Assembly (NCBI GenBank): GCA_029881435.1
Contig: JAOUMR010000007.1
Coordinates: 1-64,000 of the forward strand
Reading direction: 5' to 3'
DNA: 64,000 nt
Source of the DNA: Nitrospira sp.
Lineage (GTDB): Bacteria; Nitrospirota; Nitrospiria; Nitrospirales; Nitrospiraceae
Positions 1 to 64,000 of this stretch are shown here, in pieces. Positions within the stretch are counted from its first letter, which is position 1; each line of letters begins with the position of its first letter. The notes under the pieces are model-generated. The model had not been told where the DNA came from. It searched no databases and saw only the letters and a list, made by a program, of their open reading frames with translations. The position numbers and the translations under genes were made by a program.

Positions 1-119
1 TTTTGCGTTACGCAACGCTTGAATGGAGAGCCGGATGCGCTGAGAGGTGCACGTCCGGTTCGGGGAGGAGAGACTGGGAGATAGTGCGACTACGCCCGGT
101 CTCTCACTCCACTCCCTAC
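1..119 (+). ncRNA. Group II intron 3' end (domain V, putative domain VI and 3' splice site); rest of intron lies left of the window
   Basis: 28-61 GAGCCGGATGCGCTGAGAGGTGCACGTCCGGTTC is a canonical 34-nt domain V: AGC triad, GAGA (GNRA) tetraloop, 2-nt CG bulge, paired arms. A GAGACTGGG/CCCGGTCTC hairpin follows (DVI-like), and the sequence ends CTAC (AY end) just before transposase coding sequence. Confidence 0.88.
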
Positions 120-579
120 AGGGGAAGGATGGTTGTATCTGGCAGGGATTAAAGATCTGTATACGTGTGAGGTAGTCGGGTATGCCATGGGGGCCCGGAT
201 GACGACGGACTTGGTGCGCCACGCCTTGGGGAACGCGGTCGGGGCGAAACGCCCACGCCCGGGCTTGATCCACCACTCCGACCGTGGCTCCCAATATTGT
301 GCCCACGACTATCAGGATCAGCTGCGGCAGTTCGGCATGATTCCCTCCATGAGCCGGAAGGGCAATTGCTATGACAACGCGCCGATGGAGAGTTTCTGGG
401 GGACACTGAAAAATGAGCTGGTGCACCATCGGCGATATAATACGCGGGAGCAGGCTCGGCGCGAGATTACGGAGTACATCGAGGTGTTCTACAACCGCCA
501 GCGGCGGCATTCCCGGCTGGGGAATCGCTCGCCTGCGGCATTTGCCCAACAGTGGGCCCGTCAACAGCCGACGGCGTGA
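120..579 (+). pseudogene. IS3-family transposase (OrfB, rve integrase core), 3' exon downstream of group II intron
   Basis: Frame reads (T)GEGWLYLAGIKDLYTCEVVGYAM...HHSDRGSQY...MSRKGNCYDNAPMESFWGTLKNE...YNRQRRHSRLGNRSPAAF, typical of the IS3 OrfB C-terminal catalytic domain. The N-terminal part is absent from the window. Confidence 0.9.
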
Positions 580-593
580 GACTGTCATTCATG

Positions 594-609
594 GCGTCCA
601 CTCTTGACA
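594..609. repeat. Putative right terminal inverted repeat of the IS3-family element
   Basis: gcgtccactcttgaca shortly after the transposase stop; outward reading TGTCAAGAGTGGACGC begins TG as IS3-family ends do. The left end is not in the window. Confidence 0.4.
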
Positions 610-827
610 ACCGGGGTCACACGGGTTCACCATTACACAATATATCGTTGCGGAAGTAGCCGGCATGGATTCCTAGCGATGGTCGGAGAACACCTGGGTG
701 GTTTTGCCATCAAGACCAGTGAGTTACCTAGTTCTTCTCCTTATACGTTTTTTCTATACTTGGAACTCAAGTTATTCTTACGCGCGTATCGACTTCGTAG
801 GGGCAACATCTAAGAAGGAGGCACACT

Positions 828-941
828 ATGGACATGTTGAAGATGGTGGTATTCGGATTCATTGGAGTCGGGCTGGTAGTCGCATTCATGGCTACTATGT
901 CAAAAGTACTCGATATTACTTTCCTCGGTTCAGGAGGCTGA
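828..941 (+). CDS. Small single-pass membrane protein (37 aa), MDMLKMVVFGFIGVGLVVAFMATMSKVLDITFLGSGG
   Basis: Strong Shine-Dalgarno AAGGAGG 5-10 nt upstream of ATG, one hydrophobic helix, and a downstream hairpin at 975-1008. Not in the ORF track because of length. Confidence 0.6.
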   Translation: MDMLKMVVFGFIGVGLVVAFMATMSKVLDITFLGSGG

Positions 942-974
942 AGGTCTCGAAATTAGCGGCATTGAATCAAGCTA

Positions 975-1008
975 GCCGGATATAGAAGATTTGACTTCTG
1001 TATCCGGC
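975..1008. terminator. Stem-loop after small ORF 828-941
   Basis: GCCGGATATAGAAG-ATTTGA-CTTCTGTATCCGGC: 14-bp stem with one G-U pair. No strong U tract. Confidence 0.5.
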
Positions 1009-1200
1009 ATATCACCTTCTGCGAAAACCATAGGTATGGAGGGGGGAAGTGTATCCTAAGGTTGCAGGTATGAGCAGGCTTCTGACTTTTCCCGTGACAA
1101 GGCACACATCACATCGTGGCTTGTCAGCTTTTTCTCCACGAAGAAAGCTCCGTGAGACCGACCCATCGAGAACCAGGAGTAGATCTAGTCACTTAAGAGA

Positions 1201-2190
1201 TTAGCGGCCTGGTTGCAGATGAACGATAGTCCCATTCTCTCCGCTTGCCCATCCACCTGTGGCATCAGGAAAACTGAGACCAAATAAGGAATTTGGAGTG
1301 ATGGATTTCCCCTCGTTCCAAGTAAGGCCGGCGTCGGTCGTCTGATACAACATGCCACGCTCCCCAACAATCCAGCCTTCTTGAGAACTCGTGAAACGAA
1401 CCTTCAGTAAATCGGTGAGCCTCGTACAAGTTTTTCCGCAGGGCAAAGTGTGATCAACCCACCTGGCCCCCCCGTCTAGCGTCTGAAAGAGAGCCCCTGC
1501 ATTACCGACCACCCAGCCGGTGGTCGTATCCGTGAAAAACACATCGAATAGAGTTACTGCGTGCTGTGTTTCTTGGGGTGCCCATGTCAGACCTCCATCC
1601 TTGGTCGACAGGACGGTACCGAGCGCGCCGACGACCGTACCTTGTCGGTCATTGAGAAAGTGGGTAGCATAGAGTACGGCTGTGGTGCCACTGATCTGCT
1701 CGACCCATTGCTTGCCGCCATCGATTGTATGAAAAATCGTGCCGCCTCCCCCTACTACCCATCCCACCGTTGGAGAGATAAAATAGATTCCGTATAGAGC
1801 TTGCCGCGTATCCAGTGATTGCGAGGACCATGAGTTCCCACCATCAGTCGTATACTTCAAGAGCCCCCCTACCCCAGCCACCCATCCATTCAATGAGTCG
1901 ACGAAAAACACTGAGGTTAATAAAGAAGAGGTCCCGCTTGGCACCCGCTTCCATTTCTTCCCGCCATCGGTGGTCCGCAGAATCGTCCCTCCGGTTCCCA
2001 CCGACCAACCATTCTGGAGCGTCTGAAACTGGATGCTCAGCAACGTGGATTTGGTGTTACTGACTTGCGGAGTGACGGAAAGCGTAGAGTCTGCGCTTTC
2101 GGTGAATTGGGGAGACCACAGCGTGGCGAAGAAAAGAGTGAACCATACGATACGATGGAAGGATTGGCTAAAGTGAAACTGGAGCAGCAT
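1201..2190 (-). CDS. YCF48/BNR-repeat (photosystem II assembly factor-like beta-propeller) exported protein
   Basis: Signal peptide and repeated GWxVGxxGTILxTxDGGxxW motifs. Confidence 0.85.
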   Translation of the reverse strand: MLLQFHFSQSFHRIVWFTLFFATLWSPQFTESADSTLSVTPQVSNTKSTLLSIQFQTLQNGWSVGTGGTILRTTDGGKKWKRVPSGTSSLLTSVFFVDSLNGWVAGVGGLLKYTTDGGNSWSSQSLDTRQALYGIYFISPTVGWVVGGGGTIFHTIDGGKQWVEQISGTTAVLYATHFLNDRQGTVVGALGTVLSTKDGGLTWAPQETQHAVTLFDVFFTDTTTGWVVGNAGALFQTLDGGARWVDHTLPCGKTCTRLTDLLKVRFTSSQEGWIVGERGMLYQTTDAGLTWNEGKSITPNSLFGLSFPDATGGWASGENGTIVHLQPGR

Positions 2191-3935
2191 TATTGATTGG
2201 TGTTCGCATCCGGTCTGTTGTTATTCCAGTACCCATCGTCAGGAAGTCCCTTCGCTTCGATGGTGAACTGTCCGGCTTCGAGCGTCAGCCACTTTTTCGG
2301 CGAACAGCAGGTCCCATCGGGAAGCAAGTCCCATGATCCTCGGCGCACGACGAGCGGTCCGGTCGCAAGGTCATCAAAGAAATCTCCTTTTTTTCCGATC
2401 CCATATAGATTGCGGTGCGGCACCTGGACCACGATCTTTTGATCGGTCCATGATTGAACCAGAGCAGCAGCTCCGTTGAAGAGCACTTCCGTCCGTGAGA
2501 CATTCGAGACAACGGTGTCGTTCACATCAGGTTCGTTGATTTCAAGATCAGTTCGGCGTTTATAGGCCTTCCGATTCAATTCGAGATCGGCATGTTCAGC
2601 CGTCTTGAGAAAGGTCCCGAAACCTTTCCCCTTTATGGTGACAGTCGCGTCCAATCCCGCAGACTTGGGGTCATACGACTCGACCACCGGCGTAACAAGT
2701 GTGAACTCGCCAGCCTCGACGGCCACGGTCCCTCGCTCGGCACAACAGAGTCCACCGACATTCGGTCTATTCGCGCTTCTGTAAATGACTACCTTGCCGC
2801 TTTTGGCGCTGAACGGCACCCAGACGTCGATGCGGTCGTCATTCCATCGATAGATGAGGGCCGGCACACCGCCGATCTCGACACGATTCTCACCAGTATT
2901 GAAATCCATGAAATTATACGGAGTGGAGCCACTCTCGGAGTAAAACCCAAAGTGTTCGCCGTTGATGCGAAGCAACGTCCCGATAGGCGCACTGGTCGGA
3001 CTCATGGAAGTGGCGCGGGAAACATGCACGGTAAACTGACCAACAACCCGCTCTCGTCCTTTGTGTCGCAGCACGACTGGACCGGACTCCGCATCGAGTG
3101 GGACATGGACCACAATGACATCGTCTTTCCATTGGGCGATCGTGGTCGGTCGCCCACCGATCAAGACGGCATCATCCATCGATGCTTTGATATCCCCGAA
3201 TCCCTGACCGAACAAGACGACCTTCGTCCCCACAGGACCACTGAGTGGATCCACTCGCACGGACGGAATGAGTGTGAGTGGTACCGGATTACTGACCAGA
3301 TACTCAACGGGTGAACAGCATGACCCATTCGGCAGAGGATCAGATGAAGCGAGACGAACGACCACCTGACCGCTTACCGCATTTGGGGGAATGTCAAGTT
3401 CGATCTTATCATCCTTCCATCGGCGTGGTCGGACCCTCACTCCGCCTACCATCACGTCATTCACGCCGAACATCGTATTGGGATCTCTGGCTCCCGCAGA
3501 CATGCCGAAATGACGACCGGTGATCTGCAGGGTCGCGCCACGCTCTGCTTCGATGGGCGAGATGGATTCGATGGACGGGGTCACAATACCCACATGTCCG
3601 GCGAGCAAAGTCTTCTTTCCGATCAACACCTCAACAAACCCGCTTGTCGCCTTGAATGGAACCTTGATTTCGATGGCCTCCGGCTCCCACCGCTGGACCA
3701 AAGCCAACACTCCATTGACAACGACCTTATTGAACTGGGTTGACTTAAACTTTCCGAACCCCTCCCCACTCAAGATAAGGGTAGAGCCAGGAGTTACCGT
3801 GGGAGAAGAGAGTGCAATGGCCGCCTGCTTGGCGCTTGCCATTGAGCTGCTTCCCTCACAGAGAACGAGCAAAAGCCAAACAAGCAATGCCGTGATCATC
3901 GAGATTCGGTACATCAATGGTCTATCGAATAGCAT
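2190..3935 (-). CDS. IPT/TIG-domain repeat exported protein
   Basis: N-terminal signal; repeated SPxxxxxGTxLxIxGxxFG... and WxDxxIxVxVP motifs typical of IPT/TIG repeats. Stop overlaps the start of the YCF48 gene. Confidence 0.85.
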   Translation of the reverse strand: MLFDRPLMYRISMITALLVWLLLVLCEGSSSMASAKQAAIALSSPTVTPGSTLILSGEGFGKFKSTQFNKVVVNGVLALVQRWEPEAIEIKVPFKATSGFVEVLIGKKTLLAGHVGIVTPSIESISPIEAERGATLQITGRHFGMSAGARDPNTMFGVNDVMVGGVRVRPRRWKDDKIELDIPPNAVSGQVVVRLASSDPLPNGSCCSPVEYLVSNPVPLTLIPSVRVDPLSGPVGTKVVLFGQGFGDIKASMDDAVLIGGRPTTIAQWKDDVIVVHVPLDAESGPVVLRHKGRERVVGQFTVHVSRATSMSPTSAPIGTLLRINGEHFGFYSESGSTPYNFMDFNTGENRVEIGGVPALIYRWNDDRIDVWVPFSAKSGKVVIYRSANRPNVGGLCCAERGTVAVEAGEFTLVTPVVESYDPKSAGLDATVTIKGKGFGTFLKTAEHADLELNRKAYKRRTDLEINEPDVNDTVVSNVSRTEVLFNGAAALVQSWTDQKIVVQVPHRNLYGIGKKGDFFDDLATGPLVVRRGSWDLLPDGTCCSPKKWLTLEAGQFTIEAKGLPDDGYWNNNRPDANTNQ

Positions 3936-4006
3936 CAGGGACAGATAGAGTACTCAAACACTGTAGGTCGACTTTAACAAGCGATTTTTTGCAGAGTCAA
4001 GATGGG

Positions 4007-4468
4007 TTATGAAGTGATTTGCACGATCATATCGATTTCCACGGGCGCATGGCGAGGAAGTTCTGCGGCGCCGACGGCAACACGCGCATGACGACCCGCG
4101 TCCCCAAACAGTGAGACAAGCAGATCCGAGGCACCGTTGAGCACTTGCGGGTGATCAGTAAACCCCGGGGCCGATGCGATGTACCCGACTACTTTGACGA
4201 TCTGTTTCACCCGATCGAGCGACCCGATTTCGTGTTTAACAATACTCAGCCCGTTCAATACGGCCACACGTGCCGCTTCAACTCCCTGCTCTATTGTAAT
4301 CCCCTGTCCCAGCTTGCCGGTCATGATGGGCTGACCATCACGTGAGGGTAACACACCGGAAAGAAAGAGGAGGTCTCCGACTTGAACAGCCGGTACATAG
4401 TTCGCCACTGGCTTCGGCGGAGATGGTAATTCGAGCCCCAATTCTTGGAGACGTTGCTCAGTAGACAT
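4007..4468 (-). CDS. RidA/YjgF-family protein
   Basis: VQVGDLLFLSGVLPSRDGQP...VGAAELPRHAPVEIDMIVQ, the RidA core. Confidence 0.85.
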   Translation of the reverse strand: MSTEQRLQELGLELPSPPKPVANYVPAVQVGDLLFLSGVLPSRDGQPIMTGKLGQGITIEQGVEAARVAVLNGLSIVKHEIGSLDRVKQIVKVVGYIASAPGFTDHPQVLNGASDLLVSLFGDAGRHARVAVGAAELPRHAPVEIDMIVQITS

Positions 4469-4495
4469 TGCTTCGCGTTCTCTTTCCTTGCTTCT

Positions 4496-5653
4496 TCACC
4501 CTGGCCTGAGGGCATCGAGAAAACTGTCGCCGACCAGTATTCGCTCGGTTCGAAGAGCCTCCACAATCGTCTGACCCACATCAGCGGCAGTCGGTCTGTT
4601 CCCTAAGTCGACCCCTTGCGCAAGCTTGGGCCCAGTCACGAACACCGGCACATACTCGCGAGTGGAGGTCTGTCCATGCAAGGAGAAATCTCTTCCATGA
4701 TCACCCGTGATGATCACCATATCACCGAGGCGCAGCTTCTCGAACAAATCAGGCAGCCGACGATCAAAGTCTTGTAGGGCTGTGGCCGCTTGGGCGGCAT
4801 CTTCAGATAGCAGATCCAGGCTGGCACACACAAGACCTCGTGGCATCTTACTCAGGATAGCGATCACCTCATCCAAAGCCGCTAATCCTGATGCAACGGG
4901 AAACGCTTTCGTGAACCCGCGCCCGGTAAAAAGGTCATAGATTTTTCCGACTCCCATCGCCATCTGGCCGGATCGGCTCAAGACGTCGAACATTGTCAAA
5001 CCCGGTGGCTCCATCACAAAGTCTTTCCGTCCAACGTGCGGGCGCAGGAGATCGTGTCCACCGATAACCGGCTGTGCAACGACCCGAATGAAACTCCCTG
5101 CATCTTTCGTCGCTTTTCGAATCTCGCGACATCGTTGCTGGAATTCCAACGGCGCCATGGCTGATTCATGCATGGCAAGACAGCACGTATTACCGCCATC
5201 AGTCCATAGTATGGGTGCCCCTGTGGCCATATGTTCCATGCTATGTTGGCGGAGCATGACCCCCATCGTGGAGACGTTCTTGCCGATCGCTTTTCTGCCC
5301 AATATCTGTTCGACGATGTCCACGATCTTGGCGGGCACACCGAAACTGCAGATCGTCTGAGCATCTTTCTGGATCACCCCGCTGATTTCCCAGCATCCAA
5401 CGGTAGAATCTTTGCCCGGTGATGCGAATCCCAGCCTTCCGAAGGAGCCACTTGGTTGTGCCATGGTCCGTACGCCCTTGATCTGGGCGATATGGCCCAG
5501 CCCAAGGATTTCGAAATTCGGCACACTCAAGCCATCGACCATCTCAGCCAAATGCACAAGGGTATTCGCCTCGGCATCGCCGTAGTCAACTGCATCCGGC
5601 AACGCCCCAATGCCAAACCCGTCAATGACGAGCAGAATGATCCGAGTAATCAT
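4496..5653 (-). CDS. deoB: Phosphopentomutase
   Basis: MITRIILLVIDGFGIGALPDA..., metalloenzyme superfamily motifs (GKDSTVGCWE, ITGDHGRD). Confidence 0.93.
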   Translation of the reverse strand: MITRIILLVIDGFGIGALPDAVDYGDAEANTLVHLAEMVDGLSVPNFEILGLGHIAQIKGVRTMAQPSGSFGRLGFASPGKDSTVGCWEISGVIQKDAQTICSFGVPAKIVDIVEQILGRKAIGKNVSTMGVMLRQHSMEHMATGAPILWTDGGNTCCLAMHESAMAPLEFQQRCREIRKATKDAGSFIRVVAQPVIGGHDLLRPHVGRKDFVMEPPGLTMFDVLSRSGQMAMGVGKIYDLFTGRGFTKAFPVASGLAALDEVIAILSKMPRGLVCASLDLLSEDAAQAATALQDFDRRLPDLFEKLRLGDMVIITGDHGRDFSLHGQTSTREYVPVFVTGPKLAQGVDLGNRPTAADVGQTIVEALRTERILVGDSFLDALRPG

Positions 5654-5873
5654 GCGCGCACTCTACCAAATCGCCGTAGCGCGATGTAGATACGTATGAG
5701 ACCGACGCAGGGATCCGACAGGACCTAGGCCAGAGGACTACTGCTGTTCTGCCGCACGTTTCTTCGGTGGATATCGCTGAAAATATTTGGAGGAAGTCGA
5801 ACCGAGCATTCGCAAGTCACATCGAAGCTCGGCACGGATCGTTCACTGAACTGGCACTTATCCGAGCCCTGTG

Positions 5874-6536
5874 TCATCCCACCCGCCATTCATCGAAGAT
5901 GTTGAGACTGGCGCTGGTCCCGATTCTGTCAGCTCCCGCCTCGAGCATCGCCAAGGTTGTCTTCCAATCACGAATGCCGCCCGACGCTTTGACTTTTACC
6001 CGCCCTGCGACGGTTTCTTTCAGTAAGCGTACATCCTCGACCGTCGCACCCGCTGGACCGAAGCCGGTCGAAGTCTTCACGTAGTCTGCTCCAGCTTCGA
6101 CCACTAGGTGACAGGCGGTTCGCTTCTCTTCCTCCGTCAGATAACAGGTCTCAAGGATCACTTTGTGCTCAACGCCCGGCGTCGCCTGCACCACTTCGGC
6201 AATGTCTGCTCGCACAGAGTCATGGGCACCTGATTTCAGCCGACTGACGTTCAGAACCATGTCCAACACGTGCGCGCCACGAGCCACCGCTTCAACAGCT
6301 TCTGCGACCTTCGTCGTAGTGGTGTGTCCGCCCAAGGGGAACCCAATAGGAATGCCGACTCGAATTGCGCTCCCCGCCACTGCTTCGACAGCCTCATCGA
6401 CGTAGCATGGTGGGACAAAAATGACAGTGAAGCCACGGTCTCTCGCCTCTCGGCACAGCCGGAGCACATCAGCGTTGGTGGCATCCGGTCTCAGAATCGT
6501 GTGATCAATGAGAGCCGGCAGGTTCCATGTAGACAT
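5874..6536 (-). CDS. deoC: Deoxyribose-phosphate aldolase
   Basis: LIDHTILRPDATNADV...VKTSTGFGPAGATVEDV...VKASGGIRDW... Confidence 0.95.
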   Translation of the reverse strand: MSTWNLPALIDHTILRPDATNADVLRLCREARDRGFTVIFVPPCYVDEAVEAVAGSAIRVGIPIGFPLGGHTTTTKVAEAVEAVARGAHVLDMVLNVSRLKSGAHDSVRADIAEVVQATPGVEHKVILETCYLTEEEKRTACHLVVEAGADYVKTSTGFGPAGATVEDVRLLKETVAGRVKVKASGGIRDWKTTLAMLEAGADRIGTSASLNIFDEWRVG

Positions 6537-6539
6537 CCT

Positions 6540-7622
6540 CTACGAGACTCCTTTCCAATAAGCAAGATTGCCATCGCCCGGAACAACGGAGATTTGTGAA
6601 TGCGGCCCTCTTCGAAACGGTCGCTTCTGATACTTTTCAACGGCTCTATTATGTTCCACCAGAGTGGTTGAAAAGTGATGCGTCCCATCGTTCCTCGATA
6701 CGAAATAGAGATATTTAGACGTCGCTGGATACAGCGCGGCACGGATCGAGTCAGCCCCGGGACTCGCAATAGGGCCAGGCGGCAAACCCGGCCAGCGATA
6801 GGTGTTGTAGGGACTGGGATGGGAAAGATCTTTTTTGTGGAGGTTTCCGTCGAAATTCGGCAATCCGTAGATCACAGTCGGATCGCTTTGCAGCGGAATG
6901 CGTTTTTTTAATCGATTGTGAAAGACCGAAGAAATGTGCGGCCGTTCGTCTCCCGCACCGGTTTCTTTTTCAATCACGGAGGCCAGCGTCAGAACCTGAT
7001 GGATCGTCAAATTCATGTCCTTCGCTCGTTCCTGCCATTCCTCAGTCACAACACGGCCAAGCTGATCTACCATCGTTCGAACGACCTCCTTTGCAGGCGT
7101 GGCTCTGGCAAAGCGATAGGTATCAGGAAACAAATACCCTTCCACGGTTTCCGCAGAAATTCCGAGCGTCTTGATGAATGACCTGTCCGATGCCATCCGG
7201 AGAAATTCAGTACGGCTCGTAATGTGTTGTCCCTCGAGCACATCGGCGATCTGATTGATTGTATAGCCTTCGGGAATCGTCACCGTATAGAGCAGAACTC
7301 GTCCGGTCAGCAGTTTTGAAAGAATCTCTGTCGGAGGCATTGCACCATTGAACTCATACTCTCCGGGCTGAATTTTGCGGTCCGCGTCTTGGGACTTTCC
7401 GAGCATCACGAACCTCGAACGGCTTCTGATCAGTTGTTCGCGTTCAAGGAGGACCGCAGCTTGGAGAAATGTCGCCCCTTCCGGGATCACCACAATTTTA
7501 TTGACAGGGTGATCAGACTCAGAGAGGACCGGACCTTCAGCCCATCGGATCGTCTGGTAGACGACCGTTGCGGCGATTGCGACGACGGTGATGATTCCGA
7601 TGAGGATTACGCGTAGCGTCAT
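6540..7622 (-). CDS. mltG: Endolytic transglycosylase MltG
   Basis: YceG-like motifs: EGYTINQIADVL, ASVIEKETG, RPHISSVFHNRLKKRIPLQSDPTVIYGL. Start set at MTLRVILIGI (longer ORF to 7766). Confidence 0.93.
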   Translation of the reverse strand: MTLRVILIGIITVVAIAATVVYQTIRWAEGPVLSESDHPVNKIVVIPEGATFLQAAVLLEREQLIRSRSRFVMLGKSQDADRKIQPGEYEFNGAMPPTEILSKLLTGRVLLYTVTIPEGYTINQIADVLEGQHITSRTEFLRMASDRSFIKTLGISAETVEGYLFPDTYRFARATPAKEVVRTMVDQLGRVVTEEWQERAKDMNLTIHQVLTLASVIEKETGAGDERPHISSVFHNRLKKRIPLQSDPTVIYGLPNFDGNLHKKDLSHPSPYNTYRWPGLPPGPIASPGADSIRAALYPATSKYLYFVSRNDGTHHFSTTLVEHNRAVEKYQKRPFRRGPHSQISVVPGDGNLAYWKGVS

Positions 7623-8121
7623 AGGATTGATCGCTTGGAACTTCTGTTGCCCAAGCCTGCTCGATCTCATCAACCGCGCTTGTCGCTCCATTCGCCGTTG
7701 ACGATGAGGCCTGTGCCTCAAGGTAACTCTGCAAGAGTATCGCCGCAGCGACTCGATCGACCGCACCCTTGCGCTTTTTTCGGCTGACGTCCGCAGCGAT
7801 TAAAAGATCTTCCGCTGCCTTCGTCGTCATCCGTTCGTCCCACAGGACGATCGGCACGGAGATTCCCGCTTCCAGTTTCTCCGCAAACACTCGCATAGCA
7901 AGAACGGCAGGCCCTTGACGGCCATCCAACTGAAGCGGGAAGCCTAAGACCACCCGCTCGACATCGTGAGACGTGATTAACGCGGCAATATGCGCGACAT
8001 CCCAATCCAATGCCCGCCGCTCAAACGTTTCAAGCGGTTGTGCCGTCCATTTCAACTCATCGCTGAGGGCAACGCCGATTCGTTTGGTGCCGTAATCGAG
8101 CGCGAGAATACGACTAGGCAT
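7537..8121 (-). CDS. ruvX: Holliday junction resolvase-like RuvX (YqgF)
   Basis: MPSRILALDYGTKRIGVALSD...VLGFPLQLDGRQGP...LWDERMTTKAAE. C-terminus overlaps mltG. Confidence 0.92.
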   Translation of the reverse strand: MPSRILALDYGTKRIGVALSDELKWTAQPLETFERRALDWDVAHIAALITSHDVERVVLGFPLQLDGRQGPAVLAMRVFAEKLEAGISVPIVLWDERMTTKAAEDLLIAADVSRKKRKGAVDRVAAAILLQSYLEAQASSSTANGATSAVDEIEQAWATEVPSDQSYDATRNPHRNHHRRRNRRNGRLPDDPMG

Positions 8122-8125
8122 GATT

Positions 8126-10765
8126 TTACCGCTGGAGAGCACTTTCGACCAGACCAAAGACTTTTTCCAACGCCGCATCGAGCTTGGCCGGGTCCTTGCC
8201 GCCAGCTTGGGCCATTTCGGGACGGCCTCCACCACTCCCCCCTACTTCGGCCGCCATTGTTTTGATCAGCTCGCCCGCTTTGAGTCTACCGATCAAATCC
8301 TTCGTCACCACGACCAACAACGAGACCTTCTCGTCTCCGGAAACAGCGCCCAGCACAATCACGCCGCTTTTCAGCTTATCGCGCAATTGATCCGCGAGCG
8401 CCCGCATACCGTTGACATCGAGCCCATCCGTCCGCTGCACATGCACCGACACCCCGGCAACGGTCTTGGCGGTCGAAGCGGCGGCGGAACCACCGGCCAT
8501 CTTGAGTTTCAGTTCTTCCAGCTCGCGTTCCTTGTCCTTGAGTTGGGTCATCAGTTTGCGGGTCTTGCCCGCCAATTCAGATTGCCCTACCTTCAACACG
8601 TCCGAGAGCTCACGAACGTCGGCTTCGAGCTTCTTTATCAGTGCGTACGCGCCGCTCCCGGTCTGAGCCTCGATCCGACGGACACCAGCAGCCACGCCTG
8701 CTTCCGATACGATACGGAATAGTCCGATATCCCCTGTCTGCCTGACATGGGTGCCGCCACAGAGTTCCTTACTGAAAGACTCAACACTGACCACACGGAC
8801 CTGTTCGCCATACTTATCACCGAAGAATGCCAGAGCCCCCTTCGCCACGGCATCTTGAATGCTCATCACCTGGGCACTCACCACCTCGTTCTTCCGAATT
8901 TCTTCATTAACCGTCGCTTCGACATCGTCGATATCCCGAGAGGACAGTGCACGGAAGTGGGCGAAGTCGAACCGAAGTCGGTTGGGCCCGACCAGGGAGC
9001 CATATTGTTTGACATGCGGGCCGAGTAGATCGCGCAAAGCCGCGTGGACCAAATGCGTCGCCGTGTGATTGCGTGCGGCGTCCTGGCGGATCGAACCGTT
9101 GACCGCCATCCGCAGTTGTTCGCCTTCGCGGATACTCCCCTTCTGAACGGTGCCCTTATGTAAGATAAGCGTCGACGCCGGCCTCGTCGTATCCGTGATC
9201 TCGACCAATCCTTCTGGGCCCACCAATGTCCCTCGGTCTCCGACCTGTCCGCCTCCTTCAGCGTAAAACGGCGTCGCATCCAGGACAACCTCCACTTCAT
9301 CCCCTTCGGATGCCTCGGTTACCAACTGCTCACCTCTGAGAATCGCGCGTAGAATACTGTCGCTCTCCAACCGGTCGTAGCCGACGAATTGTGTGATTCC
9401 GACCCGCTTGGCCAGCTCTATCACCGATGGACGGGCGGTGTCTTGCTCAAACCCGCTGCTCTTCCGCGCACGGGTCCGCTGCTCTTCAATTGCCCCATCA
9501 AACCCTCGTTCATCAACGGTCATCCCCTGTTCACGACAGGCTTCAGTGATCAGATCCATTGGAAACCCGTACGTATCGTACAGCTTGAAGACGTCCCCGC
9601 CCGCCAAGACAGTTCCGCCGGTCACTCGTGTCTGCTCGATCATGTCGTTGAGCATCGGCAGGCCTTGATCGAGCGTCGCGATAAACCGTTCTTCTTCGCC
9701 TCTGGTGGCTTCGGCAATCGTGCCTGCCGCACGGGTGACTTCAGAATAGACATCTCCCATCTGCTCAACCACGGATGTCGTCAGGTCACACAGGAACGGC
9801 TCGACAATCCCGAGCAGTCGTCCATGACGCGCGGCGCGGCGCAAGATCCGACGGAGCACATAGCCCCGCCCTTCATTGGATGGCAACACGCCATCCGTCA
9901 TCAAGAAGGTGATGGCACGTAGGTGGTCGGCAATGACCCGCATAGAGCGGTCCGTCTGCTCTTTGTCGCCGTACGGCACTCCGGCTCGTTTCGCCACGGC
10001 CGTCAACAGCGGCATAAACAGATCGCTGTCATAATTGGTCAAGACGCCCTGTGCGACCGCCGTCAATCGTTCAAGCCCCATCCCTGTATCGATACTCGGT
10101 TTGGGCAAAGGATGCAGTGTGCCGGCGGCATCCCGATTGTATTGCATGAATACGAGGTTCCAGATTTCGATCACGCGATCGCCGTCTCCATTCGGTCGAT
10201 CGTCGCCGGGAACCACGGCCCCTTGATCGAAATGAATCTCGGAACAAGGGCCACAGGGTCCTGTGTCTGCCATCTGCCAAAAATTGTCTTTCTCGTCACA
10301 ACGTACGATGCGGGACGCCGAAACGCCGATCTTCTTCCAGAGGCGATCCGCCTCTTCGTCTTCTCGGAAGATCGTCACCCAGAGGCGGTCTTTCGCCAAT
10401 CCGACTGTGTCGGTCAAGAACTCCCACCCGAACCGGATCGCCTCTTCCTTGAAATAATCGCCGAACGAGAAGTTCCCGAGCATTTCGAAAAACGTGTGGT
10501 GCCGTCTCGTGTATCCGACATTTTCAAGATCGTTGTGCTTGCCACCGGCCCGCAAACACTTTTGCACGGTCACGGCTCGCTTGTACGCGCGTGCTTCCTC
10601 ACCGAGAAACACCCGCTTGAACTGATTCATCCCGGCATTAGTGAACAGCAGGGTCGGATCAGCCTGTGGGATGAGAGCGGAACTGGGAACAGCCTGGTGG
10701 CCCTGCTTCTCGAAATAACGGATAAACGCCCGCCGTAGCTCAGTCGCACTATTCTTCATGGACAC
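8126..10765 (-). CDS. alaS: Alanyl-tRNA synthetase
   Basis: 879 aa; FxxxGHxxxPSSxLIPxxDPTLLFTNAGMNQFKxVFLG, HHTFFEMLGNFSFGDYFK, CGGTHVxxTGDIG. Confidence 0.98.
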   Translation of the reverse strand: MSMKNSATELRRAFIRYFEKQGHQAVPSSALIPQADPTLLFTNAGMNQFKRVFLGEEARAYKRAVTVQKCLRAGGKHNDLENVGYTRRHHTFFEMLGNFSFGDYFKEEAIRFGWEFLTDTVGLAKDRLWVTIFREDEEADRLWKKIGVSASRIVRCDEKDNFWQMADTGPCGPCSEIHFDQGAVVPGDDRPNGDGDRVIEIWNLVFMQYNRDAAGTLHPLPKPSIDTGMGLERLTAVAQGVLTNYDSDLFMPLLTAVAKRAGVPYGDKEQTDRSMRVIADHLRAITFLMTDGVLPSNEGRGYVLRRILRRAARHGRLLGIVEPFLCDLTTSVVEQMGDVYSEVTRAAGTIAEATRGEEERFIATLDQGLPMLNDMIEQTRVTGGTVLAGGDVFKLYDTYGFPMDLITEACREQGMTVDERGFDGAIEEQRTRARKSSGFEQDTARPSVIELAKRVGITQFVGYDRLESDSILRAILRGEQLVTEASEGDEVEVVLDATPFYAEGGGQVGDRGTLVGPEGLVEITDTTRPASTLILHKGTVQKGSIREGEQLRMAVNGSIRQDAARNHTATHLVHAALRDLLGPHVKQYGSLVGPNRLRFDFAHFRALSSRDIDDVEATVNEEIRKNEVVSAQVMSIQDAVAKGALAFFGDKYGEQVRVVSVESFSKELCGGTHVRQTGDIGLFRIVSEAGVAAGVRRIEAQTGSGAYALIKKLEADVRELSDVLKVGQSELAGKTRKLMTQLKDKERELEELKLKMAGGSAAASTAKTVAGVSVHVQRTDGLDVNGMRALADQLRDKLKSGVIVLGAVSGDEKVSLLVVVTKDLIGRLKAGELIKTMAAEVGGSGGGRPEMAQAGGKDPAKLDAALEKVFGLVESALQR

Positions 10766-11342
10766 ATTCCTTGTTCATTCCGAACGTCATCAGTACATGG
10801 TCGATCGTCTCTTCAGCGAAACCGCGTTGGTGGAGAAGACGCCCGACTTGAGTCGACGTCAACCGGCGACCACGACGTTGTGCGGCTTTCAAGACTCGCT
10901 GCGCCAATGTTGCTTCATTCACGGCGCGGAAGGCATCGGCGATGACCTGGGCGGCCAGGCTATCGGCAACTCCCTTGGCCTGTAATTCTGCCTTCAGCCG
11001 TTCTTGCCCCATCGGTCGAGCGGCCAACCGTCTCTCCACCCATCGCTGGGCATAGGCGACATCATCGAGATACCGTAGATTCGACAATCGGCGAATCGCG
11101 TGTGTGGCCTGGAGAGGCGAGACGCCTCGTGAGGTGAGGAACTGTTCGACTTGCGCGATCGTCCGATCTCTGTGTGCGACAAAGCGAACCGCGAGCTGGA
11201 TGACAGCGTCCGGGCTCAACAGTGTTGCGTGTGCGCGAGTTTTCACGCTCCGTCGGCTACCGATGTGTCCGTTTTTCCTCGCTTCGTGCAACAGGCTTGT
11301 CTTCCTTGGCCTCGGCTTTTTTCTCACTGCGAGCCGGCACAC
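10749..11342 (-). CDS. recX: Regulatory protein RecX
   Basis: Directly downstream of rec[15 protein letters not shown]...[16 protein letters not shown]..., RecX helical repeats. The true start is probably internal (about 11.24 kb), so overlap with recA is uncertain. Confidence 0.85.
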
Positions 11343-12327
11343 CGGCGGCCTCTCGAAGTTTCATTTCGACTTCACGTGCCGCGGAGGCATTATTCTTCAG
11401 GAACTCTCGAGCGGCATCGCGCCCCTGTCCGACTCGCTCTCCCTTGTAGGAATACCAGGCTCCGGATTTCTCGATGATCTTTTTGTCGACCCCCAGATCC
11501 ACCAGCTCCCCGGTCTTGGAAATGCCTTCAGCAAACATGATGTCGAACTCTGCCTGGCGGAACGGGGGTGCCATTTTGTTTTTGACGACCTTCACGCGGA
11601 CGCGACTTCCCATAACCTCCTGACCTTCTTTAATCGATTCGATGCGGCGAATATCCAGCCGCACGGACGAATAGAACTTGAGCGCGTTGCCGCCTGTGGT
11701 CGTCTCCGGATTCCCAAACATCACCCCAAGTTTCATACGGATTTGATTGATAAAGATCACCGTGGTCAGAGATTTCGAAATGGCCGCTGTCAGCTTTCTG
11801 AGCGCCTGCGACATGAGCCGGGCCTGAAGGCCCATATGGGCGTCGCCCATCTCACCTTCGATTTCGGCGCGCGGAGTCAACGCCGCCACTGAATCGACGA
11901 CGATTAAATCGATCGCACCGCTTCGGACTAAGGTCTCGGCAATTTCCAGGGCCTGTTCACCCGTGTCCGGCTGCGACACGAGGAGATCGTCCGCCTGCAC
12001 ACCGAGTTTCTTTGCATAGGTTAGATCAAGCGCATGCTCGGCGTCGATAAACGCAGCCACACCACCGGTCTTCTGCACTTCGGCAATGCAGTGCAACGTC
12101 ATTGTCGTCTTGCCGGAAGCCTCAGGGCCAAAGATCTCGATCACCCGTCCGCGCGGCAGTCCTCCGACTCCAAGCGCAATGTCGAGTGTCAGCGAGCCAG
12201 TGGAAATCGCCGGCACATCGACCTTTTCTTCAGCTCCCAGCTTCATGATGGCGCCCTTGCCATACTGCTTTTCGATCTGAGATAGGGCGAGGTCGAGCGC
12301 GCGCTTCTTGTCTTCTTTTTCGGACAT
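11257..12327 (-). CDS. recA: Recombinase RecA
   Basis: [23 protein letters not shown], full RecA core, 356 aa. Confidence 0.99.
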
Positions 12328-12521
12328 AGAAATCTCCTACAAAATGAACAGGCTAAGCGGATTGATTATACCCAAGTGGGCAAGGGAAACCTAGCCTGAT
12401 TCGAGGCAGCAACTTGGTTTTCGGCAGAGTGCCTGCTAGACTCTTGATGGGATAGCCATCGTACAATTGATATCCCACCTGAGCTATTAGAAGTGTTTGG
12501 AACAGAAGACGAGGCGCGATC

Positions 12522-12758
12522 ATGAGAGGATATGATCGGATCACGTTCGATCCTCAGATTCTTGGGGGGCGAGCTTGTATTCGCGGGATGCGGCTAAGTG
12601 TGTCGTTGCTCGTGAATCTGGTGGCCAATGGCATGTCTGTGGAACAGATCTTAAAAGAATATCCGCTGCTCGAAGCAGACGATATCCGCCAGGCCCTTCA
12701 ATATGCGGCAGTGCTCACCAACGAAGAACTCCATCCGTTGACCGGCAGTCCGTTGTGA
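12522..12758 (+). CDS. DUF433 / VapB45-like antitoxin-type protein
   Basis: DRITFDPQILGGRACIRGMRLSVSLLVNLVANGMSVEQILKEYPLLEADDIRQALQYAA is the DUF433 signature. Confidence 0.88.
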   Translation: MRGYDRITFDPQILGGRACIRGMRLSVSLLVNLVANGMSVEQILKEYPLLEADDIRQALQYAAVLTNEELHPLTGSPL

Positions 12759-12967
12759 ACGGCATTCCAACTCTCCACCTCCATAGCACACACTCCGAAA
12801 AGCCGCCAATCGCTTTGGCGAACCAGCCCATCGGACGTAACTGACAAGAGGCCCGAGTACTTATATCTGAAAAGCAGCCTGACCCTAGTTTGGCCTCCTC
12901 CGGAGTGGCGAAGCCGCACAGGCAGGGGCGTCGGGTGGAACGTATTGTTCGACGACTGCCACGGCAG

Positions 12968-13588
12968 CTATGCAATCAGATCGGCAGGTAAGAACGCGAG
13001 CACGGTTCGGACACGCTTCACCGCTTCCGAATCGTACACCAGGAGGTTACGAACAGCCGCTTCATACTGTGCTCGATTCGCGAAATTAAGCGCCTTAGCA
13101 ATGGCATCGAGCGCGGGCGATTCTCGTATTGGATACCTCTGGAGAACACCGACGAAGTCGGATGCGTTGATCAACGCCTCGATACGCGCCGCCTCATCTT
13201 GAGCACACTTCGCGAAGTCGATTTCAGCAGTACGTTTGCCGCCCGTTGCTACCTCACCTTTCTTCGGTAGAAGAGAAAAGACCTGAGCGCGCTGCTGCGA
13301 GTAGTCGTCCATCCAGCGTGCATTCGCTTGCCGATCATGGTGAAACACATTCAGCTCATAGTCTGCACGCTGTTTGCCGGTGAACTCTGGCGATCCAGAT
13401 CGAAACCAAGTTTGGCGGTGGGCCGTCATTCTCCGGGTCTTATTGTTGTTTGCCGATGCAAAAGCCTGCATAAGGCTCGATTTGCCGGTGCCGTTTGCAC
13501 CAAGGATGAAAAGCATCTGTCCAGCGTCTACCGTCAGCGCTATAGCGCCTTCCGGCTTGCCGGTAGGGATCGACAACGAGAATGACAT
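12968..13588 (-). pseudogene. AAA family ATPase, N-terminal fragment
   Basis: Walker A GANGTGKSSLMQAF near the N-terminus, but the ORF stops after 206 aa with no recognisable Walker B/signature. Confidence 0.6.
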
Positions 13589-13806
13589 GTTAGATATCCA
13601 TCTCCATCTGGTGTACTCCCTCTATGAAGCCCTCCTCGCCGAACAATGTTTAGACGGTCTGTATAATCTCGCAGAGGCAGCCTTTGCCGTGTCTGCCTAT
13701 CCCGGGAGGCGGACACTGGGTATCTGCCCTAACCAATTGATTTGGCATCAGTTGCGATCCAACAACGGTTCCAGGTTGCCGTGTTATACAGACTGGATAA
13801 GACCGA

Positions 13807-13956
13807 TTATAGCCCATCGATTGGACTCCTCACCCCATGGCCGCAGTTGTTCAGCACATGGGTGTAAATCATCGTCGTGCTGACGCCCTTGTGACCGAGT
13901 AATTCCTGAACTGTTCGAATATCTGAACCGCTCTTGAGTAGGTGCGTAGCAAACGA
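13807..13956 (-). pseudogene. Tyrosine recombinase (IntI/XerC-like integrase) C-terminal remnant
   Basis: Reverse complement translates [49 protein letters not shown], with catalytic LGH and IYTH motifs. Upstream frame has a stop and no N-terminal domains. Confidence 0.85.
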
Positions 13957-14166
13957 ATATCAGAACGCAAACAGGGGCGGCAAATTCTTGCGCCGAGCCT
14001 GTAGTACTGTCAAGTAGAACGCACCTATACCCAGCCTCCTGCTATTCGGCAACCTGCCTCTTTCACTTCAGCGCATCGGCAAACCATTCACCGTTTCCTG
14101 CGCACGGCGGGCAGCATACACAAGGCAGTTCATTTGACGGAACTCAACCAATCGATGTATTATAAC

Positions 14167-14182
14167 GACCAGAATTCTGGTC
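14167..14182. promoter_or_regulatory. Perfect 16-bp palindrome, putative TA autoregulatory operator
   Basis: GACCAGAATTCTGGTC, beside TATTATAAC (-10-like), 20 bp upstream of the antitoxin ATG. Confidence 0.65.
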
Positions 14183-14201
14183 TTTTATACACGAGGTCTA
14201 C

Positions 14202-14498
14202 ATGGCAAGAACCTTGTCGTTATCGGAAGTCAAAACCCGCCTGCCTGAACTCGTGGCGGGGGTACAAGAGCGTGAGGAGGAGGTCATCGTCACGAAGAAT
14301 GGCCGTCCGGCTGCCATTTTGATGAATATCGATGAATACACACGCCTCAAAGAGACCTTGGATGTCCTGAGCGATCCGGGACTCATGAACCAGATTGCTG
14401 AAAGCCGAGCCTTTTACAAAACGAAACGTAAAGGGCTGTCGTTTGAAGACGTGTTCGGCGAGCCTCTCACGCCCGTCAAGAAGCGGCGCACGGCGTGA
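14202..14498 (+). CDS. Phd/YefM-family antitoxin
   Basis: LSEVKTRLPELVAGVQEREEEVIVTKNGRPAAILMNIDEYTRLKETL. Confidence 0.9.
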   Translation: MARTLSLSEVKTRLPELVAGVQEREEEVIVTKNGRPAAILMNIDEYTRLKETLDVLSDPGLMNQIAESRAFYKTKRKGLSFEDVFGEPLTPVKKRRTA

Positions 14499-14791
14499 CT
14501 CCCTTCCGGCCGGACATCCCTCCGCATGTGGCGGACGTAATCCGTTCGCTCCATCCTGATCTCAAGGCACTGATCAAGTCGGCCATTCGTGCAATTGCCG
14601 CCAATCCTGAATGCGGAGAACCGCTCAAGCGGGAACTCGATGGGTTACGCAAGTATCGCGTTCGTCGGTTTCGCATCGTCTATGCTGTTCATCAGAAAAC
14701 ACGAGTTATTGGCCTGATGGCCGTGGGCCACCGTCGAACTGTGTATTATGATGAGCTGACGGAGCGGATTCGTCGAAAGACCAGAGGATAG
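14495..14791 (+). CDS. RelE/ParE-family toxin
   Basis: Start overlaps antitoxin stop; ALIKSAIRAIAANPECGEPLKRELDGLRKYRVRRFRIVYAV...VGHRRTVYYD. Confidence 0.9.
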   Translation: MTPFRPDIPPHVADVIRSLHPDLKALIKSAIRAIAANPECGEPLKRELDGLRKYRVRRFRIVYAVHQKTRVIGLMAVGHRRTVYYDELTERIRRKTRG

Positions 14792-15028
14792 CGATTTGTC
14801 AGTCGACTGCCTCAGCATCTCACTAATAAGTTCGCACACCCACGATTCACCCGCTACCCAACAAAACACCACCTCGAGTACCCGACCACAACAGAGCAGA
14901 GGATCTAGACCAGGCTGCGGTCCTGTTGGAAAGCGGGCCTTAGGAGCGTCCTCCATGTCTACCACTCGACACCGGGCAACAATAAGGATTAGGATTAGGC
15001 TGAGGTACACATCTACACGAGGAAGCCA

Positions 15029-15130
15029 ATGCCTGGAATGTTTGGCAAAAATCCACCGCTCATGCTGATCGCTATTGGGATTGTTGTGGTAGCGATTGTG
15101 GTGTTCGCGCTGATGACAGCAGGTTATTAG
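15029..15130 (+). CDS. Small single-pass membrane protein (33 aa), MPGMFGKNPPLMLIAIGIVVVAIVVFALMTAGY
   Basis: ACGAGGA Shine-Dalgarno-like site upstream of ATG; continuous hydrophobic helix; below the ORF-track length cutoff. Confidence 0.5.
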   Translation: MPGMFGKNPPLMLIAIGIVVVAIVVFALMTAGY

Positions 15131-15327
15131 GCGGATCAGCCGACAATGAGCAATTATTCGGGCCTCATACCTGGAAGACTTATGGTCATGCTGTTTCAGC
15201 GTCAGCACTGTCAATCCAATACTATGCAGCCCACGGCCTCGGCGACTCACGCTGTTGCCTTGACTCCCCAGCCATCTCACCTATAAGTTTCCTCTGCAAC
15301 GCTTACCTGTTGTTCAAAGGAACCTCA

Positions 15328-16398
15328 ATGCCCACATTATTTACCCCACTCCAAGTTGGAGAACTTCTCCTACCTAACCGTATCGTCATGGCTCCCCTGA
15401 CACGTGTGAGAGCTGGCTCGACACACATACCCAATGACATGATGGTGGACTACTACTCTCAGCGCGCCTCAAGTGGACTCATCATGACGGAATGCACGAT
15501 GGTCGATGCTCACGCCTGCGCGTTTACGGGTGAAGGCGGCATTTACAGCCCTGCGCATGTCGCCGGCTGGAAACGCGTCACGGACGCGGTGCGTGCCAGG
15601 GGTGGTCGGATCTTTATGCAGATCTGGCATCCTGGCCGTGCCGCTCACTCATTGCTGAACGATGGCGAGCAGCCGGTCTCTAGCAGCGCCAAGGCGATCC
15701 GTAATGAAATGACCAATACCCCACAAGGCGCCACGCCATACGAAGTCCCCCGTGCGCTCCGCACCGAGGAAATCCCGCAGTATGTAGAGATGTTCCGACT
15801 CGCAGCCCAGAACGCCAAACAGGCAGGTTTTGACGGAGTGCAAATCCATGGCGCTCACGGTTATTTGATCGATAACTTTTTACGTGACGGTGTGAATACA
15901 CGCACGGACACATACGGAGGTTCAGTGCCCAACCGGGCTCGGTTTCTGTTGGAGGTGACGGACGCTGCTATCGGCGTTTGGGGCGCCGGACGTATCGCAG
16001 TACGGATCTCGCCCCTTGTTCCGTTCAATGACATGGCCGACAGCCAACCCGAAGCACTGGTGACCTATGTAGCCCAGGAATTGAACCGACGCGCCATCGC
16101 GTTCCTGGAAATTCGGCATGAGAACCACGCGCTGCATGAGGAACAGGAAATCTTGCAGCTCGCCCGCAAACATTTCCAGAGTGTGATGATGAGTAATGGG
16201 AGCTACACGCGTGAGAGCGGCAAATCGACGGTCGCGCGTGGAGCAGCCGATGCGATTGTCTATGGACGTCCCTACATTGCTAACCCGGATCTGGTCGAGC
16301 GTTTTGCGAAGCAGGCCCCACTCAACGAGGTGAATGTCGATCGACTCTATGGCGGCGGAGCAGACGGCTACAGCGACTATCCGAAATTAGCAGACTAA
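15328..16398 (+). CDS. Old yellow enzyme-family alkene reductase / NADH:flavin oxidoreductase (NemA-like)
   Basis: MPTLFTPLQVGELLLPNRIVMAPLTRVRA...QIWHPGRAAHSLLN...DGVQIHGAHGYLIDNFLRDGVNTRTDTYGGS. Confidence 0.93.
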   Translation: MPTLFTPLQVGELLLPNRIVMAPLTRVRAGSTHIPNDMMVDYYSQRASSGLIMTECTMVDAHACAFTGEGGIYSPAHVAGWKRVTDAVRARGGRIFMQIWHPGRAAHSLLNDGEQPVSSSAKAIRNEMTNTPQGATPYEVPRALRTEEIPQYVEMFRLAAQNAKQAGFDGVQIHGAHGYLIDNFLRDGVNTRTDTYGGSVPNRARFLLEVTDAAIGVWGAGRIAVRISPLVPFNDMADSQPEALVTYVAQELNRRAIAFLEIRHENHALHEEQEILQLARKHFQSVMMSNGSYTRESGKSTVARGAADAIVYGRPYIANPDLVERFAKQAPLNEVNVDRLYGGGADGYSDYPKLAD

Positions 16399-16555
16399 CA
16401 CGTGGTCTCTCCCCTCGAGATCCAATCAGATCGTTACCTTTAGACTATTGATCTACTGCTGCGATGCCGTGTAATGGACCATTGGAAATAGCACACCGGA
16501 ACTCACTCGATCGGTTATCCTCAACAACCATGCTGGCAAAGTTAGGAGAGTTAGA

Positions 16556-17101
16556 ATGACGCAAGTCTGGCCACATCTGAGCCGTGCTCTCTGTACGCTT
16601 GCGCTCATTTCCTTGAGCAGTTGTGCGACTCTGCCCGAAGAGAAACTCCGAATGGCGGCAGCGGAAGGGAATCTCCTGCGAGTGGAAACGTTTCTTGCGC
16701 AGGGTGTGAATGTGCAAGCCACGAACGAACGCGGCCTGACACCGCTCCACATGGCCGCGAAACAGGGACATCGAGATACCGTAGTCTTTCTCCTGCGAAA
16801 AGGCGCCGTGATCAATCCTGTGAGTCAGGACGGTATCACACCACTCTTCAGCGCCGCGCAACAGGGGCACACCGATATCGTAGCCGTCCTCCTAGACAAC
16901 GGAGTAGATGTGAATGTCCAACCTTCAATAGGTGGGGTGACGCTGCTGCATGTTGCCGCCTATCGCGGCGATCAAGACATCATCACCTTATTGCTGAAGC
17001 ACGGTGGGAATAAGAACGCCAGGATGTCAACCGGAGAACGCCCGCTGGACTTGGCTGAGAAACAAGGTCACACGGCGCTGGTCCCGCTCCTCACACCCTG
17101 A
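16556..17101 (+). CDS. Ankyrin-repeat lipoprotein
   Basis: Lipobox-like LISLSSCA and four ankyrin repeats (G.TPLHxAAxxGHxDxVxxLLxxGA). Confidence 0.88.
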   Translation: MTQVWPHLSRALCTLALISLSSCATLPEEKLRMAAAEGNLLRVETFLAQGVNVQATNERGLTPLHMAAKQGHRDTVVFLLRKGAVINPVSQDGITPLFSAAQQGHTDIVAVLLDNGVDVNVQPSIGGVTLLHVAAYRGDQDIITLLLKHGGNKNARMSTGERPLDLAEKQGHTALVPLLTP

Positions 17102-17123
17102 CGTGAGACGACTCAGGCCCTGC

Positions 17124-17723
17124 CTACTCCACTTCCCAGAGTTTCGTATACACTGGTCCGGTCGGACGCAGGGTGCTTTTCACGAGTACGAGAGGCCCAA
17201 TCCTGACCTCGCCTAGAGATAGCGGCTGGTCACAGACGCCACTTTGAGCCAACCACTGCCCGACCTCTCGTTCACCTGCTTTGATCCTCGCCAACGTCAG
17301 GTGTGGATTAAATAGTTTATCGTCCGGCGCAAACCCAAACGAGTGGCAGCAGGCTTCGATCCCCTGATGCAATGCTGCTAACTGGCGTGCAGCGTCACTC
17401 TTACACCACTGTTCGGACGGTCCCACCCAGAGCACCCGCGGTTTCTGAAGATTCGGGAACGCCTGAAGGCGATCGAGCGGGGTCTGAATGGTCGGGTGGG
17501 CCCGGCGGACGATCGCCATGGCCTCGCGCATTGGATCGAGGAGGTGCTTGTCGGTATTTCCAAGAAACCTGATCGTGAGATGAAACGAATTCGGTTGCCC
17601 CCACGCCATGCGGATCTCTTTGGGAAGATGCCCAGCGAGTCGCTGCTTGAGATCATCCTGGACCTGAGCGATCCCTGTTCCGATCTCGTTGCTGACCTCA
17701 ACGGCAAGGAAGGTTCGGATCAT
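17124..17723 (-). CDS. thpR: RNA 2',3'-cyclic phosphodiesterase (2H family)
   Basis: MIRTFLAVEV..., two HxT motifs (FHLTIRFLG, FNPHLTLARIK). Confidence 0.88.
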   Translation of the reverse strand: MIRTFLAVEVSNEIGTGIAQVQDDLKQRLAGHLPKEIRMAWGQPNSFHLTIRFLGNTDKHLLDPMREAMAIVRRAHPTIQTPLDRLQAFPNLQKPRVLWVGPSEQWCKSDAARQLAALHQGIEACCHSFGFAPDDKLFNPHLTLARIKAGEREVGQWLAQSGVCDQPLSLGEVRIGPLVLVKSTLRPTGPVYTKLWEVE

Positions 17724-19030
17724 GTTGTTCCTCTGCTGACCAACCATCGACGAAGCATATCGAGGGCGGCCTGTGCGGCACGCTGTCGAATAACGGACCG
17801 ATCGCCGTGGAACCGAAACTCTTTTGTCACGACGTCATCACCGCCACCGGCAAGTCCGATATAGACTAACCCAATCGGTTTGTTCTCTGTGCCACCGCCT
17901 GGCCCGGCGATACCGGTCACACTCAAGGCCACCGACACATCAGCGCGTTCACGCATTCCTTTGGCCATCGCGGCAGCCACTTCTTGGCTGACAGCACCGT
18001 GATCCTCCAACAGCTTTTCCGACACTCCGAGCATCTCCATTTTCGCCCGATTGCTGTAGCACACTGCGACGCGATCGACGTAGGCCGACGATCCAGGCAC
18101 CTGCGTCAACCGTTGTCCAATAAGCCCACCAGTGCATGATTCCGCCACCGAGACCGTCCGTCCCTGTTCACGCAACAGTCGACCAACCACCTGTTCAATC
18201 GAATTTTGCCCTTCGGCATAGATCCACTCACCCAGTCGTGCACGAACCTCTTCGGCGAGCGACGTAAGAGTCCCTTTCTTCAGGTGGCCATCTTCCTTCG
18301 TCGTCAGCGATACAAGTACGCCGGTCGGCGACGCGAGAAGCCCCAAGGCAACCGGAGTCCGTTTCGGGATGAGTCCTTTTAACTTGGCATCCACATCGGA
18401 TTCCGGCAGGCCCCATGTATGAAAGATCAACCTCGTAATGGGATGGGGACGTGCGTCCTTCGATCGATCGAGTTGTTCTGCTAACAGGGGAACAACCGAT
18501 TGTTCCATCATGGCTTTCATTTCGCTGGGAACGCCGGGCAACGCGATCAGGTGGGTTCCCCTCCAGATGATCGCAAACCCAGAGGCAGACCCGACTGGAT
18601 TCGGCAACACGGTCGCCGTGGACGGAATCAACGCTTGTCGCAATTGCTTTTTGTTTGGCGTGCGCCCCCATTGAGCCAACCTGGCCCTCATGCTCTCGAA
18701 GGCTTCCTTGTGGCGAGCCAATCGGAAGCCGGTGACCGACGCGACGGATTCCCTGGTGCAATCGTCGACCGTAGGCCCTAAGCCTCCGGTCATGATCACA
18801 ATCCCGGCCCGACGGCCAGCGGTCTTCAGCACATGTGCAATATCCGACTTGTCGTCTCCGACAATGGATTTGAAGCGTACTTTAATACCGATCGAAGCCA
18901 GCGTATCGGCGATGAACAGTGAATTGCTGTCAGAGCGGCCTCCGACGAGAAGCTCTGAGCCGATCGCAATCGTTTCTGCGAAGTACCTATGCTGCGAAGC
19001 TGCTGCCATACGCGATACAGGTCTATTCAA
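17720..19030 (-). CDS. cinA: CinA-family protein (competence/damage-inducible; NMN amidohydrolase domain)
   Basis: AETIAIGSELLVGGRSDSNSLFIADTLASIG...MTGGLGPTVDDCTRE...; C-terminal SCTGGLIGQRLT...VTGIAGPGGG. Confidence 0.94.
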   Translation of the reverse strand: MNRPVSRMAAASQHRYFAETIAIGSELLVGGRSDSNSLFIADTLASIGIKVRFKSIVGDDKSDIAHVLKTAGRRAGIVIMTGGLGPTVDDCTRESVASVTGFRLARHKEAFESMRARLAQWGRTPNKKQLRQALIPSTATVLPNPVGSASGFAIIWRGTHLIALPGVPSEMKAMMEQSVVPLLAEQLDRSKDARPHPITRLIFHTWGLPESDVDAKLKGLIPKRTPVALGLLASPTGVLVSLTTKEDGHLKKGTLTSLAEEVRARLGEWIYAEGQNSIEQVVGRLLREQGRTVSVAESCTGGLIGQRLTQVPGSSAYVDRVAVCYSNRAKMEMLGVSEKLLEDHGAVSQEVAAAMAKGMRERADVSVALSVTGIAGPGGGTENKPIGLVYIGLAGGGDDVVTKEFRFHGDRSVIRQRAAQAALDMLRRWLVSRGTT

Positions 19031-19221
19031 TCTGAGCTAAGTTGATCACAAAGCGGACCGCTCCACCAAATTGCACGCGGTTGCCAGTACCAGAAGCTCG
19101 GCATCCTGTCAATGAACGGTTCGAGTCTGGCCTCCCGTTGACAAGACAGAATGGGAAGTGCTAAACGAAGAAGACGTGAGGAAGTCTCTCCTCTCTTGAT
19201 CCTAATTGATACTAAAGGAGC

Positions 19222-19950
19222 TTGGTAATGTCGACCCCGGAAACACCCCCTACCCCGTCGGCCCCTCGTCGTCAATACGTCAACTTTGTGTTCTATAAAG
19301 TCGATCCTGCTTGGCGGCGGTTGCCGGAGGATGTGCGGACGCAGGGCAAACAGGAATTCCTCCGCGCGGTGGAGGAGTATAACGGACAAGTCCTCGTGGT
19401 CCCCTATTCGACCATTGGTATTCGCGGCGACTGCGACTTCATGCTCTGGCGCATCAGCTACGACCTGGATCTCTTCCAAGATATGAGCGCCAAAATCCTG
19501 GCCTCCGGCCTTGGGCAGTATCTCACGACCCCCTATTCCTATCTGGCGATCACCAAACGATCCGTGTACGTCGATCATCACTCACATGCAGGCCAGGAAG
19601 GCAAGCGGTTGACCGTCGTCCCAGGAAAAAGCAAGTACATCTTCGTGTATCCGTTTTTGAAGACACGGGAGTGGTTTTTGCTGACGAAGGCGGCTCGGCA
19701 GGGCATGATGGACGAGCACATTGAAGTAGGCCATCGGTTCCCCTCGGTGAAGTTGAACACGACCTACTCGTTCGGATTAGACGATCAAGAATGGGTGGTG
19801 GCGTTTGAAAGCGACAAGCCGGAAGATTTTCTGGACTTGGTCATGGCGCTGCGCGAAACCGAAGGCTCACGCTATACGCTGCGCGATACGCCGATTTTCA
19901 CCTGCATTCGCAAGAGTCTCAAGGAAACCCTCGATACATTGGGCGGCTAA
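19222..19950 (+). CDS. Chlorite dismutase-family heme protein, likely coproheme decarboxylase (HemQ/ChdC-like)
   Basis: KYIFVYPFLKTREWFLL, DEHIEVGHRFPSVKLNTTYSFGLDDQEWVVAFE. No signal peptide; no obvious Arg at the distal position. Confidence 0.85.
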   Translation: MVMSTPETPPTPSAPRRQYVNFVFYKVDPAWRRLPEDVRTQGKQEFLRAVEEYNGQVLVVPYSTIGIRGDCDFMLWRISYDLDLFQDMSAKILASGLGQYLTTPYSYLAITKRSVYVDHHSHAGQEGKRLTVVPGKSKYIFVYPFLKTREWFLLTKAARQGMMDEHIEVGHRFPSVKLNTTYSFGLDDQEWVVAFESDKPEDFLDLVMALRETEGSRYTLRDTPIFTCIRKSLKETLDTLGG

Positions 19951-20008
19951 GCTGCGCCTTGAGCGAAGGTCGTCGCGAACCTTTTGTTTCCGTAAGCGTC
20001 GGTACTAG

Positions 20009-20044
20009 AGAACGGCTTCTAGTCACGTGACCAGAAGCCGTTCT
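20009..20044. terminator. Stem-loop after the Cld-family gene
   Basis: AGAACGGCTTCT-A-GTCACGTGAC-C-AGAAGCCGTTCT followed by actttat; near-complete 36-nt dyad. Confidence 0.7.
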
Positions 20045-20226
20045 ACTTTATGTGCAGGATCGATTGAGGCGGATTCATAGGCTATCCAGAGATCTACGTT
20101 CCTTCCAGATCAAGATGGTTTGACTCGACCCCATCCTTTGATTACCTCGATTGAGGCCTGCTTTGACAGCCTCATAAGGCCTGTGTTACCTCTAGTAGCC
20201 TAAGAGATCGATACAATTGAATCGTC

Positions 20227-20439
20227 ATGGCTGATACGACTGCTCTTTATGCGCTCCGGTTTCCAGACGGCTCAGTAAGCCTTTACGTTGATGAACAGTA
20301 CGCACAGGATCGAGGGGTCGACCCGGCGAGCCTCGTGCGGGTAGAAATTCCTCCAGAGATGTTCATCAGAGGAACCATTCAGGATATACGAGAATATGTG
20401 GCGCTCCAGCTCGAACAACAACAGACCGGTACGGCCTAG
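20227..20439 (+). CDS. Small hypothetical protein
   Basis: 70 aa: MADTTALYALRFPDGSVSLYVDEQYAQDRGVDPASLVRVEIPPEMFIRG... Plausible codon use, co-directional with the next ORF. Confidence 0.6.
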   Translation: MADTTALYALRFPDGSVSLYVDEQYAQDRGVDPASLVRVEIPPEMFIRGTIQDIREYVALQLEQQQTGTA

Positions 20440-20488
20440 ATACCTATGACTCCGACTGCTCGTCGCTGAATGATGTAACTGACGCGCT

Positions 20489-21676
20489 ATGACAACAACG
20501 TTAATTTCATCGGCCTTGACCGCAGAAATAATCGAAGAGACCATCGCCGGATTACCGATCCAAGGTCGAATTATGCTTCGACTGCTGTTGCTGCAACACC
20601 TTGATATTACGCACGACGAAATTCTCTTCATGGTCGCAGATCGCCCTGATCCCCGTTGCGTGTCCGGAAAAAAACCCGTCACCACCATGACGCAAGAATC
20701 CATTACCGCAATGATTGATCGACGAAATGAGTACCGGCAACGAGTTCGGCTTCGCCGAGAGCGTACGTGGCTGCAATGTGTTGCCCTTACCACTCTCGCG
20801 AGAACGGCGAACGGATTAGCCATTCGTGCCGCTGCGCTTCTGATCGATCGCGGGGTGTCTTCCACGACCATCCACGAGTTGCAGACACAGGCTCGTTCCG
20901 CCGTTCCATCAACCACACTGCGTCTGTTAGAAGAAGCCTGGAACAAGAACGAGATCGGTCCCGACGAGTATCAGAACCATCGTCTCGTCGTCGAAATGCA
21001 AACGCAGCTTCGTTTTGCAGAACGGTTCAAGAAACGCCTGGCGATTGCAGAGCGTGAACGGCAGACGTCTGATCAGACCACCTTGCAGGACCATGAGATC
21101 GGCCACATCTGGGGAATCCCAGCCGGCACACTCGCAGCCCGCAAAGTCAAATTTTTATCTCAGTATCTCATGGCAATCCAAAACAAGTGTTCAGGGTCGG
21201 AATCTCACACGAAGGAGCACCTCGTTCCTTCTCCAGATCTTTGGAAAACAACCATGCACGTGCTTTCCCAGCGTCCCATTGAACGATTAATTCCTACCTA
21301 CGACGGACTCGAGGGGACTGAGTCTGCGTTACTCGAAAAACTCACGGCCTATGCAGTCCTCGGTATCCCGGAAGCAACTGAGACGAAGTTTTGGAACTCG
21401 CTCGTCTATGGCGCCAGTTCAAATGCGATGCATACGGAAATAACGAGGACACTGTTCGGACTTCAGCGATTGGTCGCAATACAAAAGGATGTCGATACCA
21501 CTCCCGAAGCATTGGACGAAGTCTTGTTGGCACGGTCGAGACCGACCTCCAAAGAGTCTGAACCAGCCTTACGAGAGCGAGAAGCTGGGCACGGCGAACT
21601 GACGGACCTGCAACGCCAAATTCTGAATAACTTCGTCGGAGAAGACGTCAGCGGAAGATCCTCCGACAAGTGGTAG
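20489..21676 (+). CDS. Hypothetical protein (395 aa), no recognised domain
   Basis: Long ORF in an intergenic position; N-terminal stretch is weakly sigma-like/helical but not assignable. Confidence 0.7.
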   Translation: MTTTLISSALTAEIIEETIAGLPIQGRIMLRLLLLQHLDITHDEILFMVADRPDPRCVSGKKPVTTMTQESITAMIDRRNEYRQRVRLRRERTWLQCVALTTLARTANGLAIRAAALLIDRGVSSTTIHELQTQARSAVPSTTLRLLEEAWNKNEIGPDEYQNHRLVVEMQTQLRFAERFKKRLAIAERERQTSDQTTLQDHEIGHIWGIPAGTLAARKVKFLSQYLMAIQNKCSGSESHTKEHLVPSPDLWKTTMHVLSQRPIERLIPTYDGLEGTESALLEKLTAYAVLGIPEATETKFWNSLVYGASSNAMHTEITRTLFGLQRLVAIQKDVDTTPEALDEVLLARSRPTSKESEPALREREAGHGELTDLQRQILNNFVGEDVSGRSSDKW

Positions 21677-21722
21677 ATTTTGATTGTTGCCAATCTGGCG
21701 TCATTCGGTATAATTACCTTCT

Positions 21723-22166
21723 ATGAAACCGAACCCCCTCGCTTGCTTTCGTCCTATTGTCAGAGTCCTCGCGGTTGGTCGCGTGTTCTCGTGTATCATG
21801 GTCCTCGCGATTGCCATTGGTGCGGCCACACCAGTTTCCGCTGGGAATCTCATTGAAATCGCTGAGCTCTTAGCGCATCCGGAGCAGTACGATCATCTGG
21901 ATGTCATAGTGACCGGAAAGGTGATGAACGTCCAGCTGGCAACAAATCGCCAAGGACAACCGGCCTATGGATTTTTACTCCAAGACCAAGCGGGTACGCT
22001 GAAGGTCGTCAGTCTCGGGCAGCTGAAGGTCCATGAAGGCGATCAGGTGATCGTCGAGGGTGTGTTTAGTCGCCTGCGACAGGTGGGCCGCAAGATTGTC
22101 TACAATGAGATCAAGGCCCTCTCTGTCAGGCCGTTGACCCGCCTAAATCCTGACCTTGTCGGCTGA
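21723..22166 (+). CDS. Exported OB-fold (tRNA_anti-like/BOF-type) protein
   Basis: Signal peptide; IAELLAHPEQYDHLDVIVTGKVMNVQLATNRQGQPAYGFLLQDQAGTLKVVSLGQLKVHEGDQVIVEGVF. Confidence 0.75.
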   Translation: MKPNPLACFRPIVRVLAVGRVFSCIMVLAIAIGAATPVSAGNLIEIAELLAHPEQYDHLDVIVTGKVMNVQLATNRQGQPAYGFLLQDQAGTLKVVSLGQLKVHEGDQVIVEGVFSRLRQVGRKIVYNEIKALSVRPLTRLNPDLVG

Positions 22167-22226
22167 CCACGGAACCGGTTCAATCCGGCGCGTGCGTTGA
22201 TCTAGCTCCACTTCTCGTTATTCCAC

Positions 22227-23090
22227 TCAGCGAGGTAATTTTAGAATCCAGGTTAAGAGTCGGTCCGATGCGCGATCGGGAAGCAGTTTTGCCATCAGGG
22301 CGCGGAGCTTGGCATCAGTTCCAACCAAATATCGAGTTTTTGGGGTCGGTACCGTCAATGCAGCTTCTACAACCCTCGCAACCGTGTCAGAGGAGACGGC
22401 TCGCTTCGATGCCTCTTCCACAATCTTCCTCACGGCAGCGATAATCGGTTTATAGAGAGATCGTAGGTCGTCCCCTAGTGCCGCCTCGCGTTCGGCGGCT
22501 TCAATCGTGGATTTGCTCCAAATTGGCGTGGCGATGGCTCCCGGCTCGATAATCGACACGTGAATTCCCCATTGCTGGACTTCCAAACGCAAGGCATCCG
22601 TGATCGCTTCCAGCGCAAATTTTGATGCCGAATATGGCCCCATGAGCGGCATCGATGCAAGACCGGCGATCGAACCCATGTTGATAATCCGGCCCCGTGC
22701 CTGACGGACTAATGGAAGAAACGCTTGGGTGACCGCCACCTGTCCGATGACGTTGACTTCGAGCTGATGCCTGAGATCTGGAATGGGGACAGCTTCCAGA
22801 GGGGCGACCACTGCAATCCCGGCATTATTGATCAAGCCATATAATCCGTCTGTCCCAGTCAACTCTGAAACTAACGCATGAGATTTATGAATCGACGAAG
22901 TATCAGTGACATCGAGCGCAATGGGCACCAGACGATCTGAGCTGTTTTTTTGAAGGCCCAGGCCGTCCTCTGGCTTCCGGACTCCTGCAAACACCCTGAA
23001 ACCCAATCGATCAAGATGGATCGCGCAAGCCGCTCCAATTCCGGTAGAGGCCCCAGTAATCACCACCGCCTGATTGTGTTCACTCATCAT
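22227..23090 (-). CDS. SDR-family oxidoreductase
   Basis: VVITGASTGIGAACAIHL (TGxxxGIG), NNAG, YSASKFALE. Confidence 0.94.
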   Translation of the reverse strand: MMSEHNQAVVITGASTGIGAACAIHLDRLGFRVFAGVRKPEDGLGLQKNSSDRLVPIALDVTDTSSIHKSHALVSELTGTDGLYGLINNAGIAVVAPLEAVPIPDLRHQLEVNVIGQVAVTQAFLPLVRQARGRIINMGSIAGLASMPLMGPYSASKFALEAITDALRLEVQQWGIHVSIIEPGAIATPIWSKSTIEAAEREAALGDDLRSLYKPIIAAVRKIVEEASKRAVSSDTVARVVEAALTVPTPKTRYLVGTDAKLRALMAKLLPDRASDRLLTWILKLPR

Positions 23091-23230
23091 ATGACCCTCT
23101 CAACGACCAACGCGAGAACCATAACGGCTTTCGAGTGCCTTCGTCTATACGTCCCGCATTGTTTCCATGCCCATTCGGTAGACATCGATCTGCGTCTTCG
23201 GCTATTATGAAATCCTTCTTGCCCTCTAGT

Positions 23231-23306
23231 GGCGGTGTAGCTCAGTTGGCAGAGCAGCGGACTCATAAGCCGCGGGTCGGCCGTTCAATCCGGCCCACCG
23301 CCACCA
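23231..23306 (+). tRNA. tRNA-Met (anticodon CAT; elongator Met or, less likely, Ile2)
   Basis: Acceptor GGCGGTG/CACCGCC, anticodon loop ctCATaa, T-loop gTTCAATcc, encoded CCA; 76 nt. Confidence 0.95.
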
Positions 23307-23402
23307 AATCGAACTTCATCCGCGCCGCCGACTCATTATTGCATTATCATGATCACGGTCGGCGGATAGACACCTTCGTTATTTCTCCTACCACGATCAA
23401 AC

Positions 23403-23852
23403 ATGGCCATCTCACATTCATTCGTAATTCCCCTGGTTCTCAATCCATTCGTGTCGTACAGTGAAGAGAATCCATCCGATGAGAGAGAGAACATGCATCC
23501 CAAGCTTCGCCATGCGTACCAGGCAGAAATGACGGCAGCCGTCGACCGGTACAATACCGGCAATTTCCAACCTGCATTTACGCATCTAGAACGTGCGCAC
23601 ATCCTAGGGCAATCGTTTCCGATCGCTCATACACGAGCCCATTGGTGGATGCTGAAAGTCGGGTGGAAACGTCAAGATGTGATTGAAGTGTTCGGTCAAA
23701 TACCACGAATTATTGGAGCACTCTTGCTCTCAACACTTTGGGTGCCACTGGGGAATACAGGCGGTGCTCGCGTACCGCCGTTTCGATCGATGCCAATTTC
23801 CGAAGACCTTCGAAGCCTGCTGGAGAAATATGGACCTGGCTCAAACGCTTGA
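23403..23852 (+). CDS. DUF3703-family protein
   Basis: Core MHPKLRHAYQAEMTAAVDRYNTGNFQPAFTHLERAHILGQ...HTRAHWWMLKVGWKRQD...; probable start is the internal MHPKL. Confidence 0.78.
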   Translation: MAISHSFVIPLVLNPFVSYSEENPSDERENMHPKLRHAYQAEMTAAVDRYNTGNFQPAFTHLERAHILGQSFPIAHTRAHWWMLKVGWKRQDVIEVFGQIPRIIGALLLSTLWVPLGNTGGARVPPFRSMPISEDLRSLLEKYGPGSNA

Positions 23853-23887
23853 TGTGCTGTCTCATACAGCCGCAGCTCGAAGCATTC

Positions 23888-26500
23888 TTACTCTTCCCTC
23901 AATCCATCCACAATAGGTTGTCGAGCTGCCCACCTGGCTGGGAAATACCCTGCCACCAGCGTTGCAACTGCTGCCAACGATACCGCTTGGATCAGCGACC
24001 CGAGGGGAACAATCATCTGGATCGTCCAACCAAATGATTGTCGATTGATCACCTTGATCAATAAGAGCGAGAGCAGGCCACCGCCGAGGAGTCCTAAAAC
24101 AGTTCCGATCGTACCAAGGTAGGCCGCCTCCCACAGCACGAGCTGGCGAATTTGTGTTGCGCTGCCGCCAATGGCGCGCAAGGTCGCAAACTCCCGGCGT
24201 CGTTCGAGGACGGAGGTGATCAGGGTGTTCACGATCCCAAGCATGGCAATCACAACGGCGATGGCCTCCAAGACATAGGTCAGGAAAAAGGTGCGATCGA
24301 AGATGTCAAGAATTTCCTTCCGCAATTCAACATTGCTGATGACGAGTGGCGGAAGGCCACCATTGGTAGAGGGGCTCAACTGTTCGGTCATCTGTTCCCT
24401 CACGCGATCGAGGTTCGTTCCATCTCGCAAATACACTGGGAACACGGTGACGAGGTCATCGTGCCAGAGCGATTGATAGAGCGCCCGATCCATGAGTAGC
24501 TTGCCTCCATCGGTCGAATAGTCATAAAACACGGCCACAATCGGAAATCGCCGAGGGCCGCTGGGCGTCATGACTTCGAGCGTGGAACCTTCCTGTACCT
24601 CAAGCCGGTTCGCCAACACTTCTGACACAAGGAGGCCGCCGATATCCGCGGCTCGATTGAGCTGTTCAGACGAGTCACCGCTCCGTACGAGATAACGGCT
24701 CCATTGTGCATGCAACCGCAAATCCCTGGAGACGACAGCCACACGTTGTCCCTTCACTTGAATCCGCACATCGCGGTAACTATCGACTGCGGCAACATCA
24801 GGAACGGACGCAAGGATGCTCATCCACCCGGACGGCAGGCTTCGTCCCGTGGTTCCTATTTCAGTTCCACGTAACCACATCGAGGGAGCTACGACCACAT
24901 CCGCTATCACCGTGTCCGTGACCCAAATCTCCACCGTATGACGAAAACTTCGCACCATAACTAACACCCCGATCATGATCGCGAGTCCAACCATGAAGGC
25001 GGAAACCGTGACCCCGTTGCGGCCAGGATTGCGAGCGGCATGCTCCACCGCGATACCTCTCATCACTCCACGCGCACCAAATTCTCGACCCATATATCGA
25101 TGCCGACGCCATCCGGTGACACCGATCGGAGCCAAACAGGCCAATCCAGCCAACAAGCATAACGTTGCCGCATATCCCAAGACGGGAACCCCACCAATAG
25201 GTCCTGGCCAACTCAACAATCCAGCGACTACGAGTAACGCCAAACCCACCACAGCAAGCACTCCTACACGGACTTGTTGGCTTGCTTCATAGTCACCAGG
25301 AGCGAGGGCTCGCACTGTTGTCGTACGACTCGCGTCCAAACTTGGACCGATGGCACCGATCATGGATATCACACATCCAATCATGATCCCTTCACCCACG
25401 ATCCTCCAAAACTGATCTGTCCAGAGCAGGTCACTCCCGCCAGTTCCAACCGAAACATAGAGATCAGAAATCGTTCGCCCGAGTAGTGTGATCAGTTCTT
25501 GAGCCAGCACCATCCCTGCTGCACTGCCGAGGATTCCTCCTACGAACCCATATAGTCCAGCTTCTAGTAAGAACAGGGATGCGACCTTGGATTGAGTCAT
25601 CCCGATTGCCCGATAGACTCCAATTTCCCGTCTCCGTTGGGCGACGGAAAATGCCATCGTGTTGTAGATGAGAAACATGCCGACTAACAGCCCGACCCAG
25701 CTCAGAACCGTTAAATTAAGTCGGAAGGCTCGTAACATTTGTTCAACTTGGCTGGTTCGAGTGGCAGGCCGCTCGCTGGTCAGATGAGGGGGGAGGATCG
25801 CTCGTATCCTTGCTCCAATTTCTTCAACAGGTATGTCGGCATCGGTAACAAGATCGATCCGATCGACCTTCCCAACCATACCAAATGCAATCTGTGCGGC
25901 TGCGATGTCCATAACAGCCAAGCGTTCCCATGACGACCTGCGCACGGATTGACCTCGAAGAATCCCGGCAACCCGGCAGCTGAGATGCCCTGTCCCAATG
26001 AGAAGATCGATGTGGTCTCCGACTGAAACATGCCACTCGGTCGCCAATGCCTCTCCTAAATAGACGGCCTGCGGATCGATCATGCTCAACAGTTGGTTTT
26101 CCGTCGCTTCTTGGTTTACCTGAAAGCCTCGTGTATGGAATTCTTCCAGAAGGTCCAACCCGATCACTTGGATGGCCTGGCCCGGCTGATTCTCCTTCAT
26201 CCGCACTGCTGTTTGTAAAATGACCGGAGATGCTGAAGTCACACCGGCGACCATCCGCACAGAGGGCACTATCTGTTCATCGAGTCCCGTCTCATCTCCT
26301 GACACTTCCAACGTGGTGGGACCTGCCACGGTAAGGACAGTCTGTTCGAATGAACGTAGAACATCGACATTTGCCGTTCGTACAGCAACAGAGGCCGACA
26401 CTCCCAAAGACACACCGATAATGGTCAGGAACGTCCGTAACGGCCACTGTCGGAGATGAGAGAGGAGGATAAGGGCGATAATCTTCACGAATGTGGGCAT
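23888..26500 (-). CDS. FtsX-like ABC transporter permease (two MacB-type permease units)
   Basis: 870 aa; RTFLTIIGVSLGVSASVAV, FxVAQRRREIGVYRAIGM, TSVLERRREFATLRAIGGS. Confidence 0.92.
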   Translation of the reverse strand: MPTFVKIIALILLSHLRQWPLRTFLTIIGVSLGVSASVAVRTANVDVLRSFEQTVLTVAGPTTLEVSGDETGLDEQIVPSVRMVAGVTSASPVILQTAVRMKENQPGQAIQVIGLDLLEEFHTRGFQVNQEATENQLLSMIDPQAVYLGEALATEWHVSVGDHIDLLIGTGHLSCRVAGILRGQSVRRSSWERLAVMDIAAAQIAFGMVGKVDRIDLVTDADIPVEEIGARIRAILPPHLTSERPATRTSQVEQMLRAFRLNLTVLSWVGLLVGMFLIYNTMAFSVAQRRREIGVYRAIGMTQSKVASLFLLEAGLYGFVGGILGSAAGMVLAQELITLLGRTISDLYVSVGTGGSDLLWTDQFWRIVGEGIMIGCVISMIGAIGPSLDASRTTTVRALAPGDYEASQQVRVGVLAVVGLALLVVAGLLSWPGPIGGVPVLGYAATLCLLAGLACLAPIGVTGWRRHRYMGREFGARGVMRGIAVEHAARNPGRNGVTVSAFMVGLAIMIGVLVMVRSFRHTVEIWVTDTVIADVVVAPSMWLRGTEIGTTGRSLPSGWMSILASVPDVAAVDSYRDVRIQVKGQRVAVVSRDLRLHAQWSRYLVRSGDSSEQLNRAADIGGLLVSEVLANRLEVQEGSTLEVMTPSGPRRFPIVAVFYDYSTDGGKLLMDRALYQSLWHDDLVTVFPVYLRDGTNLDRVREQMTEQLSPSTNGGLPPLVISNVELRKEILDIFDRTFFLTYVLEAIAVVIAMLGIVNTLITSVLERRREFATLRAIGGSATQIRQLVLWEAAYLGTIGTVLGLLGGGLLSLLLIKVINRQSFGWTIQMIVPLGSLIQAVSLAAVATLVAGYFPARWAARQPIVDGLREE

Positions 26501-26653
26501 TTACCTTGAGGAAAACGACGCGTACCGCAATGGATGCATTTGACACTTCATATGGCATAAAGGTCGAATATGATTCGACGCATTTTTTCAGTTTGGTTTA
26601 CACAATTCCCATCATTTGCTAGACTTACAACGAATAGCGATAAAGGAGCACCG

Positions 26654-26932
26654 ATGAAAAAGCCTAACCGTGTTGCGCCACGTCGACTCAAGCGGGCAGA
26701 TCGCCGCCTCAAAACCACGCCACACATTACACCCCGACAACGTGAAATCTTGCGGTTGGTCGCGCTTGGCTATACCAATCGTGAGATTGCTGGGTCCCTG
26801 AAAATCAGTGTCCGGACCGTTGAAGTTCATCGCTTCAACTTGATGCACCGGCTCAATGTTCGGAACGTTGCCCAACTTCTCCGTCAAGCCCTTCACGAGA
26901 AGCTGTTGCCTCGTAACTTCAGCGCCAAGTAA
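26654..26932 (+). CDS. Single-domain LuxR-type HTH protein
   Basis: ITPRQREILRLVALGYTNREIAGSLKISVRTVEVHRFNLMHRLNVRNVAQLLRQA; AGGAG upstream of ATG 26654. Confidence 0.9.
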   Translation: MKKPNRVAPRRLKRADRRLKTTPHITPRQREILRLVALGYTNREIAGSLKISVRTVEVHRFNLMHRLNVRNVAQLLRQALHEKLLPRNFSAK

Positions 26933-26934
26933 CG

Positions 26935-27864
26935 TCAGAGTTCTTTGAGCCGTCCTCGACACTCCTGAATCGACTGGTATCCCTTCCGACTCAACACCGC
27001 GCTCAGCTCCGCTTCAAGTCGTCTGAATGTGTCCAGCCCTTCTTCAACAAGCACCGTACCGACCTGGACGGCCGACGCACCACACAAGACGTGTTCAAAT
27101 GCATCAACTCCCTCAACAATTCCACCGGTGCCGATGATTGGCATCCTACCTTCAAAGAGCGTATAGAACGCACGGACATTTGCCAACGCTACCGGCTTGA
27201 TGATTCGCCCGCCTACTCCGCCGAATCCACCTTTCGGCTTAATGACGACGGTTTCTCGCTCTGGGTCGACCACCAGTCCATTACCCACCGAATTAATTAA
27301 GTTCAGAAAGTCGACGTCGCAACGTCTGAGCACCGCTCCCATCACGTCATGATGCACTGGATCAAAGTATGGAGGGAGCTTGACACCCATCGGCACCGTA
27401 ATTTTAGGTCGCACTTTCTTCAGAAGTCGCTCGGAGGCTTCTGGATCGTAACCAATCTGGGGTTTACCTGGAATATTTGGGCAAGAAAGATTCACTTCAA
27501 TAAGGTCAGGACCGGCTGCATTGATGAGTTCGGCGATCGCGGGAAAGTCGTCCTCCCCAAGTCCTGCCACACTCGCGATGACGGGCTTTCCAAATCGTTT
27601 CAGTTGGGGAATCAATTCGGCATAGGCCTTGTAGCCGAGATTAGGAAGCCCCATCGAATTGATTGATCCACCGAAAAATCCATGATACCGAGGCTCAGGG
27701 TTGCCTCGACGGGGTTCGATTGTCATCGACTTGGTCACAATCGCCCCGGCACCGGACTTGCCCAGGGCCTCGAGTTCTTCCCGAGTCACACACAGAGCTC
27801 CAGCGGCGTTCATGAAACAGCTCGGAAACGTCACCCCAGCGATCGTCGTGGACAAGTTCACCAT
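26935..27864 (-). CDS. pyrD: Dihydroorotate dehydrogenase, class 1A-like
   Basis: NLSCPNIPGKPQIGYD..., VPMGVKLPPYFDPVHHDVM, NSVGNGLVVDPERETVVIKPKGGFGGVGG, DAFEHVLCGAS. Confidence 0.88.
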   Translation of the reverse strand: MVNLSTTIAGVTFPSCFMNAAGALCVTREELEALGKSGAGAIVTKSMTIEPRRGNPEPRYHGFFGGSINSMGLPNLGYKAYAELIPQLKRFGKPVIASVAGLGEDDFPAIAELINAAGPDLIEVNLSCPNIPGKPQIGYDPEASERLLKKVRPKITVPMGVKLPPYFDPVHHDVMGAVLRRCDVDFLNLINSVGNGLVVDPERETVVIKPKGGFGGVGGRIIKPVALANVRAFYTLFEGRMPIIGTGGIVEGVDAFEHVLCGASAVQVGTVLVEEGLDTFRRLEAELSAVLSRKGYQSIQECRGRLKEL

Positions 27865-28559
27865 GACGCCACCAAGCCAGCCTCACGAGGGGTGCGTGAA
27901 ATTAATTGCCCATCCCGTATCGTCCATGTGTAATCACCCTTTTGAGCTGCCTGCGAGCTATGTGTAACCAAGAGTACGGTTTGCCCCCCGGAGGTCGCCA
28001 GGCCCCGAATTAATGCCATAATGTCTGCTCCTTGGTGGGAGTCGATATTCCCCGTCGGTTCATCGGCTAGGAGGAGTCGTGGTCGATGGGCCAATGCTCT
28101 CGCAATAGCGACGCGTTGTTGTTCTCCGCCGGAAAGTTCCGCTGGCCGGTGCTGACGTCTGTGCGTCATACCCACACGTTCCAACATTTCGTCTACTCGT
28201 GTACTGATGTCCCGTCCTTGGTCTCCACGCAACATCAAAGGCAGTGCGATGTTTTCTTCAGCCGTTAAGCCATAAACGAGATGGAAGGCTTGAAAGACTA
28301 TGCCAATGGTTTCACGCCTAATCTTGGTCCATTCAAAACTGGTCAGAGTTGTCGTCGATCGTCCATCGAGCACAATTTCCCCTGAGGTCGGCATATCCAA
28401 GCCGGCCACGAGGTTCAGGAGGGTACTTTTTCCACATCCGCTGGGTCCCACAAATGAACAAAATTCTCCGTGTTTGATCTCCAAATTCACGTCCTGTAAG
28501 GCCGTGACCATGGTCTCCCCACGGGCATAGGATTTACACAGGTGTCTCAGCGTGACCAT
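27858..28559 (-). CDS. ABC transporter ATP-binding protein (LolD/MacB type)
   Basis: [44 protein letters not shown]. Confidence 0.95.
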
Positions 28560-28704
28560 AAGATGCCCACTCGCAAGCGACTCCCCTTTATTGGTCTAAG
28601 TGTTCGCATTCCTATAACATAACGAATCAAAGAGCGACAACCTTGACAGCCGCAGGCACTTCACCATAAAGAAAGAACGAAAGCGAACTCAGCAAGGTCA
28701 GGTC

Positions 28705-29520
28705 ATGGCTAACCGTCTCGCAGAATGGATGCCAGGTCTCATACGTCGCACGATACGGCTTGTGCTGCCGGCCCATTGCTCGATCTGTGGGTCCCCGCTG
28801 ACCGACGATCCAACTCCTCATTTTTGTGCCGATTGCTGGAGCACGATCGCATTGATGCCAGCCGCTCGATGCGCACGATGCGACCGCCCCTTTCTATCTG
28901 CCATTGCCACTGCGTACAGCCCGAACCATGTCTGCCACACCTGCGTGCAGCATCCCCCTTCGTACACGAGAGCGTGGACTCTCTACCCCTACATGACGCC
29001 ACTCCGCGACGCAATCTGTTTATTCAAGTATCGAGGCAAGGTTTCGCTAGCATCTCCTCTTGCAACCCTTATGGTTGAACGACTTCCGCTGCTCGATCAC
29101 GTGAGTGTGATCATGCCGGTTCCATTGCATAGTGAAAGGCTTCGTCAGCGGGAATTTAATCAATCGTTGTTACTTGCTGATCAGATCGGGCGCGTCTTGG
29201 GCATACCCATCTCGTACACCAATCTGATACGAACCACTCCTTCCCCAGCCCAAACATCACTTTCCCGAAAAAGTCGGGTCAAAAACCTTCGTCGAGCATT
29301 TGCCGTGCGATACCCCGATGAGATCAGGAAGCAACGCGTTCTGCTCATCGACGATGTCTTCACGACCGGCACGACGGTCAACGAATGTGCCAAGTCATTG
29401 CGCAAGGCCGGTTCGTCCGATGTACTCGTGCTAACCTTAGGACGCACCCTGGATCCGGATCTTGTTCCAGACCGTATCCATGCTCACCCCCAATCCCATT
29501 TTGAACTATTCGGAGTATGA
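28705..29520 (+). CDS. comF: ComF-family phosphoribosyltransferase
   Basis: N-terminal CxxC pairs; RQREFNQSLLLADQIG; VLLIDDVFTTGTTVNECAKSL. Confidence 0.9.
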   Translation: MANRLAEWMPGLIRRTIRLVLPAHCSICGSPLTDDPTPHFCADCWSTIALMPAARCARCDRPFLSAIATAYSPNHVCHTCVQHPPSYTRAWTLYPYMTPLRDAICLFKYRGKVSLASPLATLMVERLPLLDHVSVIMPVPLHSERLRQREFNQSLLLADQIGRVLGIPISYTNLIRTTPSPAQTSLSRKSRVKNLRRAFAVRYPDEIRKQRVLLIDDVFTTGTTVNECAKSLRKAGSSDVLVLTLGRTLDPDLVPDRIHAHPQSHFELFGV

Positions 29521-29524
29521 AGCT

Positions 29525-29869
29525 ATGCCGATCTATGAGTACGTATGCGGGGAGTGCCATCGGCGAAGTTCCATCCTGGTACTGAACTCACGTCAACTCG
29601 GTTCGGTTCGTTGCCGACACTGCGGCGGCTCGAAGATGGAGCGGCTCCTGTCGAGATTTGCCTCTCCTAAATCAGAAGAGACCCGGCTTGAATCGCTTAT
29701 GGATCCAACCAACATTGGCAACCTCGACGAGAATGATCCGAAGAGCGTCGCCCGCATGATGAAGAAGATGGGTGAAGATATGGGAGAAGACACCAGTGAT
29801 ATAGAAGAGGCCCTGCTGGCTGAGACCAGTGAGGGTGAGGAGACAAGCGACCAAACAGACGGTCTTTGA
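29525..29869 (+). CDS. FmdB-family zinc ribbon protein
   Basis: MPIYEYVCGECHRRSSILVLNSRQLGSVRCRHCGGSKMERLLSRFAS. Confidence 0.9.
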   Translation: MPIYEYVCGECHRRSSILVLNSRQLGSVRCRHCGGSKMERLLSRFASPKSEETRLESLMDPTNIGNLDENDPKSVARMMKKMGEDMGEDTSDIEEALLAETSEGEETSDQTDGL

Positions 29870-29892
29870 CATATACTGTCATATACTTTTGC

Positions 29893-29920
29893 TTGACATT
29901 TCCACGATGATATCTAGAAT
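29893..29920 (+). promoter_or_regulatory. Predicted sigma70-type promoter
   Basis: TTGACA - 16 nt - TAGAAT, upstream of the HTH/mraZ/rusA group. Confidence 0.55.
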
Positions 29921-29975
29921 ACGCACAAGAGTGGAGGTGTTGTGCGTCTTCCTGGCCCAGGTACGAGATGGAGTC

Positions 29976-30173
29976 ATGCCCAGTTCTTCAAAAAGCGAAC
30001 TGATGACGGCAATAGAAACGTGCCGTTACCTCAAAATCACCCAGCGCACCCTCTATCGATATTTGCGAGGTCGCCAGATTCCTGCCTTCAAACTTGGAAA
30101 AGAATGGCGATTTGTGCGTTCTGACTTAGAGCAGTGGATACGAGACCGAACCAGAACCTCTCTGAGCTCCTAA
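29976..30173 (+). CDS. Helix-turn-helix (excisionase/MerR-like) DNA-binding protein
   Basis: IETCRYLKITQRTLYRYLRGRQIPAFKLGKEWRFVRSDLEQWI; start chosen after the promoter and GGAG (longer ORF from 29829). Confidence 0.85.
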   Translation: MPSSSKSELMTAIETCRYLKITQRTLYRYLRGRQIPAFKLGKEWRFVRSDLEQWIRDRTRTSLSS

Positions 30174-30187
30174 AGTAGGTTATCAAG

Positions 30188-30628
30188 ATGTTTGCTGGTG
30201 AGTACCTTTGCAAGCTCGATGAAAAGGGACGCTTCATCGTCCCGTCCCCCATCCGTGAGCAAATTGAGGCCGATGGGGAAGCCGTGATGTTTCTCAAAGG
30301 TCCAGAACAATCCTTATTGCTCTATTCGACGAAGGAATGGGAGAAGGTCCTCGAGCGAACCCGAACCTCCTTGGATGAAGATCAGAGCCGCCTCTTCATG
30401 CACTTTGTGGTGTCCGAGGCCGGATCATCCGACATCGATAAAACAGGGCGGATTCTGATTCCAGGCCGTTTGCGGAAGCTGGTACCGGTCGATGAAGATC
30501 AGGAAATCATACTCGTCGGACTCTATCATCGAATGGAAATTTGGAATCCAAGCGACTGGCGTCGGTATATCGCTCGTACGGAAGACCGGTACGAACAAAA
30601 CATGGCAAAGATCCAGAACCTCCTCTAG
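30188..30628 (+). CDS. mraZ: Transcriptional regulator MraZ
   Basis: MFAGEYLCKLDEKGRFIVPSPIREQI...DKTGRILIPGRLRKLV...ILVGLYHRMEIW: two SpoVT/AbrB-like halves. Confidence 0.92.
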   Translation: MFAGEYLCKLDEKGRFIVPSPIREQIEADGEAVMFLKGPEQSLLLYSTKEWEKVLERTRTSLDEDQSRLFMHFVVSEAGSSDIDKTGRILIPGRLRKLVPVDEDQEIILVGLYHRMEIWNPSDWRRYIARTEDRYEQNMAKIQNLL

Positions 30629-30637
30629 TTTGGCCCC

Positions 30638-31225
30638 ATGCCATCCAACCGACTTCGCCGTCATTACCGATTCCCGAAATTACCCTGTCGTACTGTTTCT
30701 CACGGAAACAATGGCGAGGTTGCACCTGCATCGACCGCGCGCCCAGCTGTCCAGGAGGCAGTCAGGTTTGATCGGACACCCTCAAGAACCGCCCTCGTGA
30801 AGACATTCCAACCACCTCTCGTCAGGTCAGACGCTCTCACGGTCAGCCTTCCTGTTCCTCCCAGCATCAACCATCAGTATGCGACCGTGAACGGACGTCG
30901 TTTACTATCCTCTGCTGGACGCGCTTATAAAATACAGGTCGGTCAACAAGTGTGGCTTGCACTAGCACAATCCCCGGCCAGGCTCCTGCTTCAAGATCGG
31001 CTTCAATCTGGACCGCTGGTCATCTCTATCAGATTCTTCTTTGCCTCCTCATTACGCCGTGATCTCGACGGAGGCCTTAAAATCACTCAAGATGCCGTAT
31101 GCGAAGGCCTCGGTATTAACGATAACCGGATCGTCGAAACCCATCTCTACAAACATGTCGATAAGGCAAACCCTCGCATTGAACTTTCCCTGTCGACCCT
31201 TTCTCCCTTAGCCCCCTCGACCTAA
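30638..31225 (+). CDS. RusA-family crossover junction endodeoxyribonuclease
   Basis: PPSINHQYATVNGRRLLSSAGRAYK...RRDLDGGLKITQDAVCEGLGINDNRIVETHLYK. The N-terminal ~65 aa may precede the real start. Confidence 0.85.
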   Translation: MPSNRLRRHYRFPKLPCRTVSHGNNGEVAPASTARPAVQEAVRFDRTPSRTALVKTFQPPLVRSDALTVSLPVPPSINHQYATVNGRRLLSSAGRAYKIQVGQQVWLALAQSPARLLLQDRLQSGPLVISIRFFFASSLRRDLDGGLKITQDAVCEGLGINDNRIVETHLYKHVDKANPRIELSLSTLSPLAPST

Positions 31226-31326
31226 CTACGGATTTCGACAATCGCCCAACTACAGTTCTCTCTCGTTCTTTCCGATACTTAGAGGACTTATTATTTCGCC
31301 TGGTTACACTCACGACCTGGGCTCCC

Positions 31327-32529
31327 ATGGCAACTACGCGCATCTCGATCACTAACCTGCAGATCGGAATGTACGTCTCCGCGCTCGATCTCCCTTGGTA
31401 TCGTTCTCCATTCCTCCGCCACTCATTTCTCGTGGAGCGTCCTTCTCAAATTGACAAATTAGTTCGAGCAGGAGTCAGAATGGTCGTTATCGATCTCGAC
31501 CGTGGGATCGCCCCACACGCACAGCATGACGCGACTACAACGGTATCGGCTACAGCCCATGCATCATCGATTCCGGTCCAAACAACACTCAAGTCCTTAG
31601 CTCAGTTGAATGAAGAATACGCACAGGCAAAGCTAGCTAAGCAACAATTGACTCAGGCTGTCCAATCTGTTTTCACGACCATATCCCAAACCGGAACGGT
31701 CAATACGCAGCAGGCCTCCGAAGCCGTCCAAGAAATCACCATCGTCACGAGAACCCTCACACACTCATCCCTTTTCATTGCCCTAAGCCAGAATCAACCA
31801 GGTGATTCGAGGCTGAGCCAACATGCTCTCACAACCTGCACACTATCACTCATCCTTGGGCAAGCACGCCAATTCAATCCGCTGGAACTGCAGGAACTTG
31901 CCACTGCTGCTCTGCTACACGACATCGGGCTCTTGGAGATTCGGCCAGCCATCTGGAAGCGAGCCCACACCGTGTCCGGCCTTTCTCAGGCTGAGAAGTA
32001 TGAATTTGAGACTCATCCCAATCGAGGGGTTCTTACATTACAACGACGAGGAGGGTTTGACCCGTCCGTCCTTCATCTTGTTGCCAATCATCATGCCTAC
32101 CTCGACGACAGTGGGTATCCCAAAGTAGCGCGTGGGGAGTTTACCTCCGACCGCACTCGCATCCTCATGGTCGTTGACCGATACGATGAATTGCTCACTG
32201 GGTTTGGAGGGAACACCCCACTGACGCCACATCAAACATTCCAACGCCTTTATCATGACTCACAGAAAGGCAAACTTGATCAAGGAATCGTCTCGACTTT
32301 TATCGGGTTGATAGGAATCTATCCAGTTCATAGCCACGTCCGACTCAACACACAGGAGTTGGCGGTCGTCACTGAACTCAATCCGACACAATTGCATCAA
32401 CCCATCATCACGATCACTCATCAATCAGGAGGAGAGAAATATTCCGATCCTTTTGTTGTGGATCTCTCACATCAAATGGATGCATCCCAAGCGCGAGCGA
32501 TCGAGACCATCATCCCACCGAACAGCTGA
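31327..32529 (+). CDS. DUF3391 + HD-GYP-like protein, degenerate motif
   Basis: N-terminal DUF3391-like ISITNLQIGMYVSALDLPWYRSPFLRHSFLV; LLHDIGLLEIRPAIWKRAH; ANHHAYLDDSGYPKVARG. Confidence 0.85.
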   Translation: MATTRISITNLQIGMYVSALDLPWYRSPFLRHSFLVERPSQIDKLVRAGVRMVVIDLDRGIAPHAQHDATTTVSATAHASSIPVQTTLKSLAQLNEEYAQAKLAKQQLTQAVQSVFTTISQTGTVNTQQASEAVQEITIVTRTLTHSSLFIALSQNQPGDSRLSQHALTTCTLSLILGQARQFNPLELQELATAALLHDIGLLEIRPAIWKRAHTVSGLSQAEKYEFETHPNRGVLTLQRRGGFDPSVLHLVANHHAYLDDSGYPKVARGEFTSDRTRILMVVDRYDELLTGFGGNTPLTPHQTFQRLYHDSQKGKLDQGIVSTFIGLIGIYPVHSHVRLNTQELAVVTELNPTQLHQPIITITHQSGGEKYSDPFVVDLSHQMDASQARAIETIIPPNS

Positions 32530-32556
32530 TGGGTGAATCCTTCCTGTGCCGTATCT

Positions 32557-33786
32557 CTATTCGTAGCGCAATGCTTCGATGGGATTGAGGCGAGCAGCTT
32601 TATTGGCTGGATAGAGACCGAAAAACAGGCCCACTGCCACAGAAAAGATAAATGCGATCACAACTGCATCACTCGAAATGATCGTCGGCCACCCGGCAAT
32701 GATGGTCGTCAAGCGTGCCGCCAGAATCCCGACTACCACTCCGATGAGTCCTCCGACGACACCAAGCGTCATTGCTTCAATGAGGAACTGCGTCATGATA
32801 TGTACGCGTTTAGCCCCCACGGCCATCCTGATACCAATCTCCCTCGTCCGTTCGGTTACAGAGACGAGGAGAATGTTCATGATTCCGATGCCACCAACGA
32901 AGAGCGAGACAGAGGCAATCACCATCAACATAACTGTCAATGTTTCACTCGTTCCTTCCTGGACCTTTCCCATATCAACTTGCGTACGTATCGTAAAATC
33001 GTCGGGTTGATCACCCTGCAACCGATGCCGAACTCTCATAACAGTTCGAATTTCCTCTACCGCATCCTCCAGGTCCTCGGAACGCGCTGCAGATGCCGCA
33101 ATCGCTCCGACAGATCCCAAGAACAGTGTCCCAAGAACCTTGCGCTCAGCGGTACTATAGGGAATAAACACAACGTCATCCTGATCCCACCCTTGAGCAC
33201 TCTGCCCTTTAGGAGAGAACACCCCAATGACACGAAATGGAACGTTATTAATACGAATGGCAGCACCCACAGGCTCTTCCCCGTGATCAAAGAGATCCTC
33301 GACGACCGTCTGCCCAAGAATGGCCACGCGGGCCGCACTGTCCAGATCAGCTTGAGTAAAAGCCCCCCCACTACTATAGGACCAGTCTCGAATAGTCAGA
33401 TAGCTAGGCGACGTTCCGTAAACCGAGCCGTTCCAATTTTGGCTGCCATTCACAATCTGCATCGCACCACGTATGTACCAACCGGTATCAGTCAAAAAAG
33501 GAACCTTTTTCTTTAAATCCAATGCATCAGTGACGGTCAACGTTACAGCACCCCCTTGAGCCCCACGCACTCCGCCGACAATTGTCCTGCTCGGCCAAAT
33601 GAGGATGACATTCGTCCCCAGTGAGGCAATTTGCTTCTGCACGGCTTGTTTTGCCCCTTCACCAATACTCACCATGGCGATGACTGCAGCAACACCGATG
33701 ACAATTCCAAGCAACGTCAAACCAGCCCGCAACCGATTTCGTCGGAGAATTCGCAGCGCCGTCACTATCGTCAGCCATGTGAACAC
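32557..33786 (-). CDS. MacB-type ABC transporter permease
   Basis: RAGLTLLGIVIGVAAVIAMVSIGEGAK...VTERTREIGIRMAVGAK. Confidence 0.94.
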   Translation of the reverse strand: MFTWLTIVTALRILRRNRLRAGLTLLGIVIGVAAVIAMVSIGEGAKQAVQKQIASLGTNVILIWPSRTIVGGVRGAQGGAVTLTVTDALDLKKKVPFLTDTGWYIRGAMQIVNGSQNWNGSVYGTSPSYLTIRDWSYSSGGAFTQADLDSAARVAILGQTVVEDLFDHGEEPVGAAIRINNVPFRVIGVFSPKGQSAQGWDQDDVVFIPYSTAERKVLGTLFLGSVGAIAASAARSEDLEDAVEEIRTVMRVRHRLQGDQPDDFTIRTQVDMGKVQEGTSETLTVMLMVIASVSLFVGGIGIMNILLVSVTERTREIGIRMAVGAKRVHIMTQFLIEAMTLGVVGGLIGVVVGILAARLTTIIAGWPTIISSDAVVIAFIFSVAVGLFFGLYPANKAARLNPIEALRYE

Positions 33787-34521
33787 CTAGCCCTCCGCCA
33801 CCTGAATTGTTGTCTTGGTCACGCAGTCACTCTGGATCTGACCATCCTTGATCACAACTTCTCGCGCAGCACAGGCAGCGACATCATGCTCATGGGTCAC
33901 CAAGATCACAGTCATGCCATCCTTATTTAATTCACTCAGGATCTCCATAATTTCTCGGCTGGACTGTGTATCAAGATTCCCGGTGGGTTCATCCGCTAAC
34001 AGCAAGGACGGTGAGGCTACCAACGCGCGAGCAATCGCCACTCGTTGTTGCTGTCCACCAGAAAGTTGCGTCGGGGAATGCTCTTCTCGACCTCGTAAAC
34101 CGACACGTTCAAGCGCAGCGGCAGCAAGCGCCCGTTGCTGTCTGATTGGAAGCCCCCGGTAAAACAACGGCAACTGAGCGTTTTCCAAGGCACTGGTACG
34201 GGGAATGAGATTGAAACTTTGAAATACAAACCCGATTTGCTGATTCCGAATCTCCGCCAATTGGTCAGAGCGTAAGCTTCCGGTATCAGCTCCGTTGAGC
34301 CAGTAATGCCCTCTGCTCGGCTGATCCAGGCAGCCAAGAATGTTCATGAGCGTGGATTTTCCCGAGCCACTTGCTCCCATGATTGCAACAAACTCACCCC
34401 GTTCGATTGTGAGACTCACCCCCCTCAATGCCTGTACGTCGACATCCCCGATTCGATACACCTTCCATATGTCTTGGCAAACAATCAGTGGATTCAAGAT
34501 GGCAGCCATCCATACGCACAA
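33787..34521 (-). CDS. ABC transporter ATP-binding protein (MacB/LolD type)
   Basis: [45 protein letters not shown]. Confidence 0.96.
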   Translation of the reverse strand: MCVWMAAILNPLIVCQDIWKVYRIGDVDVQALRGVSLTIERGEFVAIMGASGSGKSTLMNILGCLDQPSRGHYWLNGADTGSLRSDQLAEIRNQQIGFVFQSFNLIPRTSALENAQLPLFYRGLPIRQQRALAAAALERVGLRGREEHSPTQLSGGQQQRVAIARALVASPSLLLADEPTGNLDTQSSREIMEILSELNKDGMTVILVTHEHDVAACAAREVVIKDGQIQSDCVTKTTIQVAEG

Positions 34522-34585
34522 TCGTGCATTACGTCAGTCGGCTCGTAATCACACTGCACAACGAATTCGGGTTTATCAAACTGTC

Positions 34586-35839
34586 TCATCGATAACGTGG
34601 ACGCTTCTTGTTTCCAAAACCAGGCGGCAACTCGCCCGCCTTCTCTCCTCCCAAGGACTGTTCGATACCAACGACCACCAACTCCCGTTCCGTCAAGGCT
34701 CCAGATAGCATTTCCGTGGCGATACCATCCGAAATCCCGATTTGGACCGCGACATGCGCAAGGCTTCCGTCCTCCATTAGCTTCCAGACGGTTTTCTGCC
34801 TCAGCTCTTCACTGCTCTTCGCCGTCGAGTGTCTTTCGACGACACTCACCGCTTGCCCATCGACCTCATGACGATCCCTCTCGCTCTTCGGTGGTGTGAA
34901 TCGAAGCGCTGCGTTGGGAACCTTCAGAATCTGATCCTTCTGGGCCACAACGATCGACACATTGGCTGTCATACCTGGTTTGAGCCGTAGATCCTTATTG
35001 TCAACCCCAACCACGACATTATATGTGACCACATTTTGGATGTTGATCGGCGCCAGGCGAACCTGCTGAATGGTGCCGGTAAACGACTCACCTGGATAGG
35101 CATCCACCGTAAAGACGGCGTCTTGCCCCTCTGCCATTCCGCCGATGTCCGATTCACTCACGTTGGTATTGACTTGCATTTTGGTGAGATCGAGGGCGAT
35201 CAGAAACAGGTTTGGGGTGGCAAAGCTGGCTGCGACTGTTTGCCCGACCTCGACGTTCCGAGCCACAACAATCCCTTCGATGGGTGATCGAATGACGGTA
35301 TATTTCAATTCCTGATCGGCTACGTTCAAGGCAGCCCCTGCCTGCCTGACCTGTGCCTCCGCCACCCGCAATTGTGCCTCTGCACTCTGGTAATTAGTCA
35401 GTGCGACATCGACGTCGTTTTGCGAGACGAACTGCTGAGGCAGCAGCGATTGCACACGGTCAAGTTCACGCTTTCGCTGAGCCAGATCAGCCCTCGAGCG
35501 CGCCACATTCGAGCGCGCCACTTCCAGATTACTGACGGCTTGCTCTCGGCGAGCCTTGAATGGTCCGGGGTCAATGACAGCAACAGTTTCCCCGGCCTTG
35601 ACCTGTGAGTTAAAATCGGCGTGAAGACTCTTAATCATCCCGGATACTTGAGTCCCCACTTCCACTAACACAACTGGATTAATGGTTCCTGTCGCACTGA
35701 CAATCGAAATGACCGAGCCACGCTCGACGGCTGCCGTTCGGTACTGAACGGGTACTTTGCGTTCACCGTTAAAAAACACATAGCCGCCAATGGCCAGCCC
35801 GATAGCTAACACGCTGATAATTATAATAATCCGTCGCAT
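34586..35839 (-). CDS. MacA/HlyD-type efflux periplasmic adaptor
   Basis: GTINPVVLVEVGTQVSGMIKSLHADFNSQVKAGETVAVIDPGPF...; alpha-hairpin and RSPIEGIVVARNVEVGQTV. Confidence 0.93.
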   Translation of the reverse strand: MRRIIIIISVLAIGLAIGGYVFFNGERKVPVQYRTAAVERGSVISIVSATGTINPVVLVEVGTQVSGMIKSLHADFNSQVKAGETVAVIDPGPFKARREQAVSNLEVARSNVARSRADLAQRKRELDRVQSLLPQQFVSQNDVDVALTNYQSAEAQLRVAEAQVRQAGAALNVADQELKYTVIRSPIEGIVVARNVEVGQTVAASFATPNLFLIALDLTKMQVNTNVSESDIGGMAEGQDAVFTVDAYPGESFTGTIQQVRLAPINIQNVVTYNVVVGVDNKDLRLKPGMTANVSIVVAQKDQILKVPNAALRFTPPKSERDRHEVDGQAVSVVERHSTAKSSEELRQKTVWKLMEDGSLAHVAVQIGISDGIATEMLSGALTERELVVVGIEQSLGGEKAGELPPGFGNKKRPRYR

Positions 35840-36037
35840 ACGCCCTATAAGTTACATTCAAAAGGCCTAGTTATCCTATCAAGAAGACGGCAGAGAATCA
35901 CCTTGGCGTCGGCACGGGTGATTGCTGTGCTTGTGACGTGGATTAGCCTAACATGCCCAGGGTTGCAGACCAAGAAATGAAAACTCTTCTTGAAGGAAAG
36001 AATACTACGCTAGGCAGTGTAAAGAGAGTTCGTACCC

Positions 36038-37378
36038 TTAACTTGCGAGGAATCGTTCCAAGAATGTCGTCGAGACATGACCCTTCTGAAAGTCCGAATC
36101 ATCAAGGATTCGGCGGTGAAGCGGAATGGTCGTCTTGATGCCCTCGATGACGAACTCACTCAGCGCGCGTTTCATACGCGCTATCGATTCCTGACGGTTA
36201 CGGCCATGCGTGATCAGTTTCGCAATCATAGAATCATAATAAGGGACGACCGTCGAGCCTGATTCCATAGCGGAGTCAACGCGAACTCCAAACCCTCCAG
36301 GTGGGCTGTATTTTGTGATCACACCGGGAGACGGCGTAAACTTCTCAGGATCCTCTGCGTTAATACGACATTCAAGACTATGGCCGGTGAAGACTACGTC
36401 CTGTTGGCGGAAGGAAAGTGGATGGCCCGCAGCAAGACGAATTTGCTCTTTAATCAGATCAATACCCGTCACCATCTCGGTGATAGGGTGCTCAACCTGA
36501 ATTCTAGTATTAACTTCCATAAAGTAAAACTTCTGGTCCTTATCAAGGAGAAATTCCACGGTCCCAATATTGCTATAATGGGCAGCCTTCACAGCTTCCA
36601 CCGCGACTCTGCCGATTTCTCGGCGAAGTTTGTCATCGACGACAGGAGACGGCGTTTCCTCCACCAGTTTTTGATGTCGGCGTTGAATCGAACAGTCACG
36701 CTCTCCCAGATGGATCACCCGACCATGCTGGTCGGCCATGATTTGCACCTCGATATGCCGGGGTTCCAAAAAATAGCGCTCAAGGTAGACGCCGTCATTG
36801 CTAAAGGTCGATTTAGCTTCCGCCTGAGCAGCTTGGAACGCCCGACCTAAGTCCTCAGCTCTATTGACGACGCGCATGCCCCGTCCGCCCCCTCCAGCCG
36901 TTGCCTTAATGATCACCGGAAAGCCAATCTTCATGGCGGCCTGCAATGCGTCTTCTTCACTCCGCAATTCGCCCGGGCTCCCAGGTGTAACCGGTAACCC
37001 TCGCTTCGCCACAATCTCGCGCGCCTTCGCTTTATCACCCATTAAGGCAATATTTTCAGAACTAGGACCAATGAATTTGATGCCGATGGACTCACAGACC
37101 TCGGCGAAATGGGCGTTCTCAGAAAGAAATCCATACCCGGGATGGATCGCATCGACTCCGGTGATCTCAGCCGCACTGAGGACGTTGGGGATATTCCGGT
37201 AGCTTAAAGCGGAATCAGCAGGCCCGACACACACCTTTTCGTCGGCCGCTCGGACGTGCAAGCTAAGTGCATCGGCTTCCGAATGAATAGCGACGGTCGC
37301 AATACCAAGCTCCTTGCAGGCTCGGATGACCCGTAGCGCGATTTCCCCACGATTGGCGATTAACACTTTCTTAAACAC
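36038..37378 (-). CDS. accC: Acetyl-CoA carboxylase biotin carboxylase subunit
   Basis: [31 protein letters not shown]...[10 protein letters not shown]...[21 protein letters not shown]. Confidence 0.96.
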
Positions 37379-37426
37379 GTTTCGACTCCGATATGCGGCG
37401 CTAGTAAGGCGTGTCGTGAGAACAAG

Positions 37427-37981
37427 CTACGAAGCAGCTTTGGGATCGATGAGAAAAAGCGGCTGACCATATTCCACAGATTTTGTATTCTCAACCAGAA
37501 TCTTCACGACATGCCCATCCACTTCAGACTCAATCTCATTCATGAGTTTCATCGCTTCAACAATGCATAGCACTTGGCCCTTCTTGACCGTATCACCCTC
37601 TTCAACGTACGCGTCGGCGTCAGGAGAGGGGGATCGGTAGAACGTGCCGACAATGGGAGAGGTGACGGTGACAAACCCTGTCGCCCCTTCTAGCGCTGGC
37701 GTCGTCGCTGAAGCGGATTGGGTCGGCTGTTGCGGCGAGGCAGGAGCAGATTCTTGGAGCGAGGCTGTCATGGGCTTAGCAAGAACTTCGTGGCGAACAC
37801 GGATCCGAGTGCCTTGGCGTTCAACCTCGAGCTCGGTCAAGTTGTTGCGACGAAGCAGATCAATGAGTTCTTGGATTTGCTTGGTGGAACCTGTCGCAAG
37901 TGATGCATGAGGTTTTGACTCTCTCACGATCTCTGGCACTACCATCCGGCGAGTCTTTATCTTCGCTCGACGCCGCTTCAC
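37427..37981 (-). CDS. accB: Biotin carboxyl carrier protein
   Basis: C-terminal [25 protein letters not shown] biotinylation motif; upstream of accC. Confidence 0.95.
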
Positions 37982-38538
37982 CGAACACGCTCCACATAGG
38001 ATCTCGTACGCGTGTCGATCCGAATCACGGTCCCAACCTCCAAATACAACGGCACTTTGATCGTCGCTCCGGTTTCGACGACCGCAGGCTTGGTCCCGCC
38101 AGACGCCGTATCTCCCCGCACTCCAGGCTCCGCATCAACCACTTTGAGCTCGATAAAGTTGGGCAACTCCACGGCAATGGGGCGATGCTCGTAGATGAGA
38201 ATCTTGGCGACCATATTTTCCTTCAGCAGGTCCGCATTCTCTCCCAACTGATTCTTCTCAAAGGTCAGTTGCTCATAGGTCTCGGTATCCATGAGTGTAT
38301 AGGACTCCCCGGAAGCGTAGAGGAACTGCATGTCGCGTTCCTCTAGGTCGGGTTCTTCAAACCGTTCCCCAGATCGAAAGGTTCGGTCCAATACGTTTCC
38401 AGAAAGATAACTCTTCAATTTGGTACGGACAAACGCTCCCCCTTTGCCGGGCTTTACATGCTGAAATTCAACGATATAAAAAGGTTCCCCCTCGACCAGC
38501 AGCCGAACACCGCTACGAAAATCAACCGTAGAAATCAC
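37978..38538 (-). CDS. efp: Elongation factor P
   Basis: [39 protein letters not shown]...; KPGKGGAF modification loop. Confidence 0.96.
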
Positions 38539-38617
38539 TCGTCACTCCCTTCGACAAACAATGCTCACCCCTCAGCGACCACCCTAATGGGCATCAGGAG
38601 CCGTTCCCAGAAGAGCG

Positions 38618-39085
38618 CTATGAATTCCTGGAAAGATCCTTGGCGCTGGGTTCGGCCAGTTGCTCACACAATCCTCTCAGCGCCAGCAGGTAGCCGCACG
38701 GACCAAAACCGGAAATCTGTGCTAAGGCGACTCCCGATATATACGAATGGCGTCTGAACTCCTCCCGTCGATAGATATTGGATAGATGAACCTCAACGGT
38801 GGGCAGATTAACGGCTGCTAATGCATCCCGTATAGCGACACTCGTATGGGTATAGGCCGCTGGATTGATGATGATCCCATGATACCCAGTTCGTGCCTCT
38901 TGAACCCAATTCACTAATTCCCCTTCCAGATTCGATTGCCGGATGACTAGCTCAACTCCCAATTCAGCACTGAGTTTATTGAGTGATGTGTCAATCATGG
39001 CAAGAGTCGCCGTCCCATAGACCGACTCTTCCCGATTGCCTAAAAGATTAAGATTGGGACCATGCAAAACTAAGACACGCAGCAT
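38618..39085 (-). CDS. aroQ: Type II 3-dehydroquinate dehydratase
   Basis: [21 protein letters not shown]...[20 protein letters not shown]...[17 protein letters not shown]. Confidence 0.96.
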
Positions 39086-39169
39086 GTCGCGTACGACGCC
39101 CCAAGTACACCCGACCTCATCAGAGGCGGTATTTTAGCAGTCCCTTTTCTAGGGGTCAAACCGTTGACG

Positions 39170-39922
39170 TCACGAAGAAGTTTTTGAGGTCAGTGCAGAG
39201 GAACCCTGCGGGTCACGACGACGCGCTTGAATCGAGCTGAGCCACTGCTCAAGCTGTTTCACAACCGAGCTTTTGGCCACCGTCCTTGACTCCTGGGTTG
39301 CGGTGAAACGTGGAGGAGCAACGCTGAGTGATCCATTATCCGTTTCGTTAGCCTGAGCTACTGTCGCACTCGTTACGGTAGACTCCATGTGCTCTCCATG
39401 ACCATCTTCATGGATTCTCGTGCTGGTCCGTTTCTCCTCAACCCGTATGCGGTCATCTTCAGCCACTTGCCCTCGTGACGCCTCTAGCCCAGCACGAAGC
39501 GACAACGCTTCCTGATCCTGTGGGTGAAGATCCAGAATGACATTGCAGGAGCGAATCGCCGCATTATTCGTTCCTTGCTCCGCATAGAGCTTGGCCAAGG
39601 TCCGATGAGCCCGCAGATTATCAGGGCTCAGCTTTATGGCCTCTTCCAGGATCGCTTTCGCTTTAACCGGCTGGTTTATCTGCTCATAGGCACGGCCTAA
39701 TGCCACCATGGCGGTTATGAAACCAGGATATGTCCTCAATCCATCTTCAAGGACCCCAGCAGCCTCGTCCCACATGCCGGCTTTGCCATATTCTTCTGCT
39801 AAAGGGATAAACACCTTAGACTCTGGTTCCTTCGCAAAGGCGAGGGCTAAACGGTCAATCTCAGCCGCGTTATTAGTTTTCCTAGACCCTGAGGCCATTC
39901 CATTACTCATTCGGTTACACAT
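39170..39922 (-). CDS. TPR-repeat protein
   Basis: Tandem TPR helices (VALGRAYEQINQPVKAKAILEEAIKLSPDNLRAHRTLAKLYAEQG). Confidence 0.85.
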   Translation of the reverse strand: MCNRMSNGMASGSRKTNNAAEIDRLALAFAKEPESKVFIPLAEEYGKAGMWDEAAGVLEDGLRTYPGFITAMVALGRAYEQINQPVKAKAILEEAIKLSPDNLRAHRTLAKLYAEQGTNNAAIRSCNVILDLHPQDQEALSLRAGLEASRGQVAEDDRIRVEEKRTSTRIHEDGHGEHMESTVTSATVAQANETDNGSLSVAPPRFTATQESRTVAKSSVVKQLEQWLSSIQARRRDPQGSSALTSKTSS

Positions 39923-41151
39923 TCTCGCCGTGGCCCGCCTAAGCAGAGTTCGCGCACGGCAGTCAAAATCTCGTCGGCCAAGCGACGCTTGGGCATCAAA
40001 CCTAAGGCGCGCTGTTCACCAGTCGCTGAGAGAATCACCGCGGCATTGTCATCACTGCCAAATCCACCTCCCTCTTGAGTCACATCATTGGCCACGATGA
40101 GATCCAGCCCTTTGGCTCTTAACTTGTCTTGTGCATGGGACAGAACCTGCTCCGTTTCAGCAGCGAATCCCACTACGATTTGCGATGTTCGCTGTGCGGA
40201 GAGCATCGCGAGTATATCCGTGGTCGATTCAAGTTCGAGAACCATCTCCACTTTCCCCTGCTTCTTAATTTTGTGTTCGGCCTCGTCTTTTGGACGAAAG
40301 TCTGCGACGGCTGCAGCCATAATGAGGACTGTACAGGCGCGAAAATTCCGACACAAGGCGTCGGCCATTTCAGCGGCGGTGTTGACGCGAATCGTCGTGA
40401 CTCCTGGCGGGGAATTCAGAAATGATGGACCTGAGACCAAGATGACCTCTGCGCCTCGAGCTCGTGCGGCTTCTGCAATTGCGTAGCCCATTTTCCCAGA
40501 CGAGCGATTCGACAGAAAACGAACTGGATCGATCGGCTCCTGGGTTGGGCCTGCTGAGACTAGAACCACCTGATCGTGCCAATCACATTGTGCGGCCAGC
40601 GCAGCATCAACTGCTGCTAAAATCTTAGCTTCTCCGCACAACCTCCCTTGTGCGACCTGTCCTGAAGCCAACGGTCCGACTTCTGGTTCAAGCACAACAA
40701 CACCACGAGCTTTAAGGGTTTGCACATGGTGCACGACCGTGGGGTGAATCCACATATCGCCGTCCATTGCCGGTGCGACAACGACCGGGCATCGAGTGCT
40801 CAACAGCATCGTCGTCAGCACATCGTCTGCGAGACCAAGAGCCGCTTTGGCCAGAAAGTTTGCCGTTGCCGGAGCCACAAGAACCACATCGACCTGTTCC
40901 GGAATCGTGAGATGGGCCATTTCTTCATGCGCTTCGAAGAGATCTGTTGCCACTCGCGTCCCGGAAAGGACTTCAAATGTGAGGGGAGTCACGAACTTCG
41001 TCGCAGCCTGAGTCATGACGACGGACACGACGGCCCCTTCTCGTTTTAACGCTCGGAGCAAACTGATTGCTTTATAAGCAGCGATGCTGCCGGTTACCCC
41101 TAAGGCTACCCGTTTACCCCATAGACAGGTGGACAATCGTGCTCCGTCCAA
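39907..41151 (-). CDS. coaBC: Bifunctional phosphopantothenoylcysteine decarboxylase/phosphopantothenate-cysteine ligase
   Basis: VALGVTGSIAAYKAISLLRAL...; SAGPTQEPIDPVRFLSNRSSGKMGYAIAE. Confidence 0.96.
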   Translation of the reverse strand: MDGARLSTCLWGKRVALGVTGSIAAYKAISLLRALKREGAVVSVVMTQAATKFVTPLTFEVLSGTRVATDLFEAHEEMAHLTIPEQVDVVLVAPATANFLAKAALGLADDVLTTMLLSTRCPVVVAPAMDGDMWIHPTVVHHVQTLKARGVVVLEPEVGPLASGQVAQGRLCGEAKILAAVDAALAAQCDWHDQVVLVSAGPTQEPIDPVRFLSNRSSGKMGYAIAEAARARGAEVILVSGPSFLNSPPGVTTIRVNTAAEMADALCRNFRACTVLIMAAAVADFRPKDEAEHKIKKQGKVEMVLELESTTDILAMLSAQRTSQIVVGFAAETEQVLSHAQDKLRAKGLDLIVANDVTQEGGGFGSDDNAAVILSATGEQRALGLMPKRRLADEILTAVRELCLGGPRRECVTE

Positions 41152-41154
41152 TCC

Positions 41155-41514
41155 CTACTCCTCGGTTGGCGCCGCCGCCGGTGGGACCGTGTCATCGACA
41201 TACACGCTGAGTTCTTTCTTGATTTCGCGAGCATCCTCTCCCGTCATCATCGCGATGCGCTCAGTTTCGCCTTCCTTCCCGCGCTTGGCCTCTTTCATCG
41301 CGTCGCGTGCTTCTTTACCGGTGAGGTATTTGACCTGTCCTCTCAATACCTCATCAAGGCCAATCGTCGTTTCTTTGGTAAATCGTGAGAAGCCGGCCTG
41401 TTTGGCTCCTTGCGTCAAGTGCTTTGCCCGTTGAGATGCGACGATCACTAAACGGTGACGAGAGTCAAATTCATTGGTGGTGTATTGTGGCAACAAGTTC
41501 AGCATATCAATCAT
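41155..41514 (-). CDS. rpoZ: RNA polymerase omega subunit
   Basis: NEFDSRHRLVIVASQRAKHLTQGAK, between coaBC and gmk. Confidence 0.85.
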   Translation of the reverse strand: MIDMLNLLPQYTTNEFDSRHRLVIVASQRAKHLTQGAKQAGFSRFTKETTIGLDEVLRGQVKYLTGKEARDAMKEAKRGKEGETERIAMMTGEDAREIKKELSVYVDDTVPPAAAPTEE

Positions 41515-41533
41515 AATTCACCGTGCCCCTCTG

Positions 41534-42250
41534 CTATGAAGTGGTTGATGGCTCTCGTTCTACTGGGTTCACATCTTTGTCAAGGATGAAACTTTGTTCA
41601 AACCAATGCATGTCCAACCGGTTGGTCTTGAGCCGTTCTGTCAGAACAATGCTTTGTAGGTCGCGAAGCGACCGAGTGAAATCATCGTTACGAACAATGT
41701 ACTGGTATTCCTTGAAATACCATACTTCTTCCTTTACCTTCTTCAATCGACGGTCAATTTCTTCTTGAGAATCTGACCCCCGGCTCTGCAACCTGGCACG
41801 CAATATGTCCATCGATGGAGGCAAAATGAAGATGGAGACAGATTCCTCGAACCTTTTCTTTATTTGGAGTGCGCCCTGAACATCGATTTCGAGCAAGACG
41901 TCGATCCCCTGCTCCAACTTTTCCATCAAAGGCTTCCGAGGGGTTCCGTACCAACGGCTGTAGACATGCGCATATTCTAAGAACTCTTCCCGCGCAACCA
42001 TCTCCTGAAATATTTTTTCATTGATAAAAAAGTACTCGCGTCCGTGTTCTTCTCCCGGGCGTGGCATCCGCGTCGTAAACGACACGGAATGCCAAATCCT
42101 CGGCACCGATGTCACGATCTGTTTACACAAGGTCGTCTTCCCCGCACCGGAGGGAGCTGAAACAATATAGAGGATTCCTTGATGATCAGGAACTTGAGGA
42201 TTCCCCATCGGTGTTGAAGGGAGACTACTCGGAGACATCACAATGCTCAT
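41534..42250 (-). CDS. gmk: Guanylate kinase
   Basis: GILYIVSAPSGAGKTTLCKQ...SVSFTTRMPRPGEEHGREYFFI. Confidence 0.96.
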   Translation of the reverse strand: MSIVMSPSSLPSTPMGNPQVPDHQGILYIVSAPSGAGKTTLCKQIVTSVPRIWHSVSFTTRMPRPGEEHGREYFFINEKIFQEMVAREEFLEYAHVYSRWYGTPRKPLMEKLEQGIDVLLEIDVQGALQIKKRFEESVSIFILPPSMDILRARLQSRGSDSQEEIDRRLKKVKEEVWYFKEYQYIVRNDDFTRSLRDLQSIVLTERLKTNRLDMHWFEQSFILDKDVNPVEREPSTTS

Positions 42251-43146
42251 TCAACATTTTGCATCTGTTCACGCAGACGCTCAAGTTCTGCTTTCATTCG
42301 GACAACTTCCGCCGTGATTTCAGCGTCATTTGCTTTCGACCCGATCGTGTTAACTTCCCGCCCCATCTCCTGAAGAAGAAAATCCAATGTCTTGCCGATA
42401 GGCTCCATACGCTGGATAGTACGGTCAAACTGTATCATATGCGCATGTAGTCTGACCAATTCTTCCGTAATGTCACACCGGTCCGCATACAAAGCCAATT
42501 CTTGATTCAGTCGAGGAAGGTCCGGGATAGAGTCACCCAGCAATTTCTCTACACGTAACTTCATCCGTTCGAAGGCCTCCTGAGCAACCATGGGCGCCCG
42601 CGCTGATACCGTTGTTTTGCATGCACTCAACTGTTCAAGTCGAAAACGAACATCCTCTGCAAGAAGCGCTCCTTCATTCTTTCGCATCGTGACCATATCA
42701 AGAATAGCGTTCTGCCCCAGCTTCTCTACTATCTTTGTCAGTTTTCGATCGTCGGTAGGTTGTTCCGATAGCACAAGGATATCGCGTAACCCCGCCATCA
42801 ATCCGATATCAATGGAGCCTTTCAGTTTGAGTGAACGCTGGAGGCTACGAAGAGCATCATGGTACTGTTTCGCCAAACCAGCGTCAAGCTGAAGGGACCG
42901 CACGTTCCCTCGACTCCCCTGCAGCATTACCGTCAACTCAACTCTCCCGCGCGCGCAATGCTGCTGAATGCTTTTCTTAAAGACTTCCTCTAGGCCGGTC
43001 ATGGTTTTCGGCAGTCGAATGGACATTTCCAGGAACCGATGATTGACCGATCTCACTTCTACCGTGACGGTCCCATCGGACCATGTCGCCTGCTGCCGAC
43101 CAAACCCCGTCATACTCTTGATCATGTCAACGTTTTTCCTTCCCAC
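42247..43146 (-). CDS. YicC-family endoribonuclease-like protein
   Basis: MIKSMTGFGRQQATWSDGTVTVEVRSVNHRFLEMSIRLP...; C-terminal DFLLQEMGREVNTIGSKANDAEI. Confidence 0.93.
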   Translation of the reverse strand: MGRKNVDMIKSMTGFGRQQATWSDGTVTVEVRSVNHRFLEMSIRLPKTMTGLEEVFKKSIQQHCARGRVELTVMLQGSRGNVRSLQLDAGLAKQYHDALRSLQRSLKLKGSIDIGLMAGLRDILVLSEQPTDDRKLTKIVEKLGQNAILDMVTMRKNEGALLAEDVRFRLEQLSACKTTVSARAPMVAQEAFERMKLRVEKLLGDSIPDLPRLNQELALYADRCDITEELVRLHAHMIQFDRTIQRMEPIGKTLDFLLQEMGREVNTIGSKANDAEITAEVVRMKAELERLREQMQNVE

Positions 43147-43787
43147 TCACACATATCGTGAATCGGGCAACTAGCACAGCGTGGCTTCCGTGCAAGGCAC
43201 ACATAGCGACCGTGCAGCAGCAATCGCTGAGAAACATCGGTCCACTGATCTTCAGAAAAAATGGCTTGCAGATCACGCTCGATTTGCCCGGGATTACTGG
43301 AGCGTGTCATCGATAATCGGGTAGCTACCCGCTTCACATGCGTATCGACCACCAGTCCAGGTTTTCCAAAGGCGACCCCGAGCAGTACATTCGCCGTTTT
43401 TCGACCGACGCCGGGAATCGAGGTGAGCTCTTCCATCGCAGCGGGCACCTTGCCGTCGAATCGCGTCGCAATGGCCTGAGCACAACCAATCAAGTTCTTG
43501 GCCTTACTCTTGTAGAACCCTGTGGGTCTGATGAGTATCTCCAGCTCACCCGATGTCGCCATCGCCATCGCATGGGGAGTACGGTACCGCTTGAACAGTG
43601 CCGGTGTTACTTGATTCACCCGCTGGTCTGTACACTGGGCGGAAAGAATGGTTGCGACCAGTAGCTCCCATGGGGTGCCATGCGTGAGTTCCATCTTTGC
43701 CTCAGGCATGGCGCGAAGCAGACGTCCAACAATCTGTGCTGAACGTTTTGGTCCAGAAGGCTCCTTTTTCTTCTTAACTCCCTTCAC
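43122..43787 (-). CDS. nth: Endonuclease III
   Basis: LVATILSAQCTDQRVNQVTPALF...LTSIPGVGRKTANVLLGVAFGKPGLVVDTHVKRV...C-x6-C-x2-C-x5-C cluster. Confidence 0.96.
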   Translation of the reverse strand: MKGVKKKKEPSGPKRSAQIVGRLLRAMPEAKMELTHGTPWELLVATILSAQCTDQRVNQVTPALFKRYRTPHAMAMATSGELEILIRPTGFYKSKAKNLIGCAQAIATRFDGKVPAAMEELTSIPGVGRKTANVLLGVAFGKPGLVVDTHVKRVATRLSMTRSSNPGQIERDLQAIFSEDQWTDVSQRLLLHGRYVCLARKPRCASCPIHDMCEWEGKTLT

Positions 43788-43808
43788 GGCAGGCCGATTG
43801 TGCAGCGA

Positions 43809-45458
43809 TCACCGACGGGACGCAAGTGTCAACTCATAGTCTTGTACCGTCAGGTGGGACGTTCGATCGTCCGCGACTGAGAGAGAGCGAACGCACGTCT
43901 CCAATCGAGCAAAGAGAGGACGTAGCGTGCTTGGCTGAAGTGCCGAAATCCCGATGGCTCCAAACCGACGACAGAGCACCTCAACTTGTTGCGACGACAC
44001 CTGATCACATTTGTTGAACACAAGCCACCTTGGCACCGAGCTGAGATGTAACTCCTCAAGAATAGACTGGACCGCTGTCAGCTGAACCTCGATATCCCGC
44101 GCATTTATATCGACGATGTGAAGAAGAAGATCGGCTTCTCTCAACTCATCAAGAGTGGTCCTGAAGGCACCAACCAATTCTTGCGGGAGATCTCGAATAA
44201 ACCCGACCGTATCTGTAATAATGACCTCACGATCCTCAGGGAACCGCAGTCGTCGGCTCGTCGTATCAAGCGTTTCAAACAGCCGGTTTTGAACAGAAAC
44301 ATGACTTTTTGTCAGTACGTTAAGAAGTGTCGACTTGCCGGCATTGGTGTAGCCGACAAGTGACACGACAGGAAGTCCGTATCGGTCTCGGCGGGCTCGC
44401 CGTTGATCCTGATGCCGCGCAAACTGTGTCAGTTCTCGTTCTAAATGCGTAATGCGATCCCTCACCCTCCGTCGATCGGTTTCCAATTTTGTTTCGCCAG
44501 GGCCTCGCGTCCCGATACCGCCTCCCAGACGTGAGAGTTGAGTACCTCGCCCGGATAATCGCGGAAGCAGGTAGCGCAACTGTGCCAGCTCTACTTGTAC
44601 CTTACCTTCCCGACTATGAGCTCGCCGGGCGAAGATATCCAGAATCAGTTGTGTGCGGTCGATAACCTTGATATCGGTCATGTCCGAGATTGCTCGCAGT
44701 TGAGCTGGCGACAACGTTTGATCAAAGATCACCATGTCTGCACCCCGGTGGAGCGTTTGGATCAACACATCCTTCAGTTTTCCGCTCCCTAAGAGATACC
44801 GCTGATGCCCATCTGCCGTACGTTGCGCCATGCGACCGATCACCGTTACACCGGCTGATGTCGCGAGCTCCGCCAATTCCACTAACCGTTCTTCTTGCTC
44901 AGCTCTACTCTTGGCGGAAGCGCTGACCAGGATAGCCGATTCCTTGCCGTCGCCCACGGCGTGGTGGGCGCATGCGCGCTGCAGATCGGCCTCGAGTTCC
45001 TCGATAAATGTGTCGAAAGATATCGTGAGGTTATGGAATGGAACAGCCTTGAGGACTTTGAATAATTGACCGGTCGACCCAGGTGGCAGTAAATGGGCCA
45101 AATACAGGTTGCCTATACGGCCGTCCTCTCCGACTGAGAAGCTACCAATCAGGTCAAGTCGTAGAAACGCCAGATCGGTCAGTGCTTCCTGACTCAAAGG
45201 CTGATCATGCAGTTGTGTGCGAACGAAACGTAATCCGCGAAGAGATCGAGCCCCTGTTCGAAAGAGCGTCATCGTTGTGGAAGACAGAGTCAATTCTGTT
45301 CCCACAATCACTTCTTGAACCTGGCCTCGTCGTGTCAGCAGCACCCCTAGAGGACGACGAATCTCAAGTGTGAGCTGCGCCATTGCTTTGGCCAGTTCCC
45401 ATGAAACAACTTTGTCGTTCGGAACACGACGTCGATAGAGTCGTTCGACTGCCGCCAC
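43809..45458 (-). CDS. hflX: GTPase HflX
   Basis: ARRAHSREGKVQVELAQLRYLLPRLSGRG...VSLVGYTNAGKSTLLNVLT...DTVGFIRDLPQELVGAFRTTL. Confidence 0.95.
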   Translation of the reverse strand: MAAVERLYRRRVPNDKVVSWELAKAMAQLTLEIRRPLGVLLTRRGQVQEVIVGTELTLSSTTMTLFRTGARSLRGLRFVRTQLHDQPLSQEALTDLAFLRLDLIGSFSVGEDGRIGNLYLAHLLPPGSTGQLFKVLKAVPFHNLTISFDTFIEELEADLQRACAHHAVGDGKESAILVSASAKSRAEQEERLVELAELATSAGVTVIGRMAQRTADGHQRYLLGSGKLKDVLIQTLHRGADMVIFDQTLSPAQLRAISDMTDIKVIDRTQLILDIFARRAHSREGKVQVELAQLRYLLPRLSGRGTQLSRLGGGIGTRGPGETKLETDRRRVRDRITHLERELTQFARHQDQRRARRDRYGLPVVSLVGYTNAGKSTLLNVLTKSHVSVQNRLFETLDTTSRRLRFPEDREVIITDTVGFIRDLPQELVGAFRTTLDELREADLLLHIVDINARDIEVQLTAVQSILEELHLSSVPRWLVFNKCDQVSSQQVEVLCRRFGAIGISALQPSTLRPLFARLETCVRSLSVADDRTSHLTVQDYELTLASRR

Positions 45459-45517
45459 CTGGCTCGCTCGTAGTCCTGTGATCTGGCCACGAATATCAGA
45501 AATAAGTCAGCTCCTTT

Positions 45518-46621
45518 TTAAGAGTAGGAACTTTCTTGTACCCGGCGTTCCTTCCCAATCGAGATTGTCCCCTCCATCGGCCTAATATCCAGACCCAGGG
45601 ATGGCTGCTGTCCGTTGACGAGCAGTTGCCGTCCTGCCGCAGCAATCATCGCAGCATTGTCGGTACAATACTCCACCGGGGGCAGCGACAGGCGAATGTG
45701 CGCCTGCGCAGCGCGTTCTTTCAATATGGTCCTTAACCGCGAGTTTGCAGAAACACCACCTACCACAGCAAGGGACGCTAACCTCGACTGCTCTAGGGCG
45801 ACAAAAGCCTTGGCAACCAAGACCTGCACGATCGCTTCCTGATAACTTGCTGCAAGGTCGGCAATCTGATCGGGGGACGGAGGAACGATCATGTCACGAA
45901 GCTTGTATAGTAAGGATGTCTTCAAACCGCTGAAACTGAACTCGAGATTGTGTTTTCCCCCTCGGAATCGAGGAAATGGGATTGTGCTTGGATCACCAGA
46001 ACGGGCAACACGATCAATGGCAGGCCCACCAGGATAACCGAGTCCGAGCATCTGAGCCCCCTTGTCAAACGCTTCACCGGCGGCATCATCACGAGTATGC
46101 CCAAGGAGGAGGTACCGGCCATTCACGTCTCGACGATAGAGGTGCGTATGACCACCGGATACGACCAGGACAATACATGGCACAGGAAACGTCGGATCTG
46201 CGAGCCATGCCGATGCGATGTGGCCCTGCAAGTGATTTACCCCGATAACTGGGAGTCTCAACCCATAGCCCAAGCCCTTGGCGTAGCTCAGCCCTACCAG
46301 CAGCGCACCAGCTAGGCCTGGCCCTTGAGTCACAGCCACCGCAGCAAGATGACACGTTGACATTAAAGCCCGAGACAATGCCTGTTCGACAACCTGATCA
46401 ATCAAGCTTAGATGGGCTCGAGCCGCCAATTCAGGGACAACACCACCAAATTTTTCATGGACGGTGACTTGCGAAGACACCACGCTGGACAATACTTTCC
46501 CTTCATCACTCAGTACGGCCGCAGCAGTTTCGTCGCATGATGACTCGATACCAAGAATCGGCCCAGGGCGCCACCCAGGATAGTCTGACGAATGTAATTG
46601 AGGAGCAGGGAGTAAATCCAT
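45518..46621 (-). CDS. tsaD: tRNA N6-threonylcarbamoyladenosine synthase TsaD
   Basis: ILGIESSCDETAAAVL...HLQGHIASAWL...VSGGHTHLY. Confidence 0.96.
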   Translation of the reverse strand: MDLLPAPQLHSSDYPGWRPGPILGIESSCDETAAAVLSDEGKVLSSVVSSQVTVHEKFGGVVPELAARAHLSLIDQVVEQALSRALMSTCHLAAVAVTQGPGLAGALLVGLSYAKGLGYGLRLPVIGVNHLQGHIASAWLADPTFPVPCIVLVVSGGHTHLYRRDVNGRYLLLGHTRDDAAGEAFDKGAQMLGLGYPGGPAIDRVARSGDPSTIPFPRFRGGKHNLEFSFSGLKTSLLYKLRDMIVPPSPDQIADLAASYQEAIVQVLVAKAFVALEQSRLASLAVVGGVSANSRLRTILKERAAQAHIRLSLPPVEYCTDNAAMIAAAGRQLLVNGQQPSLGLDIRPMEGTISIGKERRVQESSYS

Positions 46622-46657
46622 CCGTTTATGCGGGCATCACGCACGGCTAGGAACAAA

Positions 46658-46690
46658 ATAGCCCCTGCGGCGAATCGCCGCAGGGGCTAT
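46658..46690 (-). terminator. Rho-independent terminator downstream of clpC
   Basis: ATAGCCCCTGCGGCGA-T-TCGCCGCAGGGGCTAT on the minus strand, followed by TTTTGTTC. Confidence 0.9.
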
Positions 46691-46727
46691 CACGAATCAC
46701 ATACAAATCCTGATACTCACAAAGACT

Positions 46728-49205
46728 CTAGACTCCAGCCATCGCCTCCTGCTCAATAAATGCCGGAGCTCCATCACGAAGCACCACTTTCACCTTCCGG
46801 CTTTCCTTGAAGCGTCCTCGAATAAGCTCATCTGACAGCGGGTCTCCAATGGCACGTTGAATTGCTCGCCGCATTGGCCTGGCTCCGTACAACGGTTCAT
46901 ACCCTTCTTTAATCAACCACTGCTTGACCTCTTCATCAACCTCGATCTCAATGCCCTTGTCCAATAAACGGAGGTTCAATTCACGAAGCAGGATGTCTAA
47001 AATAGAATACAGCTGCTCTTTCTCCAATTGATGGAAAATGACGATTTCATCGATCCGGTTCAGGAACTCAGGGCTGAATGATTTCCTAAGCTCACCAAGC
47101 ACTTCTTCTTTTTTCCGCCGCGCGGCTTCTCCTTCTGTGCTCTGAAAGCCGAGAGATACACCTTTTTGGATCATCTTTGTCCCGATGTTGGAGGTCATGA
47201 TGACGACCGTATTCTTAAAATCGATTTTTCGCCCAAGGCTATCGGTCAACACTCCGTCATCCAAAACTTGAAGCAACACATTGAACACGTCTGGGTGCGC
47301 CTTTTCGATTTCATCGAACAACACCACTGAGTAAGGCCGACGACGGACTTTTTCAGTCAGCTGCCCTCCTTCTTCGTACCCCACATAACCGGGAGGGGCA
47401 CCGAAGAGGCGAGAGCTCGTAAACTTCTCCTGATATTCGGACATATCGACACGAATCAACGCATCTTCGCTGTTGAATAGAAATTCCGCTAATGTCCTGG
47501 CCAATTCCGTTTTCCCGACGCCAGTCGGTCCCAGAAAGATAAAAGAACCGATCGGCTTTTTGGCTTCCTTCAAGCCAGCTCGAGATCGCCGGATAGCGCG
47601 GGCAACGGCAGAAATAGCCTCATTTTGCCCTACCACTCGCTTGTGGAGGAACTCCTCCATTCGCAACAGCTTATTGGATTCTTCCTCTTCCAACTTAAAG
47701 AGCGGAATCCCGGTCATCTTAGAAACCACGTAGGCGACATCCTCTTTACCAATGACGGGCTTATTCTTTTCCTGATTCTTTTTCCACTCCCGTTTGGATT
47801 CATCAAGCAGCTTCCGTAGTCGCTCTTCCTCCTCACGATGCCGTACCGCTTCTTCAAAATTCTGTGTGGAAATCGATAGTTCTTTCTCCCGTGCAACCTT
47901 CTTGAGCTCTTGCTCCATCGCTTTTAACTCAGACGGAAGGGCATACGTTTGGAGCTTGGCCCGCGATCCGGTTTCATCGATCAAATCAATCGCCTTATCG
48001 GGCAGAAAACGATCCGTAATATACCGATCGGACAATTTCACCGCTTCTACGATCGCATCTTCCGTGATTTCCACTCCGTGGTGTTCTTCGTATCGATCCC
48101 GAAGCCCTTGAATGATGCGCACGGTTTCATCGAGATTCGGTGGTTGAACGTGGATCGGCTGGAATCGTCGTTTTAACGCTCCATCCTTTTCAATGTGCTT
48201 GCGATATTCATCCAATGTTGTGGCCCCGATGCATTGGATTTCTCCCCGTGATAACGCAGGCTTGAGCATATTGGACGCGTCGATGGATCCCTCCGCGGCC
48301 CCAGCTCCAACCAGTGTATGGAGCTCATCGATGAAAATAATGATGTTACCGGCTTGGACAATCTCTTTCATGACAACTTTGAGGCGTTCTTCGAACTGTC
48401 CGCGATACTTGGTCCCAGCGACGAGAGAGCCGAGATCCAGCGCGATGACTCGACGAGAGAGCAGATTATCAGGAACTTCAGATTGAATGATCCGTTGGGC
48501 GAGTCCTTCCACAATCGCTGTTTTCCCGACACCAGATTCACCAATCAGCACAGGATTGTTTTTGCTTCTCCGGCTGAGAATCTGGAGAACGCGCTCTATC
48601 TCATCAGCCCGTCCGATCACTGGATCCAACTGACCTTCTTGGGCCAACTGGGTCAAGTCACGACCGAACTCGTCGAGGGCTGGCGTATTGCTCTTCCGAT
48701 CCCTCTCCCGCGGGGCCGACTTTCGCAAAAACGTCACGGTTAACTGCCGTGCTGTGAGAAGGTTCGCTCCTAGGCTCCGAAGGATTTTCCCGCCGATTCC
48801 TTCTTCTTCGCGAAGAAGGCCAAGGAGGAGATGTTCACTGCCGATGTGATTATGCCCCAGCAAGCGGGCTTCCTCGACTCCGTATTCGATTACCTTCTTC
48901 ACTCGAGGGCTAAAAGGGATTTCTCCGAATGTCATGGTGGTCCCCCCACCAGGCAGATTCCGCTCAATTTCCAGCCGGATCTGCTCGGTGGAAAGTCCCA
49001 TCTTTTTTAGGATCATGAGTGCGATGCCGTCGGACTCACGGAGTATGGCCAAGACGAGATGTTCAGTGCCGAGATAATCGTTTTGGTGTCGTTCGGCTTC
49101 TTCCCGCGCAAGGATGATGATCTTTCGACCTTTGTCAGTAAATCGTTCGAACATCCTGCCTCCTCCTAGTGAGTACACATCATGGCTACGCTCGACCAAA
49201 ACCAT
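46728..49205 (-). CDS. clpC: ATP-dependent Clp protease ATP-binding subunit ClpC
   Basis: [38 protein letters not shown]..., two AAA+ domains ([31 protein letters not shown]). Confidence 0.96.
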
Positions 49206-49413
49206 TGAAAAATCTTGCCCTAATTCTAACCACAGTATCTTTGAGAGTCAAGGTTGCGCAGAGAACAAGACGGTCGACACAACGACATCATTCCATATTT
49301 TCTGTCGTGTCGATGTCTTCCGCTATGATGCGCTCATGGGCTTTTCATTGACATAAAAAGAAACATCTCGATACAATCGCTCTCCTTTTTTCTCCACCCA
49401 TTTTTTTGCACCC

Positions 49414-50274
49414 ATGAGAAGTAAAAGTATTGGAATTCTAGCCAAACCAAAGTTCCCGGAGGTCAAAAGTACGTTGCTGGGGGTAGTTGCCTGGCTCCGT
49501 GCCCGCAGCATCGAAGTCCTGCTCGACACAACATCTGCGGCTCTCCTGAACGAACAAGGAGGGATGCCGAAGACTCAATTGGCTGAGAAAGCCGATGTTC
49601 TTTTGGTCCTAGGTGGAGACGGAACCATTCTGAGTGCGGCACGGCTGGCAGCGGAACGGAGTATCCCTATTCTCGGCGTCAATATGGGTGGTCTCGGTTT
49701 CTTGACAGAAGTCCGGCTGGACAACCTGTACCCTTCGCTTGAACGAGTATTCGCAAACGATTTTGCGCTGGATGAGCGACTGATGCTGACAACACATATC
49801 CACCGGCATGGAGAAACGGTAGCCCGTGGGATTGTCCTTAATGATGTCGTAATCAGCAAAGGTACTCTAGCTCGAATGATCGACTTGCAGGTCGCAATCG
49901 GTGGCCAATTCGTAACGAGCCTCAGAGGTGACGGTCTCATCATCGGAACACCCACGGGTTCCACCGCCTACTCGCTCTCTGCCGGAGGCCCCATCATGAA
50001 TCCGGGTGTGCAAGCCCTGATGTTAACGCCAATCTGTCCCCATACCTTGACCCATCGCCCGCTCATTGTGCCGGGCAATGTTGTCATCGAAGTCACCTTA
50101 ACAAGTCAGGATGAAGGGTCAATGGCGACACTGGATGGCCAAGTCGGGGTCGCGATTGTCCAGGGCGATAAAGCGGTCATCAATGCGTCAGACTATCGGA
50201 CCAGGCTGATTCGTTTCCCGGAAAGCCACTACTATGAAGTGTTGAGGGGAAAGCTGAAATGGGGACATGGATGA
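49414..50274 (+). CDS. nadK: NAD kinase
   Basis: ADVLLVLGGDGTILSAARLA...GNMGGLGFLTE-like, GDGLIIGTPTGSTAYSLSAGGPI. Confidence 0.95.
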   Translation: MRSKSIGILAKPKFPEVKSTLLGVVAWLRARSIEVLLDTTSAALLNEQGGMPKTQLAEKADVLLVLGGDGTILSAARLAAERSIPILGVNMGGLGFLTEVRLDNLYPSLERVFANDFALDERLMLTTHIHRHGETVARGIVLNDVVISKGTLARMIDLQVAIGGQFVTSLRGDGLIIGTPTGSTAYSLSAGGPIMNPGVQALMLTPICPHTLTHRPLIVPGNVVIEVTLTSQDEGSMATLDGQVGVAIVQGDKAVINASDYRTRLIRFPESHYYEVLRGKLKWGHG

Positions 50275-50289
50275 AGTCGGCAGGCTCGG

Positions 50290-51645
50290 TTACGACACCC
50301 TCCCGTCTTTGATACATGCAAGCATATCCTGATTTGCTGTAAATTTGAATTCCCCGATACAGTCTGTTTTTTCAGTGAACGAACGCTCTGCTACTTCAAG
50401 CGCCTGCAGCCCACTTACATCGACCGGACGACTTTGTTGCTTTCTGAGAAGCGAGTGTAACTGATCGAGCACCCCCCTGATATCACCACCACTGCTCTTG
50501 GTGGCCAGATGGCGCTCTACCACTTCTGCACACCAATCTCCATCCCGCTTTGCCACGCCGACGAGGCCTTCACTGGCTTTCCGAGCCCAACCGGCCAGAA
50601 AGACACCGTCCATCACTTTTCCAACCGATTCGTCGTAGGCCTGAAAAAGCGAGTCATCCGGATCGTTACCGGTCTTGTTGGGGTTCGTAATGAACATGCC
50701 GTTCTTATACGGGAGACCGACAGTCTCATCAACCCTGTCGCCAACGGCAAACACCACTGAGTCACAGGGAAATTCATAGTACTGCTTTAACCCGACAGCA
50801 ACGGTATCCTCGCCCTTTGGATCGAGCCGATTATCCTCCATTTCGAGCGCACGAACCCGATTGTGTTTGTCCACCAGAATACGCTTGGGAGAGGCGAGGA
50901 AGCGGAAGCCCATTTGTGTTTGTGAGACTTGAGGCTCGCACTTGGTGAATTCGTCGGTCAAGCCCTTCAAGACGTCGTCGGGATTCTGTCCGACCTTGGC
51001 CATACGGTCTTTGATGCGTTCGAACTCGTTACGGATCCCTTCAAGGTCCATATTGGCACAGATACTGCGGATCTCCTTCGGATTGTATTTTCGCTCCACT
51101 GGGCCTCGTCGGACAATGGCCGTGACACGCTCTACCTTCTTATAGCGGATCAACCAGTGAGCAATGTCCACCATCACATCTCCAGCTCCAATCACCGAGA
51201 CGTGTTTGCCCATCTCAAAGGGGCGGTCGCCAAACCCCGGGAGGCGGTTGTAGTGGTACACCACATCTTTCGCGTGAAATACACCCTGCGCTGAATCCCC
51301 CTCGACACCGATAGCCTTGGTGCCTTGCGCGCCGATGGTGAATACAACTGCGCTCGCTCCCAGTCCACGCACATCCTCGACTGCGAGGTCTTTCCCGTTT
51401 CCGATCGAGATATTCCCAAAATAGTGCACATTCTTTTGCTGAAGCAGTTCCCAGTACTGTTTCTTAAGACCGCCGCGAAGCTTCAGCTTGGAAGGGAATA
51501 TTCCATACTCCGCCAACCCACCGAATCTAATATCTCGATTGAGAATGATGATTTCATGGCCGGCTTTTGATAGCGAACTTGCGACGGCCATACCAGCAGG
51601 CCCTGCTCCTGCGACAACAATCACATGCGACCGTGATCCACTCAT
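50290..51645 (-). CDS. FAD-dependent oxidoreductase (adrenodoxin reductase/GltD-like)
   Basis: VVAGAGPAGMAVASSL; VSVIGAGDVMVDIA; RRGPVERKYNPKEIRSI; DGVFLAGWARKASEGLVG. Confidence 0.88.
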   Translation of the reverse strand: MSGSRSHVIVVAGAGPAGMAVASSLSKAGHEIIILNRDIRFGGLAEYGIFPSKLKLRGGLKKQYWELLQQKNVHYFGNISIGNGKDLAVEDVRGLGASAVVFTIGAQGTKAIGVEGDSAQGVFHAKDVVYHYNRLPGFGDRPFEMGKHVSVIGAGDVMVDIAHWLIRYKKVERVTAIVRRGPVERKYNPKEIRSICANMDLEGIRNEFERIKDRMAKVGQNPDDVLKGLTDEFTKCEPQVSQTQMGFRFLASPKRILVDKHNRVRALEMEDNRLDPKGEDTVAVGLKQYYEFPCDSVVFAVGDRVDETVGLPYKNGMFITNPNKTGNDPDDSLFQAYDESVGKVMDGVFLAGWARKASEGLVGVAKRDGDWCAEVVERHLATKSSGGDIRGVLDQLHSLLRKQQSRPVDVSGLQALEVAERSFTEKTDCIGEFKFTANQDMLACIKDGRVS

Positions 51646-51858
51646 AACAAATACCCTTTATCTCTCTATAGGATCGAAAATCATGGAATGTCAAAAACTC
51701 GTGGAGAGTAACATAGCCATTCCCGCACTGTCAAAAACGTAGCGCTCACGTGCGCATCCACTTGCACGACTCATTCTGCTCATCTAAAATGCAAGCCATT
51801 TCTGCCCTGGGGGGCCAAACCTTGTCGAACCAATATCAGATGGCATACCCGTAATTTT

Positions 51859-52845
51859 ATGCCTATCAGCCAACCGCTCCCTCCATCGCTCGAGGAAGTG
51901 CAGACTCCCTCTCTACGCTATTTCCACTTCCCTACGGACAACCAGACGCTCCCACTCAAAGAACTGCAGACTGACGAGGCTTATCTCGTCCCGAACTTTG
52001 AGCTTGCTGAAGAGCTCATCGCTCGTGGCGTCGATAGTGCCCGCATTGCCATCGGCGAATGTTCCACTCCGGATGTTTCACCTCCAGGATATTCGCAAGT
52101 TGCGCTAGGAAGACCGCTGATCCCCGCCTCACCCTTCACATTCGACCAATCAATCGTGATTGTCCTTCCAACCTACAACGAACGCTCTAATCTTGAAGCA
52201 CTTGTCGCCACAATCGGCACATACCTGACCGCTGATATCTTGATCGTCGATGATAATTCACCGGATGGAACCGGCCAACTAGCTGATCGATTACGCGGTG
52301 AACACGGTCACATCCATGTCTTGCATCGACCCAACAAACAAGGGCTTGGGCCGGCCTATTTGGCAGGATTTGAGTGGGCACTCCATCGGAACTATGACCG
52401 TATTATCGAGATGGATTGTGATTTCAGTCACGCGCCGTGGGACATACCCCGCTTGGTCCACGGCAGTCGAACCGCCGACCTGGTCATCGGGAGTCGCTAT
52501 GTCGCTGGTGGTGGCACCGAAAACTGGAACGCTCGGCGACGCTTGGTGTCTCGCTGCGGCAACACCTATGTGCGGTTGTTTTTAGGATCGATGATCCATG
52601 ACTGGACAGGCGGATTCCGGTGTTATCATCGTGAGCTCTTATTGAAGATGCATCTCGAAACGGTGCGCGCCAAAGGATATGTCTTTCAGGTAGAACTGGC
52701 CTGGCGGGCGGTTCAACTCGGCGCAGGCATTCGTGAACTACCCATTCGCTTCAGCGACCGCGTTCAAGGCCAAAGCAAGCTCGGCTGGCAGTCCTTCATC
52801 GAAGGACTCCTGGAAGTACCCCAAATGTGTTTTCAGAGATACTAA
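51859..52845 (+). CDS. Polyprenol-phosphate mannosyltransferase-like GT2 with ~95 aa N-terminal extension
   Basis: VIVLPTYNERSNLEALVATI...ILIVDDNSPDGTGQLADRL...EMDCDFSHAPWDIPRL...GSRYVAGGGTENW. Confidence 0.92.
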   Translation: MPISQPLPPSLEEVQTPSLRYFHFPTDNQTLPLKELQTDEAYLVPNFELAEELIARGVDSARIAIGECSTPDVSPPGYSQVALGRPLIPASPFTFDQSIVIVLPTYNERSNLEALVATIGTYLTADILIVDDNSPDGTGQLADRLRGEHGHIHVLHRPNKQGLGPAYLAGFEWALHRNYDRIIEMDCDFSHAPWDIPRLVHGSRTADLVIGSRYVAGGGTENWNARRRLVSRCGNTYVRLFLGSMIHDWTGGFRCYHRELLLKMHLETVRAKGYVFQVELAWRAVQLGAGIRELPIRFSDRVQGQSKLGWQSFIEGLLEVPQMCFQRY

Positions 52846-52849
52846 ATCG

Positions 52850-53584
52850 TTAGGGCTGTTCACAGCCCATTTCGTACATCCAGCAAGGGCCGAGCAAAGA
52901 AACCGACGGCTCGAGGGATTCGAGTTTCGACAGATCAATAACCAACTCATCCTTAGCATTCGCCATGATGACGTCGAGCAGGCTGCTTTTCGTGGGAACG
53001 ACGGCCTCCGTGGGTTGGAATCGCAAATGAAAACCCTTCGCGGCGGTTGGCCGCATGGGATATCGTCGATCATAGATCATCCCATAGGCTGGAATGCCAT
53101 AAATGATCCGCCAGTTACCCAGCAACATATGCAATTTCGTCCCATGAATATATAGTCCACCCGTCGTGATAATTCGCCTTGCGAATGTCTGCGGTTCGCT
53201 CAGATAAAAAGTAACGCGTTCGTTGTATTTCGCCTCCCCAAGCGCCTCTGCGATTCGCGTCGACAGCAGCGTCAATTCTTCCTCCGTGAATGTTGGAACG
53301 AGTGGCGACTCTCCTCGCATCCACCGTTTTAGGGCAATCCAATGCTCTTGCACCATCAATCCTGACAGGATCTTCCTTAATTGTTCAGGCTCGATGAACA
53401 AGGGGTGTGCGTGATGGCTTGGCGACCATTCCGCCAGCACCTCTGGGTCTTCTTCCAACCGAACGAAATTCACCGGATCCTCATAGATGACTCTCGATGG
53501 CACATGGGGCACGGCACAGCCGACCAATACGAGGAGACAGCTCACCAGGCCTGCTGAAATCAGCCGTATACAGCTCACATCCAT
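52850..53584 (-). CDS. Hypothetical lipoprotein
   Basis: Lipobox LVLVGCAVP; no recognised domain. Confidence 0.75.
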   Translation of the reverse strand: MDVSCIRLISAGLVSCLLVLVGCAVPHVPSRVIYEDPVNFVRLEEDPEVLAEWSPSHHAHPLFIEPEQLRKILSGLMVQEHWIALKRWMRGESPLVPTFTEEELTLLSTRIAEALGEAKYNERVTFYLSEPQTFARRIITTGGLYIHGTKLHMLLGNWRIIYGIPAYGMIYDRRYPMRPTAAKGFHLRFQPTEAVVPTKSSLLDVIMANAKDELVIDLSKLESLEPSVSLLGPCWMYEMGCEQP

Positions 53585-53596
53585 GATCGCCAGGAC

Positions 53597-54109
53597 CTAG
53601 GTTCCGCTGATGGTAACTGTCATCTCGGCACGCTCCAACGGATTGTCTCTCCCATCCCGTTTCATACCCACGATCTTGTCGGCCACGTCGATGCCGCTCT
53701 CAACTTCTCCAAAGACCGTATATTGCCAATCGAGGAAATTGGCATCCGAGACACAGATAAAGAACTGCGACCCGGCGCTATCAGGGTCGTTTGCTCTGGC
53801 CATCGACACGATACCGCGCTTGTGCGGTGTACTATTAAACTCGGCCTTTACCTTATATCCAGGTCCACCCATCCCATGTGAGGAGCGATCGGATGCCTTG
53901 CTGTTGGGATCGCCCCCCTGAATCATAAACCCAGGGATGACACGGTGAAATGTCGTTCCATTATAAAACCCTTCTTGAGAAAGCTTGATAAAGTTCTTGA
54001 CGTGACCTGGTGCCAGATCGGGAAAGAATTTAAGTACAATCTCTCCAATTGGTTGTCCCTTTGTAGTGATTGCAATTGTCGCCCGTGTGGTATTCGCAAC
54101 ATCGCTCAT
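53597..54109 (-). CDS. Cyclophilin-type peptidyl-prolyl cis-trans isomerase
   Basis: GTTFHRVIPGFMIQGGDPN...GIVSMARANDPDSAGSQFFICV. Confidence 0.96.
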   Translation of the reverse strand: MSDVANTTRATIAITTKGQPIGEIVLKFFPDLAPGHVKNFIKLSQEGFYNGTTFHRVIPGFMIQGGDPNSKASDRSSHGMGGPGYKVKAEFNSTPHKRGIVSMARANDPDSAGSQFFICVSDANFLDWQYTVFGEVESGIDVADKIVGMKRDGRDNPLERAEMTVTISGT

Positions 54110-54129
54110 GCGGTTCGTCCTTTCTATAA

Positions 54130-55233
54130 TTAGCGAAAGAGAAATGGGGGCGGCGCCATCTCAGCCTCCAATCCTTGATTCACAGCGATCCACGAAAGAC
54201 CGTCATCGCTGCGAAATACTCCTGAACTCGTTCCTGCATAAAGCCCTCTGTCTCCCCATCCAATCAGCACCTGAATTGAAAGGTTGGTGAGACCTTTGTT
54301 GAGGGGGATCCACTGTTTCCCCTTATCCACCGTCATAAAAATCCCATGACCTGTGGCGACAACCAGTCCATGGTCGCTCAGCACAATACCCCGGATCGAA
54401 TCATTCGGAAGGGCTCGACTGATTGAACGCCACGTCAGCCCTCCATCCACACTGCGAAACACCCCACCATCGAATGTCCCTGCCAAAATGCTCTGATCCT
54501 GATCAATGACCAGCACACGGATAAAGTTCTCGATCATGCCTTCATGATCCTTCAACCCATGCCGAACACGAACCCATCCGGATGAACGAGGGATCAGCCG
54601 AAAAATCCCTTTGCCCGAGGTCCCGGCGAACAATGTCCCATCTGTTGAGCGTGCCAGTGAATGGACAAGAATATCATCAAGCCCAGTTGTCACGGGTACC
54701 CAGCGATCATCGGTCTCGCGTAGGCGATACACGCCATCGCCGGTACCAGCATAGAGTTCGTGATCGACCACCAAAAGTGCTTTGACTTCCAGCCGTTTGA
54801 GGCCCCCATTCACAGACTGCCATGTCTTCCCCTCGTCACGAGATCGGAACACCCCTCCACGAAACGTTCCGGCATACACGATTCCGCTTTTCGTGATCGC
54901 CAGACTCAGAATAAAGGGATCGGTGATCCCAGCTCCCACTCGGTTCCACGTTGCTCCGCGATCCATGGTCTGAAAAACTCCATGCCCAAACGACCCTGCG
55001 TAGATGACACCGTTTTCACTGATCGTGAGTGCCTGTACACTTGCCGCCGACTGTTCGGGAGGCCACGCTGTCGGTGGAGCATCGGAGATCACTTGAGGTC
55101 GGGGTGCTACCGGTGCGGTTGTCGATAGTAACTCCTCTCCATCGGCCAGTCCGAGAAACCCTCCACCCCACAACAACAGCAGCATCAGTCCGGTCGCTCG
55201 CATGGGGGTAATCAGGATGGCCTGGAGCCTCAT
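54130..55233 (-). CDS. BNR/YCF48-like beta-propeller exported protein
   Basis: Repeated GVFRSxDxGxTWxxxxxGL motifs; N-terminal hydrophobic signal. Confidence 0.85.
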   Translation of the reverse strand: MRLQAILITPMRATGLMLLLLWGGGFLGLADGEELLSTTAPVAPRPQVISDAPPTAWPPEQSAASVQALTISENGVIYAGSFGHGVFQTMDRGATWNRVGAGITDPFILSLAITKSGIVYAGTFRGGVFRSRDEGKTWQSVNGGLKRLEVKALLVVDHELYAGTGDGVYRLRETDDRWVPVTTGLDDILVHSLARSTDGTLFAGTSGKGIFRLIPRSSGWVRVRHGLKDHEGMIENFIRVLVIDQDQSILAGTFDGGVFRSVDGGLTWRSISRALPNDSIRGIVLSDHGLVVATGHGIFMTVDKGKQWIPLNKGLTNLSIQVLIGWGDRGLYAGTSSGVFRSDDGLSWIAVNQGLEAEMAPPPFLFR

Positions 55234-56006
55234 CGCATCCGTGTTCCTGCCGTCTTGAACGGCAAGTCAGGGTCAGTCGGTAAATCCATCCCAGCTCGGT
55301 CTTGATTTTTTCCAAACAAGCGAGCGCCGATGATCCCGAACTCATATAGCACCATCAAAGGAACTGCCATCAGCAGCATGGTGAAGAGCGTCGCATCAGG
55401 CGTCACAACGGCGGACACGATGAGACACAAGAGGATGGCATGTTTTCGGTACCGTGCGAACATCTGAGCTGATGCCGCACCAATTATCGCCGCAAGCGTC
55501 ATCGCCAACGGTAGTTCGAATGCACAACCGAAGATAAGCAAGAACTTCACGTTGAAATCAATATAGAGCCCCACGCCCAGCTGCGGAGTGATATCGCGAT
55601 CGAGCCCGAAGCTCACGAACCAGTCGATCACCAGTGGAAGAATCACCACATTACAGAACACCATTCCCAACCCAAACAACCCTCCAGCCAAGAGAAACAG
55701 TGGAATCGCCCAGCGCTGTTCTTTCGGTAACAAAGCGGGCTCGATGAATTTCCAGCACTGATAGAAAATGACCGGCAAGCTCAGGATAAAAGCCGCCAAC
55801 AACGATACCTTGATCGAGGCAAACAACGCCTCCGTCGGTCCATAGAACGCCAATTGGTTCTCAAACGGACGATTCAGCCATGCAACCATTTCAGCAGAAA
55901 ATGAGAAGGTAAGAATAAGGAGGCCTAAAATGGTCGCCCCGATCACAAGCAATCGGCGCTTGACGCTCTGGATGTGGGCAGCAAGTGGATGGATGATTTG
56001 TTCCAT
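55230..56006 (-). CDS. tatC: Sec-independent protein translocase TatC
   Basis: Six-TM TatC pattern; GLGMVFCNVVILPLVIDWF, FGCAFELPLAMT, AVVTPDATLFTMLLMAVPLMVLYEFGI. Confidence 0.95.
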   Translation of the reverse strand: MEQIIHPLAAHIQSVKRRLLVIGATILGLLILTFSFSAEMVAWLNRPFENQLAFYGPTEALFASIKVSLLAAFILSLPVIFYQCWKFIEPALLPKEQRWAIPLFLLAGGLFGLGMVFCNVVILPLVIDWFVSFGLDRDITPQLGVGLYIDFNVKFLLIFGCAFELPLAMTLAAIIGAASAQMFARYRKHAILLCLIVSAVVTPDATLFTMLLMAVPLMVLYEFGIIGARLFGKNQDRAGMDLPTDPDLPFKTAGTRMR

Positions 56007-56071
56007 AGCGGTGCCATCAGCCGGCAGGCCGGTTCCGGCCTCATGATGTTCTATCGTGCTGGGTCCAATCG

Positions 56072-56290
56072 TTAGTCGCGATGTATTCGAACAAACTCCG
56101 CAAGCTTGTCTTTCGTGGCTAGCTTCTCTTTCTGGATCCGTTTTTTCTCGATCTCTTCGTTCGGCGTCAGGACATGGCGCTTCTGTAGCTCGTTCAGCTC
56201 AAGATCCAGGCGATGGTGAGATTCTTCTAGGTCGCGAAATTCGGTGTTGGTGCGGCGAAGCTGTTCGACAATTGCATTTTCCGTCAACAT
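56072..56290 (-). CDS. DUF465/YdcH-family small protein
   Basis: NTEFRDLEESHHRLDLELNELQKRHVLTPNEEIEKKRIQKEKLATKDKLAE. Confidence 0.88.
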   Translation of the reverse strand: MLTENAIVEQLRRTNTEFRDLEESHHRLDLELNELQKRHVLTPNEEIEKKRIQKEKLATKDKLAEFVRIHRD

Positions 56291-56304
56291 ACGACACCTC
56301 CTGG

Positions 56305-56868
56305 TTAGAGTGAGTCTGTCGAGGTTGATTCACCTCCTGTACGACACGTACGGACCTGCAGCTGGCCGCTCGGCATCACAAGCGGATTTAGTTCCATAAG
56401 CACGGCATCTTCAACTGGATTGGTGTAATACTGAGGGCGCTGCCCGACCTGAACAAACCCCATCTGCGTATACAGTGAACGCGCTGGCGTGTTCGAAGCC
56501 CTAACTTCGAGCACTGCCCGAGTAGCTGTCTGATCGAGTGCGAAGCGGAATGCATCCCGTGCAAGGGATCTTCCAATTCCTTGCCTGCGCAGTGACTCTC
56601 GCACAGCCAGATTCATCAGGCGCAGCTCTTCAAACACGATCCAGAAGCAATGATACCCAACAATCGAGGACTTTGCCCCTACCGCCGACTGCCCTTTCTG
56701 CGTCGCAACGAGAAAATGAGCAAACTGGTTGCCCATCAATTCCGTTTCAAGCATTTTGCGCGTCCAGGGGGACGAGAAGCAAGCTTCTTCCAACAAGAGG
56801 ATATCCGGCAACATCTCCGGTGTGGCCGGAACTATCTGAAACTCTGAAATTGCGTTCTCGTTGCTCAT
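56305..56868 (-). CDS. rimI: Ribosomal-protein-alanine N-acetyltransferase
   Basis: GNAT fold: LRLMNLAVRESLRRQGIGRSLARDAF...LEVRASNTPARSLYTQMGFVQVG; adjacent to tsaB. Confidence 0.9.
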   Translation of the reverse strand: MSNENAISEFQIVPATPEMLPDILLLEEACFSSPWTRKMLETELMGNQFAHFLVATQKGQSAVGAKSSIVGYHCFWIVFEELRLMNLAVRESLRRQGIGRSLARDAFRFALDQTATRAVLEVRASNTPARSLYTQMGFVQVGQRPQYYTNPVEDAVLMELNPLVMPSGQLQVRTCRTGGESTSTDSL

Positions 56869-56882
56869 CCGCTCTGTAGGTT

Positions 56883-57656
56883 CTAGCGCCGCCGACTGCG
56901 AGCCAGTCGCGCAGCAACTGTTTTCTCGACCCTCTTCTGACGTCGCGCTACCGGTGAGATACCTCCGGACCGTTCGTACTGGATGTCCGCTTGCGCACGT
57001 TGCACATACAACGGAGCGATACCGCCTCCGGCAATCTCGCCTCGTCGTATTCGCTCCATTCCAATGCGAGCCACATGAATCGCCGAAGGTCTGAAGGCAT
57101 GACCCGGCCCGACCGTAACCGTGATGGACTCCGGCAATGCCGCTCGAATCTCAGCTTCCATCGATGACCATCCAGGTCCGAACATGACGGTGTGTTCGGT
57201 CAGGCTCTGCGCGAGCACTCTGGGGGTACCGACCTGTTCGCTCAACATGCGATCCCATCGTGCCTCCCCCATCCACCTGAACAAGGCCCAATAGACCTCA
57301 TCTCGACGACTCTCTAATACGGGACAGAGAAGACGAGACTCCCCTTGAACACTCCTCGCCATCGCTTCCAACGTAGGAACCAGGGCAAGAGGAACGCCGC
57401 TCGCTGCCCGCAGACCCAGGCAGGTCGCAAGACCGACACGGATACCCGTGAACGAACCAGGCCCGGCTGAACAGCAGAGGCCATCGAGCTCACTGAGTCG
57501 TACCTTAGATTTGGTGAGCAGTTGATCAATGGCCGGCACCAACAGCGACCCATGGGCGCCGCCTGCCTCTTGATCATGCGTGGCCAACACATGATCCTCG
57601 TCGAGGAGTGCAACACTCTGCAATGCGGTGGCCGTTTCAACTGCGAGAATTTTCAT
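56883..57656 (-). CDS. tsaB: tRNA threonylcarbamoyladenosine biosynthesis protein TsaB
   Basis: MKILAVETATALQSVALLDEDHVLA...GPGSFTGIRVGLATCLGL. Confidence 0.94.
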   Translation of the reverse strand: MKILAVETATALQSVALLDEDHVLATHDQEAGGAHGSLLVPAIDQLLTKSKVRLSELDGLCCSAGPGSFTGIRVGLATCLGLRAASGVPLALVPTLEAMARSVQGESRLLCPVLESRRDEVYWALFRWMGEARWDRMLSEQVGTPRVLAQSLTEHTVMFGPGWSSMEAEIRAALPESITVTVGPGHAFRPSAIHVARIGMERIRRGEIAGGGIAPLYVQRAQADIQYERSGGISPVARRQKRVEKTVAARLARSRRR

Positions 57657-57662
57657 GATGAA

Positions 57663-58493
57663 TTAAGAAACCTGCCCCAAGTCCTCTGCTTTGATCGTTT
57701 GGTTATGCTGTAGCTCATGGAACATCACGTGAATCGTGCCTTTCCCATGACCGTCTTCTAGAGAAATCTTGAACGGACGTACCATCGGACGGTTCTGATC
57801 GACGATTGTTTGCGCTGGAACAATGCTGCCATCTTTCAGCGATCTAAAATCGTCGTACTGAATTCTCGCTTCCACCTCACCGTTCGACCCCAATCGATCT
57901 TCTTGCACAACCAATAATCGGTGATCAAACCAGAGGCGGCGGATGAGCCGACGCGATGAACCAGCCCCACCGCTGACGGACGTATATACCTCAAGACGAT
58001 ATCGATCCCGCTCTTCCACGACTTTTACCGTCTCTTCCTTACTAATCGAACTCGTCCCAAGAACACCACCGACCGCCCAGGCGCTCAGCTCCGAGAATCG
58101 AGCGAGTGTCCCCAACTCCTTCATGTCCGATTGGCGACCGGTATAGACTTTTCCTTCCAGCGGAAGGCGGAGTGTATACCAATCATCGGCTTGTACGAAT
58201 TCAAACAACTCGCTTCCGAAAGGTGTAAAACCTCGAAGCCGTAATGCATTGGGTCGACGGTAATGGACGGTCCCTTCCACCCGTGTTGCGATGGGCAGAA
58301 GCCCACCTCTCACTTTGGCGGTGAACAATCCTTTCATGGAATAAATCGCGGCATCTCGCTGCCGTAACAGCGTCGTGAGCTCCTCAGCCGTCACCCGTTT
58401 CAGCGGCGGGCCTTCTTGAGGAACAACGAGCGTACAGCCGGCAAATACTATCCCCGCTAACACGAGGATGACAAACGAGCCACCTACGCATCT
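57663..58493 (-). CDS. DUF4292/LolA-like lipoprotein
   Basis: Lipobox VFAGC; MKGLFTAKVRGG...TRVEGTVHYRRPNALRLRGFTPFGSELFEFVQADDWYTLRLP; start set at MRCVGG. Confidence 0.78.
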   Translation of the reverse strand, partial: RCVGGSFVILVLAGIVFAGCTLVVPQEGPPLKRVTAEELTTLLRQRDAAIYSMKGLFTAKVRGGLLPIATRVEGTVHYRRPNALRLRGFTPFGSELFEFVQADDWYTLRLPLEGKVYTGRQSDMKELGTLARFSELSAWAVGGVLGTSSISKEETVKVVEERDRYRLEVYTSVSGGAGSSRRLIRRLWFDHRLLVVQEDRLGSNGEVEARIQYDDFRSLKDGSIVPAQTIVDQNRPMVRPFKISLEDGHGKGTIHVMFHELQHNQTIKAEDLGQVS

Positions 58494-58533
58494 CATGATT
58501 GTGGATGTGGCATGCGTCATTCCACTTGGATGG

Positions 58534-59895
58534 CTAAGCCAACACAATATCAAGTGCCTCTCTGACTTCTTGAATGCCGATCAGTTCCATCCCATCAATA
58601 GGATCCAGTTTGGCCAGATTCCGTTCAGGCATCATGCAACGTTTAAATCCCATCTTGGCTGCCTCGCGAATCCGTGACTCGGCTTGGCTTACGGCGCGCA
58701 CTTCCCCGCCTAAACCGACCTCTCCTAATACGAGCATCCCCGGTTCAACAGGCACCTCCCGCAAACTTGACGTGACGGCCGCGACAATGCCGAGATCAAT
58801 CGCCGGTTCGTCGATGTGCATCCCTCCGACGATATTCACATAAACATCCTGTCCAGAAAGATGAAACCCCAACCGCTTTTCCATGACCGCGAGTAGCAGC
58901 GACACTCGATTCAGTTCCACCCCGTTCGCCATCCGTTTGGGCATGGCATAGCTGGTTGAAGAAACCAGCGCTTGGAGCTCGACGAGAATCGGCCTCGTGC
59001 CTTCGAGACTCGACACGACCACCGATCCGGTACTCCGCTGTGGACGTTCGGCCAAGAACAACTCAGAGGGATTGCTCACCTCTTCGAGGCCACCATCTTT
59101 CATTTCGAACACCCCAATCTCGTTCGTCGATCCAAACCGATTCTTGACCGCGCGAAGAATTCGATAGCTGTGTCCCTTATCTCCTTCAAAGTACAGCACC
59201 GTGTCGACGATATGCTCCAGCAACCGAGGTCCGGCAATGGCCCCTTCTTTTGTGACATGCCCAATGATGAAGACCGGAACTCCCGCCCGCTTGGCGAACC
59301 ACATCAGTTGTCCGGCCACCTCCTGTACCTGGCTGATACTGCCTGGCGCGGAGGTGATCTGCTCTGTGTACACCGTTTGAATCGAATCGACTACCACGGC
59401 GGCCGGCTGTATTTCCTGCACCGCTTTCAGAATCTGTTCCAGAGACGTTTCTGCCAGAATCAGCAAATGCGGATGTTCGATGCCCAGTCGTTGCCCACGC
59501 ATCTTGATCTGCCGGGGTGACTCTTCGCCTGACACGTACAAAACCGGCTCATCCTTTGAAGCCAACCTCGGCAGCGCCTGCAGGAGAAGTGTCGTCTTGC
59601 CGATCCCAGGATCGCCTCCTATCAAAATCACCGAACCCGGAATCACACCACCCCCTAACACCCGATCAAATTCCCCAATGCGGGTCAGTCGACGATCCTC
59701 ACCTACCACTTCGATCTCGGCAATGGGCGTCGCCTTGGCCTGGGCCGTTTTCATCGCCGCAGGACGGCCCTTGCCGGTCGCGACTTGTCGTTCTTCTTTC
59801 ATCGTATTCCAACCGCCGCAGTCAGGGCAGCGACCGAGCCACCGTGGGGATTGGTGCCCACAGGCTTGGCAGGAAAAGACAACCTTGGATTTCAA
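58534..59895 (-). CDS. radA: DNA repair protein RadA
   Basis: N-terminal zinc finger CQACGHQSPRWLGRCPDCGGWNT; GGDPGIGKTTLLLQ; KNRFGSTNEIGVFEM. Confidence 0.97.
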   Translation of the reverse strand: MKSKVVFSCQACGHQSPRWLGRCPDCGGWNTMKEERQVATGKGRPAAMKTAQAKATPIAEIEVVGEDRRLTRIGEFDRVLGGGVIPGSVILIGGDPGIGKTTLLLQALPRLASKDEPVLYVSGEESPRQIKMRGQRLGIEHPHLLILAETSLEQILKAVQEIQPAAVVVDSIQTVYTEQITSAPGSISQVQEVAGQLMWFAKRAGVPVFIIGHVTKEGAIAGPRLLEHIVDTVLYFEGDKGHSYRILRAVKNRFGSTNEIGVFEMKDGGLEEVSNPSELFLAERPQRSTGSVVVSSLEGTRPILVELQALVSSTSYAMPKRMANGVELNRVSLLLAVMEKRLGFHLSGQDVYVNIVGGMHIDEPAIDLGIVAAVTSSLREVPVEPGMLVLGEVGLGGEVRAVSQAESRIREAAKMGFKRCMMPERNLAKLDPIDGMELIGIQEVREALDIVLA

Positions 59896-60067
59896 CGAAT
59901 TGTCCTCACAAAGAAAGGAAAACGACTGCGCTATCTTAATGGATGTCCAGAGGGAATAAAAGGACCGGGGACGCGATGAAACCGCAATGTCTCCGATGTG
60001 GCCTTAAGAATCCCTTAACGGAACCCGATAGTGTTCGTAGAGGAGTCGACTGAGCCTCCTGATTCTT

Positions 60068-61288
60068 ATGAAAAAACAGATCAGAATCGACGAATTGCAG
60101 CTAGGCATGTTGGTCGAACAACTCGATCGGTCATGGCTGAGCACGCCATTTTTTCGACACAAAATGACAATCACCTCGCTCCAACAAATTGCCCAGCTGA
60201 AAGCCAGTGGCGTGCAGACACTGACGGTAAGTTTCGATCCAGCTGAGGTCGGAGAAGTATCCGTGCTGGAACAACCATGCACCGATGCTTCAGAAAGATC
60301 GGCATCGGAAGAAGCGGAATTGGGATCGCCGCTTATCACGTTTGAGGAGGAACTTCCCGAAGCCAGGCGGATCTATCAAGCTGCCAAGACGATCGTGCAG
60401 AACGCGATGCACGACACGCGGCTTGGGCGAGCCCTCAATGTCGAGGCGGTGAATTCGGTCGTGTCTGAGATGACTGAAAGTGTCCTTCGAAATCCGGACG
60501 CCTTGTCCAGCTTGTCGAGACTCAAGCGGTTCGACGAATACACCTTTTACCACTCGGTGAATACGTCACTCTTGGCCATGTCGTTGGGGAGGAGCCTCGG
60601 GTTCGACCGATCGATGTTGCATTTCGCCGGCGTCGGCACGCTGCTGCACGATATCGGCAAGATGAAGGTGCCTCTCGAAATACTGAACAAGCCCGGCCGC
60701 TTCGAGGCCCATGAAATGGAGATCATGAAACAGCATGTCCTCAGGGGAGTCGAGGTTCTGGCCAGTACAACCGGTTTGGGAGATTCCTACGTGCAGCCCG
60801 CGCTCGAGCACCACGAACGCGTGAATGGAGATGGATATCCACACAAGCGCGCGAAACAAGACATCAGTCAGTACGGCTTGATCACCGCCATCGTCGATAT
60901 CTATGACGCGATGACGAGCGATCGCTGCTACCACAAGGGGGAGCCGGCTCATCAAGCCCTCCAGCTCCTCTATCGTCTCTCACTCGAGGGCCACCTCGAT
61001 TCAACTCTCGTCCAACGATTTATCCAGGTCGTGGGAGTCTACCCCGTCGGATCGGTCGTGGAGTTGAGTACCGGAGAGATAGCCATCGTGAAACAGGTGA
61101 ACCATCATGCGCCGCTGTTGCCGGTGGTGCTCCTCGTAAAAGGCGCAGGGAATACCTTGCTCCTACGTCCGCAGGAATACGATCTCTCGTTACAAGAAGA
61201 CACATCACATCGGACCATTACGGCCATCATGACCCCTCACCAAACAGGTCTCGATCCCGCCAATTATCTGGACAAGAAAGCGGCGTAG
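60068..61288 (+). CDS. DUF3391 + HD-GYP domain protein (putative c-di-GMP phosphodiesterase)
   Basis: LLHDIGKMKVPLEILNKPGRF...HHERVNGDGYPHK, canonical HD-GYP motifs. Confidence 0.94.
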   Translation: MKKQIRIDELQLGMLVEQLDRSWLSTPFFRHKMTITSLQQIAQLKASGVQTLTVSFDPAEVGEVSVLEQPCTDASERSASEEAELGSPLITFEEELPEARRIYQAAKTIVQNAMHDTRLGRALNVEAVNSVVSEMTESVLRNPDALSSLSRLKRFDEYTFYHSVNTSLLAMSLGRSLGFDRSMLHFAGVGTLLHDIGKMKVPLEILNKPGRFEAHEMEIMKQHVLRGVEVLASTTGLGDSYVQPALEHHERVNGDGYPHKRAKQDISQYGLITAIVDIYDAMTSDRCYHKGEPAHQALQLLYRLSLEGHLDSTLVQRFIQVVGVYPVGSVVELSTGEIAIVKQVNHHAPLLPVVLLVKGAGNTLLLRPQEYDLSLQEDTSHRTITAIMTPHQTGLDPANYLDKKAA

Positions 61289-61583
61289 CGCCCTCATCAA
61301 AGGAACACATTCGTCAATCTAACCAGGCAGCTATCGCAGCACTCCTCGATCTCTCGTTCGAGATATCACCCGTATAAATGACTGTTGGCTTGTCGTCTCG
61401 ATCTCTCAAACCGACAAAACATTGACAAGTCCAACTCTCGTACACCGTCAATTTACTGAACACTCTTGGCTCCATGCACCTCCATACCTCTCAAATCATA
61501 GCATTACTAACATGTGACGATTAGGCGCAGCTCATGCTTGAACTCATTGTCAACTGTGTACGTAATCACCCGAGGAGGGATCA

Positions 61584-61757
61584 ATGGACTGTCCGAATTG
61601 TAAAGGCATGATGATGTTGGAGCGGTTCTCGGACTTCTTTCTTGTCTTATACGCCTGGAAATGCATCAATTGTGGAGCCATTATTGATCGCACGATTTCA
61701 AATAATCGCCGAAAGAGTCTGGCTGCTCAAAAATCCCAGACTGTTGGCGCGCGCTAA
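61584..61757 (+). CDS. Small zinc-ribbon protein (57 aa), MDCPNCKGMMMLERFSDFFLVLYAWKCINCGAIIDRTISNN...
   Basis: Two CxxC pairs; GAGGAGG Shine-Dalgarno 7 nt upstream; below the ORF-track cutoff. Confidence 0.82.
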   Translation: MDCPNCKGMMMLERFSDFFLVLYAWKCINCGAIIDRTISNNRRKSLAAQKSQTVGAR

Positions 61758-61864
61758 ACCGAGAACGTGGCAGCTACGGCGATAGCGACAAGGTAGTAGA
61801 TCAGCCACGCCATGGCCACATGCTGATCGGCTTTCTCAGTAGCGCCACTGAGGCGTTGGAACAC
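61754..61864 (-). CDS. Possible small membrane protein (36 aa, GTG start)
   Basis: VFQRLSGATEKADQHVAMAWLIYYLVAIAVAATFSV; starts 10 nt after the upstream gene's stop; one TM helix. Weak RBS. Confidence 0.35.
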   Translation of the reverse strand: MFQRLSGATEKADQHVAMAWLIYYLVAIAVAATFSV

Positions 61865-61873
61865 CTTTGCCGG

Positions 61874-62755
61874 CTACAACTTCTTCCTCACATCCTTCCA
61901 ATCCTTCGCCACTTTCGCTTTGCGCGGCACGTCGCCCTTCGTCGGTTCGGGCACCATGATCGCGTCAAGGCGGCGCTGCAGGAATGCTTCAGCAAAGGCT
62001 TTTGACCGACCGATTCCAATTTTCACGGTCTTCCAGCCGGCCTCCTGAAACTCGTCAATCTTGTCTCCCAGAGCTTTGGCATCAGGCGAAAGAGGCAAGA
62101 CGTAGCCCACCGGGAATTTGTGAGTCGCGAGCCATTCTCTTGCCTCCATACTGGCCTGAAATCCATCCCTTCCCTGTGCTAACGGCGCGACATAGATGAC
62201 TCGGTAATAGAACCGGGTGAGCTTTTCAAGTTCATCCGCCGCCTCGGACATTGGCTTTCCCTTGGATTCAGCACGAGGTCCAATGGCAGGCACTCGACTG
62301 GGCGGCGAGATGTCCATGAGTGACGAGAGTTCAATCGTAAGGATAGGCTGTCGTTTCTCCCACACTCCGAGATTGGCCTGGCCTTCTGTAGGATCAACCC
62401 GCGGACTCTTCCCGACTCGCACCTGAACCGGCTTGACGCCTTGCGCTTTCGGCGTATAGGTGAGGAACGCCCTTCCATCGCCACCGGTCATGGTAGTGGC
62501 AACGACGTCCCCATCGACGACCAGTTCGAGCGGCTCTCCGCCCAGCGGGGAGTTCCTCAAAAGACCCTTTCCGATCAGCTTCGCTTCGATGGTGGCCGGT
62601 TGATTCGGCGTGGTCAGCGCGTCCTTCACAAAGATCGTTGCAGCGGTCTTGTCTGCCGCATCAAGGAGAGCGTTCGTGAGGATAAGGGGAAAGAGGACAA
62701 CGAGGGAGAGAGCAATGCGAATGGTGGGGACCCTGGCCTGTGACCACACAGCCAA
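61874..62755 (-). CDS. Exported hypothetical protein with Ig-like N-terminal half and a HAD-like/unknown C-terminal half
   Basis: Signal peptide; GKPLxLVVDGDVVATTMTGGDGRAFLTYTPKAQGVKPVQV resembles a Big_1/Ig-like repeat. Confidence 0.65.
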   Translation of the reverse strand: MAVWSQARVPTIRIALSLVVLFPLILTNALLDAADKTAATIFVKDALTTPNQPATIEAKLIGKGLLRNSPLGGEPLELVVDGDVVATTMTGGDGRAFLTYTPKAQGVKPVQVRVGKSPRVDPTEGQANLGVWEKRQPILTIELSSLMDISPPSRVPAIGPRAESKGKPMSEAADELEKLTRFYYRVIYVAPLAQGRDGFQASMEAREWLATHKFPVGYVLPLSPDAKALGDKIDEFQEAGWKTVKIGIGRSKAFAEAFLQRRLDAIMVPEPTKGDVPRKAKVAKDWKDVRKKL

Positions 62756-62767
62756 TCGGTCCTTCCG

Positions 62768-63235
62768 CTAGGCTTTCAGTGCCTTGAGGACGTCGTCGGC
62801 ATGTCCGTCGACTTGCACCTTCCGAAAAATCGCTTTCACCTTCCCCTCCGTATCGATGACGAACGTGCTGCGTTCAATGCCCCAATACTTCTTACCGTAC
62901 ATATTCTTTTCCTTGTAGACCCCGTACGCTTTGGAGATCGCCGCGCTCTCATCGCTGAGCAGTGGAAACGGAAGACCGAATTTCTTGATGAACTTCTGGT
63001 GAGACTCTTTGCCGTCCAAACTCACGCCGACGATCGTGCCGCCTGCCCGTACGATCTGTGACTCGACATCACGAAAATCACAGGATTCTTTCGTGCACCC
63101 CGGCGTATCGTCCTTCGGATAGAAGTACAACACCACTTGTTTCCCCTTGAAACTATCCAGGGTCACCTTCTTCCCCTGTTGGTCCGGGATCGCAAGCTCC
63201 GGTGCCTGGTCCCCGACTGCAAGTGCTTTACTCAT
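62768..63235 (-). CDS. bcp: Thioredoxin-dependent peroxiredoxin (Bcp type)
   Basis: VVLYFYPKDDTPGCTKESCDFRD; YGKKYWGIERSTFVID. Confidence 0.95.
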   Translation of the reverse strand: MSKALAVGDQAPELAIPDQQGKKVTLDSFKGKQVVLYFYPKDDTPGCTKESCDFRDVESQIVRAGGTIVGVSLDGKESHQKFIKKFGLPFPLLSDESAAISKAYGVYKEKNMYGKKYWGIERSTFVIDTEGKVKAIFRKVQVDGHADDVLKALKA

Positions 63236-63256
63236 AGATCCATCCTTCCTAAGGGA

Positions 63257-63712
63257 TTAATAGCCACCGGGCGTACCGGTACCGAACGACGATCGACGCG
63301 GTGAATAGGGTTGAAGCTTGGCCTTGTTCTTGTTTTCTGGGTTTCCATACGGCGAAAGCGCCGGCGAGTCCCAAATGATCTTATCTCCGGGAGCCAAATC
63401 AGCCGCTTCCAAGAAATGCCGGCGAGCGACTTCCGTATTTCCGAGCGCATTCAACGCCAGCGCATAGTTATAATGGGCCTGACCGGATTGCGGCGCTGCG
63501 GCAACCGCTTCCTCAAAATAGTGCTTTGCTTCCTCGAATTGTTGAGTCTGATAGGCCTGCGTCCCCTGTTCCGTCAGCACCATCGCATGAGGTCTCACTT
63601 CACCCTCCAGGACGAGCGGTACGAGAGGCTTGCGCTTGTGCGAACAGGCCGTGGTCCCGACGAGCGCCAGCACGACACCTAGGATCAGGAGCTGTTGAAG
63701 GGTCTGTTTCAT
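63257..63712 (-). CDS. TPR-containing lipoprotein
   Basis: Lipobox LVGTTACS; TPR AHYNYALALNALGNTEVARRHFLEAADLAPGD. Confidence 0.8.
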   Translation of the reverse strand: MKQTLQQLLILGVVLALVGTTACSHKRKPLVPLVLEGEVRPHAMVLTEQGTQAYQTQQFEEAKHYFEEAVAAAPQSGQAHYNYALALNALGNTEVARRHFLEAADLAPGDKIIWDSPALSPYGNPENKNKAKLQPYSPRRSSFGTGTPGGY

Positions 63713-63730
63713 GCGAAACTACCTCTGCCG

Positions 63731-63970
63731 TTAAGATTTTGTATGCTTGCGCGTTTCTTCCTCAAACGTCTTCCGGTACAGCACGTCCCACTCAGCACTC
63801 CCCTCGACAATGCCTCGTGAGTACGATGCCAGCTTGGCCCTTACGTTCCGGTCGATCTCCTGCTCCTGCGCCAACTCGACGCCCAGCACTCGCTTGATCT
63901 CCTTCAGAATGCGCTCATCGGAGCTCTTGACTGTCGTTCCGGCGTGTTGCTTCACGGCCGTCAGAATCAC
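63731..63970 (-). CDS. DUF507-like/hypothetical small protein
   Basis: 79 aa ORF in series with the upstream TPR gene; domain assignment uncertain. Confidence 0.55.
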   Translation of the reverse strand: MILTAVKQHAGTTVKSSDERILKEIKRVLGVELAQEQEIDRNVRAKLASYSRGIVEGSAEWDVLYRKTFEEETRKHTKS

Positions 63971-64000
63971 ATGCGAGAGATGACTGACTTTATCTTCGCT

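Follow-up and report, generated by a model that had tools for sequence, protein, structure and literature searches.

The 3' end of an E.c.I4-related group II intron within an IS3-family transposase gene of Nitrospira

Introns known from insertion sequences and the Nitrospira locus

The closest described system to the locus reported here is E.c.I4, a group II intron of Escherichia coli that homes into IS3-like transposases, with 15 copies listed in strain IAI39 and six in strain 55989 (PMC3522654). E.c.I4 is of bacterial class A and occurs in E. coli and Shigella within IS629, IS911, ISEc16 and ISEc31; its class A ORF is included in a study of ORFs that lack an endonuclease domain (PMC3552965). 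When we used an E. coli sequence of the E.c.I4 type as query, we found 15 places in IAI39 and six in 55989, and in the one copy examined per strain the insertion codon is shared, reading CGDITY/IW in IAI39 and VADFTY/VS in 55989. The paper on E.c.I4 also cites RmInt1 of Sinorhizobium meliloti as a group II intron that targets insertion sequences (reference 44 in PMC3522654). In the IStrons, a self-splicing group I intron is tied to an insertion sequence (PMC4227781). There the group I ribozyme is fused to the element and the whole element splices out, whereas at the Nitrospira locus a group II intron interrupts the transposase gene of the IS. With RmInt1 the locus shares a group II intron that has insertion sequences as its targets; RmInt1 and the E.c.I4-like introns differ both in intron class and in the IS family that they enter.

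The locus lies at the left end of the window, the 64,000-nt stretch of Nitrospira DNA analysed here (G000:C206:1-64000). The sequence-only reading of this DNA had proposed a group II intron nested inside an IS3-family transposase gene, and the proposal is borne out by an Rfam match, by the OrfB exon that follows the intron end and by relatives in which the exons join in frame. We consider it highly probable (roughly 0.93) that the window opens with the 3' end of a mobile, E.c.I4-related group II intron that retrohomed into an IS3-family OrfB gene at a fixed position, and that splicing at 112/113 is needed to produce a complete transposase. The nested arrangement of an intron in an IS3 element is itself already known from E. 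coli E.c.I4 (PMC3522654).

As in E.c.I4, the target is an IS3-family transposase entered at the same codon (DITY, or DFTY in 55989). The RT-maturase of the Nitrospira genome G058 is 65.5% identical to the IAI39 copy over 504 aa and carries only the RVT_1 and GIIM domains, a domain search of this representative of the relatives' intron ORFs having found no endonuclease domain; relatedness is judged on the identity and domains of the G058 protein. The shared codon and this degree of RT identity thus make the finding a Nitrospira member of the E.c.I4 kind. Over the last 112 intron nucleotides, the window shares ~83% identity with members of the E.c.I4 lineage from Klebsiella and E. coli, and intron size is similar (2270 nt in E.c.I4, 2286 nt in Nitrospira). 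The Nitrospira introns differ from E.c.I4 in their host, in their start (GTACG rather than GTGTG), in residing in other IS3 elements and in forming a cluster of their own, with RT identities of ~83-95% within it. A literature search on group II introns and Nitrospira, of incomplete coverage, found no report of such an arrangement by title.

The interrupted element and its relatives

On the forward strand of the window, positions 1-112 are the 3'-terminal 112 nt of the intron, corresponding to about 2175-2286 of the 2286-nt intron of G058 and comprising the end of domain IV, domain V and domain VI. The full Rfam model Intron_gpII (RF00029) matches at 26-112 with 61.6 bits (E 1.1e-9; gathering score 40), and the predicted fold of the same segment has a z score of -6.2, with none of 200 shuffled sequences equally stable. 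Both the match and the fold uphold the earlier assignment of the catalytic domain V hairpin to 28-61. Domain VI occupies 64-110, where GGAGGAGAGACTGGG is predicted to pair with CCCGGTCTCTC-A106-CTCC, leaving A106 as the single bulge between a long helix and the CTCC pairs, at the seventh base from the end of the intron, AC at 111-112. The DVI-like hairpin with an unpaired A that had been read from the letters therefore stands as a hairpin, whereas its bulge is A106 in the fold and not A111. Of the hallmarks of group II introns, the window shows domains V and VI, a bulged A near the 3' end and an AY terminus.

From position 113 the frame continues as TGEGWLYLAGIKDLY of an IS3-family OrfB, with no stop until 577, so that the second exon spans 113-579 on the same strand and ends with TGA at 577-579. 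Its translation matches rve (E 8.6e-19), rve_2 and rve_3 as well as NF033516 transpos_IS3 (203.5 bits), which confirms that the exon is the in-frame IS3 OrfB continuation it had been taken for. It encodes the C-terminal portion of the DDE domain, in which 35 residues separate the second Asp from the Glu (D-35-E). The IS does not end at 609, as first supposed, but runs 10 nt further to 619, its right terminal repeat occupying 598-619 (+) and ending in GGGGTCA; the same terminus, with one to four mismatches, is found in intron-bearing and intron-free relatives. The nearest intron-free relatives of exon 2 are Nitrospira MAGs, 83-93% identical, which read across the insertion site as TDITYVPT-EGW, and none of the 15 relatives scanned gave a group II intron match. 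The site lies just past what we take to be the first Asp of the DDE triad, as in the IS3 and retroviral integrase folds.

We searched 175 genomes of the family with the first 240 bases of the window. Matches occur somewhere in 48 of them, mostly to the OrfB part only; the match runs unbroken over intron and OrfB in a further six genomes (G053, G058, G088, G111, G118 and G152), and the same intron lies in different IS hosts in another six (G019, G038, G040, G070, G136 and G153). The junction shared with six genomes of the same family or genus, together with the Nitrospira origin of the nearest OrfB relatives, is the basis on which the analysis assigned the window to Nitrospira. The full intron of these relatives is ~2.29 kb (~2286 nt), starts with GTACG and encodes a 512-aa RT-maturase with YADD, matching RVT_1, GIIM and, above cut-off, TIGR04416. 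The intron 5' end, the RT-maturase ORF and the in-frame 5' exon, for which the first reading had looked to sequence further left, are thus present in relatives, where the intron starts with GTACG/GTGTG, the ORF has YADD and GIIM, and exon 1 ends in DITY plus one base. In-silico removal of the intron from complete or near-complete copies in G058, G118, G152, G040, G019, G038 and G136 leaves the exons joined in frame, after DITY in each. In G058 the joined sequence reads TDITY-MPT-TEGWLYLAGIKDL with the frame open, and the joined products of G040, G019, G136 and G058 are each scored as an IS3-family transposase. Intron-bearing insertion sequences with both ends (TGTGCTAGG...GGGGTCA) are present in G058 and G118 as complete units of ~3.56 kb, flanked by 3-bp repeats (TCC and ATA, respectively); these repeats are compatible with the intron arriving before or after IS insertion.

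The intron and the elements that carry it have diverged to very different degrees. Over its 112 nt, the intron end in the window shows 100% identity to that of G118, in which the intron is full length, while the two copies of exon 2 share only 75%; in comparisons with G040, G019, G038 and G136 the corresponding figures are 93-96% for the intron end and only ~60% for exon 2. Identity among the Nitrospira copies is 91-97% over the initial 600 nt of the intron and 58-83% over the exons. Near-identical intron ends beside divergent second exons imply that movement of the intron is not tied to that of the IS. The codon it enters is always the same, and this one site is common to unrelated IS3 hosts.

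One copy in G053, a one-contig assembly, joins exons from different IS3 subgroups (L136, G053:C1:1334000-1353000, intron at 12975-15261). Its exon 1 shares 83% identity with the G038 exon but only 63% with that of G058, while for exon 2 the values are 82% with G058 and 63% with G038; the joined frame is open at the junction and the RT frame is interrupted. The simplest reading, suggested by this pattern of identities, is recombination between two intron copies residing in different IS hosts. A second intron copy in G053 (L136, 3921-5277) carries ~1.2 kb inserted within domain V, with ~6 bp repeated on both sides. In G038, two copies (L146 and L147) each hold a ~1.26-kb insertion with an IS3-family element on the opposite strand, at differing intron positions, and thereby comprise three layers of nested mobile elements.

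Position 1 of the window is also position 1 of the 64,914-nt contig C206, and the assembly has no sequence to its left. The 5' part of the intron and OrfB exon 1 are therefore missing from the assembly, in line with the earlier view that the 5' parts of both elements lie outside the window. The contigs of the same genome yielded nothing usable for exon 1 or the intron body. Elsewhere in the genome, group II introns occupy at least four loci, on contigs C147, C193, C172 and C80 (L008, L009, L010 and L005); those of C147 and C193 are complete, share 82% identity and match RF02012. All four were rejected as the missing part, being of other types. Contig C180, which ends in an OrfB near the equivalent site, was not counted: it is 28% identical and has no intron sequence at its edge.

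With the first ~2170 intron nucleotides and exon 1 absent, truncation of the window copy is conceivable, as is an exon 1 derived from another IS. It might then be a dead remnant, a 5'-truncated intron piece beside a 3' fragment of a transposase gene, with no splicing or function left. Only 112 intron nucleotides are present, the rest being on no other contig, and broken copies do exist among relatives (815 nt in G152, interrupted RT ORFs in G088 and G053), so that G152 and G053 offer precedents. We nevertheless regard a remnant as unlikely, though it is the alternative that deserves most weight. The break is a contig edge and not a join to foreign sequence; domain V, domain VI, the splice site, OrfB exon 2 and the right end of the IS are all intact; and the 112 nt match the full-length intron of G118 without a difference. 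In addition, two contigs of G153 (L143 and L144) start at nearly the same point in the 3' region of the intron with 139 bases that are 100% identical, as expected for repeat-induced assembly breaks. This suggests that assemblies break at repeated introns, and the same may have happened at the left edge of the window. The copy in this genome is probably full length and may splice.

Position of the splice junction

The sequence-only reading had placed the AY end of the intron at 118-119, with the junction at 119/120 and A111 as the branch point. The stretch ACTCCCTAC does resemble a group II 3' end, and CCCTAC also occurs near the ends of two other introns in the same genome. However, the Rfam model stops at 112, and the codons at 112-120 (CTC CCT ACA) encode an OrfB-like Leu-Pro-Thr, comparable to the xPT of intron-free relatives, one of which (L019) shows ...TATCTCCCCACA immediately ahead of the matched region. 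In complete intron-bearing copies the 5' exon ends in TDITY plus one base, and the bases directly after it are GTACGCCCAGCC in the Nitrospira copies and GTGTGCCCGGAG in those of Klebsiella and E. coli. Since exon 1 of the relatives stops one base into a codon, exon 2 must supply the other two, the first of which is base 113 of the window; the relatives' OrfB frame fits only this start, 7 nt from the one first given. Where the intron resides in other IS hosts, the match to the window stops at 113-116 in nearly all cases, the 93-96% intron identity to G040, G019, G038 and G136 extending to the AC at 111-112 (+). A junction at 119/120 is accordingly very improbable.

A chance or misassembled junction of a hairpin with a transposase fragment, which the position at a contig end might have suggested, is refuted by the recurrence of the same junction in the six further genomes of the family, at 79-87% identity over it, and by its occurrence in Klebsiella and E. 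coli, again at this codon.

Proposed target recognition and probable dependence on splicing

The E.c.I4-related intron would insert by retrohoming after the T-D-I-T-Y codons and one further base, just past the first catalytic Asp. Its RNA may find this site by base pairing, a candidate EBS1 (TGTANG) with CNTAYN and a candidate EBS2 (ATGTC) with GAYAT, and would be copied by the intron's own RT-maturase; such pairing and copying would let the intron spread among copies and subgroups of IS3 elements. The candidates emerged when 13 introns were scanned, without bias, over their first 480 nt for complements of each intron's own 5' exon. TGTANG ranked first for IBS1 (-6 to -1), with at least five of six pairs in all 13 introns of the relatives, and ATGTC ranked first for IBS2 (-13 to -9), with at least four of five pairs, again in 13 of 13. 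A seven-base IBS1 brings a different stretch to first rank, and for this reason EBS1 is assigned only as a candidate. In predicted folds the candidate EBS1 is mostly unpaired, and the accessibility of the candidate EBS2 is ambiguous.

Both candidate guides place a G at the wobble position of a codon: that of TGTANG faces the third base (C/T) of the Tyr codon, and that of ATGTC faces the third base (C/T) of the Asp codon. Both alternatives are in free use among IS3 relatives, of which nearly all lack an intron at the site, with GAC in 45 and GAT in 24 for Asp, and TAT in 34 and TAC in 35 for Tyr. We tentatively propose, at somewhat less than even odds, that these guide G's let the intron read the near-invariant DITY protein motif whatever the codon, that a single lineage could thereby colonise unrelated IS3 subgroups across phyla, and that recombination between introns might shuffle in-frame transposase chimeras such as that of G053.

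The position of the intron has implications for the IS that carries it. Because the first Asp is encoded by exon 1 and the second Asp and Glu by exon 2, a single polypeptide with all three catalytic residues needs splicing, and a transcript spliced at 112/113 would encode the complete transposase. From this anatomy, production of the transposase, and with it transposition of the IS, probably depends on splicing of the intron.

With this finding, the range of the E.c.I4 type of IS3-homing intron reaches beyond enterobacteria to a nitrite-oxidising genus, Nitrospira. In several unrelated IS3 subgroups the fixed site is formed by codons of the DDE catalytic motif, which offers a simple explanation for the wide host range of the intron. 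The exon combination in G053 suggests, further, that the intron may serve as a bridge for recombination between genes for transposases.
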